Source: Rheinheimera sp. (GTDB lineage: Bacteria > Pseudomonadota > Gammaproteobacteria > Enterobacterales > Alteromonadaceae). From it: a DNA stretch of 64,000 nt. Made by a program: the position numbers and the translations under genes. The notes beneath the pieces are model-generated. The model worked only from the letters and a program-made list of their open reading frames with translations, made no database searches and was not told where the DNA came from. Below are positions 1 through 64,000 of this stretch, piece after piece. The stretch spans positions 21,578 through 85,577 of the forward strand of contig SSFI01000009.1 in the NCBI GenBank assembly GCA_008015325.1. Direction: 5' to 3'. Position 1 is the stretch's first letter. The number at the start of each line of letters is the position of its first letter.

Positions 1-179
1 GGTCGAATTGCTCAAAGATGAACCGTTAACTGACCGGGCCACGCTGAAACAACAGGTATTTGAATATATTGAAGTTGATTACAACAAAACCAGACGGCAT
101 AGTGCTATTGGCTATCTCAGCCCAGAAAACTATGAGCTAAAGAAAACTGCTTAGTGGCGTGTCCAGTGTTGGCGGATCA
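1..179 (+). mobile_element. Right end of an IS3-family insertion sequence: C-terminus of the DDE transposase (frame at 2..154, ...YNKTRRHSAIGYLSPENYELKKTA*) plus terminal sequence TGGCGTGTCCAGTGTTGGCGGATCA
   Basis: Translated tail matches the IS3 orfB C-terminal motif (DYNKTRRHSAIGYLSPxxYE). The next ~25 bp ends ...GGATCA, i.e. TGATCC... on the other strand, as expected for an IS3 terminus. Confidence 0.85.
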
Positions 180-773
180 GATCAGGGTGCTGTACTCGTT
201 TTGAGAATAGGCTGGAGTCGACTTGCCTCCACTCGAAAAGGAAGGTACGTCTCGCAGCCATTGTTCATCGTAAACCCTAGCACGCATTAACATGGTTGTT
301 ATACAAACTTTTAATATCGCCGCGGTATTTTCTTTGATGCCAATGTCTTCTTCATGAGCATAGAGGTAGAGAAAGGCCAGCGGCTTTTTGGCAAGCGCTA
401 TACGTCTATGTAGCTCACCGTTCTGCCCAACGTAACTTAGGAAACCTTCTTTTGAAAAGGGATCGATGCTGCTATTCTCACAATAACGGCAATATTTTTG
501 AAACGTTAGATACATATTATATTCTGCATCCACCGAGGCACTATCCTTTAGTCGCTCACTTAATGCTCTCGCAAGGCGGATAACATACTTTCGACGCTGC
601 TCACTATCATTCAGTAATGGCGAAAAATCAAACACAACAACCGTTTTGCTTGCGATGGTGGCCTTTTGCTTTAGCAAACCAATATCAATGACTTTCCGTC
701 CCCTTGGGACAATCGAATTATCCTTTAAAACATCTGGATTTAATGGGCTTTTTCGAAGTCCTGCCATCCTCAC
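177..773 (-). pseudogene. Second integrase / site-specific recombinase gene, 3'-truncated by the IS3 element; only the N-terminal (core-binding-like) part remains (GmtZ-like is a possibility)
   Basis: Coding-like 198-aa N-terminal segment 13 bp downstream of the tyrosine recombinase gene on the same strand. Its stop codon (TGA, 177-179) is the terminal TGA of the IS end. Confidence 0.6.
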
Positions 774-785
774 ATTCCTTGATTT

Positions 786-2300
786 TCAATTCTTATTCAG
801 GGCGCGTTGTGCTTCTTTATTTTTCCTGGATGCGTACATCAACCTAGCGACACGGTCGTTCATGTAATTGATGTACTTCTGGGTCGTACTGGTATCTGCA
901 TGCCCCATGAGATCTGCCAACTCGCTGAGGAGCAAATCAAAGACCATCTGTCTACGAGTCGCTTCTCTCTTGAGCCAATGTGTAGCGAATGTGGAACGCA
1001 AATCTTGCATTCGGTAGTACCACTGTGGATGTGTCTCTTGGATATGTGAGCGAATGGTGCTCAGTTTCTTTTGCAGGCTTTTATCAGAGTACGGTAATCC
1101 GCTTGCATTGACGAATAGATACTGTACATCCTGACTCTGGTGCAGGCTTTCTTCAAACCTCTCAGTTTCAAATGAGTCCTCTGTTCCGCCATTGATGTAA
1201 TGAACTTTTAATCTTGCTCGTATGTCCTTTTCATGCTGCTTTTTAAGATTCTTGACTCGCTTCGTTAACAGTTTTTTTCTCTGCTCGCTATGCAGGTACT
1301 CATTAAGCTCAAGCAACAATTCATACGGAATAGATATATTGCGTTGCTTGTCAAACTTGGTGCGACATCCGTTAAGTGGTCCAATCCTAAAAGGAATACT
1401 TTCAGCATCGCTCGTCGGATGGTGAATGCCGATAGCAGGGAACGTTACAAGCTCTTTCACACGCAATCCCGTTTCTACAGCTAAACGATACATTAGAGAA
1501 TACGTTTTATTTTGCCCTCGACGTGGCCACGACTTAATGTGGTCAAGGAAGATGTCCTTATGATTTTCAATCATTGGTTTTAGTAATTGGTGAGGCTGAC
1601 TGCTCTGAACTTTAGGAAAGCGTTTTTTTAGGTCAGTTGTCTGTACGTAAATAACCTTGTTTCTTATTTTTGTGTGAGCAAGTATGTCGTGCTGATTTAT
1701 TTTCTCAGATTTACGTACTGTGACTTCTTCAATTGCGAAAGGTTTTCGGTCTCGTGTAATAAAGAAAAGTCCGCTTCTGTGGAGCCACTTATAAAAACTT
1801 ATTACTACATCTGTATATGTCATAGCTGTCGATAAACTATAACCGCTCGGATTCTTCAATACCTGTCCCGTTGCCGGGCAAATCTGCTTTATATTATCAA
1901 GTAAGTAATCTACGTATAGCCAAACAATACCCTCTTTTGGATCGCTAGTAAGAGACTGGTAGCTTTTGGGTTGCCCATTATGATTTTTGTTATATGCAGA
2001 AATGAAGTTCTGAAATGACAACAAAGCATTTGCTTCGGGTGATGTGCTTTTAGCACCTTCTTTAAGTCGATAGTGAAGATATTGATTGTGTGGTTCGAGC
2101 GGTAATCCGTTAGGCTGGACAATAATAGAAAGCTCACTCGGCTCAGAATTGCTTTTTTTTATGGCTAGTTCAACCTCGCCAGTCTCTGAGTTGGTTGACA
2201 TACTCAAATCTGGTTCAGCTAGTAATCTTATTCTTTTTACTTGGAAACCATCTTTCTTCATAAGACTGAATTCTTTCTTACTGAAAGTTGATTTAAGCAT
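786..2300 (-). CDS. Tyrosine recombinase / phage-type integrase (possible GmtY-like)
   Basis: C-terminal catalytic motifs: ETGLRVKELVTF (R), QDLRSTFATHW (R..H), LADLMGHADTSTTQKYINYM (GH...Y). Confidence 0.88.
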   Translation of the reverse strand: MLKSTFSKKEFSLMKKDGFQVKRIRLLAEPDLSMSTNSETGEVELAIKKSNSEPSELSIIVQPNGLPLEPHNQYLHYRLKEGAKSTSPEANALLSFQNFISAYNKNHNGQPKSYQSLTSDPKEGIVWLYVDYLLDNIKQICPATGQVLKNPSGYSLSTAMTYTDVVISFYKWLHRSGLFFITRDRKPFAIEEVTVRKSEKINQHDILAHTKIRNKVIYVQTTDLKKRFPKVQSSQPHQLLKPMIENHKDIFLDHIKSWPRRGQNKTYSLMYRLAVETGLRVKELVTFPAIGIHHPTSDAESIPFRIGPLNGCRTKFDKQRNISIPYELLLELNEYLHSEQRKKLLTKRVKNLKKQHEKDIRARLKVHYINGGTEDSFETERFEESLHQSQDVQYLFVNASGLPYSDKSLQKKLSTIRSHIQETHPQWYYRMQDLRSTFATHWLKREATRRQMVFDLLLSELADLMGHADTSTTQKYINYMNDRVARLMYASRKNKEAQRALNKN

Positions 2301-2357
2301 TAGTCATTTTTTTGATTTCGTCAAGCGCCAACTTTAGAAGTCATAAAAAAGAGCCAA

Positions 2358-2777
2358 CTATAACTTACCTTCGACCAGCTCTTTCAGCTCGGCCGGATTC
2401 ATCGTTTTTAAACCCAGCGTCTGCGCGGCATTGCCGATGGATTCGACAGTGGGTTTGACCCGTACGTAAAATTCCGCCATCACGTCGACCCGCATCCGGT
2501 CACGGGTGATCAGCGCCTGTTCGGCGGCACGGCGCACTTCAAGACGCAGCGTATTCATATTAACCGGAATAATTTCGTGCAGTACCGGCAGCACAATAGC
2601 GCCACCATTCATAATGACTTTTTCCCCACGAAAACCGGTGCGGACAAAAGATACTTCTTTGGTGGCACGTTTATACAGCCGGGCCAAAATCAAACCCAGC
2701 ACCAGCAAGGCGCCTAATAACACCGCAACCAGGGTCAATACATCGACAGAGACCGTTACCGGCGTCACTTCATTCAT
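2358..2777 (-). pseudogene. Flotillin (YqiK-like) gene truncated after 139 aa
   Basis: N-terminal TM plus SPFH start (VSFVRTGFRGEKVIMNGGAIVLPVLHEIIPVNMNTLRLEV...NPAELKELVEGK) stops abruptly at the island boundary. Full flotillins are over 400 aa. Confidence 0.85.
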
Positions 2778-3460
2778 GGTTTCACTTCCTTTTGCTCTGA
2801 GGGGGATAAAGATTCGGGCGCTTTACAGGCCAGATAACGGCCGTGGGCATAACTGAGTAACAACACGGCACTGCCCTGCTGCAATTCTGACTGGTCATCC
2901 GGTTCCACCCGGATATAGTGCAGGTAACCATGTTGGTCCATCACGCGGGCTTCGGCGCTGTAACCGCTGCGGGCATTGCCCAGGGTTAAAATCGCCACCC
3001 GGCCGAGCAGATCGTCCTGGCTGACTGCCGTCGTTTCATCTTTGGGCAACAAGCGCGCCAGCCAGCCGCCGGTCAGACGCAGCTGCGGCAAGGTCGCCGG
3101 CAGCACCAGCAACACAGCGAGCCAGCCCGGTAGTAAGACCTGACTCAGCTGAAAAATGCCCCACTGCAGCAGCAAACCGGTTAAACCAAAACAGCACAGC
3201 CACAGCACCAGCAGCATCAATACCGGTACTTCACCAAAGCGTAACCAGCTGAATAACCGTGCCAGGCTGCTGTCTTCATCGACGGCTACTTCGCTGTGTG
3301 GATTGAGATCAGGCTCCGGCAACACTTGCTCCAGCGCATCCGCCATGCTCTGGCCAAACAACAGTGCCAGCAGTTCCAGTGCGCCAATGCCGAACATCAG
3401 CACAAGCGCCACGCTGAACCATTGGGTTTGTGGTAACCAGAACAAACTCATTGCGGACAT
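2774..3460 (-). CDS. YqiJ-like OB-fold membrane protein, partner of flotillin
   Basis: 228 aa with TM segments and C-terminal OB-like region. Overlaps the flotillin start by 4 bp, as in yqiJ-yqiK operons. Confidence 0.75.
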   Translation of the reverse strand: MSAMSLFWLPQTQWFSVALVLMFGIGALELLALLFGQSMADALEQVLPEPDLNPHSEVAVDEDSSLARLFSWLRFGEVPVLMLLVLWLCCFGLTGLLLQWGIFQLSQVLLPGWLAVLLVLPATLPQLRLTGGWLARLLPKDETTAVSQDDLLGRVAILTLGNARSGYSAEARVMDQHGYLHYIRVEPDDQSELQQGSAVLLLSYAHGRYLACKAPESLSPSEQKEVKP

Positions 3461-4011
3461 CCTTGTGCTTTTAGCCGCTGTAAATGCCGGGCTGCGCTGG
3501 CTTGCAGCGCCAGCTGTTGTAATTCTGTCAAAGGTGTTGGATCTTCAGCTGCGGCAGGTTGCTCCGGCAGCTGGTTGTCACACAACTGCTCGTTCAGCCT
3601 TGCCAGTTGACGCTCTGTCGCCTGCTGCTGTTGTTCAATCTCCGCCAGTTGCCATAAATGCGTAAGCGTCTTGGCTTCGTCCTGCTGCTGCAACGCTTGT
3701 TTGGCTGCCGTTTCGCTGGCCAAAAACGCCGTCGCCAACTTTTGCAGTTGTTGTTGGCATCGACGTTTTTCCGCTTCCAGCAGGCCTAACTGCTGCTGTG
3801 CGGCGGCTCGCGCCAACATCTGTTGTTTTTGTTGTTGCTGTTGTTGGAATTGTTGATCAGACACTGAGACTTGGGTCTGTAAATGGGACCGGAGACTATG
3901 CCACCAGGCCTGCAAAATTCTGTAAATCCGTGAACCCGACAAACCCGCCCTCCGCCTGGCAATGATTTCGCGACAAACTGCATAAATAACAAATTGCTTA
4001 CAGCAACACAA
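3448..4011 (-). CDS. Coiled-coil protein, possibly PspA/IM30-like, in the yqiJ-flotillin operon (start uncertain)
   Basis: Q-rich heptad-like sequence overlapping the yqiJ-like start. Family assigned from context only. Confidence 0.5.
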   Translation of the reverse strand: MCCCKQFVIYAVCREIIARRRAGLSGSRIYRILQAWWHSLRSHLQTQVSVSDQQFQQQQQQKQQMLARAAAQQQLGLLEAEKRRCQQQLQKLATAFLASETAAKQALQQQDEAKTLTHLWQLAEIEQQQQATERQLARLNEQLCDNQLPEQPAAAEDPTPLTELQQLALQASAARHLQRLKAQGCPQ

Positions 4012-4079
4012 TAAAAATTACCGGCTTGCTGCAATCCGGCGTAGCAGATATGGTGGTGTTTTTGCGAAGGAATGCGGGT

Positions 4080-5108
4080 ATGAAAATCACCACCACACAA
4101 TTACAGACAGCCGTGACACAAGGCATTCTGCAGCCAGGCCAGGACCTGCAGCTCTGGCAATTCCTGCAACAACAGCAACAGGGCGTAGCGCAATTCAAAG
4201 CCGCGCATTTGTTGTATTACTTCGGCGGTGTGCTGGCCATTGCCGCCATGTCGTTGTTTATGAGCTTAAGCCATGAATTTTATGGTGGTTCAGGCCTCGC
4301 TGCATTGGCATTTTTTTATGCGCTACTGGGCCTGATGCTGGCCGAGCAACAACGCCAGCGCCAGCAGCCATTGCTGACCGGCATCTTTGCAACTTTTGCC
4401 TTAGTGCAAACCCCTTTATTGGTATTTGGCCTGTTACTCGGTTATGGCCTGTGGGATAACCGCGACTACCAGCATTATCATCAATGGATTGACGCGCGCT
4501 GGCTCTGGATGGAACTGGCCACTTTGCTGACTTCTGCCGTAGCTTTGTATCGTTACCGCCTGCCGTTTTTAGTCATGCCTGTGGCGGTCACCCTCTGGTA
4601 CCTCGGCATGGACCTCGCCCCGCTGCTGTTGCAGGATTTAGACGCAGACTGGCAACAACGCAAATGGGTAGCCGTTGGCTGGGGCTTGCTGACGTTAGCT
4701 CTGGCGTTTTATGTCGATTTACGCAACCGCCGGCCGGCTGACTTTGCGTTTTGGTTGTACCTGTCTGGTTTGCTGAGTTTTTGGGGCGGCCTGACTGCGA
4801 TGGATTCAGACAGCGAACTGGGCAAAGCGATTTATGCCGCCATCAACATCGGCTTGTTATTGCTTGGTGTCGCACTGGTGCGACGGGTTTTCGCTGTGTT
4901 TGGCGGCCTCGGCGTACTGATTTATTTATGCCATTTGGCCTTTGATTTGTTTGAGGACAGCAACTGGTTCCCGCTGGTGCTGTGCGCCATTGGTTTTACG
5001 GTGATTTATGCGGGTATGTTATGGCAACGCCATGAAGCACGTTGGTCAGCAGCGTTGCAACAGTTGCTGCCGTTGCAGGTACAGCAGCTGGTGGCGCGGC
5101 GACGTTAA
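4080..5108 (+). CDS. Multi-pass membrane protein, DUF2157-like (ORF opens at 4026; ATG at 4080 preferred)
   Basis: Soluble N-terminus (TTTQLQTAVTQGILQPGQDLQLWQFL) followed by about 10 hydrophobic segments. Confidence 0.6.
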   Translation: MKITTTQLQTAVTQGILQPGQDLQLWQFLQQQQQGVAQFKAAHLLYYFGGVLAIAAMSLFMSLSHEFYGGSGLAALAFFYALLGLMLAEQQRQRQQPLLTGIFATFALVQTPLLVFGLLLGYGLWDNRDYQHYHQWIDARWLWMELATLLTSAVALYRYRLPFLVMPVAVTLWYLGMDLAPLLLQDLDADWQQRKWVAVGWGLLTLALAFYVDLRNRRPADFAFWLYLSGLLSFWGGLTAMDSDSELGKAIYAAINIGLLLLGVALVRRVFAVFGGLGVLIYLCHLAFDLFEDSNWFPLVLCAIGFTVIYAGMLWQRHEARWSAALQQLLPLQVQQLVARRR

Positions 5109-7071
5109 AACCCACTGGCCGCCGGGGCGCTGTCGACAGGAATTTCCAGTAATAACGCCACGCCCTGCAGCACCAGCAGTTCGTCCAACAACAACTGGCC
5201 ATCGGCGGCAACTGCGGCACGTAAAGACAACCAGATTTGTTGTTTCAGCAGCGGCGTGCTGTTAACCAAGGGCAGCAGCTGCAGACTGCCGAGTGGCTGC
5301 GATTGCGGTTGCGGCACAGACACCGGGTCCAGTCCCAACGCCTGCAGGCCAGCCTGCCAGCTGTGTTGCTGCGTACTCTCGTCAGTTGCTTGTTGACTGA
5401 CCCAATGCAGCAGCGGCAACAAGGCCGGCAACACTTGCGTCAACCGGCCGTGTCGCGCTTTGGTCTGCGCCGCTGGCTCGAATTCAGCGGCGATGACATG
5501 ATCAAGCCATAACCAGACCAGTGCTTCAAAAGTATCGCAATGGCCGTCAAGATCAATCAGGGCGCGGCATAGCTGCTGCAAGTGCGTAAATCTGCTCTGA
5601 CTCAGTTGCTTTAAAGTCGGTACCAGTTGCTGTAACAACGTCAGCCGCGTTAATGCCTGCAGCGGCTGCACCTGATCAAATAAGCGGTCGACCTCACTGA
5701 GTAAACCCGGCATGCCGAGGCCCTGCACCAGTTTCAGCTGGCGTGACAAATCCTGTTCACTCATCAGACAGCAACATAGCAGCGCCTGCGCCGGTAATTC
5801 GTGTTGGCTGGCGTGGCGCACTGCAGGGGGCAGGTTGTCGAATTCGGCCTGCAGCTGGCGACGCTGCACTGTAAGGTCTTGCGCCAGTAACGAATCCGGC
5901 GCGCCGGCCAATCTGGCTGCGGTCGCTCCGGCAGTTTGCGCACCAGCCTGAGCCGCCAGCAACGCCGCTTGCAACAGCGTCATGCGCTGCTCTAAAGGTT
6001 TTGATACCGGCGTTTCAGTGCTGTTTTCAGTGCGGGCGCCAGCCGGTGTGGCCGCTGTTGCTGCATCCGGCAGGCCGCCAATCCAATGCGGTTCTATCCG
6101 TTTAATCCGTTCAGTCAGCGGTGGATGGGTGGCAAACCAGCCGCCGATAAAGCCCATTTGCCAGCGCGACAGCGCGTCGGCAAAAAACAAATGGCTCATT
6201 TCACTGGCCTGCGGATGTTTGACCCGCCCGCCTTGTTGCAGCGCAGCGATACGTTTTAACGCGCCGCCAATGCCGGCAGGATTGCGGGTGAATTGCACAG
6301 CGCTGGCGTCGGCCAGAAATTCCCGCTGCCGGCTCACTGCCGCTTTAATCAGCTGACCGAATAACACGCCGATGTAGCCGATGATGATAAAACTAAGGCC
6401 AACCCCCAACACCACCAGAATGCCGCCATTGCGGTCACGGCCGCTACTGCGCACTTGCAGCAACTGCTGCCCGGCTTCACTGATAAATAAAATGCCATGC
6501 AACAGCGCCAGCAGGCGCAAATTCAGCCGCATGTCGCCGTTCAGAATATGGCTGAATTCATGCGCGATCACGCCTTGCAGTTCGTCGCGACTAAGCAGAT
6601 TTAACGTACCTTCAGTCACGCCAATCACCGCATCGGCCGGCGAAAAACCGGCGGCAAAAGCGTTGATACTCTGATCTGGCAGTACATACAGCGGCGGTGC
6701 GCGGCGATGGCCATTTCACTGACCACATTTTGCAGCACCCGCACTTTGGGGTCGGTTTCGTCGCTTTTCAGTCGCCGCCCACCCAGCGCTTCGGCCACCA
6801 CTTTTCCGCCTTTTTTCAGCTGCGCCAGCCGGAACAACACCACGATACCAATCACGCTGACCACTGCGGCGCTGGTCACCAGCAGATAACCCCAGGGCAG
6901 TTGCGGCGTGGTATTGGGGTCGACCTGATCAGCCTGTAAAAATGCCAGTGCAATCAGCACCACGATGTCAGTCAGCGCCACCAGCAGCAACACAGCCAGC
7001 GAGAATAACAACACCAGCAGCCGGGTGCGGCTGCGGGCTTGTTGCTGCGCTTCAAAGAAGTTCATCGCCAC
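5105..7071 (-). pseudogene. M48-family metalloprotease with C-terminal TerB-like region, disrupted by a frameshifting deletion near 6697-6706
   Basis: ORF 6625..7071 gives the N-terminus (MNFFEAQQQARSRTRLLVLLF...VVSEMAIAA). ORF 5105..6628 gives the catalytic part (DELQGVIAHEFSHILNGD). The alternate frame reads PPLYVLPDQSINAFAAGFSPADAVIGVTEGT continuously across the gap. Confidence 0.85.
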
Positions 7072-7081
7072 CGGCGTGGGC

Positions 7082-7672
7082 TCAGAATTTGATCACAGGG
7101 GCTGCCTGAATGGCGGCACTGTCAGCAAACTCCAGCAAAGTGGCGTCTTTGGCATGGCCAAAACTGCCGGCAAACACCACGGCCGGGAAGCTTTGTTTGT
7201 AACTGTTGTAGTCCATCACCGCATCATTAAAGGCCTGACGGGCAAAAGCGACGCGATTTTCGGTGCTGCTGAGCTCTTCGCTCAGTTGCAGCATATTTTG
7301 ATTGGCTTTTAAATCCGGATAGGCTTCCATCACCACACTGAAGCGGCTCATCGCCTGCTGCACAGCGTTTTCGGCACCAGCCAGCGCCTGCACAGCGGCA
7401 CCGTCGGTGGGCGCTGCAGCGGCGGCTGCGAGGCCAGACACCGCGCTGTTGCGCGCCGCAATTACCGCTTCTAAGGTTTCGCGCTCATGCGCCATATAAC
7501 CTTTGGCGGTTTCCACCAGATTAGGGATAAGGTCATAACGGCGTTTTAATTGTACTTCGATTTGGGCAAAAGCGTTTTGCCAGCGATTTTTCAACGCCAC
7601 CAGGCGGTTGTACACGCCAATCACCACAAAGACTAATACGCCAAGCAATACCAGCAGAATAATTCCGGTCAT
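7082..7672 (-). CDS. lemA: LemA family protein
   Basis: VYNRLVALKNRWQNAFAQIEVQLKRRYDLIPNLVETAKGYMAHE, a typical LemA signature. Confidence 0.95.
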   Translation of the reverse strand: MTGIILLVLLGVLVFVVIGVYNRLVALKNRWQNAFAQIEVQLKRRYDLIPNLVETAKGYMAHERETLEAVIAARNSAVSGLAAAAAAPTDGAAVQALAGAENAVQQAMSRFSVVMEAYPDLKANQNMLQLSEELSSTENRVAFARQAFNDAVMDYNSYKQSFPAVVFAGSFGHAKDATLLEFADSAAIQAAPVIKF

Positions 7673-7877
7673 CTTAACTCCTTGATTTCACTGACTAGCA
7701 AACACAAACAGCAACTAAATTTTAACCACTTTCGCGCAAAGCTGCCGGGCATGCAATAGATCGGCGGAATAATTGTTGTCTAAGGTAGTTCTGTCAGGTT
7801 TGGCTGCTTGACGTACGCCCATCGCCGACAATTGCTCCTGCATTGTCGGCGTACCGTCCTTCCATGGACATAAAAAA

Positions 7878-7898
7878 ACGGCGACCAATGGCCGCCGT
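7878..7898 (-). terminator. Rho-independent terminator downstream of the MFS gene
   Basis: Minus strand: ACGGCGGCCATTGGTCGCCGT followed by a T run. Confidence 0.6.
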
Positions 7899-7913
7899 AA
7901 CAGGGAAGACAGG

Positions 7914-8060
7914 CTAGGGCGTGTTGATGTTTGGTGATTAAATTTTGTTCGTTTCGGCCACCGCGTGGTGGCGGCGTTATGGGCGCGAAACGAGGCGCGT
8001 AGCATAGTCATTCTATGTGAGCAACGAGTGACAAAGCCCAAAACGTCAACACGCCCTAGT
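7914..8060. repeat. MITE-like palindromic element, about 147 bp, ends CTAGGGCGTGTTGATGTTT ... AAACGTCAACACGCCCTAG
   Basis: Near-perfect ~19-bp terminal inverted repeats with CTAG termini in intergenic DNA; internal CATAGTCATTCTATG palindrome. Confidence 0.8.
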
Positions 8061-8076
8061 GCCTGCAGTGCTTACA

Positions 8077-9333
8077 TCAATGGGAAATCGAAGATTGGTC
8101 CTGCGCTGCCAGCCGCGCGGCCGCAGGTTTAAATAAAGTGTTGAGCCACATCAGCAGACAAAGGGCCCCGGCAATGGAGGTTGCGAGGTAAAAGCCGTAA
8201 CGCACTTCGCCAAAAAAGTCGCCGACAATGCCCATCAATAAAGGACCAACCGCAGCAGCAAGCGCAGTAAACGCCAGCAACAAACCAGCGACAGCGCCAT
8301 GCTGGGCGCGTGGGAAACAGCTGATGCCTTTGGAATTAATGGTCGGATACATCATCGACATAAACAGGCCGGACAACGGCATCAGCCAGACCGCAATATC
8401 CACCCCGCCCACCATACTGGCGACATAACACAGCAAAATTGCCGTGCTGAACAGCGCCAGCACCAGGCTCCACTCCAGCTTGCTTAAAATCCACTCGGCG
8501 AGAAAACGCCCCACAGTGCGCAAGACAAAAAAGATCGTGATGGCATGCAGCGCCAGGTATTGATATTCGCCCTGATAACTTTGCAGCAAGGTCGGCAACC
8601 AGACAAACACCGCCACTTCCACCGCGACATAACAGGCAATAGCCAGCGAAAAGCCGAGCGCATAAGGGTCGCGTACCAGCTTCAGGCTTTGCCATAAGTC
8701 TGCATCCTTAGCTGCCGGTTCATAATCCGGATATTGCAGCATCGCCGCCAAGGCCAGTAACAAACCACAAATCAGCCCGGCCAGCAGATACAGCTGAGTC
8801 CAGTCCAGGTCGTAGCTGATTAATAAGGTGACCAGTAACGGGCCGGCGATGGCGCCTAAGCCAAAAAAACCTTCGACGCGGTTCATCAGCCGGGTGTGCT
8901 GCTGATTGTCCGGACTGATATCACCAATCAGCGCCAGCGCACCGGTTTTAAATAGACCAATCGCCAGGCCTGACACGCCTAATAAACCTAAATAAAACAA
9001 GAACGTATCGCCAAAAGCAAAAGCAATACAGGCCAGGGTATAAATCGCCAGACCCGCCATAATCACCGTCTTGCGGCCAATCGAATCGGCCAGCCGGCCG
9101 AGCAATAACCCTGACAGGCCAATCAAGACCATCGGCACATAATGGAAAGCGGCGGCTTCAGTCAGGCTTAAATTAAACTGCTGTACCACTTTGGGGATGA
9201 TGACGCCGACGGCATCTGTGGTCATGGCAAAAACAAAAAACATCAGGCAAGTCATCCACTTGACCTGACTCAGTTGCCGTTGTCGCGCTTGTTGCGCTGT
9301 GGCTCCTAACTGCATGGTATCGGTTTTGATCAT
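8077..9333 (-). CDS. MFS transporter (ORF extends to 9381; MIKTDTMQLG start preferred)
   Basis: About 12 hydrophobic segments; LLLGRLADSIGRKTVIMAGLAIY is an MFS loop motif. Confidence 0.9.
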   Translation of the reverse strand: MIKTDTMQLGATAQQARQRQLSQVKWMTCLMFFVFAMTTDAVGVIIPKVVQQFNLSLTEAAAFHYVPMVLIGLSGLLLGRLADSIGRKTVIMAGLAIYTLACIAFAFGDTFLFYLGLLGVSGLAIGLFKTGALALIGDISPDNQQHTRLMNRVEGFFGLGAIAGPLLVTLLISYDLDWTQLYLLAGLICGLLLALAAMLQYPDYEPAAKDADLWQSLKLVRDPYALGFSLAIACYVAVEVAVFVWLPTLLQSYQGEYQYLALHAITIFFVLRTVGRFLAEWILSKLEWSLVLALFSTAILLCYVASMVGGVDIAVWLMPLSGLFMSMMYPTINSKGISCFPRAQHGAVAGLLLAFTALAAAVGPLLMGIVGDFFGEVRYGFYLATSIAGALCLLMWLNTLFKPAAARLAAQDQSSISH

Positions 9334-9659
9334 GGCTGCCTCATCCGTTCGCGTGGCGACAACCGGAGTTCTGCAGTCCAACTAAGCTCTGTTGCAGGCA
9401 TTCCGGAGAATTGTGCGGGCGTTTTACCCACACTGCTGCCAAGGTATACATCTTAAACGTTTAAGAATCAATAATACCAAAGTAGAAAAGTGAAATTTTT
9501 TTGCCTATCTACTTTCAGCTGTCGAACGGGCATGCTGTGTGGCCAGACAAAAACTACCTCATAGTGACGGCCTCTAACACTTTCGTCGTGTTTTGCCTGA
9601 GTGTCAGTCAGTGGCATAGTAACCTTCTGGCGTAAACTGCAAAGACACCGGAGCATCCC

Positions 9660-10205
9660 ATGTTATTAACCGCTGACCAGAGCCTGTTACTGCTGATTGA
9701 TCTGCAAAAAAAATTAGCGCCCGCTATTCACAACAACGCTGAAGTGGAACAACACTGTCGCTGGCTGGTGGAAGTTGCGCGTGAACTGGCAGTGCCGATA
9801 TTGGCAACTGAACAATATCCACAAGGCCTTGGCGTCACCCTGCCGTCACTGCTCAGCTTATTAAAAAGCGAAGAAATTCTGGAAAAAATCCATTTCAGTG
9901 CGTACCGGGAGCCACATCTTCAGGCGGCACTGGCCGATTCCGGTCGCCGTCAAATCGTGCTGTGCGGCACTGAAGCCCATGTCTGTGTACTGCAAACGGC
10001 GCTGGATTTAATCAGCGCCGGTTATCAGGTATTTGTGGTGGCCGAAGCCTGTGGCTCACGTCGTGACAGCGACAAACAGCTGGCGCTTAGACGCTTACAG
10101 CAGGCCGGCGCTGTGATTGTCAGCCGCGAAATGGTGGCGTTTGAATGGTTACAACAAGCCGGCACCGCGCAGTTTCGTCACGTCAGCAAAGGCTGGCTGC
10201 GCTGA
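9660..10205 (+). CDS. Isochorismatase-family hydrolase
   Basis: LLLIDLQKKL (D), K residue in EKIHFSAY, LCGTEAHVCVLQTALDL (C). Confidence 0.92.
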   Translation: MLLTADQSLLLLIDLQKKLAPAIHNNAEVEQHCRWLVEVARELAVPILATEQYPQGLGVTLPSLLSLLKSEEILEKIHFSAYREPHLQAALADSGRRQIVLCGTEAHVCVLQTALDLISAGYQVFVVAEACGSRRDSDKQLALRRLQQAGAVIVSREMVAFEWLQQAGTAQFRHVSKGWLR

Positions 10206-10216
10206 TTTGCTCCGGT

Positions 10217-11257
10217 TCAGGCCTGGTGCGGCAGGCTACTCTCGCCGGCGCGGACTTCATAAGGCAATAAAATCCGCCCTTCTTCGCCGCGGATAAAGGC
10301 TTCCACCGCCGCAATGCCTTTTTGGTCGCTGTGCTGCCAGACGGAGCTCAGCGTCGGGTGATAACGCTGACCTTCTTCGATACCGTCAAAACCAATCACC
10401 TGCACATCGTCCGGGATGCGCAGGCCGGCTTGCAGCACTTCGCGCATCGCGCTTAATGCAATCAAATCACTCATACAGAGCAGTGTATTTGGTCTTGGTG
10501 TCAACGCCAGCGCAGCGCGTGCGGCCAGAGCAGCTTGTTGTTGATTACTTTCCGGAATGTGCCAGATACGCTCTGGCGCCAGCGTCTGCCCCACTTCCTT
10601 TAATGCGCGTTGGTAACCATCCAGCCGGCGGTGTGCAATCGAACTTTGATTATCCCAAAGCGGGCTGTCCCCCACCGGGCGGGTGTCAGCGGCGTCAATC
10701 AGCCGCAAGCCCAACACGGCCACGCTGGAGTCTTTGCTAAGCACCTGAAGGGCGATTTCATAGGCGGCCTGTTCGTTATCAATATTGACCGAGGGCCGGT
10801 CGGTTAAATCGCAGTCGACTGTCAGCACGCGTTTGCGGGTTTTCTCCAGCTGCGAAATTAAATCGGTGTTGCGCGGTGCGCCGTAGCAAATAAAGCCGTC
10901 GACAAAATCGACAATGGCATCAAGGCTCGGTGCACTGCCGGAAAATAACAACAGGTGGCGTTTGTGCTGTTCCAGCGCATTGGCCACGCCACGGATAAAC
11001 TGGCTGGCGACCGGGTCACTAACCATATATTCCAGCGAGTCGGACAAAATCACCGCAATAATGCCGGAACTGCCTTTACGCAACGACTGTGCCGCTTTGT
11101 TCGGGCCCTGATAGCCCAGTTCAGCACAGGCACTGAGGATTTTTTCCCGCAGTTGTGCAGATAGTTGATCCGGCCGGCTGAAGGCGTTTGAAATCGTGGC
11201 CGTCGATACGCCAAGTTGTTGGGCGACGGTTTTTAACGTTTGCGTTGGTTTGGCCAT
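10217..11257 (-). CDS. LacI-family transcriptional regulator
   Basis: N-terminal HTH LKTVAQQLGVSTATISNAFSRPDQLS; C-terminal periplasmic-binding-like domain. Confidence 0.95.
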   Translation of the reverse strand: MAKPTQTLKTVAQQLGVSTATISNAFSRPDQLSAQLREKILSACAELGYQGPNKAAQSLRKGSSGIIAVILSDSLEYMVSDPVASQFIRGVANALEQHKRHLLLFSGSAPSLDAIVDFVDGFICYGAPRNTDLISQLEKTRKRVLTVDCDLTDRPSVNIDNEQAAYEIALQVLSKDSSVAVLGLRLIDAADTRPVGDSPLWDNQSSIAHRRLDGYQRALKEVGQTLAPERIWHIPESNQQQAALAARAALALTPRPNTLLCMSDLIALSAMREVLQAGLRIPDDVQVIGFDGIEEGQRYHPTLSSVWQHSDQKGIAAVEAFIRGEEGRILLPYEVRAGESSLPHQA

Positions 11258-11339
11258 AACTGTTGGGGGGATTGGTTATGTTATGCCACGTTATACACAA
11301 CTTTGGCAGCCAAGGACAACTCTGCTGGCAATTGATCTG

Positions 11340-11546
11340 TCAGTCGACGCGCAGTTTCTCGGTTTTTTCCAGCTGCACCAGCCGCCCCTGATGGAATACC
11401 AGCTCCACTTTGCCAAATTCAACCCGGCCAATCAGCTGTTCCAGCTGTTTTAATAAATCTGCCACCAGCTGCTGCCGCTCCGGCGGCTGGTTCTGTTGCC
11501 AATCTTTCATCATCGCTCCATGGCGTTCCTCGGTAGATTTCGCCAT
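11340..11546 (-). CDS. YezD-like / DUF2292 small protein
   Basis: 68 aa: LIGRVEFGKVELVFHQGRLVQLEKTEKLR. Confidence 0.7.
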   Translation of the reverse strand: MAKSTEERHGAMMKDWQQNQPPERQQLVADLLKQLEQLIGRVEFGKVELVFHQGRLVQLEKTEKLRVD

Positions 11547-11724
11547 TAAAGCAGACTGATATGGATAACCATAAATACTAAATAATTGTTTTTATATTCC
11601 ACTTTGAAATATAAGGCACGCTGCAAAATTGCATCAACTGCAGCGTTGTGCCGAAAATATGTTATTCATTACTGGAATAATAAACACTGTTGTAATTCAT
11701 TTTAGATCTGTTTAGATTGCAGAC

Positions 11725-11863
11725 ATCGCAGCGACATTGCCCTGTCGGTGTGTGTGATGTTCAAACCATTGTGAAGGATCACAGTGGCTTGCCCTCAGGA
11801 TGAATCTGCAAGTCTATCCTTGTCCCTGTTGTTTTTAAGCCTGCATTTTGCGGGCTTTTTTTT
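11725..11863 (+). ncRNA. Candidate small RNA with two GGA-loop hairpins and a strong terminator (possible Csr/Rsm-type)
   Basis: CCATTGTGA-AGGA-TCACAGTGG (11766-11787), CTTGC..TCA-GGA-TGA..GCAAG (11788-11812) and terminator AAGCCTGCATTTTGCGGGCTTTTTTTT (11837-11863). TTGTAA-17-TAGATT promoter-like boxes lie upstream. No ORF. 5' end approximate. Confidence 0.45.
11837..11863 (+). terminator. Rho-independent terminator with no upstream ORF on the + strand
   Basis: AAGCCTGCA TTTT TGCGGGCTT + T8. Confidence 0.8.
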
Positions 11864-11917
11864 GCGCCGTTGGCGGCGGTTTTTACTCAAGTCCTAATCT
11901 TTCTTTAATGGCATTTA

Positions 11918-12100
11918 TCACACTGGTTTTAACAGAAATTTCATGATATCCATCACAATGATGTCGAAACGCTGCTGCTGCAATGTAACCAAGGCTGCTT
12001 CACCATGATAGGCGCAATCGACCTGATGCCCTCTGAATTCCAGAAAATCAGCAAGTGTTTCCATGATTTGTTGATTATCTTCAACCAGCAGCACTTTCAT
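11918..12100 (-). pseudogene. Response regulator receiver-domain fragment
   Basis: MKVLLVEDNQQIMETLADFLEFRGHQVDCAYHGEAALVTLQQQRFDIIVMDI then abrupt MKFLLKPV*. No output domain and no adjacent kinase. Confidence 0.8.
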
Positions 12101-12116
12101 TGTGGACAGCCTTTTA

Positions 12117-12473
12117 TTATTTCTTGATTACCGTTAAGCGCTTAACGTCGATTTCAGGGGACTCCAGAAAATCCTTTTCCACATCCCCTTCAATCTGAAT
12201 TAAATCTTTATCATCAAAAGGTTGAGGCGGAAACACATCTTGATCAATCTCCACCCGGATCTGATGTTTGCCATCACTAAACAGGTACTTGTCACTGCTT
12301 ACTTTTTTTACCAGATAACCTTGCAGTCGTGCCATGTCATCATCAACGGGCTCTTCCAAGATCTGCAAAAGGTTAGTCTTCACCAGATTCCCCGGACCGG
12401 TGTACTGCGCCTGTCCGGGAAAACTAATGACAACAAGTAAGATGACAATCAAGGAGACTTTTAAAAATTGCAT
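12117..12473 (-). CDS. YgiW/YdeI-family stress-tolerance OB-fold protein
   Basis: Signal peptide plus BOF domain (DDDMARLQGYLVKKVSSDKYLFSDGKHQIRVEID...IQIEGDVEKDF). Confidence 0.88.
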   Translation of the reverse strand: MQFLKVSLIVILLVVISFPGQAQYTGPGNLVKTNLLQILEEPVDDDMARLQGYLVKKVSSDKYLFSDGKHQIRVEIDQDVFPPQPFDDKDLIQIEGDVEKDFLESPEIDVKRLTVIKK

Positions 12474-12488
12474 CCGCTTCGCTCCGGT

Positions 12489-13106
12489 TTAAAAACGATA
12501 CGCCAAACCGGCAAAGGCTGCAGTGCTGTCAGCCAAACTGCTGTTGCTGTATTGCACACCAACAATAGCGTCAACTTGCTGCCAAACGTTGTAATGAAGG
12601 TTCAGGCTACCGGTAAATCCCAGCTTGCTGTCACTGTTCTTGCCCTGAGTCAGATACTGATCTGCTGCATCTTCGTTATCAAGTTTATGGCTGGTTTCAA
12701 ATTCAGCATCATGATGGATAACACCAGCACCAGCTTTTAAAGTCAGCTTCTCTAACAATGGATAAAAATAGGTGAGCTGCAAATCCAGTTGTCTGAGATT
12801 AAATTCCGCATCCCACTCTTCATCCTGCGTGGCAGAGATAATCACTTCTTTACCAGCATCGAGCGAGAAATCACTATAACCTAATTCCACGCCGAAGTTA
12901 TTGGTTAGGCGGTACCCGGCAAATAACCTGGCACTGCTCCCTGCGTCATCCTTGGTCAGATCCAGATTCTCCCCGCCGACCTGCGCTTGTTTGTAGTTGT
13001 TATCTCCGATATTGGCGTTTTGATACTGTAATGCCGCGCCGACATATCCTTCAGCCAATACTGATGAACTAAATAACGTAATGAGTGCAATCAAACTTTT
13101 CTTCAT
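12489..13106 (-). CDS. Outer-membrane beta-barrel protein (YfaZ/OmpA-like barrel)
   Basis: Signal peptide MKKSLIALITLFSSSVLAE; alternating beta strands ending ...AGLAYRF. Confidence 0.75.
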   Translation of the reverse strand: MKKSLIALITLFSSSVLAEGYVGAALQYQNANIGDNNYKQAQVGGENLDLTKDDAGSSARLFAGYRLTNNFGVELGYSDFSLDAGKEVIISATQDEEWDAEFNLRQLDLQLTYFYPLLEKLTLKAGAGVIHHDAEFETSHKLDNEDAADQYLTQGKNSDSKLGFTGSLNLHYNVWQQVDAIVGVQYSNSSLADSTAAFAGLAYRF

Positions 13107-13230
13107 GGTAAAGCTCCTCTTTAAAAGTTCGGGATATTTAATCAGGGAAAGCGTGAAAAAAACGTGAGGGATCATGCGGTAACAGAAAATACTGAGTCCT
13201 GTTTATCATCAGGACTCAGGCTATCTCTGT

Positions 13231-14559
13231 TTAGTCATCCAGCCGGCAAGCCGACACACGAGTAGCGAGCAGATTGCACTCGAGTTCAACCCATTTGCCT
13301 TCAAATGGTGTTAACGATTGATCTGCAGCCTGATAGCCCCAGATTGCGCCTTGTGTGACCAAACCTTTAAGCTCAATCCGTGGTTCATTATCGGCGCGTT
13401 CGATTTCCAGAATTTGTAACTGACCATTACGTTGTACCCCTTCAAGTTCAAGCACTACGCTTTCTAAACCAGAAAGAGTTAAGCCATCATCAAACTTTGT
13501 GCTGTTGATCAAATGAAATACAAAGCCGTTAAAGAGCAGAGTTTTGCCCTCTGACCGCATCTGGCCGCTCACGGCAAAGCGCGGATCTAATTTACTGACC
13601 ACTGCGGGATCTGCTGGTTTAGACTGGAAATCGACTTCAACTAATTCAGACTTGTTATTCACCATCCGGCTGGTCACTTCGACCACCCGCCCAAGCGCTA
13701 AATCCTGCTGCCGACCGTCTTCGAAGCGGGTTGAGGATAACACCGAAAAACTCAGGTTTTGGTTCAATTCAAAGCGTTGCTGCTGTGAATCTACCCAGGT
13801 AATAGTACCGGTAATTTCGGCCTCGGCAGCATCAGCGTAGCGTTCCGTTTCAATATCTAACGCGATTAGCCGCTGTCCCGACAAACTGCCATACACTTCC
13901 ACCCAGCTACCATTCGCTAAGTCAGCGGGGACCCGTTTCGCCAGGGCGTAGTCTACCTGCAACCCATTCACCACAAAGAGCTGCTGGCCTGGCTCAAGTT
14001 GCTGAACCAGCCCTTCAAGCTCAATAGTCGCAGGGATCTCCGCGCCCTGTAACACCATCACTGCCGCAGCGGATAATTGAGATGAGGAACCGACTTCGGT
14101 GCTGATAGCAACATAATCCCCGACCTGAGGCAGGCTGGTTAAAGCTGAGGCATCAACGCTCAGCGTATTTATCTGTAACTGTGTGCCAGCAATTGCAGAA
14201 ATCCTGCCGGAAATGTCCGGGTTCAGGTCAACCTGCGTCACTTTTACGCCATCTGTACTCACCACAACTTTCATACCCTGAGTCAGCGCAGAGCTCGCAA
14301 CGGCGGTATCTCCATATTGAATACTGGCACCAGAGATATCCAGGGCGCGGTCATTGATGGTCAGGCGATTGCCTGTCAGATTGGTAATACTGCCGCTAAT
14401 CAGGGCAGGTAATTGTGACACTGGCGGTTGTTGTGGCGTTGCAGTCGTCACTTGAGTGACAGCTGAATCAGCCCCTGAGCTACCGCATCCGGCCATTATC
14501 AAAGCTGAGCTTGCCAGCGCTGCAGAAAAAATCGTTGTAAACTTCATCATATTTATCAC
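13231..14559 (-). CDS. DUF5666 domain-containing lipoprotein
   Basis: Lipobox ALIMAGCGSS; repeated beta modules of the type ITGTITWVDSQQQRFELNQNLSFSVLSSTRFEDG. Confidence 0.8.
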   Translation of the reverse strand: MINMMKFTTIFSAALASSALIMAGCGSSGADSAVTQVTTATPQQPPVSQLPALISGSITNLTGNRLTINDRALDISGASIQYGDTAVASSALTQGMKVVVSTDGVKVTQVDLNPDISGRISAIAGTQLQINTLSVDASALTSLPQVGDYVAISTEVGSSSQLSAAAVMVLQGAEIPATIELEGLVQQLEPGQQLFVVNGLQVDYALAKRVPADLANGSWVEVYGSLSGQRLIALDIETERYADAAEAEITGTITWVDSQQQRFELNQNLSFSVLSSTRFEDGRQQDLALGRVVEVTSRMVNNKSELVEVDFQSKPADPAVVSKLDPRFAVSGQMRSEGKTLLFNGFVFHLINSTKFDDGLTLSGLESVVLELEGVQRNGQLQILEIERADNEPRIELKGLVTQGAIWGYQAADQSLTPFEGKWVELECNLLATRVSACRLDD

Positions 14560-14753
14560 CCTTGCGCTTAAGTTCTGAGCAAAAGTAATGGGTGGTGCGT
14601 GAAGATTTCGTGAGGAACCGGCACATATGGCGAATTATCGATACGGCATGATGCGCTGCATACCCGCATGCATCCGCCGAACGGCAGCTCGGTGTGAATC
14701 AGCAATTGATACCAACCAAAAATCAGTGGGTATTTTGCCCTGTATAATGAAAA

Positions 14754-14773
14754 AGGCCGGCAAATGCCGGCCT
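14754..14773 (-). terminator. Terminator of the prolyl oligopeptidase gene
   Basis: AGGCCGGCAAATGCCGGCCT; T run on minus strand. Confidence 0.75.
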
Positions 14774-14797
14774 GATTATTCCTGATAACTCAAGGTG

Positions 14798-16978
14798 TTA
14801 TTGCGCTTTCGCCACTTCTTTCACGCCCATATTCCACAGCGTGAAACCGAAGGTATCCGCGGTTTGTTCGATGGTTTTCGATACCGGCGTACCAGCACCG
14901 TGACCGGCGTTGGTTTCAATGCGGATCAGTTGCGGGTTGTTGCCGCCGGCTTTGGCCTGCAGCTCAGCAGCAAACTTAAAGCTGTGCGCCGGGACCACGC
15001 GGTCATCGTGGTCGCCGGTGGTGACTAAAGTCGCCGGATAAGCCACGTCTTTTTTCACGTTGTGCACCGGTGAATAACCTTTGAGATATTCAAACATCTC
15101 TTTGGACTGCTCAGCTGTGCCGTAGTCAAAGCCCCAGCCTGCGCCCGCCGTGAAGGTGTGGTAACGCAGCATGTCTAATACGCCCACTGCTGGCAACGCG
15201 ACTTTCATCAGGTCCGGACGTTGTGTCATCACAGCACCGACTAACAGACCGCCGTTCGAGCCGCCGCGAATAGCCAGTTTGTCGTTTGACGTGTATTTCT
15301 GCGCCACCAGGTATTCGCCGGCTGCGATAAAATCGTCAAACACATTTTGTTTTTTCAGCTGAATACCGGCTTCATGCCAGGCTTTGCCGTATTCGCCGCC
15401 ACCGCGCAGGTTCGGCACCGCGTATACGCCGCCCATCTCCATCCACACCAGGTTGGCGACGCTGAAGCTTGGCGCCAGGCTGACGTTAAAACCGCCGTAA
15501 CCGTACAGCATGGTTGGGTTAGTGCCGTCCAGTTGCAGGCCTTTTTTGTGCGTGATGATCATCGGCACTTTAGTACCGTCTTTGGAGGTGTAGAACACCT
15601 GCTTCGATTCATAATCGTCGCTGTTAAACTTCACGGCTGGTTTGAAGTGCACTTTTGACTCGCCGGTGGCCGGGTCAAACGCGTAAATCGAGCCAGGCGT
15701 GTTGTAATTGGCGAAGCTGAAATACAGCACGCTGTCTTTGGCTTTGCCGTCAAAACCACCGACAGTGCCGACGCCCGGCAGCTGCACATCACGCACCAGT
15801 TTGCCGTCGTAGTCATATTGCTGCACTTTGGAAATCGCATCGACCATGTAAGTCGCGAAGAAAGAACCGGCGCCTTTGCTGACCGACAACACGTTGGCGG
15901 TTTCCGGGATCACATCTTTCCACTCAGTCTGTGCCGGTTTGGTCATATCAATGGCGATCAGCCGCTGATTTGGCGCTTTGAAGTTAGTCGCGAAGTACAG
16001 CACATCGCCTTTGCTGTCGACCAGGTTGTAGTCTGAGCTGCCTTCACCATCCAGTGTGACAAAAGCACTGTCAGGCTTGGTTAAGTCTTTCACCAGCAGT
16101 TTGTTGCCGGAAGTGGCGTTCGCCGCAGACACCACCAGATATTTGCCATCCTGCGTCACCATGCCACCAACATAACGGTGTTTCTCCGCGTCAGTACCGC
16201 CATAGATCAGCTGGTCGTCTTTTTGTGGTGTGCCGATTTTATGGTAATACAGCTTGTGCTGGTCGGTTTTGGCGGACAGTTCGCTGCCTTTTGGCTTGTC
16301 ATAGCTGGAGTAGAAGAAACCTTCGTTGCCTTTAAATGAAATGCCGGAGAATTTGACGTCGACCAGTTCTGGTTCCAGTTTTTCTTTGGTTTCGGCGTTG
16401 ATCACAAAGACTTTACGCCAGTCGCTACCGCCTTCAGAAATAGCGTAAGCGGCAATTGAGCCGTCGTCAGTGAACTGCAAATCCGCCAGTGAGGTGGTGC
16501 CGTCGGCGGAGAAACCGTTCGGATCGAGGAATACTTCAGCCGGGCCGCCGTCTTTCTGGCGATAAACCACATATTGGTTTTGCAGGCCGTTGTTTTTGTA
16601 GAAATAAGTGTATGCGCCTTCTTTGGTCGGAGCGCCGACTTTTTCATAGTTCCACAGCGCTTCTAAGCGTTGTTTAATCTGGTCGCGGTACGGAATTTGC
16701 GCCAGATAATCAAAAGTGACTTTGTTTTGCGCTTTGACCCATTCAGCGGTTTCGGCACTGCGATCATCTTCTAACCAGCGGTACGGGTCCGCCACTTGAG
16801 TTTCGAAATAGGTGTCGACCACGTCGCCCTGTTTCGTCGCTGCATATTGCAGTTTAGCCACAGGTGCAGCCTCCGCGACTGCTGTGCCTGTCGCTGCAGT
16901 GGCAGCTTGTTCTGGTTTTGGTCCACAGGCGGTTAAAACAGCAAGCGCCACTGCGCCCAGCATCAAACGTTTCATCAA
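14798..16978 (-). CDS. Prolyl oligopeptidase (S9A) lipoprotein
   Basis: [36 protein letters not shown] (catalytic Ser); [25 protein letters not shown]. Confidence 0.97.
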
Positions 16979-17110
16979 AGCTCCCCTTTGCTTTTGTGCT
17001 CAGGCAGCGAGGATAACAAAATTTTCACAGCAGACAAATGCACTGTGTCGCGACTGAGCGCGCAGCAGGCGGTTTTCACCGCCAAAGCCCGCTAAATCAT
17101 ATCCCCTAAA

Positions 17111-17232
17111 TCATTGAAGCTGCGGGTAGGCGGCAACTGAGCGAGCTGGAGCGCCAGTCCGGGAAATGAGCATAGCTGTCTATGTGATTGAGCGAGCGAA
17201 GGCGGCCAACACCCCCGCGGCTTCAAAGATGA
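17111..17232. repeat. MITE-like palindromic element (TCATTGAAGCTGCGGG ... CCCGCGGCTTCAAAGATGA) with central GCATAGCTGTCTATGTGATTGAGCGAGCGAAG
   Basis: Imperfect terminal inverted repeats; central CATAG..CTATG motif similar to the one inside 7914-8060. Confidence 0.65.
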
Positions 17233-18107
17233 CGGGGACGCACGCCCCAGTTCCGCTGATGGGCAATAAGTGCCAGCACAATCAGCACCATACCGCCGTA
17301 TTGGCTCCAGCTTAACGTCAGGTCGTAATACCAGAAATCAATCAGCACGGTCAAAAGCGGATAGATGAAAGACAAAAACGCGATGCTGGTAACCGGCAGA
17401 CGCTGAAAGGCGCTATACATCAGGTTATACATCAGGCCGGTATGTACCAGCCCGAGAGTCACTAAAGCGCCGACACTGAGCGCCGGCATCAGCAGCAACG
17501 AGGTTTTCTCCAGCGGTAACATCAAAAGTACCCCCAGCACCATCTGCAAACCAGCGATTTGCGCCGGCGCCACCCCGGTCAGTTTCCGCGTGGTCAAAGT
17601 CGCAACGGCATACAAACAAGCGGCAACGGCGGCGAGGCCAACACCTTGCCATAACAACGGATTATGCTGCTCCTGCCCAAGACCGGTGGTACCGGCCACA
17701 CCAACAAAAGCCAGCGCCAGCCAGCCCCACTTCGCCGCCGGCGGCCATTGTTTGGTGCCAAAAGCAGTCAGCAATAACAGGAAAAACGGCTGAGTGTGAT
17801 ACACCAGCGTCGCTATCGAAATCGAGCTCAGTTTGTAAGCACCAAACAGACAAAACCAGTTCGCCACCAGCGCCAAGCCACCTGCCAGCAGATAACCGCT
17901 TTGCCGGGCACTCAGTTTTTGCCAGCCACGCTGCCAGCTCAGATAAGCCAACAACGCTGCACCGCCGAGCAAGCAGCGGTAAAACACCACAGTCGCCGTA
18001 TCCTGGCCGCTTTCGACGACAAAAAGGCCAATAGTGCCGGACAGCAGCATCGCCACCAGCATGCGCCAGCTGCCAGCAAACTGTGGGTGTTGCAGGAGGG
18101 TTTGCAT
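17223..18107 (-). CDS. EamA/DMT-family transporter
   Basis: About 10 TM segments with internal duplication; WRMLVAMLLSGTIGLFVVESGQD... Confidence 0.9.
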   Translation of the reverse strand: MQTLLQHPQFAGSWRMLVAMLLSGTIGLFVVESGQDTATVVFYRCLLGGAALLAYLSWQRGWQKLSARQSGYLLAGGLALVANWFCLFGAYKLSSISIATLVYHTQPFFLLLLTAFGTKQWPPAAKWGWLALAFVGVAGTTGLGQEQHNPLLWQGVGLAAVAACLYAVATLTTRKLTGVAPAQIAGLQMVLGVLLMLPLEKTSLLLMPALSVGALVTLGLVHTGLMYNLMYSAFQRLPVTSIAFLSFIYPLLTVLIDFWYYDLTLSWSQYGGMVLIVLALIAHQRNWGVRPRHL

Positions 18108-18215
18108 GGATATTCCTGTTCTGCGGTATCAAAATAATGCCCGATAGTGCGGCAGCGCGGCGCGCTAAGCAAGTCTGGCTTGCAGCAACAGTCTGTTGCT
18201 CGTCGTTGTGTTTCT

Positions 18216-18369
18216 GCCCTGCGGGCGGCTTTGTTTTATTTCAGTAATCATTTTTTCCTTGACGGCTAGTCCGTCTAGCAAAGAGTTCACCTGTCGGTGA
18301 ATTCTCTGCTAGACGGACTAGCCGTCAAGGAAAAAACGATAACAACAACCAAACAGCCGCCCGCAGGGC
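18216..18369. repeat. Palindromic dispersed repeat, copy 1, containing a nested long hairpin (18251-18336)
   Basis: Bounded by GCCCTGCGGGCGGC and GCCGCCCGCAGGGC; shares core with copies at 32528 and 49487. Confidence 0.85.
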
Positions 18370-18376
18370 AAAAAAA

Positions 18377-18880
18377 TCAAGCCACGCGCTGGGCAGCCCC
18401 TTGCCGCCACGACTGCAAAACAGCATCCACAATCAACGCGTGATCGGCATTCAGTACCAGATGCTGGTGGGCGTGTAACTGTGGCCAGTCTTGCCACCAA
18501 CCACCACAGCGGGCCACCAGATTGGCAAAATTGACCGACGTGTCGCCGGCCAGGTAATTGCGCCAGTGCCGGCAGTGTTTGCGCAGCATCTCGCCATTCG
18601 GTTTGCGCCAGCTGACGGGGTCTATTGTCACCAGCTCGTCAACGCGATATCCGCTGGCGATGACACGGGCGGCTGTGCTGGCACCATAACTGTGCGCGAT
18701 AACCAGCACCGGCTGGCCGGCATGTTGCTGTAAGAACTCGGTTAAAGCACGGTATTCAAACCACTGAAAGTAATGCTGGCCCGGCAACACGTGCTGGCGC
18801 ACCAACCCGGTGTATTTGTCCAGCGCACCGCCGACCCAAATCACCCGGCGCAATTCAGTCACACTGCTGTGGTGAGCCAT
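18377..18880 (-). CDS. Small alpha/beta hydrolase (RBBP9/YdeN-like size)
   Basis: VLVIAHSYGASTAARVIA (GxSxG-type nucleophile elbow); late NADHALIVD His. Confidence 0.75.
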   Translation of the reverse strand: MAHHSSVTELRRVIWVGGALDKYTGLVRQHVLPGQHYFQWFEYRALTEFLQQHAGQPVLVIAHSYGASTAARVIASGYRVDELVTIDPVSWRKPNGEMLRKHCRHWRNYLAGDTSVNFANLVARCGGWWQDWPQLHAHQHLVLNADHALIVDAVLQSWRQGAAQRVA

Positions 18881-18899
18881 CCCGCACCTGCCTTAGAAG

Positions 18900-19712
18900 T
18901 TACTCCAGTACCCAGCCAAATTCGTTTAAAATAGCCCGGTGTTCGGGCCCGCCATAGACCTGGTACCAGGCGTGTTTCAACCGCTCCCGCACCGCAAAAG
19001 GCACACCTTTGCGGCTGGCAACTATATAAACCGGATTGCTGTGCAAGCGAAAGGCAATTTGATAACGCGCGGCTAAATCCGGATAAGTGCGGCTCCATTC
19101 CAGATACTGAGTTTTATCTTCCAGCATGCCGACCACCCGCTCTTTTTGCAGCAAATTCAGTTTTTGCGTCAGGCTGTTGGCATATTGCAGAAAAGGCTGA
19201 AACTCGGTTTCTAAACTGACTTTGGCAAATTCTTCGCCGTACCAGGCGTCGCGCAGTACACCAACAGCACCGGGTAACAGCAGGATATCACTCAGTTTTT
19301 TTACTTTTGGCAGAAATTGTTTATCCAGCACCAGCACAGTTTCTTCCAGATAATGCGGGCCGATAAAATCAGCATACTCTTCACGGTCCGGTGTATAAGA
19401 CATCGTCAGCATCAGGTCGATTTTACCGTCGCGCAGCAGTGCCAGGCTGCGTGGCCAGGGGCTACCGACCACTTCGAGGCTGCAGCCGGCTTTGTCGGTT
19501 AATAATTTCAGCAGGCGGTGATGTAAGTCATACCAGCGCGGTAATTGCAGGCCAGCGGCGGCAGTCAGCTCTTTCGATTCGTTCAGATGAGCAACCAGAT
19601 GACAAGGCGCTGGCTCTGCGGTTGCCGCTTTGGCCGGTAGCATTTCCTCTGCCGCTGCCGCTCCGCACAAAGCCAGACAGAGCCAAGTGACGCACCAGCC
19701 GGCGAACCTCAT
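18900..19712 (-). CDS. Orphan periplasmic substrate-binding protein (SBP_bac_3-like)
   Basis: Signal peptide; LEVVGSPWPRSLALLRDGKIDLMLTMSYTPDREEYADFIGPHY. Confidence 0.85.
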   Translation of the reverse strand: MRFAGWCVTWLCLALCGAAAAEEMLPAKAATAEPAPCHLVAHLNESKELTAAAGLQLPRWYDLHHRLLKLLTDKAGCSLEVVGSPWPRSLALLRDGKIDLMLTMSYTPDREEYADFIGPHYLEETVLVLDKQFLPKVKKLSDILLLPGAVGVLRDAWYGEEFAKVSLETEFQPFLQYANSLTQKLNLLQKERVVGMLEDKTQYLEWSRTYPDLAARYQIAFRLHSNPVYIVASRKGVPFAVRERLKHAWYQVYGGPEHRAILNEFGWVLE

Positions 19713-21061
19713 TGTGCGTCCGCCGACAGTTCGAGCCGGGCTTTTTCTACCAGCTGCTGGTCCAGTTCCTGCTTCACCGCCACACCGAGCTCCTTAAATT
19801 CTGCTGCCTGCTTTATCAGATTACCTTTACCACTATAAAGTTGCGCTAAGGCCTTGTCATAACTTTCCCGCGCTTTATCAAGCTGTTTACCGACGCCCTG
19901 CATCGACTCCAGAAAGGCCGCCAGCTTGGCGTAAAACCGTTCGGCGCGCTGCGCCAGCTCAGCACTGTGCTGATTTTGCTGCTCAAAGCGCCACAGCTGC
20001 CGCACTATGTTCAAGCTGGTCAGCAAAGTGGTGGGCGTCGCCACCAGCACATTGCGCTCCAGCGCTTTTTGATACAACAACGGGTCATGTTTTAATGCTT
20101 CGACATAGGCCGATTCAATCGGAATAAACATAAACACCACTTCCGGAGAATTCAGCCCGTCGAGCTGGTAATAGCTTTTATCGGCGAGCTCAGCAATTCG
20201 ATCACTGACGGCCTGACAATGGGCTTTTAATGCCTCGGCCCGTTCCAGATCCTGCTCGGCGTTGACATATCGGGTATAAGCCAGCAAAGACGTTTTTGCA
20301 TCGATCACCAGATGCTTTTGTTGCGGCAGGTCAACAATCACATCGGGCCGGCGCCGGCCCTGTTCGGTCTGAAAACTGACTTCACGCCGGTAATCGACGC
20401 CGGGCCGCAAGCCGGAATTTTCCAGCACATTTTCCAGCATCAGCTCGCCCCAGTTGCCCTGCAGCTTCTTTTGTCCCTGCAAAGCGCTGGTTAAACGCGC
20501 AGCCTGATCGGTGATGGCGGTATTGAGTTTTTGCAGATTTAACAGCTCAGTTTTCAGTTCACTGCGCTGTTTTAAATCTTCGGTGTGAATGGCTTCAACT
20601 TTATCGCGAAAGCCTTTCATATCGGCCTGCAACGGGTGTAACAGCTGCAGTAGGCTTTGCTGGCTCTGGCGGGCAAACTGCTCACCCTTTTGCTGCAAAA
20701 TCTGGTTAGCGAGGTTTTCAAACTCTTGTTTTAACTGCAGTTTGCTGTCCTGCAATAACGCCAGCTGCTGCTGATACTGGCTTTGTTTTTCGCTAAGCAG
20801 CACCTGCAGCCGGTCGTGTTTTTCTTTTAAACGCAGATAATCCTGTTGCTGCTGCCGCACTTCGTCCTGGCTTTGCTGCAGCTGCATGCGATGGTCATTG
20901 AGCAAACTCTGCTGGTGCTCCAGTTGTGCCTGTTGCCGAATGTGCTGGTCGCTGAGCGCCCGATTGGCCTGCTGTTGCCGCCACCAGGCCACGCCGGCAG
21001 CGATGAGACCGGCCAACAGCAGAACTTCCAACGCGAGCCTGACAGTACTGAATTCGTTCAT
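19709..21061 (-). CDS. rmuC: DNA recombination protein RmuC
   Basis: N-terminal TM, long coiled coil, GNWGELMLENVLENSGLRPGVDYRREVSFQTEQGRRRPDVIVDLPQQKHLVIDAKTSL. Confidence 0.97.
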   Translation of the reverse strand: MNEFSTVRLALEVLLLAGLIAAGVAWWRQQQANRALSDQHIRQQAQLEHQQSLLNDHRMQLQQSQDEVRQQQQDYLRLKEKHDRLQVLLSEKQSQYQQQLALLQDSKLQLKQEFENLANQILQQKGEQFARQSQQSLLQLLHPLQADMKGFRDKVEAIHTEDLKQRSELKTELLNLQKLNTAITDQAARLTSALQGQKKLQGNWGELMLENVLENSGLRPGVDYRREVSFQTEQGRRRPDVIVDLPQQKHLVIDAKTSLLAYTRYVNAEQDLERAEALKAHCQAVSDRIAELADKSYYQLDGLNSPEVVFMFIPIESAYVEALKHDPLLYQKALERNVLVATPTTLLTSLNIVRQLWRFEQQNQHSAELAQRAERFYAKLAAFLESMQGVGKQLDKARESYDKALAQLYSGKGNLIKQAAEFKELGVAVKQELDQQLVEKARLELSADAQ

Positions 21062-21279
21062 TTTGCCTCCACTTCAATGGGTTAGCACAAGCACTGTATT
21101 ACTATACAGCTTTTGACAATATTGTGGGGGCTGCCGGTAGTTCTGAGCGTAAAAATCGGCGAGGCAGGCAAGAACGGCCTGCGCTTGTTGAATTCGGTCA
21201 ATCGTGGTGAAAAGGCAACAGCTGCTGCACTACAGCAGCTGATCACAACAAACAAACTGAGACAGCCAGACTGAAAGGA

Positions 21280-21963
21280 CTACTCTTCCACCACAGCTTT
21301 TGGACTGCGCAGCAAACGGTAAGCGATAGCCACCACCGCCAGTAAAAACAGCACTGCAGACACTAAAACCAGTACTTTGCCGAGCAGCTGATGATACTGC
21401 GCCAACACCGGCAGCTTCATCAGTGCGGCACTGGCCATACTAAGGACCAGCGTCCAGCAGAGAGCACTGACCAGGCTGATAACGGCGACTTTCGCCACGG
21501 TGAGCCGGGTCATCCCCATCATCATTGGCGTTAAAACCCGGACAAAAGGAATAAAACGCGAAGAAAACATCGCCAGCAGCCCATGCCGCTCCAGCAGGCC
21601 ACTGGCCCTGGCCAGACTGCCATTAGGCACAGCCCTTTCGATATGCCGCATAAAACGGGTGTGCGCCAGCGCGTGCCCCTGCCAGTACGCCACTAAACTT
21701 CCCAGGCCCGCAGCCAGCGGCAGGTACAGGTACACCACTTCTGGTTGCAGCACGCCTGCTGCCATCAGTCCGCCGGACAACAGAACCAGACTGTCCCCCG
21801 GCAAGGGTAAAAACACAAAAGCAGATTCGAGAAACAAAATCAGTAATAAACAACTGATCAGCAGATCAACTTTGCCAAGTTCGATCAACAGTTGAAAATC
21901 CTGCTGCCAGATTGCGGAGAGCATTTCTTGCATCAACAATAATTCCTGAGCGCAGTCCGGCAC
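21280..21963 (-). CDS. DedA-family membrane protein (likely starts at an internal Met)
   Basis: FVFLPLPGDSLVLLSGG; FSSRFIPFVRVLTPMMMGMTRL. Confidence 0.92.
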   Translation of the reverse strand: MPDCAQELLLMQEMLSAIWQQDFQLLIELGKVDLLISCLLLILFLESAFVFLPLPGDSLVLLSGGLMAAGVLQPEVVYLYLPLAAGLGSLVAYWQGHALAHTRFMRHIERAVPNGSLARASGLLERHGLLAMFSSRFIPFVRVLTPMMMGMTRLTVAKVAVISLVSALCWTLVLSMASAALMKLPVLAQYHQLLGKVLVLVSAVLFLLAVVAIAYRLLRSPKAVVEE

Positions 21964-22152
21964 GGTGCTGCGCCGGGAGTTCCGACGTTTTAACGGCTCC
22001 GGCGCGTGCCGTCAAACAAAGTTTTTTGCTAAAAAAGCGCTTTTAGTGCCGTTTTTACCAGCTAAAAAGCTGAAATCACGCCAGGTTATTGTTTTATAAA
22101 GCAGCCGGCCCCCCAAACGAGGCCTCTTGTTTTTCTGCCTGGCAGTCCTTAT

Positions 22153-22169
22153 AGATAGGGTGTCTATCT
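22153..22169. promoter_or_regulatory. Perfect inverted repeat AGATAG-GGTGT-CTATCT upstream of gorA (possible operator)
   Basis: 6-bp perfect arms, 17 bp before the preferred ATG. Confidence 0.35.
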
Positions 22170-22186
22170 CCTTTCCTGGCAATCTT

Positions 22187-23536
22187 ATGACCCGACATTT
22201 TGACTACATCGCCATCGGTGGCGGCAGCGGCGGTATCGCCAGCGCTAACAGAGCAGCCAGTTATGGCAAAAACTGCGCAATTGTGGAAGCTAAAGCCCTG
22301 GGCGGCACTTGTGTCAATGTCGGCTGCGTGCCAAAAAAAGCCATGTGGTTTGCCGGGCAAATTGCCGATGCGCTGAAGCTGGCGCCGGATTATGGCTACG
22401 ACGTACAGGCGCCGGCACTCGACTGGGAGCGGCTGGTGCAAAGCCGCGAAGCTTACATCTCCCGTATTCACGGCTCGTACGAGCGGGTGCTCGGCAAAAA
22501 TCAGGTCACCGTGATTAAAGGCTTTGCCCGTTTTGTCGACGCTTATACCATTGAAGTCGACGGTGAGCGTTACAGCGCCGACCATATCAGCATCGCCACC
22601 GGCGGTGTGCCGGCCTGGCCGGCGATTCCGGGTGCAGAATTTGGCATCGACAGTGACGGCTTTTTTGCCTTAGACCATTGCCCGAAACGGGTGGCCGTGG
22701 TCGGTGCCGGTTATATCGCGGTAGAAATTGCCGGGGTGTTGCAGGCACTTGGCAGTGAAACGCATTTGCTGGTGCGCCACGACAAAGCGCTGCGTAGCTT
22801 TGACACCATGTTGTCGGACACTTTGCATCAGCTGATGCAGCACAATGGCATTCAGATGCATTCGCATACCGAAGTGACCGCCGTAAGCCGCGAAGCCGAT
22901 GGCTCTTTAATGCTGCAACTCAATACCGGCCATGTACTGCAGGTCGATTGCCTGATTTGGGCTATTGGTCGCAAGCCGAATACGCAAAATCTGAATCTGG
23001 CTGCTGCCGGTGTCGAAACCGATGCGCAGGGATTTATTCCAACCGACAAATACCAGAACACCAATGTGCCGGGCATTTATGCCATCGGCGATAACACCGG
23101 CCGCCTCGCACTGACGCCGGTTGCGGTCGCTGCAGGCCGGCGATTGTCCGAGCGCTTATTTAACGGTAAAACCGACGAGCACCTGAACTACGATTTAGTA
23201 CCCACAGTGGTATTTTCGCACCCGCCGATTGGCACGGTCGGCAAAACCGAGGCCGAAGCGCGGGCCGAATATGGTGATGCTGCGGTCAAGGTCTACAACA
23301 GCGAATTCACCGCCATGTACCGCGCTTTAACTTCGCACCGAGAACCGACGCGGATGAAACTGGTCTGCGCCGGCCCCGGGCAAAAAGTGGTGGGCCTGCA
23401 TGTGATTGGCTACGCTGCCGACGAAATGCTGCAAGGCTTTGCGGTTGCGATCAAAATGGGCGCGACTAAAGCCGATTTTGATAACTGTGTGGCTATTCAC
23501 CCGACTTCTGCTGAGGAATTCGTGACAATGCGCTGA
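22187..23536 (+). CDS. gorA: Glutathione-disulfide reductase (ORF opens at 22127; ATG at 22187 preferred)
   Basis: [42 protein letters not shown]-terminal [12 protein letters not shown]. Confidence 0.97.
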
Positions 23537-23593
23537 GCGTGCCAGAGAAATTGAAACGAGCGCTCACCCACTGGTGACGTGATCTGAATGCAT

Positions 23594-23620
23594 AACCTCG
23601 GTTTTCCCGAGGTTCTTTTT
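23594..23620 (+). terminator. gorA terminator
   Basis: AACCTCG GTTTTCC CGAGGTT CTTTTT. Confidence 0.8.
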
Positions 23621-23771
23621 CGCTAATCCCTGGTTGCATGCCTGGTGCGAAGCCAGTCAGGGTAAAAGCCCAATAAGTGCCGGTGACTACGGCATCCTTG
23701 CGCACGCCCTGCTGAAGTTCAGCCTTTATCAGGCGCTGCCAGTTCTGTAGCGATACATCAGCAAACGCCTG

Positions 23772-24281
23772 TTATTTTAACTTGTTAAAATAATCCAGAT
23801 GCGGCGTAAGCGTTAAAGCATAAGGCCGTAGCGCCTGCACCCGGCTTTTTGCTTCAATTTTATCCAACCCCAGCTCCAGCAGGATTTGCGCGGCCAGTAA
23901 GCCGGTGCGGCCTGAGCCACCTTTACAGTGAATGGCAATTTTGTCGCCATAACGTAGCCACTGATGCACTTGTGGCGCGGCGACCTGCCAATTGATGGTA
24001 AACAGCGGCCCCGGCGCCTGATTATCTTCTATCGGGCAATGAAACCAGCCAAGACCTAATTCACGGCACAGCGCCGGAATATCATTGACCTGCAGTTGCT
24101 GCATTTCGCTGTCCGGCGTCAGGCTAATCAGTGCCACAGCACCGGCGGCTTTGAGTTGTGAAAGCGCGGCTTTAATCTCGACGCCTTTAGTGCCGGGGCA
24201 TGGCGTAAACAACAATGCCGCCGTCGCGCTGATGCCCGGATTAATCAGCAGTTCGTCAAACGGATGGGATTTGTCAGCCAT
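23772..24281 (-). CDS. Dual-specificity/CDKN3-like protein phosphatase (ORF extends to 24431; MADKSHPF start preferred)
   Basis: AIHCKGGSGRTGLLAAQILLE (HCx5R). Confidence 0.85.
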   Translation of the reverse strand: MADKSHPFDELLINPGISATAALLFTPCPGTKGVEIKAALSQLKAAGAVALISLTPDSEMQQLQVNDIPALCRELGLGWFHCPIEDNQAPGPLFTINWQVAAPQVHQWLRYGDKIAIHCKGGSGRTGLLAAQILLELGLDKIEAKSRVQALRPYALTLTPHLDYFNKLK

Positions 24282-24477
24282 GATGCTTCCTCTGTCGGCA
24301 AAAAGTTGAGTATGGCTCAAGGACAACACTGAGACATTACCTGTTTCCGACTCCGCCGCTGCGCCGCCTGCTTCCCGCGGATTACCGGTTAGCAACCTGG
24401 TGCTGAACAGCTGAATTGATCTGAGTTGCATCGTGTACTGTACAATCAGCCGCAGAAAAACTGAAACGGAGCCCTAT

Positions 24478-25128
24478 ATGCTCAATATGAATTTTGCCGA
24501 GCGCGTGGTGATCGATACCGCCACGCAGCCATGGCAACCGAGCCCAATGCCGAGCGTGCTGCGTAAACCTCTGTCACGCGGCGGCGAGGAATCCGGCCAT
24601 GCCACGAGCATAGTTTGTTATGCTCCAGGCTCAAGCTTTAAGTCCCACCCGCATCCGGGCGGGGAAGAAATTCTGGTGCTGGATGGCATATTCAGCGATG
24701 AATCCGGCGATTATGGTCCCGGCAGTTATCTGCGTAATCCACCCGGCAGCCAGCACGCGCCTTTTAGCCGCTATGGCTGCACTTTGTTTGTCAAACTGCA
24801 TCAATTCAACCCGGCCGATCAGGCCACAGTGCGGATTGATACCACAAGCGCTGAATGGCTGCCCGGTCATGGTGGCTTGCAAGTGATGCCGCTACACAGT
24901 TTTGCAGGTGAACACACCGCGCTGGTGCGCTGGCCGGCCGGTGAAGTATTTCTGCCACACCGCCATTTTGGCGGCGAAGAAATCCTGGTGTTAAGCGGGA
25001 CTTTCTGTGATGAATTCGGGGAATATCCGGCGCTTAGCTGGCTGCGTAGCCCGCATCAGAGCCAGCACACGCCTTTTGTCCGCGAAGAAACCGTCATTCT
25101 GGTGAAAACCGGCCATTTACCCTGGTGA
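24478..25128 (+). CDS. Bicupin, ChrR-like cupin protein
   Basis: Two cupin motifs: SHPHPGGEEILVLDGIFSDE and PHRHFGGEEILVLSGTFCDE. Confidence 0.9.
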   Translation: MLNMNFAERVVIDTATQPWQPSPMPSVLRKPLSRGGEESGHATSIVCYAPGSSFKSHPHPGGEEILVLDGIFSDESGDYGPGSYLRNPPGSQHAPFSRYGCTLFVKLHQFNPADQATVRIDTTSAEWLPGHGGLQVMPLHSFAGEHTALVRWPAGEVFLPHRHFGGEEILVLSGTFCDEFGEYPALSWLRSPHQSQHTPFVREETVILVKTGHLPW

Positions 25129-25137
25129 TCACGCCAC

Positions 25138-25584
25138 TTAACCAAACACCGGTGCGAACACCAAACTGACGCCGACCAGCGATAACCCCAATACCAACCG
25201 CAAGGCCATATCACGCAGCACCGGATAACGCGGAAACAAAGGCCGGAATTCTGCTGGTATTGGCATTGGCCGTAGCGCGGGCACATTGGCGCCGCCGGTG
25301 TTACCAAGTGGCACCCAGCCCAGCAGGTAAGCCGGCAGCACTGCCAGCAGCCGTAGCAACTGGCCGCGAACCTCTGCACTGCCCTGCTGGCGAGCGCCAC
25401 ATTTGAGCATCCACCAGTGGGTTTGCAGATGCAGCCACAGATAGCGCTGGCCCAACAGATGCGCACGCTCCAGCTGATAGAAAGCCTGCTGATATTTAGC
25501 TGCCTGATAATGCTGTTTGGCCTGGTGCAGCTGCGCCTGTGCCGTTTGTTGCAGTGTTGATACCATATTCACTCCCAATGTCAC
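25138..25584 (-). CDS. DUF3703 family protein
   Basis: AFYQLERAHLLGQRYLWLHLQTHWWMLKCGARQQGSAEVRGQLLRL...GWVPLGNTGGANV. Confidence 0.85.
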   Translation of the reverse strand: MTLGVNMVSTLQQTAQAQLHQAKQHYQAAKYQQAFYQLERAHLLGQRYLWLHLQTHWWMLKCGARQQGSAEVRGQLLRLLAVLPAYLLGWVPLGNTGGANVPALRPMPIPAEFRPLFPRYPVLRDMALRLVLGLSLVGVSLVFAPVFG

Positions 25585-25619
25585 TTTGCGGATATAAACC
25601 TGCTGATGTTGGGAGTATT

Positions 25620-26327
25620 TCAGCGGATCTGTGGCAGGTTGTCTTGGAAAAACTGGCTATTGTGCACGATATCCGACAGCGCCAGACCAAACGATTGCCT
25701 GATTTCGTTGGCCAGATGAGCGGCGTCATAAAAACCGGCCTGTAGCGCCAGCTCGGTAAAAGCCGGCGGATTTGGCGCTGCCAATGCGCGAAATACCCGC
25801 AGCAATTTTTGCCAGCGCAGATACTTCCGCAACGGCACACCGGTCTGCGCCTTAAACAGATGTAAAAACCGGCCTGGAGATAAGGCCACTTTGCCTGCCA
25901 GACTGTTGGCTGAGCAGTCAGATTCGGTCTGTGCCGTCTCGATCAATGCCAGCACCTGGCGGATGCGGTTGTCACTGATCTGCCGAAGTGCCGTCAGCGC
26001 CTGCAAAAATCCACTCAGATCCGACGATGAACCGCCGGCGATATGACGCTGTAACAAATGCTGCAGCTGAGTCTGGTATTGCACTGTGCAATCGGCATCG
26101 ATCAACACGGTCAGAAACAGCCCGGACTGCTCCGCAAACTGATGCGGGCGTTGCGAGGGGATAAAAATTTCCGTGGCCTGCTGCCAGTGCTCGTCCAGCC
26201 ACAACGAAAAAGGCTTTGCATCGAGGCTAAAAGTCCATTGATGCGCCAGATGGGCATGAACATCTGTATGCAGCGACACCGATTTGAGCACCGCGCAACC
26301 GTGGCTTAAATAAATCTGATGGTTCAT
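25620..26327 (-). CDS. AraC-family transcriptional regulator
   Basis: C-terminal double HTH: LAGKVALSPGRFLHLFKAQTGVPLRKYLRWQKLLR...ALQAGFYDAAHLANEIRQSFG. Confidence 0.93.
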   Translation of the reverse strand: MNHQIYLSHGCAVLKSVSLHTDVHAHLAHQWTFSLDAKPFSLWLDEHWQQATEIFIPSQRPHQFAEQSGLFLTVLIDADCTVQYQTQLQHLLQRHIAGGSSSDLSGFLQALTALRQISDNRIRQVLALIETAQTESDCSANSLAGKVALSPGRFLHLFKAQTGVPLRKYLRWQKLLRVFRALAAPNPPAFTELALQAGFYDAAHLANEIRQSFGLALSDIVHNSQFFQDNLPQIR

Positions 26328-26452
26328 TTTTGCCTTTACGGCGACCTGTCTTGCTGACAATAAAACCCAGGTGCCGGCAAAATGCAAACACCGGCGATGC
26401 TGACAACCTCTGTTATGCTGTGATTATCAGCATTAAAAAACGCGGAGCCCCG

Positions 26453-27235
26453 ATGCCAATCTGCAGACGAACCCCAGCCCTTCCTATGTTGCCCGTAATC
26501 CGCGGTCGGCGGTTTGTACTGGTGGCCGCAGCTTCCATCACACTAGCCGGGCCAGTGCAGGCTGAAGTATCCTTTGACCGGCCCGGTATCGGTTTTGGTA
26601 CTACAGTGCTGGAGTCAGGCCAGTTCAGCTGGGAGCAAGGGCTGCCAGATTTCAGCCGCGACCGGCGTGATCGTCAGTCTGAACAGCTCTATACCGCCAG
26701 CACCTTGTGGCGGCTCGGGCTTGGCAAACGTGTTGAACTGCAGCTTGGCGCTGATTTGTTGAATCGCCAGAGCGGCAACCCGACCGAAACTGGTGCCGGT
26801 GATGCCAGTCTGGCACTGAAGTATGCCTTGCCGGACTTAAGCCCGCTCTGGAGCTGGGCACTGTTAGCAAGCTATAGCCACCCGACCGGACAACAACCTT
26901 TTCGCGCCGACCATCCCAGCCACAGTCTTGCCGTAAGCCTTGCCCGGGAACTCAGTGAAGGACGTTCTTTCGCCTGGTATCTGGACTACAGCAGCAGCGA
27001 CGGCGATGACAGCTGGACCTTTTCACCCAGCTACACCTTTTACAGCGACGCCGGATTCAGTGCCTACACTGAACTCGGCTTTAGCAGTGGCGCGGAGCAC
27101 AGCACCAATGCCGGTGCAGGTGGGGTCTGGCGGCTGTCGGCGCAGTTACAGCTGGACGTCTGGTTTTTGCGTGGCATCAGTCAGAATGCGACTGACTGGC
27201 AAGGGGGTTTTGGTATCGCCTGGACTCCGGACTAA
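26453..27235 (+). CDS. Secreted/outer-membrane transporter-like protein (phenol MetA-degradation-like barrel)
   Basis: Signal peptide then FDRPGIGFGTTVLESGQFSWEQGLP...; barrel-like strands to the C-terminus. Confidence 0.7.
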   Translation: MPICRRTPALPMLPVIRGRRFVLVAAASITLAGPVQAEVSFDRPGIGFGTTVLESGQFSWEQGLPDFSRDRRDRQSEQLYTASTLWRLGLGKRVELQLGADLLNRQSGNPTETGAGDASLALKYALPDLSPLWSWALLASYSHPTGQQPFRADHPSHSLAVSLARELSEGRSFAWYLDYSSSDGDDSWTFSPSYTFYSDAGFSAYTELGFSSGAEHSTNAGAGGVWRLSAQLQLDVWFLRGISQNATDWQGGFGIAWTPD

Positions 27236-27247
27236 CGTCGCCGGCAG

Positions 27248-27928
27248 TTACAGGCACAAGCGATAACCAACCCCGGCTTCGGTTTTCAGATATTGTGGCG
27301 CGGCCGGATTGTCTTCCAGTTTTTGCCGCAGGCCAGCCATATGCACGCGGATGTATTCCGGCCTGTCCTGATAGGCCGCGCCCCAGACCTGGGTCAGGAT
27401 TTGGTTGTGCGTCAGCGCCGAGCCGGCGTGGCGCAACAGGCATAACAACATTTCATATTCGGTTTTGGTCAGATGCACCACAGTACCGGCTTTGTGCACC
27501 AGCCGCTGCACCGGGTCAATCCGTACAGCGCCAAAACTCAGCAGCGGGTTCTGACCATGGCGGGGCCGCAGCGCTGCGCGCAGTCTTGCCAGCAATTCAC
27601 CGGCACTGAAGGGTTTGGTCACATAGTCATTGGCACCACTGTCGAGTGCCGTGACTTTATCCTGCTCTTTACCACGGGCAGAAATCACAATGACCGGGAT
27701 GTCCGACCATTGCCGCAACTGGCGCAGCAGCTCAATACCATCGATGTCGGGCAAACCTAAATCCAGCAACAGCAGGTCAAACGCCTGACTGGCCAACAAT
27801 TGCAGGCCGGCCTGCCCTTCCGCACAGAGCTGCAGCGCATAACCCTGGCTTTGTAACAGCGTCTGCAAAAAACTCTGCATGCCAGCGTCATCCTCCAGCA
27901 CCAGGACCGAGGCAATCGTAGTTTTCAT
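27248..27928 (-). CDS. KdpE-like OmpR-family response regulator
   Basis: SVLVLEDDAGMQSFLQTLL...[22 protein letters not shown]-terminal wHTH ending YLKTEAGVGYRLCL. Confidence 0.92.
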   Translation of the reverse strand: MKTTIASVLVLEDDAGMQSFLQTLLQSQGYALQLCAEGQAGLQLLASQAFDLLLLDLGLPDIDGIELLRQLRQWSDIPVIVISARGKEQDKVTALDSGANDYVTKPFSAGELLARLRAALRPRHGQNPLLSFGAVRIDPVQRLVHKAGTVVHLTKTEYEMLLCLLRHAGSALTHNQILTQVWGAAYQDRPEYIRVHMAGLRQKLEDNPAAPQYLKTEAGVGYRLCL

Positions 27929-28971
27929 TGTGGCCACTCCAGCAAGGCGGTGACGCCGCGCTCGTTCGTATCCAGTGCAAAACGGCCCTGATGCAGCGCC
28001 GCAACGGTCTGACAAATCCGTAAGCCCAGGCCAGTGCCGCTGTCGCGCTGTACGGTATGTTTCCGTCCCGGCGAATTGCACAAACGCAGCTGATACCAGC
28101 CGTTCGCAGCATTTAACTGCAGCTGATACGGCGGTGCGCCATGACGTAATGCGTTTTCCAGCATATTGGCCAGCGCCATTTCAAGCAGTTCAGCATCGCC
28201 GCTGAACAACTGCTCGTCGGCATTCAGCTTTTGCTGACAGATAGGTGCCAACAAGGCGGCATCTTCCGGCCGGCGCGCCAGGGCGCCGGCCATTAAATCA
28301 GCGGCACTGAATGAAGTACGACGCAGCGAATCGCCCATCAGCTGCGCTTTACTCAGCTCCAGCACTTTTTCAAAATGCTGATTGAGCAGCAAACTTTGCT
28401 GATAGATATTTTGCGCCTGCTGCCGGCGCTGCTCGTCGGACAGTTGCAACGCATCGTCTGACAGCATGCTGGATGCGCCCATAATAGTGGCCAGCGGCGT
28501 GCGCAGGTCATGCGACAGACTGCGCAGCAGCACGGCACGCTGTTGTTCCAGCTCGACCTGCAGCTGCTGCCGGGCGCTGTATTCCTGCTGCCGGCGTAGC
28601 CGGTCTGCCAGGTAGCTGATAAAAAGCCCAAAGGCAGCCATGACAAAGAAGCTGATAAAGTTGTTGGTGTCGTGCACGTCCAGCGTGTAATACGGCGGTA
28701 CAAAACACCAGTTCAGTAGCAGCACCGACCATAAGGTCGTCAGCAGCGCCGGCGTTTTACCAAACTGCAACGCCATCGCGCTGATCCACAGCAACATCAG
28801 CATCGCCACATCGGTCGGACTGACTGCAGAACGCAGCGGTAATAGCAGCACACAACCGAGCAGCGGCAGCAGCAGGATGCCGCCGGCTGACCATAGCCAA
28901 TAAGCCGCAGTATTGGGCTTTACCGGTTTTCCGGCCAACACTGAACTGAATTGCTGCCAGCCCACCCACAT
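27925..28971 (-). CDS. Sensor histidine kinase with DUF4118 (KdpD C-terminal-like; lacks the N-terminal KdpD/USP region)
   Basis: 4-TM DUF4118-like N-terminus, SLSHDLRTPLATIMGASSML, NMLENALRHG, GTGLGLRICQT. Confidence 0.9.
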   Translation of the reverse strand: MWVGWQQFSSVLAGKPVKPNTAAYWLWSAGGILLLPLLGCVLLLPLRSAVSPTDVAMLMLLWISAMALQFGKTPALLTTLWSVLLLNWCFVPPYYTLDVHDTNNFISFFVMAAFGLFISYLADRLRRQQEYSARQQLQVELEQQRAVLLRSLSHDLRTPLATIMGASSMLSDDALQLSDEQRRQQAQNIYQQSLLLNQHFEKVLELSKAQLMGDSLRRTSFSAADLMAGALARRPEDAALLAPICQQKLNADEQLFSGDAELLEMALANMLENALRHGAPPYQLQLNAANGWYQLRLCNSPGRKHTVQRDSGTGLGLRICQTVAALHQGRFALDTNERGVTALLEWPQ

Positions 28972-28974
28972 GCC

Positions 28975-30453
28975 TCAATACCGCCAGTACGACGGAGTAA
29001 ATAACACCACCAGCGTCAGAATTTCGAGCCGGCCCAATAACATACCTAAACTTAACCACCATTTGGCGCCATCTGGCAAGCTGGCAAAGTTACCGGCCGG
29101 ACCAATAATAGTGCCCAATCCCGGCCCCACGTTGGCCACCGCCGTTGCGGCGCCGGTCAGCGCGGTTACCACATCTAATTCATAAAACGACAACATCAGC
29201 GCGATAAAGCCAATGCTGGCAAAGTAGATAAAACAAAACGCCAGCACGTTACCGAGCAGCTGGTCGTCAACCGATTTACCGCCATATTTCTGGCTCCACA
29301 CCGCTTTGGGATGGATCAGCAGTTTCAGCTGTTTCACCAGCAACATCGCCGCCAACTGGATGCGAAAAATCTTCAGGCCACCGGAAGTGGAACCGGAACA
29401 AGCACCGGCAAAAGTGATGTAAAAGAATAACATCACCGCCATATTGCCCCATAAGGTGTAATCCTCAGAAGCAAAACCGCAAGTAGTGATAATAGAGACA
29501 ACATTAAACAGGCTATGCGTCAGCGCTTCAAAAGCATCGCGTGCATTATGTGTCACCTGATAATACGTGAGCAAAGCGGTACAAAAAGCCACAATCAGTA
29601 AAAAGGCCCGGACTTGCGAGTCTTTCCACAGCGCTTTGCGATCGCCTTTAACCATACTGATAAACAGCACAAAAGGCATGGCCGCCAGCAACATAAAAAA
29701 GCTGCTGAGCCAATAAATTTGCGGCATCTCTTTATACACACCAAAAGAAGCATCGTAGTTAGCAAAACCACCGGTGGCGACAGTCGCCATCATATGGGTG
29801 ATAGCATCAAAACCATTCATGCCTGCCAGATAATAACTGATGGCAGTGATCAGACTCAGCACCAGATACACGCCACCAATGGCCGCTGACATCGACGAAC
29901 TGCGCGGCAGGATTTTCTCGGAGGTGTCAGAACTCTCGGTTTTAAATAAGCGCATCCCACCTATTTTCAGCGCCGGCAAAATTGCAATCGCCATCACAAT
30001 AATGCCTATACCGCCAATCCAGTTCAGAATGGATCTCCAGTACAAAATGCCTTTGGGCATATTGTCGAGGCCCGAGTACACGGTTGAACCCGTGGTGGTA
30101 ATGCCGGAGACGGTCTCAAACCAGGCATTGGTAAAGCTGGAATCAGGCATAATCAGCCAGAAAGGTAACGCCGAAAACACACAGATAATCAGCCAGCTTA
30201 ACGTGGTCAGCAAAAACAACTGGCGTTGTTTCATCGCGACCGCATCCCGCCCCAGCAGTGTCAGGCTATAGCCGACGATCACACAAATAGCCGCTGTGCC
30301 GAGGAAAGTCCAGAAACTGTTTTCGTTGAAATACACCGACACGGCAGCACCTGACAGGTGCACCAGCGCCAACAGCAACAACAAATAACCCAACACTTTA
30401 TAAATCAGCAGGCGACCACTGGCACGCGGGCCCTGCACAGCGAAACCGGACAT
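28975..30453 (-). CDS. trkH: TrkH-family potassium uptake protein
   Basis: SGITTTGSTVYSGLDNMPKGILYWRSILNWIGGIGIIVMAIAILP; four P-loop-like segments. Confidence 0.95.
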   Translation of the reverse strand: MSGFAVQGPRASGRLLIYKVLGYLLLLLALVHLSGAAVSVYFNENSFWTFLGTAAICVIVGYSLTLLGRDAVAMKQRQLFLLTTLSWLIICVFSALPFWLIMPDSSFTNAWFETVSGITTTGSTVYSGLDNMPKGILYWRSILNWIGGIGIIVMAIAILPALKIGGMRLFKTESSDTSEKILPRSSSMSAAIGGVYLVLSLITAISYYLAGMNGFDAITHMMATVATGGFANYDASFGVYKEMPQIYWLSSFFMLLAAMPFVLFISMVKGDRKALWKDSQVRAFLLIVAFCTALLTYYQVTHNARDAFEALTHSLFNVVSIITTCGFASEDYTLWGNMAVMLFFYITFAGACSGSTSGGLKIFRIQLAAMLLVKQLKLLIHPKAVWSQKYGGKSVDDQLLGNVLAFCFIYFASIGFIALMLSFYELDVVTALTGAATAVANVGPGLGTIIGPAGNFASLPDGAKWWLSLGMLLGRLEILTLVVLFTPSYWRY

Positions 30454-30568
30454 CGGCTCACACCTGTTCAGACTCAGACTGATAGTCTAAAAGAGCGTTC
30501 TGTCGCACTTTATAAAGAATGTATAAGGATTTGCAGTTATTGATGCTGAGCAGTTGTATGACAACAAT

Positions 30569-31297
30569 TCACGGCTGCGGCACCGTATCGCGGGTTAACA
30601 ACTGACGCAGCGCCGGGTGCAGCGTCGGGCCGCCTGCCAGATAGTCGGTCAGGCTGGCGACTTGTGGTCCCGTGACATAATCCTGCGGCGGCACCTGCAA
30701 AATCGCCATACGGCGGCGAAAATCCTCCGCCGCCACCGCGATAAACTGCACCCGTTTGGCCAGCAACAGCCGCTCGACGCTGGTTTGCGCTGTTAAACGG
30801 ACTTCCATTATCTGCTCTTTAGTAAAGCCACGTAAGCGCAGCATTTCACAGTGGGCCGACTGCGCCGGGCAGGCTATTGTCAGTCCAGGCTGCTGTTGCA
30901 GTTGCTTGAGACTTTTGTGACGCAGTGGCTGGTCTGCCAGCGTATATAAATGCAAGTTACTGGTTTCATTGGGAAACAGCCATAGATAACGCTGTTCTCT
31001 GGATGGCGTGCGGGCGATTTTATACACCAAAGCGTCAGAGCGACGAGCCACCTCCGCCAGCGCTTTAGGCCAGGACACATATTGAATATCGTATCGCAGC
31101 GCCGGAAACTGCGCCAATTGCCGGCGTAAACGTTGAGTGGCGGCACTTTCGGTGCAATCTGGCGCCGGCATTTCTTCGGTGATCAGATAAATCTGCGCGC
31201 GCGGCAGGCTGGCCAGCGGTGGTTCAGCGGCATGCAGTCCAGGCTCCCAGCCGATGACACAGAGCCAGCCAAGCCAGGCGACACAAAATCCTTTCAT
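30569..31297 (-). CDS. Orphan periplasmic substrate-binding protein (SBP_bac_3-like)
   Basis: Signal peptide; WPKALAEVARRSDALVYKIARTPSREQRYLWLFP. Confidence 0.8.
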   Translation of the reverse strand: MKGFCVAWLGWLCVIGWEPGLHAAEPPLASLPRAQIYLITEEMPAPDCTESAATQRLRRQLAQFPALRYDIQYVSWPKALAEVARRSDALVYKIARTPSREQRYLWLFPNETSNLHLYTLADQPLRHKSLKQLQQQPGLTIACPAQSAHCEMLRLRGFTKEQIMEVRLTAQTSVERLLLAKRVQFIAVAAEDFRRRMAILQVPPQDYVTGPQVASLTDYLAGGPTLHPALRQLLTRDTVPQP

Positions 31298-31481
31298 CTG
31301 AAACCTACGGCAGTCAGTGCTTGTGTCATGTCATGATGCAGTATTCGTTCGGCATGCTGTAACCAGCACATCATGACTGTTTAATTCAGCACATCCGTTT
31401 CACCGACGCCAGTCCAAAACTGGTTTTTACTGCAACTTGAGTTTTACTCAACTGAAGATTCGAAAAAATTCATTTAAATTT

Positions 31482-31505
31482 AGATGGCCAGCCATCCAAA
31501 CATCT
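31482..31505 (+). promoter_or_regulatory. Three tandem MetJ met-boxes (AGATGGCC AGCCATCC AAACATCT)
   Basis: Three contiguous 8-mers resembling AGACGTCT, 40 bp upstream of the MTHFR-like ATG. Confidence 0.75.
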
Positions 31506-31545
31506 GTATACTTAGCCATATCAGCTTCTATCAGAGATTTCGATT

Positions 31546-32502
31546 ATGCCGCTCAGTCTGCAGCAAAAAATTCAGGACCCAAGCCAAGGGGTATACCTGA
31601 TTGGTACAACGCCGCCAAAGGCCGGCACTGCTGCGGATAAAACTGAACGTATCGCCGGTAAACTGCTGAAGCGTTTAAATGAAATCGAGTTCGACGGTTT
31701 AGTGGTGTACGACATTCAGGATGAAAGCAGCCGCGTCAGCAGTGAACGGCCTTTCCCGTTTCACGCCACACTGGATCCACGCGATTACAGCCTGCTGCTG
31801 CGTAAACTGGCACGCCGCGACGTCATCACGTACAAGTCGGTAGCGCAGCGCGATGCCGCCGAGTTTCGTGACTGGCTCGGCGAAACAGCGCGGGATTATC
31901 AGCTGCAAAATTTGGTGCTGGTTGGCAGCCCGTCTTCCAACGGCACTATTAAACTGAGCCTGGCTGATGCCTACCGCGAGCTGGCCGAACACCCGGCCGA
32001 GGTCTATCTGGGTGGTGTCGCCATCGCCGAACGCCACGCCAGCAAAGGTAATGAGCATCAGCGCCTGATTGAAAAATCAGCCCAGGGTTGCCAGTTTTTT
32101 ATCACCCAGGCGGTGTACAACGCCCAGGCCACTATTGATTTACTGACCAGCTACGCCCGCTGCTGCCGCCAGCAAGGCCTGACGCCAAACCGCATTATTC
32201 TGACCTTCACGCCCTGCGGCGGTGAACAGACCTTAGATTTTATGCAGTGGCTCGGCATTTCAGTACCACTCGCTGCGCGTTACCGTATTCTGGATGCAGA
32301 AAATCCGCTGAATGAATCCATCCGCTTATGCCGCGACAACCTGCAGCAAATCCTGCAGCACTGCGCGAGCCTGGATATTCCACTGGGTTTGAACGTTGAG
32401 AGTCTGACCAACAGACGCGAAGAGATCGACGCTTCTGTATTGTTGTTCCGCCTGCTCAAGGCCACCATGGAGTTGCATCTGGCAGAGAAGCAAGTGGCCT
32501 GA
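31546..32502 (+). CDS. Divergent methylenetetrahydrofolate reductase-like protein
   Basis: TIM-barrel MTHFR-like pattern: LVLVGSPSSNGTIKLSLADAYREL...LGGVAIAERHASKGNEHQRLIEKSAQGCQFFITQAVYNAQATIDLL. Lacks the MetF SFEFFPP start. Confidence 0.75.
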   Translation: MPLSLQQKIQDPSQGVYLIGTTPPKAGTAADKTERIAGKLLKRLNEIEFDGLVVYDIQDESSRVSSERPFPFHATLDPRDYSLLLRKLARRDVITYKSVAQRDAAEFRDWLGETARDYQLQNLVLVGSPSSNGTIKLSLADAYRELAEHPAEVYLGGVAIAERHASKGNEHQRLIEKSAQGCQFFITQAVYNAQATIDLLTSYARCCRQQGLTPNRIILTFTPCGGEQTLDFMQWLGISVPLAARYRILDAENPLNESIRLCRDNLQQILQHCASLDIPLGLNVESLTNRREEIDASVLLFRLLKATMELHLAEKQVA

Positions 32503-32527
32503 CGTTTCTGCGCTGACGCTGGTTTTT

Positions 32528-32635
32528 GCCCTGCGGGCGGCGGTGTCCGGTGCCTGAATCATTTTTTCCTGCTGCTTCAAGTCCGCTTAGCAAAGAGGTA
32601 AAAGTGATTAATTAAAACAAACCCGCCCGCAGGGC
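32528..32635. repeat. Palindromic dispersed repeat, copy 2
   Basis: GCCCTGCGGGCGGC ... CCGCCCGCAGGGC; core AATCATTTTTTCCTGCTGCTTCAAGTCCGCTTAGCAAAGAG. Confidence 0.85.
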
Positions 32636-32763
32636 AAAATCCCATCCCTCACCCCACTCATCCCAGCACCAACAGAGCAACCGACAGACACTGACGACAA
32701 TCCACAACCAGCATGGTACTTTCAATACAAGCACCTGATCACAATCACATTTCCGGGACTTCC

Positions 32764-33948
32764 ATGAACCTGTCGCCGCCAGGCCAATCCGTTGGCCAAT
32801 CTTCCCGCCATAGCGGGCTGGACCTGTTACGCGCCTGCGCTATCTTGCTGGTGTTTATGTATCACTATATGGTGTTTGTCAGTGGCGAGCCGACTTTTGG
32901 CTGGCTGAGCCGGATCGGCTGGGTTGGTGTGGATCTGTTTTTTGTTTTGTCCGGTTATCTGATTGGTAATCAACTGTTTAAAGGCCTCTCGCAGGGGAAA
33001 CAGCTGTCGTTCCGGCGTTTTTACTGGCGTCGGGCGCTGCGGACCTGGCCGGTGTTCTGGCTGGTGCTGGCCGCATTTTTCCTGCTACCTGAGCTCATGG
33101 GCGGCAACCAGCCGCCAGCGCTGTGGCGTTTTCTGACCTTTACGCAAAATTACCAGCTGATGCCGGGCACCGCCTTTTCGCACGCCTGGTCTTTGTGTAT
33201 CGAGGAGCAGTTTTATTTCCTGCTGCCGCTGGTGGCTTTTCTCTGTCTGCGACTGAGCGGCAAAGTACAACACGCGTTTTATTTGATCGGCGCTTTGATA
33301 ATGGCAGCTGTTTGTTATCGTTATCAGATGTGGCAGTTATATGGCTTGGAGGCAGATGGCCAGACCCGCTATTTTAATGCCTTTATTTATTATTCTAGCT
33401 TTGCGCGGATGGACGAGCTGTTGCCCGGATTGTCGGTAGCTTTGTTTAAAAATGCCTATCCGACGCGTTGGGCTGCGCTGGCGCAACATCAGCAAAAACT
33501 GCAGCTGATCGGCTTTGGTACTGTGGCGCTGATGCTGTATCTGCTGCTCAATTTCGCTTATATCAAAGGCGAGGGCTATGGCTTTTTTGCCACAGTATTT
33601 GGTTATTCTTTGTTGGCCATGGCGTTTGCACTGCTGCTGATGAGTGCACTGCAACCGGGCAGTCTGCTGGCGCGCTGGCAGGTGCCGGGCGTTGCCACGC
33701 TGGCGCTTTGGTCCTATTCGCTCTATCTGGTGCATAAACCCATTGGTTTTATCATTAACCAACAGGCTGAAATACAAGACTGGTCCGGCAGCACAGTGTT
33801 ATTGCTGAATATTATCCTGTCACTGGCTGTCAGCGCCCTGCTGTACAAGCTGGTCGAAACACCGGCCATGGCACTGCGTGACCGTGTGTATCCGGATATT
33901 TTCCGCCCCGCCCTTGCAGCTGCCCCCGGAGCCAAAGCCACAGGCTGA
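32764..33948 (+). CDS. Acyltransferase 3 family protein (OafA/YrhL-like)
   Basis: SGLDLLRACAILLVFMYHY...GWVGVDLFFVLSGYLIG...HAWSLCIEEQFYFLLPL. Confidence 0.95.
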   Translation: MNLSPPGQSVGQSSRHSGLDLLRACAILLVFMYHYMVFVSGEPTFGWLSRIGWVGVDLFFVLSGYLIGNQLFKGLSQGKQLSFRRFYWRRALRTWPVFWLVLAAFFLLPELMGGNQPPALWRFLTFTQNYQLMPGTAFSHAWSLCIEEQFYFLLPLVAFLCLRLSGKVQHAFYLIGALIMAAVCYRYQMWQLYGLEADGQTRYFNAFIYYSSFARMDELLPGLSVALFKNAYPTRWAALAQHQQKLQLIGFGTVALMLYLLLNFAYIKGEGYGFFATVFGYSLLAMAFALLLMSALQPGSLLARWQVPGVATLALWSYSLYLVHKPIGFIINQQAEIQDWSGSTVLLLNIILSLAVSALLYKLVETPAMALRDRVYPDIFRPALAAAPGAKATG

Positions 33949-34061
33949 GCGTTTTCAGCAAAAATTCCGGCTGGCGCGAAACCTTGCGCCAGCGCAACTT
34001 TGTTGCGGATAACACCAATCCACAGCAGAAAGCTGCTGACAAAACCTTCACACAATCATAC

Positions 34062-34080
34062 AATGCGAATCATTCTCATA
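34062..34080 (+). promoter_or_regulatory. Fur box upstream of tonB (AATGCGAATCATTCTCATA)
   Basis: Matches the GATAATGATAATCATTATC-type palindrome; 17 bp before the tonB ATG. Confidence 0.8.
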
Positions 34081-34096
34081 TGCTTTAAGTTTTATC

Positions 34097-34750
34097 ATGT
34101 CGCGCGGAACTGCCGGAGTCTTTGTGTTGTTGTTATTGCTGCATCTTGGCGCTATTGCGGCGTTAATGCAGGCAGATGCCGCGATCACAGAACCCAAAAT
34201 CGACATGGAGCCGCCAAAGCTGCAGGGTGTATTGATTGCGCCTGAACCGAAAATTGCGCCACCGCCGCCCAAAGCAGAGCCTGAGCCGCAAAAACCACAG
34301 CCTAAGCCGAAAAAACCGCGGCTGAAACCACAGACCAAACCAACACAAAAAACACCACCGCCGGTTGCTAAAGCCGCGGCCGCTGCGCCGGTGCAGGCTC
34401 CCAGTAAAGCGCTGAGCCAGAAAGCGGCCAGCAGCAGCCCGGCCAAAACCGCTGAGCCGACCACACAACTCCCCAGCGCTGACGCCGCCGGCCTCAACAA
34501 CAAAGCGCCGGTGTACCCGATGTTGTCGCGTAAACGCAAAGAACAGGGCACGGTCTGGCTGTTATTGCTGGTCAGTAAAGAAGGCATGGTCACTGAATTA
34601 AAACTGAAGAAAACCAGTGGCTTTGACCGGCTGGATCAGGCGGCGCTGCAGGCAGTGAAAAAATGGAAATTCCAGCCAGCGCGTAAACAAGGCCAGGCTA
34701 TTGATTATTGGTATGAATTACCGCTGAAGTTTTCGCTGCAGCAGGGTTAA
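34097..34750 (+). CDS. tonB: TonB energy transducer
   Basis: N-terminal TM, PKPEPEPQKPQPKPKKPR proline-rich linker, C-terminal YPMLSRKRKEQGTVWLLLLVSKEG. Confidence 0.93.
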   Translation: MSRGTAGVFVLLLLLHLGAIAALMQADAAITEPKIDMEPPKLQGVLIAPEPKIAPPPPKAEPEPQKPQPKPKKPRLKPQTKPTQKTPPPVAKAAAAAPVQAPSKALSQKAASSSPAKTAEPTTQLPSADAAGLNNKAPVYPMLSRKRKEQGTVWLLLLVSKEGMVTELKLKKTSGFDRLDQAALQAVKKWKFQPARKQGQAIDYWYELPLKFSLQQG

Positions 34751-34795
34751 CGCAGATTTTGGCGCAAAGCGCCACGTTATTCACAGGAGAACATC

Positions 34796-35527
34796 ATGCA
34801 AGACAATCCTTATGGTATCGCGTTGCTGTGGCAACAAGGTGATATGGTCAGCAAAACCGTGGCGTTTTTATTACTGCTGATGTCAGTCGCCAGCTGGACC
34901 GTCATCGCAAGGCGCAGCTACGCGTTGTGGCAGCTGCGTCGTTTACAGCAAGCCGGCCGGGAGTTCTGGCATGCGCAAAGTTTTCAGGCTGGCCTCAGTT
35001 TGCTGCAGCAAGCCCGGCCAGTCGATGGCCCCGGCAATCCGTTTTTTTATCTGGCCGATCAAGGCCAGCAGGCCTTGGCACATCACAGCACCCATCGTGA
35101 TGATTTACATGGCCATTTACCGCTGTCGGACTGGCTGACCGCCAACTTAAAAGGCGCTATTGATGAAAGTGCTGAGCAGTTACAACGTGGTTTGGCGGTC
35201 TTAGCTTCAGTCGGCTCAGTGGCACCTTTTGTTGGTCTGTTTGGCACTGTCTGGGGCATTTATCATGCCTTAGTCAGCCTTGGCGCCAGCGGTCAGGCCA
35301 GCATCGATAAAATTGCCGGCCCGGTTGGTGAAGCGCTGATTATGACCGCTTTTGGCCTGGCCGTGGCAATCCCGGCTACGCTGGCGTTTAACGCCTTCAG
35401 CCGCAGCAATAAAGGCATAGTGTCGCAATTAAACCGCTTTGCCTTTCAGCTGCATGCCTATTTCATCACTGGCGCCGCACCAAAAGCGACTGTGTCACAC
35501 GCCCAGCCGGTGAACGGAGCAGCCTGA
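34796..35527 (+). CDS. exbB: ExbB (MotA/TolQ/ExbB proton channel)
   Basis: VLASVGSVAPFVGLFGTVWGIYHALVSLGASGQASIDKIAGPVGEALIMTAFGLAVAIPA. Confidence 0.96.
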   Translation: MQDNPYGIALLWQQGDMVSKTVAFLLLLMSVASWTVIARRSYALWQLRRLQQAGREFWHAQSFQAGLSLLQQARPVDGPGNPFFYLADQGQQALAHHSTHRDDLHGHLPLSDWLTANLKGAIDESAEQLQRGLAVLASVGSVAPFVGLFGTVWGIYHALVSLGASGQASIDKIAGPVGEALIMTAFGLAVAIPATLAFNAFSRSNKGIVSQLNRFAFQLHAYFITGAAPKATVSHAQPVNGAA

Positions 35528-35940
35528 TGTCTTTTCACAACGATTTTGACGATGACAGCGGCGTCATCAGTGAAATTAATATGACGCCGCTGGTGGATGT
35601 GATGCTGGTGTTGCTGATTATTTTTATGATCACAGTGCCGGTACTGACCCATTCCATTCCGCTGGAGCTGCCGCAGGTCAGCCATCAGCCGAGCCAAACC
35701 AAACCCGATACCATCACGCTGGCCGTCACCGCCGACGGCACTGTGTACTGGAACAAGGATAAATTGAGCCGCGACGCACTGACGCAGCGGCTGCAGCAAG
35801 CCGCCTTATTAACACCGCAGCCGACTTTTCAGCTCAAGGGCGACCGCGCAGTCGCCTATGAACATGTAGTCGCCACGCTCGCCGCAGTGCAGCAGGCCGG
35901 CATCACGCAGCTGGGATTTCTGACCGAGCCGGGAGCATAA
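35527..35940 (+). CDS. exbD: ExbD
   Basis: ISEINMTPLVDVMLVLLIIFMITVP. Confidence 0.96.
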   Translation: MSFHNDFDDDSGVISEINMTPLVDVMLVLLIIFMITVPVLTHSIPLELPQVSHQPSQTKPDTITLAVTADGTVYWNKDKLSRDALTQRLQQAALLTPQPTFQLKGDRAVAYEHVVATLAAVQQAGITQLGFLTEPGA

Positions 35941-36038
35941 CGCCGCTGCATACATTCGCTTACAGATTTATGCTGTCACAAATAAAGTTTTGCGATACAG
36001 TCAAATCAAAGGCGAAAGTGTTGAAGTAAGGAGCCTAT

Positions 36039-36269
36039 ATGGCAGAGCAAGGTTCAGGCGGTAATGTGATTGCCGCATTATGCAGTGTGTTTATTCCGGG
36101 GCTGGGCCAGCTGGTGCAAGGCCGTTTAATGCCAGCCATTTTGTTTTTCGTCGTCTGTATGGTTGGCTACGCCATGTGGTGGCTGATTTTTATCCCGGCA
36201 GTGATCGCAGGTCTGGTGCATTTGTGGTCGATTCTGGATGCCGCGACTTTTAAAACCCGGGCGTACTGA
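36039..36269 (+). CDS. Small TM2-like membrane protein
   Basis: ALCSVFIPGLGQLVQGRLMPAILFFVVCMVGYAMWW. Confidence 0.7.
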   Translation: MAEQGSGGNVIAALCSVFIPGLGQLVQGRLMPAILFFVVCMVGYAMWWLIFIPAVIAGLVHLWSILDAATFKTRAY

Positions 36270-36289
36270 CGCTGCAGTTGCAATAAAAA

Positions 36290-36313
36290 ATGGCGCTCAA
36301 GGCGCCATTTTTA
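36290..36313. terminator. Bidirectional terminator
   Basis: AAAAAATGGCGCTCAAGGCGCCATTTTTA. Confidence 0.8.
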
Positions 36314-36324
36314 TTGCGGTCCAA

Positions 36325-36663
36325 TCAGACCTTTTTCACGAATTCAGATTTTAATTTCATTGCGCCAAAACCATCGATTTTGCAATCGATGTCATGGTCG
36401 CCATCCACCAGCCGGATGTTTTTCACTTTAGTGCCGATTTTCACCACCAGTGACGAGCCTTTGACTTTTAAGTCTTTGATCACGGTCACAGTATCACCAT
36501 CCTGCAACACAGAACCGGCCGAATCGCGGATCTCTTTGCTGCTTTCAGCGGCGGGTTCTGCTCCCGGCTGCCATTCATGGCCGCATTCCGGGCACACCAG
36601 CTGTACGCCGTCTTCGTAGGCAAATGGGGACTGACATTGTGGACATGGGGGTAACTGACTCAT
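36325..36663 (-). CDS. yjdM: YjdM/PhnA zinc-ribbon protein (longer ORF to 36795 unlikely)
   Basis: [27 protein letters not shown]...[60 protein letters not shown]. Confidence 0.95.
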
Positions 36664-36778
36664 CGCGGCTCCGCAGGACAATGGCAAAATAGCCATAAAA
36701 AAAGGAGGGCTATTATAGCGCCAGGCCGGAAAATTGCAGTAAAAACTGTGGGGCTGGCAATGCTCGCCGAGCCAGATC

Positions 36779-37999
36779 TTAGCCTTTATGACCAACTTTA
36801 CTTAAAAAGGTCATGCCATTTTGCACCCACTGACAAAAGCGCTGTTCCGGCAAAGGCGGCGAAATCAGATAACCCTGCGCGATGTTGCAGCCAGCCTGCT
36901 GCAGATAATGCCAGTCATCCGGCCGCTCGACACCTTCAGCGACTAACTCAATGCCAAGCTTCTGACACATCGACAAGGTACTTTCAAAAATCACCTGCAA
37001 ATGCGCTTTGGTGCTGATGCCGTCTACCAGACTGCGGTCGACTTTCAGCTCGGTAAACGGGATTTGCGACAGCTGTTTGACCGATGAATAACCGGTGCCA
37101 TAGTCATCGATGGACAGGCCACAACCAAACAGCCGCAGCCGGGTCAGGATAGCCAAAGCCCGACCAATGTCTTTGATGACGCCAGTTTCGGTTACTTCAA
37201 AAATCAGTGAATTCGGCGGCACAGCGCAATCTTTAATCAGCGCAATCACCCGCGCTGAAAACTCGGACTGCTCAAACGAATATGCCGACAGATTGACAGA
37301 AATACTCAGCGACAAACCGGCCGCCAGCCAGCGTTGCTGCTGAGCAATCGCCAGCTCAATCACCTGATAACTGAGTTCGTCAATCAGGCCAAAACGTTCG
37401 CACAAGGGTATAAAGTCATTAGGGAAAATCAGCTGTCCATCAGTCCCCTGCAAGCGCACCAGCGCTTCAGCGCCAGTGAGCTTTACAGTGGCAAAATCAA
37501 TTTTCGGTTGATAATGCAGCACAAAACGCCGCTCCGTCAGCGCCTGCTGTAACTCTTCTTTGCCCAGCAATAAACGTTCGCGCTGTTCGCAGGCTTGCTT
37601 TTGCTTCAGGTCGTCTTGCTGATATTTACGCACCAGCGCCAGCAGCTCGGCTTCAGCGACTGGCTTTTGCAACGCGCCAAGCACATACAGGCCTTCGGTG
37701 CTTGCCATCAGCTCCACGGCTGATAACAGCGACCGCTCCCGGCCACTGGCGATAATCAGACCACTGCGGATATGCCGCGCCGACAACAAGTTAATCAGCT
37801 CAATGCCGTCGATGTCCGGCATTTCCAGGTCACAAATCAACAGATCAAAAGGTTTTGACCGGCCATCCATCACCGCCAGCGCCGAACGGCCATTGTCAGC
37901 CTCGGCAATTTCAGTAATGCCCATTTGCCGGCACAACTCCAGCATAAACAGGCGTTGCGCCTTGCTGTCTTCGATGATTAATACAGAGAGAGCCTTCAT
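36779..37999 (-). CDS. REC-EAL response regulator (c-di-GMP phosphodiesterase)
   Basis: [16 protein letters not shown] receiver; [10 protein letters not shown] (EAL) and [11 protein letters not shown]. Confidence 0.93.
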
Positions 38000-38009
38000 C
38001 CTGTCCACC

Positions 38010-39074
38010 TTATCCCTGACTGTATAACATGATTTGGCCGGCCACCTCGTCAAGCGCGACGATATGCACAGCACCTCCGCGTTTAATCGCCTCTTTCGGC
38101 ATGCCAAACACCACGGAACTGGCCTCGTCCTGAGCATAAGTCACAGCACCCGCTTCACGCATTTCCAGCAAACCACGGGCTCCATCATCACCCATGCCGG
38201 TTAGCTGAAAACCCACCGAATTTTTCCCGGCGCATTTCGCCACCGAGCGAAACAATACATCCACTGAAGGACAATGCCGGTTGACTGCCGGCCCGGGTTT
38301 GACCTGCACCTGATAAAAAGCGCCGTTGCGTACCAGGCTCATATGCTGCCCCCCCGGCGCAATCAACGCCAGACCCGGCCGGACCCGGTCGCCGTCTTTG
38401 GCTTCGCGAACTTCTATTTCTGATAAGGAGTTTAGCCGCGCTGCAAATGCCGCAGTGAACTTTTCCGGCATATGCTGCACAACGACTATGCCCGGACATT
38501 CTGCAGTCAATGCGGTCAGAATCTGCTCCAGTGCCAGCGTGCCGCCAGTGGAGGTGCCAATGGCTATGACTTTTTCTGTGGTTTTTGCCATCGCAGTTTG
38601 TGCGGCTGGCGTGCTTTGTACCGCTGCCACAGCGCGGGCGACCGGAGCTGTGCTGGTCAGCCGGCTGACCCGGCTTTGCGCCGCTTCGCGGATCGCGGCC
38701 AACAACTCCTGTTTACTCGACTGCAGGAAATCTTTGACGCCCATGGTCGGTTTGGTAAAGATAGCAACGGCACCAGCGGCCATTGCTTCGACCGTGGTTT
38801 CTGCGCCTTTTTCCGTCAGTGAGGAACAGATCACCACAGGTGTTGGCCTTGAGCTCATAATTTTGCGCAAAAAAGTCAGGCCATCCATCCGTGGCATTTC
38901 AATGTCGAGCGTAATGACATCAGGCCATTCTTCGCGCATTTTATTGACGGCAAACAGTGGATCTGCCGCGGTACCTATGACTTCAATGTCATTTTGCCCA
39001 GCCAGCATAGTGCTCAGCACCTGCCGTACGACGGCGGAATCATCGACCACCAGAACTTTGATTTTTTTGCTCAT
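38010..39074 (-). CDS. cheB: CheB protein-glutamate methylesterase
   Basis: [59 protein letters not shown]. Confidence 0.97.
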
Positions 39075-39592
39075 CCGCCAGACCCTGCCCGACCCGTCTG
39101 CGGATCTGTTAGTTGCCTGATCTGGACCGAACCATCGGCAGTTTCAAACCTGAGCTTAATGCCCTGTTCCCCGCCAAAACCAAGCAGTTCAGCGCGCAGG
39201 CCATGGCTGCGGCAAAACTGCAGGGCATATTCGGCATTGAGCTGCCCGACCTGAAACGACGGCACCAGCTTTTGCGATTTTTGCGAACCGGCGCCACCAC
39301 ATAAGCGCACCTGCAATTCGGCCAGCGGAATGGCTTTTTTCTGCACCAGCTGCCAAAAATGCGGCAAAATCTGGTCGCCGTAACGACCGTCCGGCATGTA
39401 AGAGCCGGCCTGTGGCTGATTATTACTGACACAAACAAAATGACAGCAGGCAAAAAAACGGCTGGGTGCATGCCACAGCACCATAGCCACGCAGGATCCG
39501 AGTACGGTAATCACAGTGCAGTCCTGCGCGGTGCCACTGATAAAATCACCAGGCGCTAAATGTACGGTACGGGCGCGAATATTGGCGATCAT
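39071..39592 (-). CDS. cheD: CheD chemoreceptor glutamine deamidase
   Basis: [27 protein letters not shown] (Cys and His catalytic motifs). Confidence 0.92.
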
Positions 39593-40416
39593 GGCTGATA
39601 CCGGTAACAGGCCGGGCGTTGCTGCACCAGCCTTGGGTCATAGCCATGAATACTCTCCGAGTGGCCAACCAACAGATAGCCGCCGGGTTTTAACACATCC
39701 AACATGTTCAGCACTATGCGTTTTTTATCCTCTAATTCGAAATAAATCAGCACATTACGCAGGAAAATCACGTCGAATTTCTGGGTGGTTTGCAGCGGCA
39801 ACATCAGGTTGTGCTGCTGAAACTGCACATGCTGACGAATCTCAGGCCGGATGCGAAACCAGCCGTTATCTTTACCAACGCCTTTGACACAAAAAGCTTT
39901 GAGTAAAGCCTGGTCGATTTTCTGGCTGTCCTGCAATGGATAAACCGCCGCGCGCGCCCGCGCTAACACCCTGGTATTGATATCGGTGCCAGTGACCTGC
40001 CAGGGGTCCTGCAAACCAAACTGACCGGCCAGCGCCAGCGCAATACTGAAGGCTTCTTCGCCGGTTGACGCCGCCGCACTCCAGACCCGCACCCTTTTTT
40101 GCAGTTCACCCCGCGTGATGAGGCTCTGCAGAAACTCAAAATGCTTGGGCTCGCGAAAAAAATATGTTTCATTGGTCGTCAGCAGATTGAGTGCCATTTC
40201 CGCTTCTTTGCTCTGCTGCGGGTCACGCAGCAGCTGCAGATAGGCATCAAAATCAGCTAAGTCCAGTTCGGTCAGACGCTTATACAGCCGCCCTGTGACC
40301 AGACTTTTTTTGGTGGCGTTCAGATGAATACCAGAGCGCTGATATAACCAGTCACGGATCTGCTGAAACTGCTGATCACTGATAAATCTGCTTTCCCGCA
40401 TCAGCAGCTCTGTCAT
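39589..40416 (-). CDS. cheR: CheR methyltransferase
   Basis: LLTTNETYFFREPKHFEFL; VWSAAASTGEEAFSIAL; VIFLRNVLIYF. Confidence 0.97.
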   Translation of the reverse strand: MTELLMRESRFISDQQFQQIRDWLYQRSGIHLNATKKSLVTGRLYKRLTELDLADFDAYLQLLRDPQQSKEAEMALNLLTTNETYFFREPKHFEFLQSLITRGELQKRVRVWSAAASTGEEAFSIALALAGQFGLQDPWQVTGTDINTRVLARARAAVYPLQDSQKIDQALLKAFCVKGVGKDNGWFRIRPEIRQHVQFQQHNLMLPLQTTQKFDVIFLRNVLIYFELEDKKRIVLNMLDVLKPGGYLLVGHSESIHGYDPRLVQQRPACYRYQP

Positions 40417-40436
40417 CCGTTACTCCCGCACCCTAA

Positions 40437-42065
40437 TCAGAAATTTTCGAAATCAAAATCGTCATCGTCCTGCTCGGTTTTGGCTTTTTTCTGCGCCCGG
40501 GGTGCCGGCGCAGCAGGCGCCCTGACTGGCTGGGCGCGACGCTTGGTTTTTGTGCTGGTGATTTGGAAATACGAGATTAGTTCCTGCAGCTGCACTGCCT
40601 GATGCGTCAGTTCTTCCGAGGTCGACGACAGCTCTTCTGAAGCGGCGGCATTTTGCTGCGTCGCCATGGTAATTTGTGCGATTGCATCGTTAATTTCACC
40701 GGCACCAGCGGACTGTTCGTTACTGGCTGCAGCGATTTCCTGCACCAGTTCTGAGGTGCGCTGAATGCCAGGCACAATTTCGTCCAGCAGCACGCCAGCC
40801 TGTTCAGCCAGTTTCACCGAACTGCCAGCCACTTCACCAATCTCTTTCGCTGCAGTCTGGCTTCGCGCCGCCAGCTTACGGACTTCGGCCGCTACAACCG
40901 CAAAACCACGGCCATGCTCGCCGGCGCGGCCGGCTTCAATCGCTGCGTTGAGCGCCAGCAGGTTGGTCTGATAGGCGATGTCGTCGATGATGCTTATTTT
41001 CTCTGCAATTTGCCGCATCGCCAGCACCGTTTCGCCCACAGCTTTACCGCCACTGATGGCTTTGACCGCGCTTTGGCTGGCAATGCCTTCGGTGATTTTG
41101 GAATTGTCATTGTTCTGACTAATCGAAGCCGTCATCTCTTCCATCGCGGCTGAGGTTTGTTCAATACTGGCGGCCTGTTCCGACGAAGCCTGACTGAGTG
41201 ACTGCGAGGTTGCGCTCATTTGCTCAGACGCCGAAGACAAAGTATCTGCCGACGAACGAACTTCCGCGATGATCTCCGATAATTTGGCCACCATCTGCGA
41301 AATTGCAAACAACATGCTACTTTCGTCACCCGGCTGCAGCCGCACCTGCACTGTTAAATCGCCGGCGGCTACTTTGCTAATTACATCTTCAGCATAATTC
41401 GGCTCGCCGCCCAGTTGCCGGGTAATACTGCGGCCAATCAACACACCAAGCACCACGCTGAGCGCAATAGCGAACAGGATGATGCCAATATTAACGCTAC
41501 GGGTATTTTCAAATTCTGCTGTCGATTGCTGATAGAACTTTTCAGCAACCTTCAGCTGCACATCAACCAAAGCAGAAAAACGCTCTGAGACCGGGTCAAT
41601 ACTGGTATAGAGCTCATTTTTAATGAAATTTTCCAGCCCCGCCTGATCTTTGGCCTGCAGCAGATTTTTCAGCACCGCGACCGACTTATCTGCCTCGTTT
41701 AACAGCGGTTTTAACTGATTGACCAGCGTCTGCTCTTCTTCCACCAGCGATGTCGCCAGATAAGCATCCCAGCGCGCGTGAATGATTTGGTAAGCCTGCT
41801 CGACATTAACCAACCCCTGCTGCCAGTCCAGATTGCCGTTGCGGACTTTGTGCGCGGTATCCACCACATTGACCGCATACATATCAGCGATTTGTTTTAA
41901 ATCTTTCAGCGGCACCACGCGATCGTTGTAAACACTGGCCATCGCTTCATTAGAAGCTTGCATGCCGGAAATGCCCAGCATGCCAATCAACACTATTAAT
42001 GCGATCATGCTGCCCGCCAGCGTCGCCAGCCGGACTGATACTTTCATGCGACTAAACATTTTCAC
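40437..42065 (-). CDS. Methyl-accepting chemotaxis protein
   Basis: TM-4HB-TM-HAMP-like; signalling tip [40 protein letters not shown]. Confidence 0.96.
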
Positions 42066-42567
42066 CTCGTCCCTTTTGGGGTTTGACGTTTTCTATCAAT
42101 GAAGCCAATTCTTCAATCGATAACACTTTGTCGCCGTGCAGCAACACCACAAAACTCTGTTCAATATTGACCACGCCCTGAATAAACTGCGCTTTTAACC
42201 GCGCGCCAAAACTGGGTGGCGCTTCAATCTGGTCTTTGCCGATTTCCAGCACTTCACTGACACTGTCGACCGCAGCCCCGATCACAGCCAGCTGACCTTC
42301 AAACGGGACCTCCAAAATGATAATGCAGGTACGTTTTTTCAGCTCCAGCGTGCTACGGCCAAGCCGCACCGACAGGTCGATCACCGGGACAATGTCGCCG
42401 CGTAAGTTAATGACTCCCTTCACAAAATCCGGCATCAGCGGCACTGTTGTCAGCTGGCCGTATTCAATGATTTCCCGCACTGTGTCGATACTGATGCCAA
42501 AACATTCGTCCCTGAGCAAAAACGTCAGGTACTGCTGTCGGTTGACCTCAAGGTCTTGTTGATTCAC
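42052..42567 (-). CDS. cheW: CheW coupling protein
   Basis: [21 protein letters not shown]...[26 protein letters not shown]. Confidence 0.96.
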
Positions 42568-44684
42568 CTGTTGTCTCCTTGCACTGGTACGCCACTGACG
42601 TGTTCAGTTTCAGCGGAACATGCATATTCAATTAATTGCGGAATATCCAGAATAAAACCGACATCACCACTGCCGAGGATAGTGGAACCACTGATACCAT
42701 GGGTGGAACGGAATATTGGTGCCAGCGGCTTAATCACCGCCTGTAATTCGCCGTTGAGGGTATCGACCACCAAACCTGCGCGGCTGCGGCCATATTGCAC
42801 GACCACGATGTTTTCCCGGCTCGAGGCTGGTTCCGATAGCTGAAACAGCTGGCGCAAGCGGACAAATGGCAATACGTCGCCGCGTAAATTCAGATAGTTG
42901 CGGTCACTGACCAGCTCAGCCTGTTCAAACTCCAGACATTCCTGAATCATATTGACCGGTAGCACCAGGTGAGTGTCGCCAACTGTGACTTCAAAACCGT
43001 CGATGATCGCCAGTGTCAGCGGCAACCGGATGCGAAAACGGGTGCCTTTGCCAAGTTCGGAGTCGATGAGGATCTGGCCACGTAACTCTTCAATATTGCG
43101 TTTAACGACATCCATCCCGACGCCGCGACCGGACAAATTGGTCACCTGCGCAGCGGTGGAAAAGCCTGGTTCAAAAATCAGCCGGTAAATATCTTCCTGG
43201 CTAAGCGACTGATCACTGCTGATCAAGCCCTTTTCTTCAGCTTTAGCGCGAATGCGACCGGCATCAAGGCCTGCACCGTCATCCTGGATTTCAATCACGA
43301 CAGCGCCGGCTTCATGATAAGCCGCGAGCTTCAGCCTCCCCTGTGCCGGTTTGCCGCGATAAGTGCGGATGTCGACCGGTTCAATGCCGTGATCCAGCGC
43401 GTTGCGTACTATGTGCATCAAAGGGTCGGACAGTTTTTCCACCATCGACTTATCGAGTTCAGTTTCCGCGCCCACCACGTCCAGCTCGACGTCTTTACCG
43501 AGTTCGCGTGACACGTCACGGACTATGCGTTTCAGCCGGCTGAACGACTCGCCGATCTGCACCATGCGCAGGCTCAGCGCACCATCGCGGATTTGCTCAA
43601 TCAGATGGGTAATACTGGAAAATGCTTCCTGCAGCTGTTCATTGTTAGTCTGACTAATCAGCACTTCATTGGCCGTACCGGCCGTGACCATTTCGCCGAT
43701 GAGTTTTATCAGATGGTCCAGTTTGCGCGCCTCCACTTTCAATACTTGAAAGTCGCTGGCTCTTTTATGTTCCTGATGTGCCTGCCGGTTGACGGCGGCT
43801 TCAACGACCGCAGGCGCCACAGCCCCTTGCTGCACCAGCAATTCACCGACAGAACTGTGAGTCTGCTGTTTTTGCAGCTCCAGCACCTGTTCCAGTTCGC
43901 GCGGTGTAACCGCGCCGGCGTCGACCAACAGCTGACCAAGTTTTTCCGGTTGCAGCGGCGTGTGCGCCAGCTGCTCAACCACGGTCAGCGGGGGTTTAAT
44001 CTGAACCTGACTCGATTCCTGAATAAATTCAAAGACGTCTTCAATTTTCTGTTTGCTGGCGTCGGTTTTCAGCAGGAGCTGCAGCTGCAGATAACAGCTT
44101 TCCGGGTCAAAATCAGCCGGAAAGTGATGTTGCAGCGCAACCTCTTCCAGCGTGCCCAGAGTGCTCAGATAACTCAATTGCGACACCGGGTCCATGCCGT
44201 CACGAAATACATCCACACCATAAGCCACATCAATACGCCAGGCATCGGCCGCCGCCGGTTGTGCAGCTGTTGCTGCAATTGCTGCAACAGCTGTTGCCGG
44301 TTGCAGATAAACGCCCAGCTGCTCCAGCAATGCAGTGCCCTGTGCTGCATTCACCACTTGCCCCGGGTCGCTCAGCGCGGCGATCATCTGTGCCATATGC
44401 TGCTGGCAATCCAGCAACAGACTGACCAGCGCCGCATCCATCTGCAATTTATTGTCGCGCACTTTGTCGAGTACACTTTCGACGCTGTGGGTAAAACCCA
44501 CCACAGTGTTAAAACCAAATAAACCGGCCGAGCCTTTGATGGTATGCGCCGCGCGGAAAATGGCGGCAATGTGGTCGGCCGGCGTCGCGTCACCGCTTTC
44601 AATATCCAGCAAACAGGTTTCCATCACCTGCAGTAAATCCTGCGCTTCTTCGATAAAAATCTGCTCCGCCTGCGCCATATCCAT
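42564..44684 (-). CDS. cheA: CheA histidine kinase
   Basis: HPt (IFRAAHTIKGSAGLFGF), HATPase (RNALDHGIE; GVGMDVVKRNIEELRG), CheW-like C-terminus. Central MshEN-like segment LGQLLVDAGAVTPRELEQVLELQ. Confidence 0.96.
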   Translation of the reverse strand: MDMAQAEQIFIEEAQDLLQVMETCLLDIESGDATPADHIAAIFRAAHTIKGSAGLFGFNTVVGFTHSVESVLDKVRDNKLQMDAALVSLLLDCQQHMAQMIAALSDPGQVVNAAQGTALLEQLGVYLQPATAVAAIAATAAQPAAADAWRIDVAYGVDVFRDGMDPVSQLSYLSTLGTLEEVALQHHFPADFDPESCYLQLQLLLKTDASKQKIEDVFEFIQESSQVQIKPPLTVVEQLAHTPLQPEKLGQLLVDAGAVTPRELEQVLELQKQQTHSSVGELLVQQGAVAPAVVEAAVNRQAHQEHKRASDFQVLKVEARKLDHLIKLIGEMVTAGTANEVLISQTNNEQLQEAFSSITHLIEQIRDGALSLRMVQIGESFSRLKRIVRDVSRELGKDVELDVVGAETELDKSMVEKLSDPLMHIVRNALDHGIEPVDIRTYRGKPAQGRLKLAAYHEAGAVVIEIQDDGAGLDAGRIRAKAEEKGLISSDQSLSQEDIYRLIFEPGFSTAAQVTNLSGRGVGMDVVKRNIEELRGQILIDSELGKGTRFRIRLPLTLAIIDGFEVTVGDTHLVLPVNMIQECLEFEQAELVSDRNYLNLRGDVLPFVRLRQLFQLSEPASSRENIVVVQYGRSRAGLVVDTLNGELQAVIKPLAPIFRSTHGISGSTILGSGDVGFILDIPQLIEYACSAETEHVSGVPVQGDNR

Positions 44685-44686
44685 GT

Positions 44687-44995
44687 TCAGGCCTCCTCAG
44701 CAACAGCATTGAGTTCAAGACGAAACAGCGCAAGTACTTTGGCAATCACCGGATTCTCCAGCCCAATCCAGCGCAGCGGCTGCTCGGGTTTTAAGGTCTG
44801 TTGCAGATACAACAGCAGCTGCAAACCAGCGCTGTCAAAATCCTGCACTGCGCTGAGGTCAACCATCAGCTGCGACAAAACTTCCTGCGACAGTGACTGC
44901 AGGCTGTCAAAATCATCCCGCACCGAGAAAATATTCAGCTCGGCGTGAAACACCAGAATATGAAAATCGGCTTTGCGTTCGATGGTGACTGCCAT
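44687..44995 (-). CDS. STAS-domain protein
   Basis: LMVDLSAVQDFDSAGLQLLLYLQQ. Confidence 0.85.
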   Translation of the reverse strand: MAVTIERKADFHILVFHAELNIFSVRDDFDSLQSLSQEVLSQLMVDLSAVQDFDSAGLQLLLYLQQTLKPEQPLRWIGLENPVIAKVLALFRLELNAVAEEA

Positions 44996-45034
44996 AAAAA
45001 ATCCTTTCTGCCTGTAGATGGACCGGTTAGTGCG

Positions 45035-45403
45035 TTATGGCAATATCAATTTGTTCACCGCATCAAGCATCTGCTCGGCTTTAAAAGGTTTCACTACCCA
45101 GGCCTTGGCACCAGCGGCTTTACCAGCGGCTTTTTTGTCGTCCGAGCCTTCAGTGGTCAGCATAATGACCGGGGTAAAGCGGTACGCGGCGAGCTTTTTC
45201 AGTTCAGTGACAAAAGTGATGCCGTCCATGTTTGGCATATTGACGTCGGAGATCACCAGATGAATTTTGCGACCGTCACATTTGGTTAAAGCGTCTTTGC
45301 CATCTGAGCCTTCGATGACATCAAAGCCGGCGCCCCGCAGCGCCATGCCGACCACCTGCCGAATTGAAATAGAATCATCCACAATCAAAATGGTTTTACT
45401 CAT
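45035..45403 (-). CDS. cheY: CheY-like response regulator
   Basis: ILIVDDSISIRQVVGMALRGAGF...LVISDVNMPNMDG...AKAWVVKPF. Confidence 0.93.
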   Translation of the reverse strand: MSKTILIVDDSISIRQVVGMALRGAGFDVIEGSDGKDALTKCDGRKIHLVISDVNMPNMDGITFVTELKKLAAYRFTPVIMLTTEGSDDKKAAGKAAGAKAWVVKPFKAEQMLDAVNKLILP

Positions 45404-45411
45404 AACAGTCC

Positions 45412-46578
45412 TTAGAAAAATGTAATGTCAGAACTGGCCGGGCCCTGCGAAGCCTGCTTGCCGCTGTGTACCGCCACCTGTTCTAACGTGGTGTAGGTTT
45501 TGGCGATATCACGCAGCCATTGTTGCTGGTCGAGTTGGCTCAGCCCGTCTTCACGATTTAACAACTGATGGAGTTTGTCGATATCGGCGCTGACATGCGC
45601 CAGAATCTGGCTGACGCGGTCCTGGAACTGCAACGAGGTCAACACCTCACTGATTTCGTGCTGCACATTCAGACTGCTGCTTTCCAGCTGTTCGGACGAC
45701 GCCAGGATCGCGCTGGCCACTTGTTTAAAGTCGCCAAGCACCTGCTGAATAGAGACTTCAGACTGGTGCAGACGCTGGTCATCCTGTTCGGTGAATTGTG
45801 CAGTGCGCGCCAGCGTGCGTTTGAGCATTTCGTTTACATCATCAATACGTTTGGTAATGCGCGCGCCGGTCTCGCCGGAGCGGGAAGACAGCGTGCGCAC
45901 TTCGTCAGCCACCACGGCAAAACCTCGGCCCTGTTCGCCGGCCCGCGCTGCTTCAATGGCGGCATTTAATGCTAATAAGTTGGTCTGCGACGCGATACCG
46001 GCGACTTCCGCGCCCATGGTTTTGAGTTCGTCAGTGATTGCGGCCAGTGCATTGATTTCCTTCAGTAATTCATCGCGATTACTGATCGCTTCGCGCAACA
46101 AACTGACAATAGCAGTCAAGTTGCCGTCACTTTGCTGCACCACGTCAGCAAGCCCGGTATGCCCACCGGTGGCCGAACGCGACGAGTGAATCGATTGTTG
46201 CAGCTGCTCGTAAATGCCGTGGAACTGGCTGACTAAAGCATTGACGGCACTTTCTAACTGATGGGATGCCATCTGTTGCTGGTCACGCCAGACCGGCAAC
46301 ACCGCCAGCAAAAACTGCTGCTGTTGCACAATTTGTTCCTGTTGCTGGGACTGTAATTCGCGGGCGATATCCTGTTGCGTCTGCGCCTGTTGCCAGGCTT
46401 GTTGCAGCAGTCTTTGCAGCTGTGACCAGCTCCAGAACGCTGCCACAAGCGCCACCACGCTACCGCCGAGACGCACAGCCATAGACGCCGGGCTGAACAG
46501 CAATAACGCGCAAATGAACAATAAAGCAGTGGCCAAAACGAAAGAAGGGACAAAATGCTGATTATCAGGTCGTGCCAT
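45412..46578 (-). CDS. Methyl-accepting chemotaxis protein
   Basis: Signalling tip [43 protein letters not shown]. Confidence 0.93.
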
Positions 46579-46916
46579 GATGATTTCCTGTAAGAAAGGC
46601 AGGTCTGGCTAGATTTTTCAGCGGAAAAAACCAACCAAACTCCAACTAACTATATGAACAGAATCAGAATTAGCTCAAGTTAAATGAAGTTTAATTATTA
46701 GCATTAATTCAGACACAGAAGAGAAAATTTTTCCTGTTTTGTAAAATCACACCCTCTGAGGGCAGAGCTAAAAAGCGTATTTGATACAAAAATACAACAA
46801 GGTGAAATTTGAAACGTTTAAGACAACACGGCGCTGCAACATAAAACTCTTTTTGAGGGACTATTTCTCCATCTCATGGTATCAGGCTATAAATGTATCA
46901 TTTTGTATCATTTAGT

Positions 46917-46936
46917 AATGATACTCATTCTTATCT
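46917..46936 (+). promoter_or_regulatory. Putative Fur box (AATGATACTCATTCTTATCT)
   Basis: Resembles the Fur consensus; lies upstream of the flavin/2Fe-2S reductase. Confidence 0.55.
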
Positions 46937-47043
46937 ATTCTGTATCTGTGTTACACTGCCCACCTGGAAAAGTCGGACCAAAATTCCGGCTTCACCCAAC
47001 ACATACAGCATAGCTATGCTGTCAACGAACCAGATTAATTTAC

Positions 47044-48090
47044 ATGATAGCGGCGATTGCACTTTTCCTGATTTTGTTTCTACCTGCCATCCGGCTGATG
47101 CATAGCCTGCATTTGCGACTGCATCGGTACTACGAAACCCGCCGACAGCATCAACCAGCGCTCACGTTATGCGTCAGCCGGGTGCGGCGCCAGAGCCGAT
47201 ATCTTCAGCTCACGCTGGTTGCAGCCGATGGCCGGGCGCTACCGAAAGCCCGTGCCGGCCAGCATATTCAGCTGTTTGGCACCGATGCGGCCGGGCAACC
47301 GGTCAGCCGCGCTTATTCGCTGGCACAGGATTGCCGGCATAGCTATTTTTACCGGCTGGTAATTAAAGCCGAAGCCGGCGGACGGTTGAGCGGTCAGCTG
47401 TTCAACACAGTCCGGGCTGGGGATTTACTGCAAGCCAGTTTACCGAAAGGTCATTTTGCCTTGTTTCGCAGCCGCAAGCCGCTGGTGCTGATCGCCGGTG
47501 GCGTCGGTATTACCCCGATGCTGGCGATGGTCTATCAGGCACTGCGCCAGCGCCGGCGTGTCACGCTGATTTATCAGGCGCGAACTGCGGCGGATCTTTT
47601 ATTTCATCGTTTATTCAGCCGGTTAGCCGGCCTGCATTATCTGCCGGTATTATCACAGCCAACGCCGGACTGGCTCGGCGGCCATGGCCGCATCAGCGCA
47701 GCTCAGTTGCTGGCCATCGGCGGCCGCAGTGCCAGTTATTATTGCTGCGCCAATGCAGCGATGACCGAGCAGCTCAGCAACGATTTGGCCAAAGCCGGCG
47801 TTACTTTGCATTACGAACTGTTCAGTGCGGGCGCTACCAAGCAGAGCTGTTTACTGCAATATAGGGATATCAGTACCGATTCTGCCGGGTTCTGCTCAGT
47901 ACTGGATGCGCTCAACAGTGCGGGCGCAGGCATTCCGTCTGACTGCAGGGGTGGTTCTTGTGGTTTTTGCAAAAAACGGCTGCTCAAGGGTGAAGTGATC
48001 CAAATGCTGGACCCGGCGACACCGCTCGCCGCCGGTGAAGTGTTGACCTGCTGTATCCAGGCCAAAACCACGCTGCTGCTGAGTGACTGA
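47044..48090 (+). CDS. FNR-type flavin reductase with C-terminal [2Fe-2S] ferredoxin domain
   Basis: SRAYSLAQ FAD motif; VLIAGGVGITPMLAM; ferredoxin CRGGSCGFCKKRLLKGEV...LTCCIQ. Confidence 0.9.
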   Translation: MIAAIALFLILFLPAIRLMHSLHLRLHRYYETRRQHQPALTLCVSRVRRQSRYLQLTLVAADGRALPKARAGQHIQLFGTDAAGQPVSRAYSLAQDCRHSYFYRLVIKAEAGGRLSGQLFNTVRAGDLLQASLPKGHFALFRSRKPLVLIAGGVGITPMLAMVYQALRQRRRVTLIYQARTAADLLFHRLFSRLAGLHYLPVLSQPTPDWLGGHGRISAAQLLAIGGRSASYYCCANAAMTEQLSNDLAKAGVTLHYELFSAGATKQSCLLQYRDISTDSAGFCSVLDALNSAGAGIPSDCRGGSCGFCKKRLLKGEVIQMLDPATPLAAGEVLTCCIQAKTTLLLSD

Positions 48091-48271
48091 CTCGCCGACT
48101 GATTTTATCCAGTGCCAGCGGGCGCCCCGCCTGCTTCAGGTTATTACGTTCCTTCGCATATAACTTTTCAGTTATATCCTGCTCCGAAAAAGTATTTAAA
48201 GTTATTAACCCGCTCTGTTTTAATGCAGACTCTTAGATATTAGGCATATAGATGTCTAAACGGAGGCGCAG

Positions 48272-48403
48272 ATGCAACAGACCCCATTGACCCGCTGGCA
48301 ACGCTACAGCTTATGGCTGCAACAGGCGTTAATCCGCGCTGAGCTTGGCCCCTGGCAAGCGCCCGTTCGTTCTGGCAACCCTTCGGTGGCAGAGTCATTA
48401 TGA
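48272..48403 (+). CDS. Small ORF (43 aa) overlapping the cysA start (ATGA)
   Basis: [50 protein letters not shown] 5 nt upstream; stop overlaps cysA ATG. Confidence 0.6.
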
Positions 48404-49464
48404 GTATTGAAGTCCGGCAACTGCGGAAGAATTTCGGCGATTTTAAAGCCGTGGATAATGTCAGCCTGTCGATCCAAAGCGGTGAACTGACTGCATTGCT
48501 CGGCCCATCCGGCTCCGGTAAAACCACCTTGTTGCGCCTGATCGCAGGGCTGGAGCAGGCTGATAGCGGCAGTATTCTGTTTAACGGTGAGGACATCAGC
48601 GATCGCCACGTCAGCGAACGCGGCGTCGGTTTTGTATTCCAGCATTATGCTTTGTTTAAACATATGACGGTGGCAGAAAACGTTGGTTTTGGTTTAAGTG
48701 TGAAGCCAAAGAAATTCCGCCCGTCCAATGCTGAAATTCAAAAAAAGGTGCAGAAACTACTGGAACTGGTGCAACTGGACTGGACCGCAGACCGCTATCC
48801 ATCACAGCTCTCCGGCGGCCAGCGCCAGCGTATCGCGCTGGCCCGCGCTTTAGCCGTTGAGCCAAAAGTACTGCTGCTCGATGAGCCGTTCGGCGCGCTG
48901 GACGCCAAAGTACGCGCCGAATTACGCCGCTGGTTGCGCCGGCTGCATGACGAAATTCATGTCACTTCAGTCTTTGTCACCCACGACCAGGAAGAAGCGC
49001 TGGAAGTCGCTGACCGCATCGTGGTGATGAACAAAGGCCGCGTCGAACAGGACGGCACGCCTGAGCAAGTCTACGACCATCCGGCCAATCCATTTGTCTA
49101 CGAATTCTTAGGCACGGTGAACCTGTTTCACGCCCGGGTACGCGACGGCGACCAGCTGGTGCAGCCCAGCAGCGCCGACCTGCCGGCCGAAGCCGCGCAA
49201 CTGGAACAGCCGGGCCTTGCTTATGTGCGCCCGCATGAAATCGATGTGCTGCATACCAAAGAAGAAGACTCGATTGCTGCACGGCTTGACCTCATCACAG
49301 TAGTAGGCCCGACGGTGCGGCTGGAATTGCAGTCACAACAAGCCGACCAGATCATCCATGTCGAACTGGATAAAACCCGCTTTAAACAGCTGGGGCTGTC
49401 GGTTGGCCAGCACACCTGGTTAAAACCGCGCTACAGCCGGGTGTTTTTGGGCGAAGGGATTTAA
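48400..49464 (+). CDS. cysA: Sulfate/thiosulfate ABC transporter ATP-binding protein CysA
   Basis: [20 protein letters not shown] (Walker A), [34 protein letters not shown]-like C-terminus. Confidence 0.95.
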
Positions 49465-49486
49465 TGCCTAGCGGCATGCTTTTTTT

Positions 49487-49589
49487 GCCCTGCGGGCGGC
49501 GGTTTGGTTGTTATCATCATTTTTGCCTTGTCGGCGAGATCGCTTAGCAAAGGAAATAACAATTACTAAAACAAAGCCGCCCGCAGGGC
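49487..49589. repeat. Palindromic dispersed repeat, copy 3
   Basis: GCCCTGCGGGCGGC ... GCCGCCCGCAGGGC; core ATCATTTTTGCCTTGTCGGCGAGATCGCTTAGCAAAGG. Confidence 0.85.
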
Positions 49590-49764
49590 AAAGAACCAGC
49601 GCCAGAAGAAAAAATGATTATTCATCACAAACAGAAATACATCAAAAAATCTAATTCATCCGTCACAATTCTTCTTGTGCTTCCGCCACAGCCTTGTCAC
49701 GCAAGACCACTAATCTTACGCCCGTAGCTGCAGCCGCAGCACCAACGCTCAGAAGGAAAATCGG

Positions 49765-50145
49765 ATGAAACTGCTGACTCACACTTCAACACTGCTGGCC
49801 GGCCTGTTTGCCCTGAGTCTGCTGAATATCAGCACTGCACAGGCTGCAGCACAACACAGCTACAGCAACAGTGGTTACTGCCAGCTGGTGGCGAAAGGCA
49901 CTTCGCAGTATCAGCGTAATCTGCTGGCTGCTTATGCCGGTAAACTGGGGTATGCGCCCAGTCAACTGGAATGTCGCAACCTGCAGCAACAGCGCACAAC
50001 AGCAACGCCGGTGTTTGAACTGGGCAGTGCTATTAAGCAATTTGAACAAGGCTCAGTGCGTAAACTGCCAAATGCCACAGTGGAAAAACTGAAAGAATTA
50101 GATAAAAACCGGCAGCAACAGTGGTTTAATCAGGTCGCTGGTTAA
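49765..50145 (+). CDS. Small secreted hypothetical protein (possibly DUF3718-like)
   Basis: Signal peptide LLTHTSTLLAGLFALSLLNISTAQAA; good SD and compact ORF. Confidence 0.6.
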   Translation: MKLLTHTSTLLAGLFALSLLNISTAQAAAQHSYSNSGYCQLVAKGTSQYQRNLLAAYAGKLGYAPSQLECRNLQQQRTTATPVFELGSAIKQFEQGSVRKLPNATVEKLKELDKNRQQQWFNQVAG

Positions 50146-50263
50146 TCTTTGCTATCACCACAAGGGCGGCCGCACTGGCCGCCCGCACATTTCTGTCGTG
50201 ACTACTTGAGCAGCCCTACAGCAATTGCCTACAATAGCACTCTTTTTTCAGTAGAATCTCAGC

Positions 50264-50512
50264 ATGAACGACACCACCGCACGCCCGGAATTACCAGACC
50301 GTTTATCCGTCCAGCCACGCAGCCCGTTTTACAATGCCGCTGTGTTTGAATTTGACATCGGCATCCGCCTGAACGGCAAAGAACGTTTTGACGTCGAAGA
50401 ATATTGCATCAGCGAAGGCTGGGTCAAAGTACCGGCAGGCAAAGCGGTCGACCGCCGTGGTCAGCCGCTGCTGATGACGATGAAAGGCACAGTCGAAGCC
50501 TATTACCGTTAA
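50264..50512 (+). CDS. DUF3297 family protein
   Basis: LPDRLSVQPRSPFYNAAVFEFDIGIRLNGKERFDVEEYCISEGWVKVPAGKAVDRRGQPLLMTMKGTVEAYYR. Confidence 0.9.
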   Translation: MNDTTARPELPDRLSVQPRSPFYNAAVFEFDIGIRLNGKERFDVEEYCISEGWVKVPAGKAVDRRGQPLLMTMKGTVEAYYR

Positions 50513-50694
50513 GCATCTGCACTCTCCCGCCAGACTCAGGCAAGCGCTGGCGGGGTCCAACTCAGCGTAGATATTCCACTCAGCCCTACCCATTTTATCC
50601 ATTGTTTTTGCTATTGACTTTATTAAGATTTAGCTAATATCTCTATCAACCATCTCCTGCACTCGCTGCATCCGCGGCTGAGAGGTCGACCGCA

Positions 50695-51696
50695 ATGACG
50701 CAACTGACTACCCGCCAACTGTATTCAATCATCAAACTCCAACAGGATATGGCGCGCCTGGGGATGAATTTATCGTCAATCATGTCGTTCATCGTGCTGC
50801 GTTTGCAGGATTTATTACCAGTCGACGGCGTCGTCATTGAATTAAAAGAGCAGGACCAGATGGTCTATCGGGCCTGTGCCGGCCTCGCAGCGCCTTATTT
50901 AGGCATGGCACTGCCCGCCGGCGATAGTTTATCCGGCATTTGCATGCAAACCGGCGAAGTACAGCACTGCCCGGATGTTGAAAAAGATCTGCGGGTGAAT
51001 ATTGAGGCCTGCCGGAAAATCGGCATTCAATCGATGCTGATTGTGCCATTGCACTATTTTGATTTGCCAGTTGGCGTCATCAAAGTGATGACACGTAAAC
51101 GCGGCCGGTTTGCCAGCCGTAACATCGCATTCTTACAATTGGTTGCCGAGCAACTAGGTTCTGTGATGTATTTCTGTACCCGCTACGGTTCAGATAATTT
51201 GCTGTACCAGGCCACCCATGACTCGCTGACTCAGCTGGTAAACCGCTCCGTGTTGATGGAAACATTACGCGGATATCTGCGCCAGCCTGATCTGACTGTG
51301 CTGGTCATTATGTTGGATATGAACGATTTAAAAACCATTAACGACAACTATGGCCATCGTTTTGGTGATGCCGCGCTGATTGAAATCAGCCGGCGGCTCT
51401 GTGGCTGTACCAGACCCGGTGATATCGTCGCCCGTCTGGGCGGCGACGAATTTGCCATCTTGATGCCATTTGCGGCAACGCCGGACGTTGCAGCCATCAT
51501 CGAACGTATCCGCAGCCAGACCCATCGAAATTTTGTCTTTGAGAATTTTCAGCGCGAACTGAGTATTGCCATTGGCCATGCGTTATATCCGGCAGAAGCT
51601 GCCGACATCGACCAACTGCTGCATACTGCAGATTTGCGCATGTATCACGACAAACAGACAGTCAAGCGTCAGCCCGCCAGCGAATTCAGCATCTAA
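50695..51696 (+). CDS. GAF-GGDEF diguanylate cyclase
   Basis: N-terminal GAF-like; RLGGDEFAILMPF intact active site. Confidence 0.92.
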   Translation: MTQLTTRQLYSIIKLQQDMARLGMNLSSIMSFIVLRLQDLLPVDGVVIELKEQDQMVYRACAGLAAPYLGMALPAGDSLSGICMQTGEVQHCPDVEKDLRVNIEACRKIGIQSMLIVPLHYFDLPVGVIKVMTRKRGRFASRNIAFLQLVAEQLGSVMYFCTRYGSDNLLYQATHDSLTQLVNRSVLMETLRGYLRQPDLTVLVIMLDMNDLKTINDNYGHRFGDAALIEISRRLCGCTRPGDIVARLGGDEFAILMPFAATPDVAAIIERIRSQTHRNFVFENFQRELSIAIGHALYPAEAADIDQLLHTADLRMYHDKQTVKRQPASEFSI

Positions 51697-51705
51697 CCGC
51701 CGGAG

Positions 51706-53100
51706 TTAGTGACCGGTGATTTGCGTCGCAATCTGCACGGCCTGCTGGCGAATTTCATGCAGCGCAGTGCTTTCCCATAATTCACCACGCAGCAATGACC
51801 CAATCGCATACACGGCCGGATACACAGCGCCATTGCCAGCTTTGAGCCGCAAAGACATTACATCAGCCGCCAACCCCAGCCCCAGCGGTCCTGCCGCCAG
51901 CGCACCGGCAGTAATCGCCTGTTGCAGCGGATGGCCGGCAAGTTTTCGGTAATCCTGCTCCGGGCCCGTGCAGTTAAGCACCAGATCCGCCTGATAATCA
52001 AACGTTTGCGCTGCAACATCCCGGTGTACCCGGCTGCAAATCTGCAGGTCCAGCTGGTCGCCATTTGCCCTGGCCTGCACCACCTGGCCGGCATGCACTT
52101 CTAATAAGCCGGACAACCGTTGTTGCTGCAGCTGGTCGTGTAAATGCAGTGGCACCCGGTGCCGCGCCACGCCCCATAAATGCCGTAAGCGGCGCATAAA
52201 CAAGGTTTTTTCTGCATAGCTGAACTGCTGCCAATAACGCTGGGTGTGGGGGCGTAACGCGTCGATCAACGGCTCGGCGGAGATACCAAGCCGGCGCACC
52301 TGATGCCGCGCCCGGTTAAATAGCCGCAATAACTGCCGCAGACTGGCCTGCTCTGGCAGGGACTGACTGAACTGGCGCAGCTGCAGTCCCGGATGACGGT
52401 GCGGCAACATGCCATAACCATGCGGCGACACTGACAACACCGGTGTTTTTAAGCCGGCTGCGCGCAGCGATAACAGCGTATCCACCATGGTCAGGCCATT
52501 ACCGAGGATCAGCACTTTACTGTCGGGTTTGAGTTTCGCCAGCCAGGCATCCGACCAGGGGTTTTGTACATAAGCCGTATGTTGTGCCAGTTGCGTTAAT
52601 CCGGCCGGATGGCGCGGTAATTCATTACCACAAGCCAGCACCAGCGCCGAAAAGCTCTGCCACTGGCCGTCAGTTTGCAGTTGTGGCGCTTCGGAGTTTG
52701 TCAGGTCCAGCGCCGTCACCGCCTGGGGCCGCAACACCACCTGCACACCTTGCTGCGCGGCAAGAGCCAGCGCCTCCTGCCAGCGCTGCGCGACATAATC
52801 GCCAAACAAAGCGCGGGGCAGATAAGCCTGCGCCAGCACGGCCGGCTCATCAGCAGCAAAAGCCGGCTGCTGCGCCAGCCACTGCAGAAAATCATCCGGT
52901 TGGCTGGCGTTCAGGCTCATTTTGCCGGCCGGTACATTGAGCAGATGCGCCACCTGACGTGGCTGATACGCCAGTCCCCTGCCAAACCGGCCGCTTTTTT
53001 CAAAAATTGTCAACGTCATTTCAGGCTTCGCCTGATGAATCAATTGGATAGCCACTGAAATGCCGGCTATTCCCCCACCCACTATCGCGATGTTCTGCAT
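51706..53100 (-). CDS. FAD/NAD(P)-binding protein
   Basis: NIAIVGGGIAGISVAIQL; AYQPRQVAHLLNVPAGKMSLNASQPDDFLQWL. Confidence 0.88.
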   Translation of the reverse strand: MQNIAIVGGGIAGISVAIQLIHQAKPEMTLTIFEKSGRFGRGLAYQPRQVAHLLNVPAGKMSLNASQPDDFLQWLAQQPAFAADEPAVLAQAYLPRALFGDYVAQRWQEALALAAQQGVQVVLRPQAVTALDLTNSEAPQLQTDGQWQSFSALVLACGNELPRHPAGLTQLAQHTAYVQNPWSDAWLAKLKPDSKVLILGNGLTMVDTLLSLRAAGLKTPVLSVSPHGYGMLPHRHPGLQLRQFSQSLPEQASLRQLLRLFNRARHQVRRLGISAEPLIDALRPHTQRYWQQFSYAEKTLFMRRLRHLWGVARHRVPLHLHDQLQQQRLSGLLEVHAGQVVQARANGDQLDLQICSRVHRDVAAQTFDYQADLVLNCTGPEQDYRKLAGHPLQQAITAGALAAGPLGLGLAADVMSLRLKAGNGAVYPAVYAIGSLLRGELWESTALHEIRQQAVQIATQITGH

Positions 53101-53221
53101 CTGTTTTTCTGACCAACTACATGGATACCGCCGCTGTGATAACTGGCCGCCACCCTTCCTGTCAATGAAAAAAGCGGTTAAGGTACAGCGCAAGCGCCCC
53201 TTCTGTTTGCCGGAGTTCCTG

Positions 53222-54061
53222 ATGTCCCAAGCCCCCTCGCCTAAAATCGCCCTCGTCACCGGCTGCTCCGGCGGTATTGGTCTGGCGTTAGCGCGTGAGC
53301 TGAAATCTCAGGGTTATCAGGTGTTTACCACAGCACGTCAGCCAGGTGATCTGGCCCGGTTGCAAGCCGAAGGTTTCGGCGTTTTTGCACTGGATGTGAA
53401 CGACCAGCAACAAATCGATGCCACCATCTTGCAGCTGAGCAGTCAGCAAGGCCGGCTGGATTTGCTGGTTAACAATGCCGGCTACGGCGCGATAGGCCCG
53501 GTGCTGGATATCAGTCCGGAGCGGCTGGCGCTGCAGTTTCAGACCAATGTCTTTTCGGTGGTGGCCATGACCAAAGCCGCCTTGCCGCTGCTGCAGCAAA
53601 GCCGGGGCACTGTACTGAATATCGGCAGTGTCAGTGCCAGTCTGGTCACGCCTTTTGCCGGCGTTTACTGCGCGTCCAAAGCGGCGCTGCATGCCATCAG
53701 CGAGGCGCTGCGGATGGAACTTGAACCACTTGGCGTGCAGGTGGTGCTGGCGGTGACCGGTGCGGTCGATACCGGTTTTGCCGACCGCGCCAGTCAGCTC
53801 GCCGAACAGGTGTTATCGGAAGACTCCAGCTGGTGGCCCTACCGCGATGGCGTGCGCCGCAGAGCCCGCGCTTCACAGGATTTCCCGACGCCGGCCAGTG
53901 AATATGCCAGCGCACTGGCCAAAGCGCTGCAAACCCCACAGCGTCAGCTGCATATCCGGGTTGGCCGCGGCAGCTGGTTATTGCCGTTACTCAAAGCAGT
54001 GCTGCCCGCCAGCCTGTTGCATCGCATCCTTAAACGCAAATTTGGTCTGCTGGCGCATTAA
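53222..54061 (+). CDS. Short-chain dehydrogenase/reductase (SDR)
   Basis: ALVTGCSGGIGLALARELKSQGY; NNAGYG; YCASKAALHAISEAL. Confidence 0.95.
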   Translation: MSQAPSPKIALVTGCSGGIGLALARELKSQGYQVFTTARQPGDLARLQAEGFGVFALDVNDQQQIDATILQLSSQQGRLDLLVNNAGYGAIGPVLDISPERLALQFQTNVFSVVAMTKAALPLLQQSRGTVLNIGSVSASLVTPFAGVYCASKAALHAISEALRMELEPLGVQVVLAVTGAVDTGFADRASQLAEQVLSEDSSWWPYRDGVRRRARASQDFPTPASEYASALAKALQTPQRQLHIRVGRGSWLLPLLKAVLPASLLHRILKRKFGLLAH

Positions 54062-54356
54062 GTGCGCCGCTTAAAACCACTACTTCGCCCGCGCGCAGGC
54101 CCAGCATTTCACCACAGCGCTGACCTTCGTCAGACGCCACAGAATATTTTTTTTCAGCCGACTTGTCCCAAACATTTCCACTGCTATGTTTGATGAGCAG
54201 CCACGCTGAAACCACGTGTTTGGCTTGGTTGCCACGGGGTTCGTAGCATGCTGCGAAATTCCGCCAGATTGTCTGATGCTGCTGTCTTGCACAGTGACTA
54301 CCTTGGTCAACAGGACGTTACATCTTCAGTTGTGTTTGCTCTGATACGGAGATCTT

Positions 54357-55655
54357 ATGTTTTTTTCCAAAAACAAAACGCCCGCGCCAGCCGCCCTGTT
54401 ATTTAACTCCAATCAGGCCCAGCTGGAAAACGAGCTCAACGCGATCCGCAGTAATATCGCCTTTATCAGCTTCAGCCCCGATGGCCACATTCTGGATGCC
54501 AATAAACTCTTCCTCGAAGCCGCCGGTTACAATTACACCGAAGTGGTCGGCCGGCATCACCGGATGTTTTGTAGCGAAGCCTATAGCAAAAGTGCGGATT
54601 ACTTGCAGTTCTGGCAGCAGTTGGCCACCGGTCAGCCCCAAACCGGCACCTTTCTGCGCCGACGCAAAGACGGTGCAGATCTGTACCTGCAGGCCAGTTA
54701 TTTCCCGGTGCCGGATGACAGCGGCAAAGTCAGCAAAGTGATTAAAATTGCCTGTGATGTGACGCGTGACCAGCAATTACTCAGGGATAAAAATGCCATT
54801 ATGAGCGCGCTGGATAAATCACTGGCAGTGATTGAATTCAGCCCGGAAGGCCAAATCCTGCACGCCAATCAGAACTTCCTCGATACTGTGCATTACCGTC
54901 TTGAGCAAATCTGCGGCCAGCATCACAAAATCTTTTGTTTCGATGATTTTTACCGGCAACACCCCGATTTCTGGCAAAAACTCGGCAGTGGCCAGCTGTT
55001 TTCCGGCCGCTTTGAACGCAAAGATGCGCATGGGCAACGGGTCTGGCTGGAAGCCACTTACAACCCCATTCGCGACGAACATGGCCGGGTGTATAAAGTA
55101 ATTAAGTTTGCCTCCGACATCAGCGCTCGCGTCAATGCCGCCCGGCAGGCGGTTGAAGTGGCAGCCGCCACCTCAGAAGAAACCTCGCAAATTACCGGCA
55201 ATGCCGTCAAAGTGCTGGGCGAAGCGGTTGCGACTTCGATGCAAATTGCCAGTCAGGTACAACAAGCCGCCAGCAACGGCGCGCAGTTGAGCTTACAGGC
55301 GAAAAATATTAGTGACATTGTCACCACCATCCGCGCTATTGCGGAACAAACCAATTTATTAGCCCTAAATGCGGCGATTGAAGCGGCACGGGCTGGCGAG
55401 TCTGGCCGCGGTTTTGCCGTGGTCGCGGACGAAGTGCGCAAACTCGCCGCCCGCACCAGCGAAGCCACCGCAGAAATTGCCAAAGTGGTACAGATTAACG
55501 CGGGCCTGATCCAGACGATTGACCAGCAACTCAGCGCCATCAGCGGTATCGCCGCCCATGGCCAGCATGCGGTGGAAGATGTGGCCGCCGGCATTAAAGA
55601 TGTCGGTCAGGGTGTGGCAAATTTTGTTGCTGTAGTGGAAAAACTCAAGCCATAA
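54357..55655 (+). CDS. PAS-PAS methyl-accepting chemotaxis protein
   Basis: Two PAS/PAC units ([58 protein letters not shown]); tip [43 protein letters not shown]. Confidence 0.95.
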
Positions 55656-55736
55656 AGCTTGTGGTACAAGAGCAAGAACGGTCAGGCGGCGATGTGATGA
55701 CTTTGATACAGTAAGGCCACTTGTTGCTGAAGGACC

Positions 55737-56618
55737 TTGCTGATGTCAGAACCATTTTTAGCGCTGTTGCCCCGCTTACTCCAGCTGATTGAAAACGCCG
55801 ATGAACCACTGACGCTGACCGAACTCAGTGCCCGCAGCGGTTATTCAGTCTGGCATCTGCATCGGCAGTTCCGCTTGTATTGTGGCATGCCGCTGCAGAG
55901 TTATCAGCGGTTACTGAAGCTGCAACGCGCGGCCACCGCGCTGGCCTACCGGCAAACCCCGGTCACCGAACTGGCGCTGGAAGCCGGCTATCAGCATGCT
56001 GAAAGTTTCAGTCGGGCCTTTGCCCGCTGGTTGAGTCAGGCTCCTGCGCAGTTTCGCCAGCAGCCGGAATGGCAACATTGGGCACAGCAAACTGAGCAGC
56101 TGAATCAAATCGCCCTGACTGACACGACTAATCTGGATGGCGCTCTGCTGCGCTGTGAGCAACGCAGCAGCACCTTGCTGTTGCAATGGCTGCATCAGGG
56201 CCATCCGGCCAGCATCGGCAACAACATCCGGCGTTTTATCGAATTTCGCCGCCAGCACCAACTGCATCCGAGCCGGTTTGCCACTTTTAATCTGCTGTAT
56301 GACGACCCGCAGGACTGCGCAGCCGATGACTACCGTTTTGGTCTGGCGCTACAGCTCCGCACGCCACAGCCGGAATTGTTGCAGCAACCGGAGCTGAGTC
56401 TGGTGACAGTGCCGGCCGGTTGGTATGCCTGTTATGAGCACACCGGGCCTGATGCGCAGCTGGAACCTATTATCCGCGCCTTATACACCGAACTGCTGCC
56501 GGCGCGCGGCTGGCTGCCCGCTGATGTGCCTTTGTTGCTGGAACGGGTGCGTTTTTTCCCGGATGTGCCAGCGCATCAGGCCCATAGCCGGATTTGGCTC
56601 GCACTGCAGACCGACTGA
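55737..56618 (+). CDS. AraC-family regulator with GyrI-like C-terminal domain
   Basis: ARSGYSVWHLHRQFRLYCGMPLQSYQRLLKLQRAATAL...ELALEAGYQHAESFSRAF. Confidence 0.9.
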   Translation: MLMSEPFLALLPRLLQLIENADEPLTLTELSARSGYSVWHLHRQFRLYCGMPLQSYQRLLKLQRAATALAYRQTPVTELALEAGYQHAESFSRAFARWLSQAPAQFRQQPEWQHWAQQTEQLNQIALTDTTNLDGALLRCEQRSSTLLLQWLHQGHPASIGNNIRRFIEFRRQHQLHPSRFATFNLLYDDPQDCAADDYRFGLALQLRTPQPELLQQPELSLVTVPAGWYACYEHTGPDAQLEPIIRALYTELLPARGWLPADVPLLLERVRFFPDVPAHQAHSRIWLALQTD

Positions 56619-56707
56619 AGCTGTTGTTGATCAAGGTCAGCATTCAGTGTTAAACAACCGGCTACACTCATTGCAGTTTTAGCCTGTTCTTCAACACGGA
56701 TCTGACC

Positions 56708-57985
56708 ATGAAATACCCCAATGCCGCCGCTGCTCTCAATCTGATTGGCAATAACGAGTTCATCTGGAGCCACTCGATGGCTGCAACCCCCTACAGCATG
56801 CTAGACGCCCTGGCCCAGGTCGCCCGCGACAAACAGCAGCTGACCTTGCTGAGCCTGCATACCGAAAAAAGCGGCGCTTTGTGCGCGCCGGAACTGGCCG
56901 GCCATTTACGCCAACGGGTGTTTTTTGTCGGTGGCCCGACCCGCCCGGCGGTCAATTGTGGCCTCGCCGATTATGTGCCCTGTTTTTTATCAGAAATTCC
57001 GAAGTTATTCCGCAGCAAAGAACAACGCGTAGACACCGCCATTGTGCAGGTGTCCCCACCTGATAAACATGGCCTGTGCAGCCTCGGGGTATCGGTCGAA
57101 GCCACCCGCGCCGCGATGCAAAACGCCCGGCGTGTGATTGCACAAATCAACCCGCGCATGCCACGCACCCATGGCGACTCTTTTGTGCACTTACGGGACT
57201 TCACTGCATATGTTGAGCTGGAATCACAAATCCCTCTGCACCTGCCGGCCGAACAGGACCCGGTGACGCAGAAAATCGGCGCCAATGTCGCGAGTCTCAT
57301 TCGTGACGGTGACTGCCTGCAAATGGGCATAGGCGCAATTCCGGATGCGGCGCTGGCTTGCCTTGGCGACCGGCAAAACCTTGGCGTGCATACCGAAATG
57401 TTCTCTGACGGCGTGTTGCCGTTGCTGGAAAAAGGTGTGATCAACAACCGCAATAAGAAAAAACATCCGGGCAAAGTAGTCACTACTTTTGCCATGGGCA
57501 GTCAGGCGCTCTACGACTTTGTCGACGACAACCCGGAAGTGGTGTTTCTCGATGTGGCTTACACCAATGACACCGCAGTGATTAGGCAAAACCCGCAGGT
57601 GGTGTCGATCAACAGCGCTTTGCAGGTCGATTTGTCCGGCCAGATCTGTGCTGATTCCCTCGGCACTAGGATTTATTCCGGCGTGGGTGGTCAGATGGAT
57701 TTTGTCCGTGGCGCCGGTTTATCCGAAGGCGGCCGCGCCATTATCGCGCTGCCAAGTACCGCCGCCGGTGGTACTGTCTCGCGCATCAGCTCCTTGTTAA
57801 GTCCTGGCGCCGGCGTGGTCACTACCCGCGCCCATGCCCATTACATTGTCACCGAATATGGCGTGGCGAACTTACGCGCCAAAAGCCTGAACGAGCGCGC
57901 CAGAGCGTTGATCGATATCGCTGCGCCGCAATTTCGCGAACAGCTGGCTCGTCAGGCATTTGAAGACTGGGGTTTAATGATTTAA
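56708..57985 (+). CDS. Acetyl-CoA hydrolase/transferase family protein
   Basis: LQMGIGAIPDAALACLGDRQNLGVHTEMFSDGVLPLLEKGVINN; GVGGQMDFVRGAGLSEGGRAIIALPSTA. Confidence 0.95.
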   Translation: MKYPNAAAALNLIGNNEFIWSHSMAATPYSMLDALAQVARDKQQLTLLSLHTEKSGALCAPELAGHLRQRVFFVGGPTRPAVNCGLADYVPCFLSEIPKLFRSKEQRVDTAIVQVSPPDKHGLCSLGVSVEATRAAMQNARRVIAQINPRMPRTHGDSFVHLRDFTAYVELESQIPLHLPAEQDPVTQKIGANVASLIRDGDCLQMGIGAIPDAALACLGDRQNLGVHTEMFSDGVLPLLEKGVINNRNKKKHPGKVVTTFAMGSQALYDFVDDNPEVVFLDVAYTNDTAVIRQNPQVVSINSALQVDLSGQICADSLGTRIYSGVGGQMDFVRGAGLSEGGRAIIALPSTAAGGTVSRISSLLSPGAGVVTTRAHAHYIVTEYGVANLRAKSLNERARALIDIAAPQFREQLARQAFEDWGLMI

Positions 57986-58136
57986 GTATCGGTGGACACG
58001 GGCTGGCAAGTATCACTTGCCGGCTCTTGCCCGCCACTAAACCTCTTGCGTTAACTCATGATTTCATTCATCTTTTATTAGTTGTCGTTGCCATAATTCA
58101 TTCGCTTTAATCGGTCGATTGCGAGGAACCAGCCAG

Positions 58137-59108
58137 ATGCCACAGACAGGTCGAAAATTTCTGCGTTTTTTGCTCTGTGGTCTGTCTTGCCTGCTGTTAA
58201 TCAGCTGTCAGCCGCAGCAACAAGTGCAGCTGCGGATTGGCACTAATCTGTGGCCTGGTTATGAGCCGCTGTATATCGCCCGGGATCGTCAGCTATTTCA
58301 GGACCTGGACGTGCAGCTGATTGAATATCGCGCTGCCGGTCAGGTGATCAATGGCCTGCGTAAAGGCAGCATCAATATGGCGGCGGTGACGCTGGATGAA
58401 GCGGTGCGTATTGCGGCCAGTGGTATTCCGGTGGAAGTGATCTGGCTGTTTAACATGTCCGACGGCGCCGATCAGTTACTGGCCCGCAGCGGTATCGACA
58501 GTATCGAGGCGCTGAAAGGCAAAAAGATCGGCGTCGAAACTAACGCCCTTGGCGCTTATTTACTGCACCGGTTTTTCAGCCTGCATCAGCTGCAAGCCAG
58601 CGAGTTTCAAATCATAGGGCTGGACTTGGCCGCGCACGCTCAGGCGATGGCCAACGCCGAAATCGACGCCGTGATGACCTTTGAACCGGAAAAAAGCAAA
58701 ATGCTGCGCCAGGGCGCCAAGGCGTTATTTACCAGCCGTGAAGTACCGGGCGAAGTGATGGACGTACTGATTGTGCGTAAAGATGGCCCTGATGTGCCTA
58801 CCGAAGCCCAGCTGCAACAATTTATCCGTCAGTATCACCAGTTGTTCAGCCAGATTGAGGCCGACTTACCCGCCTGGTACGACGCGTTAAATAAACGGAT
58901 GAAATTATCGCCGGCTGAACTGGCGCAAACCTACCGCGAGCTGCAGATCCCCTCTGTCGCGATACAGCGCACTATCCTTGGCAATAAAACGCGGCTGGCC
59001 GAGGTAATCAAAGGCTATGAAACCGTGTTGCTGCAAATTGGTATGATTGACAAACCCTGTGCCTGTAGCGCGCTGATTAATACCAAATATCTGGACACGC
59101 TGCCATGA
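58137..59108 (+). CDS. NMT1/THI5/SsuA-like ABC substrate-binding lipoprotein
   Basis: Lipobox LLISCQP; RIGTNLWPGYEPLYIARDRQLFQDLDVQLIEYRAAGQVINGLRKGSINMAAVTLDEAV. Confidence 0.9.
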   Translation: MPQTGRKFLRFLLCGLSCLLLISCQPQQQVQLRIGTNLWPGYEPLYIARDRQLFQDLDVQLIEYRAAGQVINGLRKGSINMAAVTLDEAVRIAASGIPVEVIWLFNMSDGADQLLARSGIDSIEALKGKKIGVETNALGAYLLHRFFSLHQLQASEFQIIGLDLAAHAQAMANAEIDAVMTFEPEKSKMLRQGAKALFTSREVPGEVMDVLIVRKDGPDVPTEAQLQQFIRQYHQLFSQIEADLPAWYDALNKRMKLSPAELAQTYRELQIPSVAIQRTILGNKTRLAEVIKGYETVLLQIGMIDKPCACSALINTKYLDTLP

Positions 59109-61501
59109 AGCTTTATATCAGCCTGCTGCCATTGCTGCTGACGCTGGTATTAACGGTGCTCGGTGTGACTTTGCTATACGCCGTGCACCAGCATCTGACG
59201 CGGCAACAGCTGATCAGCACGGAACAACATCACCTCAGCACGGGCTTGCTGGAACAGCACGCCTTGCTGCAGGGCTATCTGCTCAGAAACGACGTCGCAG
59301 CACTGAAAAACTGGGCTGCGCTGAAATCTGAAAGCCCAAATATAAAGAGCGTGCTGGTGGTGTCACCGGCCTGGAAAATCCTCGCCGCTCATCAGGTCGC
59401 ATGGGAAGACAGCCCGCTGGGGCAATACGACGCTGCGCTGCAGCGACAATTACAACAATTACCGGTGCAAAGTATGGTCAGCCCGCTGACACTGCCAGAG
59501 GCCAACCCGGATATGCTGCAGATGGCATTACCACTGCAGTTCAATAGTCAGCAGGGCTGGCTGATCATCCAATACGACATGACACCGGCGTTGCAGCGTG
59601 GCTTCAGTGTTACTTTGCAAAACATGCTGGTTTATCTTGTCAGTATGTTACTCAGTGGCATGCTGACCTACCTGCTGCTGCGCAATATTCTGCAAACACG
59701 GCTGCGCCGGCTGGAAACCGCCTTGCAACAATATTCCCGCGGTGACCACCAGACGCGCGCGCAGGTCGAAGACAACAACGAATTTGGCCGGCTGGAGCTG
59801 ATGCTGAATCAGACTTTCGACGCATTAGATCAACAACGCGAAATGCGTCGTCACAGTGAGCTGTTTAATCAGCTGGTGCTGAATAGCACCACAGATGGCA
59901 TCATCAGTGCCGATACCCGCGGCCATATTCTGCAGGTTAATCAATCTGCCTTAAAAATCTTTGGTTATCAGCACAGTGAGGAGCTGGCTGGTCAGGATTT
60001 AAATTTGCTGATCCCGGCACGGTACCGGGCCGGCCACCAACAACATATGGCCGAGGCGGCAGATAAACCTGAGAGCTCCAGCCACATACTGAACCGACTG
60101 CGTCAGGTCGAAGGCCTGCGCAAAGATGGTTCGCTGGTGCCGCTGGACATCACACTGACCAAAGCCGAGTTATTGGGTGAAACCATCTATATCGCCTTTT
60201 TAAAAGATAACACCGAACAGCGCCGCTACCAGCAGTCAATTGAAACTCTGGCGTTTAAAGACAACTTAACCGGCTGCGCCAACTTAAACGGCCTGAAGCG
60301 CCAGGCGGCGACGCGAGCGGATTTGCACTGGATGTATCTGCTGAATATCGACGGCATGTCCAACCTGAATCACAGCCTGGGTTTTGATATTGGTGATCAG
60401 CTGATCAAAACCAGCAGCCTGCTGCTCACGCAACACAAACCGGCAGAGGCGTTACTGGCGCGTCACGAAGGGACTGATTTTATTCTGTTGAGCCCGCAGC
60501 AACCGCAGCAAATGCTGGCGATTTTCCGCGAGTTGCAACAGCAGGACATCAAGTTAGAAGGTATTAACCACAAACTGAGTTTTTGTGTGGTGTATCAGCT
60601 GGTCAATCCGGCAATAGATTTCGACCGCCAGCTGCATGGTGCCGAGTTGATGATGCGCCAGGCCAAAGCCAATGGCCGCGCCAGCATGCTGCAGGTCGAA
60701 CCTGGCCTGATCCAGCAGTTGCAACAAAATGCCCTGCTCTGTCAGCGCCTGGAGCTGGCTATCCGCGAACAACAGTTGTTTTTCCACTTCCAGCCGAAGT
60801 TTTCGGCGCAAAGCCGCGAGCCGGTTTCTGCCGAAGCGCTGATCCGCTGGCAACCTGACGGCCAGCTGGTCTCGCCGGGCCTGTTTATTCCGCTCGCGGA
60901 ACAAAGCCACCTGATGCCGGAGCTGGACCGTTATGTCATTGCCAAAGCCTGCCAGCAAATCCGCCGCTGGCTGGATCAGGGGTATCAGGTGTTGCCGTTA
61001 TCAATTAACCTGTCGGCGCGCTATCTGACCGACGAGCAAACGATTAACTTTATTTTTCAGCAAGTAGGCGAATTTGATATCCCGGCGCATCTGCTGGAAA
61101 TTGAAGTCACCGAATACAGTCTGATCACGGACGAACAACATACCGCCGACAATATGTACCGCCTGCAAAAAGCCGGCATCACACTGGCGATTGATGATTA
61201 CGGCACCGGCCATTCTAATCTCGCGACGGTGCTGAGCCTGCCGGTGCAAAACTTAAAAATCGACCAGAGTTTTATCCGCAAAGGCATGAGCAGCAGCAAA
61301 GGCCGGGCTGTGCTGGAAAATATTCTGCAACTGGCAAAATCGCTGCAGGTCACCACCACGGCAGAAGGGGTCGAAACTGAAGAGCAACTGCAATATCTGC
61401 AGCGCTCCGGCTGTGAATTTATTCAGGGCTATCTGTTGTCGCGGCCATTGCCGCTCAATGACTATGAAGCTTTATTGCGCCGACAAAGCAGCATCAGTTA
61501 A
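59105..61501 (+). CDS. Membrane PAS - degenerate GGDEF - EAL protein (predicted c-di-GMP phosphodiesterase)
   Basis: N-terminal TM and periplasmic domain; PAS; GGDEF position reads HEGTD; SAEALIRW and IDDYGTGHSNL intact. Confidence 0.93.
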   Translation: MKLYISLLPLLLTLVLTVLGVTLLYAVHQHLTRQQLISTEQHHLSTGLLEQHALLQGYLLRNDVAALKNWAALKSESPNIKSVLVVSPAWKILAAHQVAWEDSPLGQYDAALQRQLQQLPVQSMVSPLTLPEANPDMLQMALPLQFNSQQGWLIIQYDMTPALQRGFSVTLQNMLVYLVSMLLSGMLTYLLLRNILQTRLRRLETALQQYSRGDHQTRAQVEDNNEFGRLELMLNQTFDALDQQREMRRHSELFNQLVLNSTTDGIISADTRGHILQVNQSALKIFGYQHSEELAGQDLNLLIPARYRAGHQQHMAEAADKPESSSHILNRLRQVEGLRKDGSLVPLDITLTKAELLGETIYIAFLKDNTEQRRYQQSIETLAFKDNLTGCANLNGLKRQAATRADLHWMYLLNIDGMSNLNHSLGFDIGDQLIKTSSLLLTQHKPAEALLARHEGTDFILLSPQQPQQMLAIFRELQQQDIKLEGINHKLSFCVVYQLVNPAIDFDRQLHGAELMMRQAKANGRASMLQVEPGLIQQLQQNALLCQRLELAIREQQLFFHFQPKFSAQSREPVSAEALIRWQPDGQLVSPGLFIPLAEQSHLMPELDRYVIAKACQQIRRWLDQGYQVLPLSINLSARYLTDEQTINFIFQQVGEFDIPAHLLEIEVTEYSLITDEQHTADNMYRLQKAGITLAIDDYGTGHSNLATVLSLPVQNLKIDQSFIRKGMSSSKGRAVLENILQLAKSLQVTTTAEGVETEEQLQYLQRSGCEFIQGYLLSRPLPLNDYEALLRRQSSIS

Positions 61502-62346
61502 AAGGCGGCGCTAAACGTTTGCTGCAGATAAGGCTGTAACTGCTGCCACTCTGATTCATTAAAATATTGCCGGTAACTGGCGACTAAACGTTGCTGCACC
61601 GCAGGCTGTGCCATCAGCTCGTTAAAATACTGCATCAGTTGCTGGCCATGCGTCTCGCGGTTACAGACGATAAAACCTTTCAGATGCAGCGGCAGCCCTT
61701 GCAAAGGTAAAGCAGTGTAAGCGGTGTTGTCTTGCTGAACCTGACGCAAATGATCAATCCGTACCGGATAATCGATGATCGCATCAATGCGCCCGCGTTT
61801 TAACATTTGCCAGAGTTTGAGACTCACATCCTGACCATGCACCAGATAAAACTGATTGGGTCTGGATTTAATCAGCTGGTCTGTCTCAGCCCCATAACTG
61901 CTGCCAGCGATAATCCCGATTTTGCGCCGCGCCGGATGACGCAACCAGTTTTGTAAATCAATCTGGTCCTGGCCTGACGATACTGTGCCCGAGGCCACAC
62001 TGGCCGGCGATGATTGACCTAAGGTGATAAGGCGCAGCGAAGGCGAAACGTTTAACGGCCTGGCGCTGTATAACCAACGCGCGGCACGTTCGGCGGTCTT
62101 CAGTTTGTTGATGGTGCAAAAGCCACTTTGTGCCAGTAATTCAAAACCACGCTGCATGCCGACATGAACGTATTTCACCTGCAGCTGCGGTGCACTCTCA
62201 AGCAATAATTGCCAGTGCTGCATCTGCGTGCTGTAGGATTTGGCGTTGCTGTCTGAGAACTCAGTGGTAATAGTGACTTCCTGCGCCCACAGTAGCGGGC
62301 AGCACAACAAACCAATGCTACTAAGCAAAACACGCCTGCAGTGCAT
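61498..62346 (-). CDS. Orphan periplasmic substrate-binding protein (SBP_bac_3-like)
   Basis: Signal peptide; IDAIIDYPVRIDHLRQVQQ. Same architecture as 18900 and 30569. Confidence 0.78.
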   Translation of the reverse strand: MHCRRVLLSSIGLLCCPLLWAQEVTITTEFSDSNAKSYSTQMQHWQLLLESAPQLQVKYVHVGMQRGFELLAQSGFCTINKLKTAERAARWLYSARPLNVSPSLRLITLGQSSPASVASGTVSSGQDQIDLQNWLRHPARRKIGIIAGSSYGAETDQLIKSRPNQFYLVHGQDVSLKLWQMLKRGRIDAIIDYPVRIDHLRQVQQDNTAYTALPLQGLPLHLKGFIVCNRETHGQQLMQYFNELMAQPAVQQRLVASYRQYFNESEWQQLQPYLQQTFSAAF

Positions 62347-62516
62347 AGCCTGCCCTCAATAAAAATAATTCTTATTGAGTGTAACGACTCGGCTTCACAG
62401 GACAAGCTCATTTTGGGCAGAACTTTGCGACATTCCGTCGATCGCCTGACAAAAAGCGACCAACTGCCGCAATTTTGTCTATTTTCATGACATGGGTTGT
62501 TTAGGGGAACCCTACA

Positions 62517-63425
62517 TCACTCCGGCCGCCGGCACGCCTCCGCTTCGGCTAAGTCCCGCGCAGCGCGCCACTCCAGGCTGCTTTTGAGCACTAAGGTGAT
62601 GAGCGCCAGTAAAGCCAGCAACGACGACACGGCAAAGGCCGCGGCAAACTGATATTCGTTGTACAGAATTTCAATATGTAGCGGCATGGTATTGGTTTGT
62701 TCACGGATTTTACCGGACACCACAGACACTGCACCAAATTCGCCCATGGCACGGGCATTACACAAAATCAGCCCGTACAGCAGCGCCCATTTCACTGAAG
62801 GCAAAGTGACGCAGATAAAAGTCTGCCAGCCGCTCGCGCCCAGCGTCAGTGCGGCTTCTTCCGCTTCACGGCCCTGTTGCTGCATCAGTGGGATCAGCTC
62901 GCGCGCCACATAAGGGAAAGTGATAAAGATGGTGGCCAGCACTATGCCAGGCACCGCAAACATCACTTGTAAATCATGGTCATTCAGCCATTCACCCCAC
63001 CAGCCGCGTGCACCAAAAATCAGCATCAGGCTTAAACCGGCGATGACCGGTGACACCGCAATCGGTAAATCAATCAGCGTGATTAAAAACTGCCGGCCAC
63101 GGAACTGGAATTTGGCAATGGCCCAGCTGGCCGCCAGACCAAAAATCGCATTACAGGGCACCGCAATCACAGCAGCAATCAGCGTCAGCTTAATCGCATG
63201 CGCGGCAGCAGGTTCAGTAATAGCGGCTAAGTAAACCTGCCAGCCTTTGCTGAAGGCTTCACCAAACACAATCACCAGCGGCAACAGCAGAAATAACGCC
63301 AGAAACCCCAGCGCCAGCGTTAATAACATGACCCGCAGCCACAGTGGTTCTGTGGTGGCGCGTCTTGGTTGGAACTGACCTGAACCTGCACTCACCGTCC
63401 ACCTCCGTGCCGCTGCTGACTCCAA
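62517..63425 (-). CDS. cysW: Sulfate ABC transporter permease CysW
   Basis: [81 protein letters not shown]. Confidence 0.95.
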
Positions 63426-64000
63426 TGCTGCAACGCATTAATCAGTAACAATAAAATAAATGAAATCAATAACATCACAGTACCCAGCGCAGCTGCGCCG
63501 GCGTAATCAAACTGCTCAAGCCGCGACATAATCAACAGTGGCGTGATCTCAGTGCGAAACGGCATGTTGCCGCTGATAAAGACCACTGAGCCGTATTCAC
63601 CGATAGCGCGGGCGAACGCCAGCGCAAAACCAGTCAGTAGCGATGGGATCAGCGCCGGAAAAATCACCCGGCAAAAAATCTGTAAGCGGTTAGCACCCAG
63701 GCTGGCGGCAGCTTCTTCCAGCTCCTGCTCTAAATCTTCCAGTACCGGTTGCACCGTACGGACGACAAAAGGCAGACCGATAAACACCAGTGCCAGCGTC
63801 ACGCCAATCGGCGTATAAGCGATTTTGATGCCCCACTGATAAAAATACTGGCCAATCCAGCCGTTTGGCGCGTAAATCGCCGTCAGCGCGATGCCTGCCA
63901 CCGCCGTCGGCAGCGCGAATGGCAAATCGACCAATGCATCAATGACTTTTTTAAATGGAAAGCTGTAACGCACCAAAACCCAGGCCACCAGCAGGCCAAA
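63392..64000 (-). CDS. cysT: Sulfate ABC transporter permease CysT/CysU, partial (5' end beyond window)
   Basis: [83 protein letters not shown]. Confidence 0.93.

Follow-up and report, generated by a model that had tools for sequence, protein, structure and literature searches.

Reading leftwards from position 2777 of the window (the whole stretch analysed; 64,000 nucleotides of a Rheinheimera sp. assembly, C15:21578–85577), we encounter the 5′ part of a flotillin gene, broken off after 138 codons (2363–2777, minus strand); a complete tyrosine recombinase gene, which we call intA (786–2300, minus strand); and, directly downstream on the same strand, the beginning of a second gene, tfp (185–773, minus strand; residues about 1–196), that runs into the right end of an insertion sequence of the IS3 family (1–184, plus strand). 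The names are those of SEs (strand-biased circularizing integrative elements), to which the sequence comparisons described below connect both genes.

The recombinase gene and its interrupted neighbour

The product of intA (504 amino acids) matches the Pfam Phage_integrase model at 9e-9, with models for XerA/C/D matching below cut-off only; the full tyrosine recombinase gene that the first-pass annotation had placed at the chromosomal junction is thus confirmed. The IntA of SE-6283, the first described SE (PMC10214605), finds this frame at about 33% identity (2e-64; tblastn), whilst that of an SE in Colwellia sp. MB3u-41 is 52% identical and pairs with the window protein in the IntA tree (support 95/95). 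No close IntA was found in the same-genus genomes searched. This IntA homologue occupies the left end of the element, and its catalytic residues read RQRHY, as against RHRHY in relatives; a glutamine (residue 432) stands at box II, in place of the histidine present in all IntA relatives compared—a comparison biased by the fact that many were fetched by patterns, one of which includes the box II histidine. The histidine is also present in the relatives fetched by homology alone.

Beginning 12 bp beyond intA, on the same strand, the open reading frame at 177–773 (minus strand) spans 198 amino acids. As a complete small gene it is ruled out, its stop (177–179) falling inside insertion-sequence DNA; we read it instead as the start of a longer, interrupted gene, because positions 1–184 are the end of the IS3-family element (other copies in the genome share this end), and are followed by one copy of its target duplication (GGG, 185–187; identical to the GGG at L006:10517–10519). 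Scans of Pfam and NCBIfam returned no meaningful family match for the encoded protein. Direct comparison relates it to Tfp, at 27% identity to the protein of SE-6283 (1e-12) and 39% to that of the Colwellia SE (2e-36). The proposal of a second integrase-like gene at this position consequently survives in part: a 5′ gene fragment does follow on the same strand, 12 bp on, but it encodes a Tfp homologue, without an integrase catalytic domain.

The rest of this gene had been predicted to lie to the left of the window, and was found there, at 9196–10516 and 6353–6587 of L006 (contig C15). With SE-6283 Tfp as the tblastn query, residues 39–199 match within the window, 208–616 match L006:9213–10487 and 624–694 match L006:6350–6580, making three collinear pieces with identities of 27–34%; the corresponding values for Colwellia Tfp are 39%, 48% and 51%. 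Two insertion sequences part the pieces. The IS3-family element (1243 bp, L006:10520–11762; ends TGATCTGATCC...GGATCAGATCA) carries orfA and orfB, and is flanked on both sides by the 3-bp GGG duplication; between the last two pieces sits an IS21-family element of 2603 bp, with IS21-type istA/istB and a 5-bp target duplication, CTTTG. By base counting, the tfp frame is kept across both. Beyond about residue 713, in the numbering of Colwellia Tfp, the gene gives way to transposase sequence of IS256-like (mutator) type, an assignment that comes from reading the translation and is not a database match, and at this remnant the 3′ end of tfp is lost.

Element ends and the flotillin target

The junction with chromosomal DNA, also claimed by the first-pass annotation, holds. 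The flotillin gene whose first 138 codons occupy 2363–2777 is uninterrupted in five relatives (L011–L015), and its 3′ part lies on a second contig (G000:C109:23070 to about 24390; an 84% identity match). Comparing attL, attR and the uninterrupted genes, we read attL as GAAG-GTAAGT-TATAGTTGGC, attR (contig C109) as GCCAATTATA-TTGCGT-TTGTTGATGC, and the intact flotillin gene of relative L012 as GAAG-GTAAGT-TTGTCGATGC. The 6-bp spacer at attL (GTAAGT; 2363–2368, minus strand) accordingly equals the target's own sequence, whereas that at attR is different (TTGCGT).

The junctions fit four registers. With a 6-bp spacer, one of these sets the left end of the element, TATAGTTGGC (the outer part of motif C; 2353–2362, minus strand), against the right end on C109, TATAATTGGC, as an inverted repeat agreeing at 9/10 bases, the other registers giving 2–3/10; the probability of such a single-register repeat was estimated by simulation at about 1e-4. 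All three features published as defining an SE terminus are found here—a retained, split attB, imperfect inverted repeats and a 6-bp spacer—although the repeat is clear over 10 bp, and so shorter than the 13–19 bp published for SEs. The end motif occurs again, as TAAAGTTGGC, 26 bp inside the first copy (2327–2336, minus strand), and this spacing recurs in the left-end repeats of SE-6283, L050, L052 and L053; the pairs of repeats suggest recombinase binding sites.

From these junctions, flotillin appears to have been disrupted by the element. Counting against a single, demonstrated continuous insertion, its ends lie on separate contigs (left on C15, right on C109), with C109 ending about 670 bp beyond the flotillin junction. 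This last stretch (G000:C109:24390–25060; L049:4390–5061), which runs from the right end to where the contig stops, contains no obvious gene, and no continuation of it was found.

Since no flotillin gene was found beside the other SE loci fetched, it is not a shared SE target within that sample. Neither flotillin nor tellurite is mentioned in the main text of the SE publications consulted, and it is relative to this main text only that the flotillin site, together with the probable cargo described below, would be new.

Two further genes lie on the chromosomal side. Upstream of the split flotillin, 2774–3460 (minus strand) encodes a membrane protein that by eye resembles NfeD/YqiJ, the usual partner of flotillin. 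Further along, an M48-type peptidase gene (5105–7071, minus strand; by eye) is divided between two overlapping frames, 6625–7071 and 5105–6628, which suggests a frameshift, be it real or a sequencing error.

Missing core genes and probable cargo

An SE core has four genes, of which two are accounted for above. Searches of the assembly for IntB, using the SE-6283 or Colwellia protein or a seven-row profile, and for Srap, using a six-row profile, found neither; likewise, tblastn with the four SE-6283 proteins gave no IntB or Srap match in the SE region. Such absence has to be judged within the limits of an assembly fragmented into 139 contigs. Within those limits, intB and srap are likely to be truly missing from the genome, because Tfp, at about 30% identity, was found by the same route, and SE-6283 queries recover both Tfp and IntA at a comparable divergence. 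We consequently regard the element as a degenerate SE remnant and not a complete SE; with tfp broken, intB and srap missing, and glutamine in IntA at the position of the box II histidine, it is most likely unable to move by itself.

Beyond the IS256-like remnant, further to the left, follows a Ter-type stress cluster (L005:398–15233 region of C15), comprising ATPgrasp_Ter, PRTase_2 with TRSP, a HAD-like phosphatase and StiP with PELOTA, and then C-C_Bond_Lyase, TerD, VWA proteins, TerY_C, PP2C and a kinase-like protein. In the sequence as assembled, these genes are found on the element's side of the flotillin break, and are therefore probably SE cargo, in keeping with the first-pass expectation that cargo would lie to the left of the window. 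The anti-phage character then predicted for that cargo finds no backing: PADLOC recognises no defence system among the ten cargo proteins scanned, giving weak kinase-domain matches only, on the kinase-like protein, and no match on the proteins of the recombinase module in the window.

A different history for the Ter-type cluster deserves serious thought, namely that it never was SE cargo, and was moved beside the SE remnant by a rearrangement mediated by insertion sequences. In its favour, tfp breaks off in IS256-like sequence immediately ahead of the cluster, a gene for a DDE transposase is located at the edge of the contig, and copies of insertion sequences are found at many contig ends of this genome; with a transposase gene close to where the contig stops, acquisition by such a route has a substantial chance of being correct, albeit one that we place somewhat below even. 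Set against it is the position of the cluster, in the assembled sequence, on that side of the split flotillin where SE cargo would be expected.

A decayed SE among related elements

Taken together, the data leave us highly confident that the locus is the left end of a decayed SE in a flotillin gene. In support of this are the homology of both IntA and Tfp in SE gene order, a closest relative having all four core genes intact in that same order, and a split flotillin gene for which we have both junctions, the 6-bp footprint and the 9/10 inverted repeat; counting against it is the absence of IntB and Srap, 2/4 of the core genes. An alignment search of bacterial genomes gave 35 related loci, the closest being that of Colwellia sp. 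MB3u-41 (L056, NZ_JACGUT010000078.1)—an intact and apparently undescribed SE arranged intA-tfp-intB-srap—and most of the others have this gene order too; pSEA1, the Vibrio 04Ya108 plasmid that carries SE-6283, was reached through a protein search of plasmids.

Several of these loci merit a description of their own. On IncC plasmid pP10159-5 (L009; NZ_MF072965.1, 7001–13064), a complete four-gene SE-like core adjoins blaTEM-1 on a conjugative plasmid, and near-identical IntA matches to it occur on plasmids of E. coli, Klebsiella, Enterobacter and Salmonella. In Shewanella aestuarii pPN3F2_1 (L008), an IntA relative is followed by what is left of tfp (its start only) and then by sul2, mef(C), mph(G) and ISVsa3; apparently another SE core truncated beside resistance genes. 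Vibrio sp. UCD-FRSSP16_30 (L064) retains intA and srap, but between them only short remains of tfp (57 aa) and of intB (178 aa), pointing to an apparent internal deletion.

In the published model of an intact SE, IntA and IntB carry out a single-strand exchange between attL and attR with the aid of Tfp and Srap, and a circle is copied out that includes the 6 bp adjoining motif C; on entering a specific short site, this circle leaves attL with the target's 6 bp and attR with those of the donor (PMC10214605, PMC9345347). Here, the split gene, its two ends and the 6-bp footprint record the integration of an SE at codon 138–139 of flotillin, after which the IS3-family and IS21-family elements entered tfp. 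The final part of tfp was replaced by an IS256-like remnant, both intB and srap were lost, and IntA came to carry glutamine in place of the box II histidine.

Island types other than an SE share parts of this layout. The first-pass annotation had seen here the edge of a mobile island, possibly a Gamma-Mobile-Trio island, in which GmtY lies at the edge with GmtZ behind it and the cargo consists of defence genes and effectors; the edge itself stands, with its recombinase module, the related gene that follows and the probable cargo beyond the left border of the window, but the likeness to Gamma-Mobile-Trio islands does not. Such islands do resemble our element in having a recombinase gene at their edge, with a related gene next to it in the same orientation, and in their gammaproteobacterial hosts. 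Searched with the GmtY model (NCBIfam NF040693.1, recomb_GmtY; 441 positions, cut-off 340 bits), neither window protein gives a match at E<=1, and a search of the whole genome brings up nothing beyond a 323-aa frame scoring 22 bits against the cut-off of 340; the second gene, for which the NCBIfam scan finds no Gmt family, is a different one (tfp), and the scanned cargo has no defence system recognised by PADLOC. On the GmtY model search and the NCBIfam scans we reject the Gamma-Mobile-Trio reading, leaving it with practically no probability, and with no evidence for either such an island or a defence island, the locus should not be carried forward as one.

Nearer in overall design is the GInt, a ginABCD island with three integrases, whose four-gene recombination operon likewise lies at one end, followed by cargo, between attachment ends (PMC5385486). 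The window IntA and Tfp match and group with the SE proteins, whilst BLASTP mostly detects no match between Tfp and GinC, and the proteins of SEs cluster apart from those of GInts (PMC10214605); given this published separation, we consider a GInt very improbable. A Tn554-like or RIT-type recombinase set would also account for recombinase-type genes in tandem, and a 6-bp footprint has been reported for relatives of Tn554 as well. Against this, the gene behind intA is homologous to Tfp and falls in a size class near 800 aa, whereas by the published descriptions Tn554 has no Tfp counterpart, and RIT recombinases span 315–410 aa and all possess the catalytic tyrosine (PMC10214605); we give this explanation next to no weight.

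Returning to the decayed SE, we tentatively propose something more specific, with rather less than even confidence: that it belongs to a divergent SE lineage, so far shared with Colwellia alone, which targeted flotillin and whose Ter-type cargo may have become fixed in the chromosome through decay of the recombination genes. The element adds both an insertion site, flotillin, and a divergent lineage to those of the SEs. The locus also offers an example of how an SE decays, and one in which both termini could be identified despite a dead element and a broken assembly.

Set beside SE-6283 (Vibrio alfacsensis 04Ya108, pSEA1, L007), which is intact and demonstrated active (PMC10214605), the window element has the same intA-tfp order and obeys the same 6-bp footprint rule; SE-6283, in contrast, has bcp as its target and a core without insertion sequences, where ours has flotillin as its target and insertion sequences within tfp. 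With the SE of Colwellia sp. MB3u-41 it shares gene order and a sister IntA. That element retains its four core genes intact, as well as the box II histidine, both of which the window element lacks, and interrupts a gene for a MoxR-like AAA ATPase rather than flotillin.

Follow-up and report, generated by a model that had tools for sequence, protein, structure and literature searches.

The window, that is, the whole 64,000-nucleotide stretch of Rheinheimera sp. DNA that was analyzed, contains near its left end a minus-strand open reading frame of 139 amino acids (2358-2777) that corresponds to the first 138 residues, and no more, of a YqiK-type flotillin. The frame terminates in ELVEGK-L-stop (...NPAELKELVEGKL*); its product has the transmembrane start but only half of Band_7 (positions 17-92 of the 176 in Pfam PF01145). 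The host DNA ends at 2363, and most of the last codon as well as the stop codon (TTA TAG) are supplied by the end of an adjacent element, just inside of which the GC content changes from ~0.56 in the host flank to ~0.39. An initial annotation had placed the flotillin gene next to PspA-like and YqiJ-like genes; the YqiJ-like neighbor was confirmed by its domains, but the PspA-like assignment found no Pfam support. The features of the locus, including those located on contig C15 beyond the window and on contig C109, are the following.

1-183, plus strand: end of an IS3-family insertion in tfp; the insertion occupies C15:20520-21760 and has the direct repeat AGGGT on both sides.
184-773, minus strand: first fragment of tfp (residues 1-198 of Colwellia Tfp), identified by comparison with Colwellia Tfp.
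786-2300, minus strand: intA homolog coding for a tyrosine recombinase of 504 amino acids; complete frame, with Q432 replacing the H of RHRY.
2340-2362, minus strand: motif C, the left end of the element, TATAGTTGGCTCTTTTTTATGAC, located by the end-pattern search.
2363-2368, minus strand: attL 6-bp spacer GTAAGT, the same 6 bp as in the flotillin gene of several relatives with an empty site (GAAG-GTAAGT-TTGT).
2363-2777, minus strand: 5′ portion of the interrupted yqiK-type flotillin gene, made up of host DNA through the end of the 6-bp crossover region; the stop of the reading frame is at 2358.
2774-3460, minus strand: yqiJ-type gene (YqiJ_N and YqiJ_OB), intact, directly upstream of the flotillin gene, overlapping it on the same strand.
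C15:22344-21757, 20486-19164 and 16585-16352: the three pieces of tfp, the last two beyond the window.
C109:24392-24415: motif C′, the inverted partner of C, TATAATTGGCATACTACTGATGAC, adjoining the spacer TTGCGT, beyond which lies the 3′ half of the flotillin gene.

The 3′ half of the gene, which the initial annotation had proposed to look for, was located on contig C109 of this genome (L006:8029-9402, minus strand), 0.68 kb from the contig end, with the element's end sequence beside it as an inverted copy. It starts with FVDALRSV... (FVDALRSVAAEMAMEELHEK; FVDALRSVAAEM), lacks the start region, and includes Band_7 positions 96-145 followed by the Flot domain (PF15975, E 4e-39). A search of the genome for Band_7 identified five places: two adjacent genes on contig C102, one on contig C91, the window fragment, and on C109 an incomplete match, which covers the portion of the domain absent from the window fragment. 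Scripted joining of both flanks and halves produced a single open frame of 590 amino acids.

Relatives of the same genus and order possess an uninterrupted flotillin that reads ELVEGKFVDALR[SA]VAAEM across the junction; at the nucleotide level, the empty sites read GAAG-GTAAGT-TTGT[TC]GATG in the direction of the flotillin gene, with synonymous changes in some of them. The two halves map end to end with no gap in one of these relatives (L152, the first half to 7622 and the second from 7620), and likewise in three others (L153-L155). A sample of 395 genomes of the order gave 43 other matched flotillins; apart from one that is cut by a contig end, all of them match up to residue 138 in an uninterrupted frame, and none was found broken at the same site. 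The reading frame itself, the half on C109 and the intact relatives thus agree with the earlier proposal that the flotillin frame is split at 2358 beside recombinase-side DNA and that the insertion took place inside a conserved coding motif; the island-free relatives carry the full-length flotillin instead of the 139-residue frame.

The 5′ stump preserves the membrane start together with one half of SPFH, but neither the coiled coil nor the Flot domain, and a genome search found no second yqiK-type copy in the assembly. Considering the stump of 139 residues, the orphan 3′ half and the lack of another copy of this type, the function of this flotillin has most likely been lost in the host. A flotillin of this type was found in 5 of 22 genomes of the same genus, the present one included. 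Since most of the sampled genomes of the genus do without it, its loss is evidently tolerated and is not surprising in this group.

Strand-biased circularizing integrative elements (SEs) carry the genes intA, tfp, intB and srap at their left end and are bounded by imperfect inverted ends (PMC10214605), with inverted terminal repeats of 13-19 bp in the founding members (PMC10214605, PMC9345347). Upon insertion, the 6 bp of the target are left at attL and those of the donor at attR (PMC10214605); this anatomy and the 6-bp rule are described in PMC10214605 and PMC9345347. At the left border studied here attL is GAAG-GTAAGT-TATAGTTGGC, with the window reading GAAG-GTAAGT-TATAGTTGGCTCTTTTTTATGAC, and at the right border attR is GCCAATTATA-TTGCGT-TTGTTGATG, with C109 reading GTCATCAGTAGTATGCCAATTATA-TTGCGT-TTGTTGATG. 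The attL spacer is the empty-site sequence of several relatives and the attR spacer differs from it, and this pair, one from the target and one foreign, fits the published rule. The boundaries of the 6 bp were set by that rule together with the edge of the inverted repeat, the sequence by itself leaving a 3-bp (GTT) ambiguity. The duplicated att core that had been anticipated was looked for and is absent: attL and attR have only GTT in common.

Both borders share the inverted pattern TATA[GA]TTGGC N(8-9) ATGAC. In the 3.86-Mb assembly the pattern TATA[GA]TTGGC...ATGAC occurs only at the two breakpoints, with ~0.06 occurrences expected from base counts, a result that speaks of uniqueness and not of independent discovery because the pattern was derived from the two ends themselves. 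In their first 10 nucleotides, C and C′ agree at 9, and among 10-mers drawn from the element and paired at random, 0.02% agree as well as this; over the full length the likeness is modest, the score of the 26-nucleotide alignment being reached by 1.3% of random pairs. The 0.67 kb inside the right end (C109:24392-25060; L006:9393-10061) are mostly non-coding, with a short piece resembling IS110 where the contig ends.

The intA gene starts ~40 bp inward of the left end motif. A tblastn comparison matched its product to the IntA protein of pSEA1 from Vibrio 04Ya108, the plasmid that carries SE-6283, with 31.6% identity over 98% of the length. Alignments with SE IntA proteins, that of SE-6283 among them, span more than 90% of the protein; identity is 52% to the IntA of an element in Colwellia sp. 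MB3u-41 and 32-36% to those of known SEs. The catalytic residues are R280, Q432, R435 and Y476, and the position of Q432 is occupied by H in nine aligned SE IntA proteins, so that the RHRY motif of SEs is incomplete. No solved structure matched IntA by sequence. The tfp gene follows directly after intA and is present in three pieces, 39-51% identical to Colwellia Tfp, with the last ~87 residues gone. In addition to the IS3-family insertion, a second gap in tfp is filled by a gene pair resembling istA and istB of an IS21-family element (named by eye), and the broken end of tfp is adjoined by a remnant of an IS256-family-like transposase (C15:15800-16320, L007; read by eye).

Neither of the remaining two SE genes was detected in the assembly, in whose gap both could sit. 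For intB, a profile built from three SEs and the Colwellia protein gave no match; the silence of the profile is informative because both Colwellia and other genomes of the order gave strong matches to it. For srap, which codes for a short protein, there was no match with a three-SE profile used without a positive control or with the Colwellia protein. Farther inside the border, outside the window, C15:1890-15232 (L007) includes genes for ATPgrasp_Ter, PRTase_2/TRSP, StiP with PELOTA, C-C_Bond_Lyase, VWA, TerD and a protein kinase. By their domain content these form a Ter-associated (tellurite-like stress) set and are the putative cargo of the SE. A DDE transposase gene lies close to the end of contig C15. 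The element is at least ~24.6 kb long, the stretch from C15:1 to C109:25060 being unassembled; no read linkage between the two contigs and no overlap of their ends were found.

The element resembles the founding SEs, SE-6283 and SE-6945 of Vibrio alfacsensis (PMC9345347, PMC10214605), in that intA adjoins attL, tfp comes second, the ends are imperfectly inverted and the spacers are 6 bp as published. Near the left end of SE-6283 the TTTTTTATGAC motif is likewise present, and this element can occupy a conserved coding gene, bcp. In contrast to these two elements, the one described here has flotillin instead of bcp as its target, an IntA only ~32-33% identical to theirs with Q in place of H, a broken tfp, no detected intB or srap, and a Ter-associated gene set inside its border. 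For both IntA (52%) and Tfp (39-51%, depending on the piece) the closest relative is the unnamed SE found here in Colwellia sp. MB3u-41 (NZ_JACGUT010000078.1), which, unlike the present element, has a complete intA-tfp-intB-srap operon and the catalytic H; its insertion point follows ...NNEKELL of a MoxR-like AAA ATPase gene.

Taken together, these data make it very probable that a mobile element of the recently described SE kind inserted in the flotillin gene and later lost its mobility machinery, the present copy being probably stuck. We infer the route of insertion from the mechanism published for SEs. IntA, Tfp, IntB and Srap would have joined a circular copy (C′-6 bp-C) to the flotillin target, so that the target's GTAAGT would stay beside C at attL and the circle's TTGCGT would be placed beside C′ at attR. 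At the locus that gave rise to the circle, TTGCGT would have stood next to the left end, and this donor site was a different one because the flotillin codons at this point (GGN AAR TTY) cannot give TTGCGT. Later, copies of IS3 and IS21 interrupted tfp, and the end of tfp, intB and srap would have been lost. Since searches for intB, srap and a full RHRY motif were negative, the element was classified as an SE remnant rather than a complete SE. The absence of the two genes and the replacement of the catalytic H in IntA suggest that the present copy is probably a decayed, immobile SE. In SE-6283, knockout of intA, intB or srap stops the formation of the circle, and intact SEs leave no empty site (PMC10214605). 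An excised circle and a restored flotillin gene are not expected here because the recombination genes are incomplete.

Other tyrosine-recombinase elements have a comparable plan. GInt islands (ginABCD) and Tn554 likewise have several recombinases placed at one end, inverted ends that match imperfectly, and target specificity, and Tn554 shares the 6-bp footprint. That the element belongs to one of these kinds, or is an ICE or IME, is nevertheless quite improbable, since IntA and the Tfp fragments both match proteins of known SEs, SE-6283 included. Furthermore, Tn554 does not have Tfp, and no relaxase or conjugation genes were seen among the larger open reading frames listed for C15:1-23900, some of which were checked by profile. 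GInt proteins are not detectably similar to those of SEs according to the published blastp and blastn comparison of their genes (PMC10214605), and the separation from GInts follows that comparison.

A slightly smaller chance is given to a full and still mobile SE whose intB and srap lie in the gap of an assembly of 139 contigs, between C15:1 and C109:25060. SE genes run unbroken from intA through tfp and intB to srap; here tfp is cut twice, its end is missing and the IS256-like remnant follows, genome completeness was estimated at 99.99%, and IntA has Q for the catalytic H. The least probable explanation is that a chromosomal rearrangement or an assembly error broke the flotillin gene and that the recombinase is nearby by coincidence. 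The halves are indeed on different contigs, the region is rich in insertion sequences, and the relatives that were compared do not share the gene order past flotillin and the gene upstream of it. However, each of the broken ends borders exactly on a copy of the end sequence, the two copies being inverted and the host sequence preserved to the base, and intA begins right inside the left one. Insertion of an SE followed by decay remains the preferred explanation.

A scan of GTDB with the IntA alignment identified 34 loci, the nearest being that of Colwellia sp. MB3u-41; the same scan with the single IntA protein gave no matches. The MoxR-like ATPase gene that harbors the complete Colwellia operon (L115; named from its sequence) is apparently a further SE target gene, and no attR or right end of that SE was found within 40 kb. 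Four SEs of the order sample (L107, L109, L110 and L111) are each located in the peroxiredoxin gene bcp at ...WGEKKF, the gene being named from its sequence and from the published target of SE-6283. A motif common to bcp (GAG-AAG-AAA-TTT) and flotillin (GAA-GGT-AAG-TTT) was considered and dropped because the crossover seems to be at a different offset. Flotillin was not found at SE borders among the IntA-bearing loci of the order sample, the plasmid matches examined or the GTDB-scan loci examined. No paper was found that describes insertion of an SE in flotillin or yqiK, in a search that did not extend to the supplementary lists of targets in PMC10214605. The SE of Alteromonas macleodii pKD02 (L048:10337-14342) has its tfp interrupted by an insertion sequence (IS66), and insertion into tfp may therefore be recurrent.

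These results add flotillin to the few known gene targets of SEs and provide ends at base level for a divergent, decayed relative of these elements, in which the right-hand 6 bp (TTGCGT) are a record of its origin at another site. It is conceivable, although we regard it as a doubtful proposal, that elements akin to this one and to that of Colwellia form a branch of SEs that switched to new conserved coding motifs, such as flotillin EGKFV and NNEKEL of the MoxR-like ATPase, and that is able to transport large cargo for stress responses, the Ter-associated gene set being an example. For the host, insertion of an SE accounts for a gene loss that automated annotation would present as two unrelated fragments.
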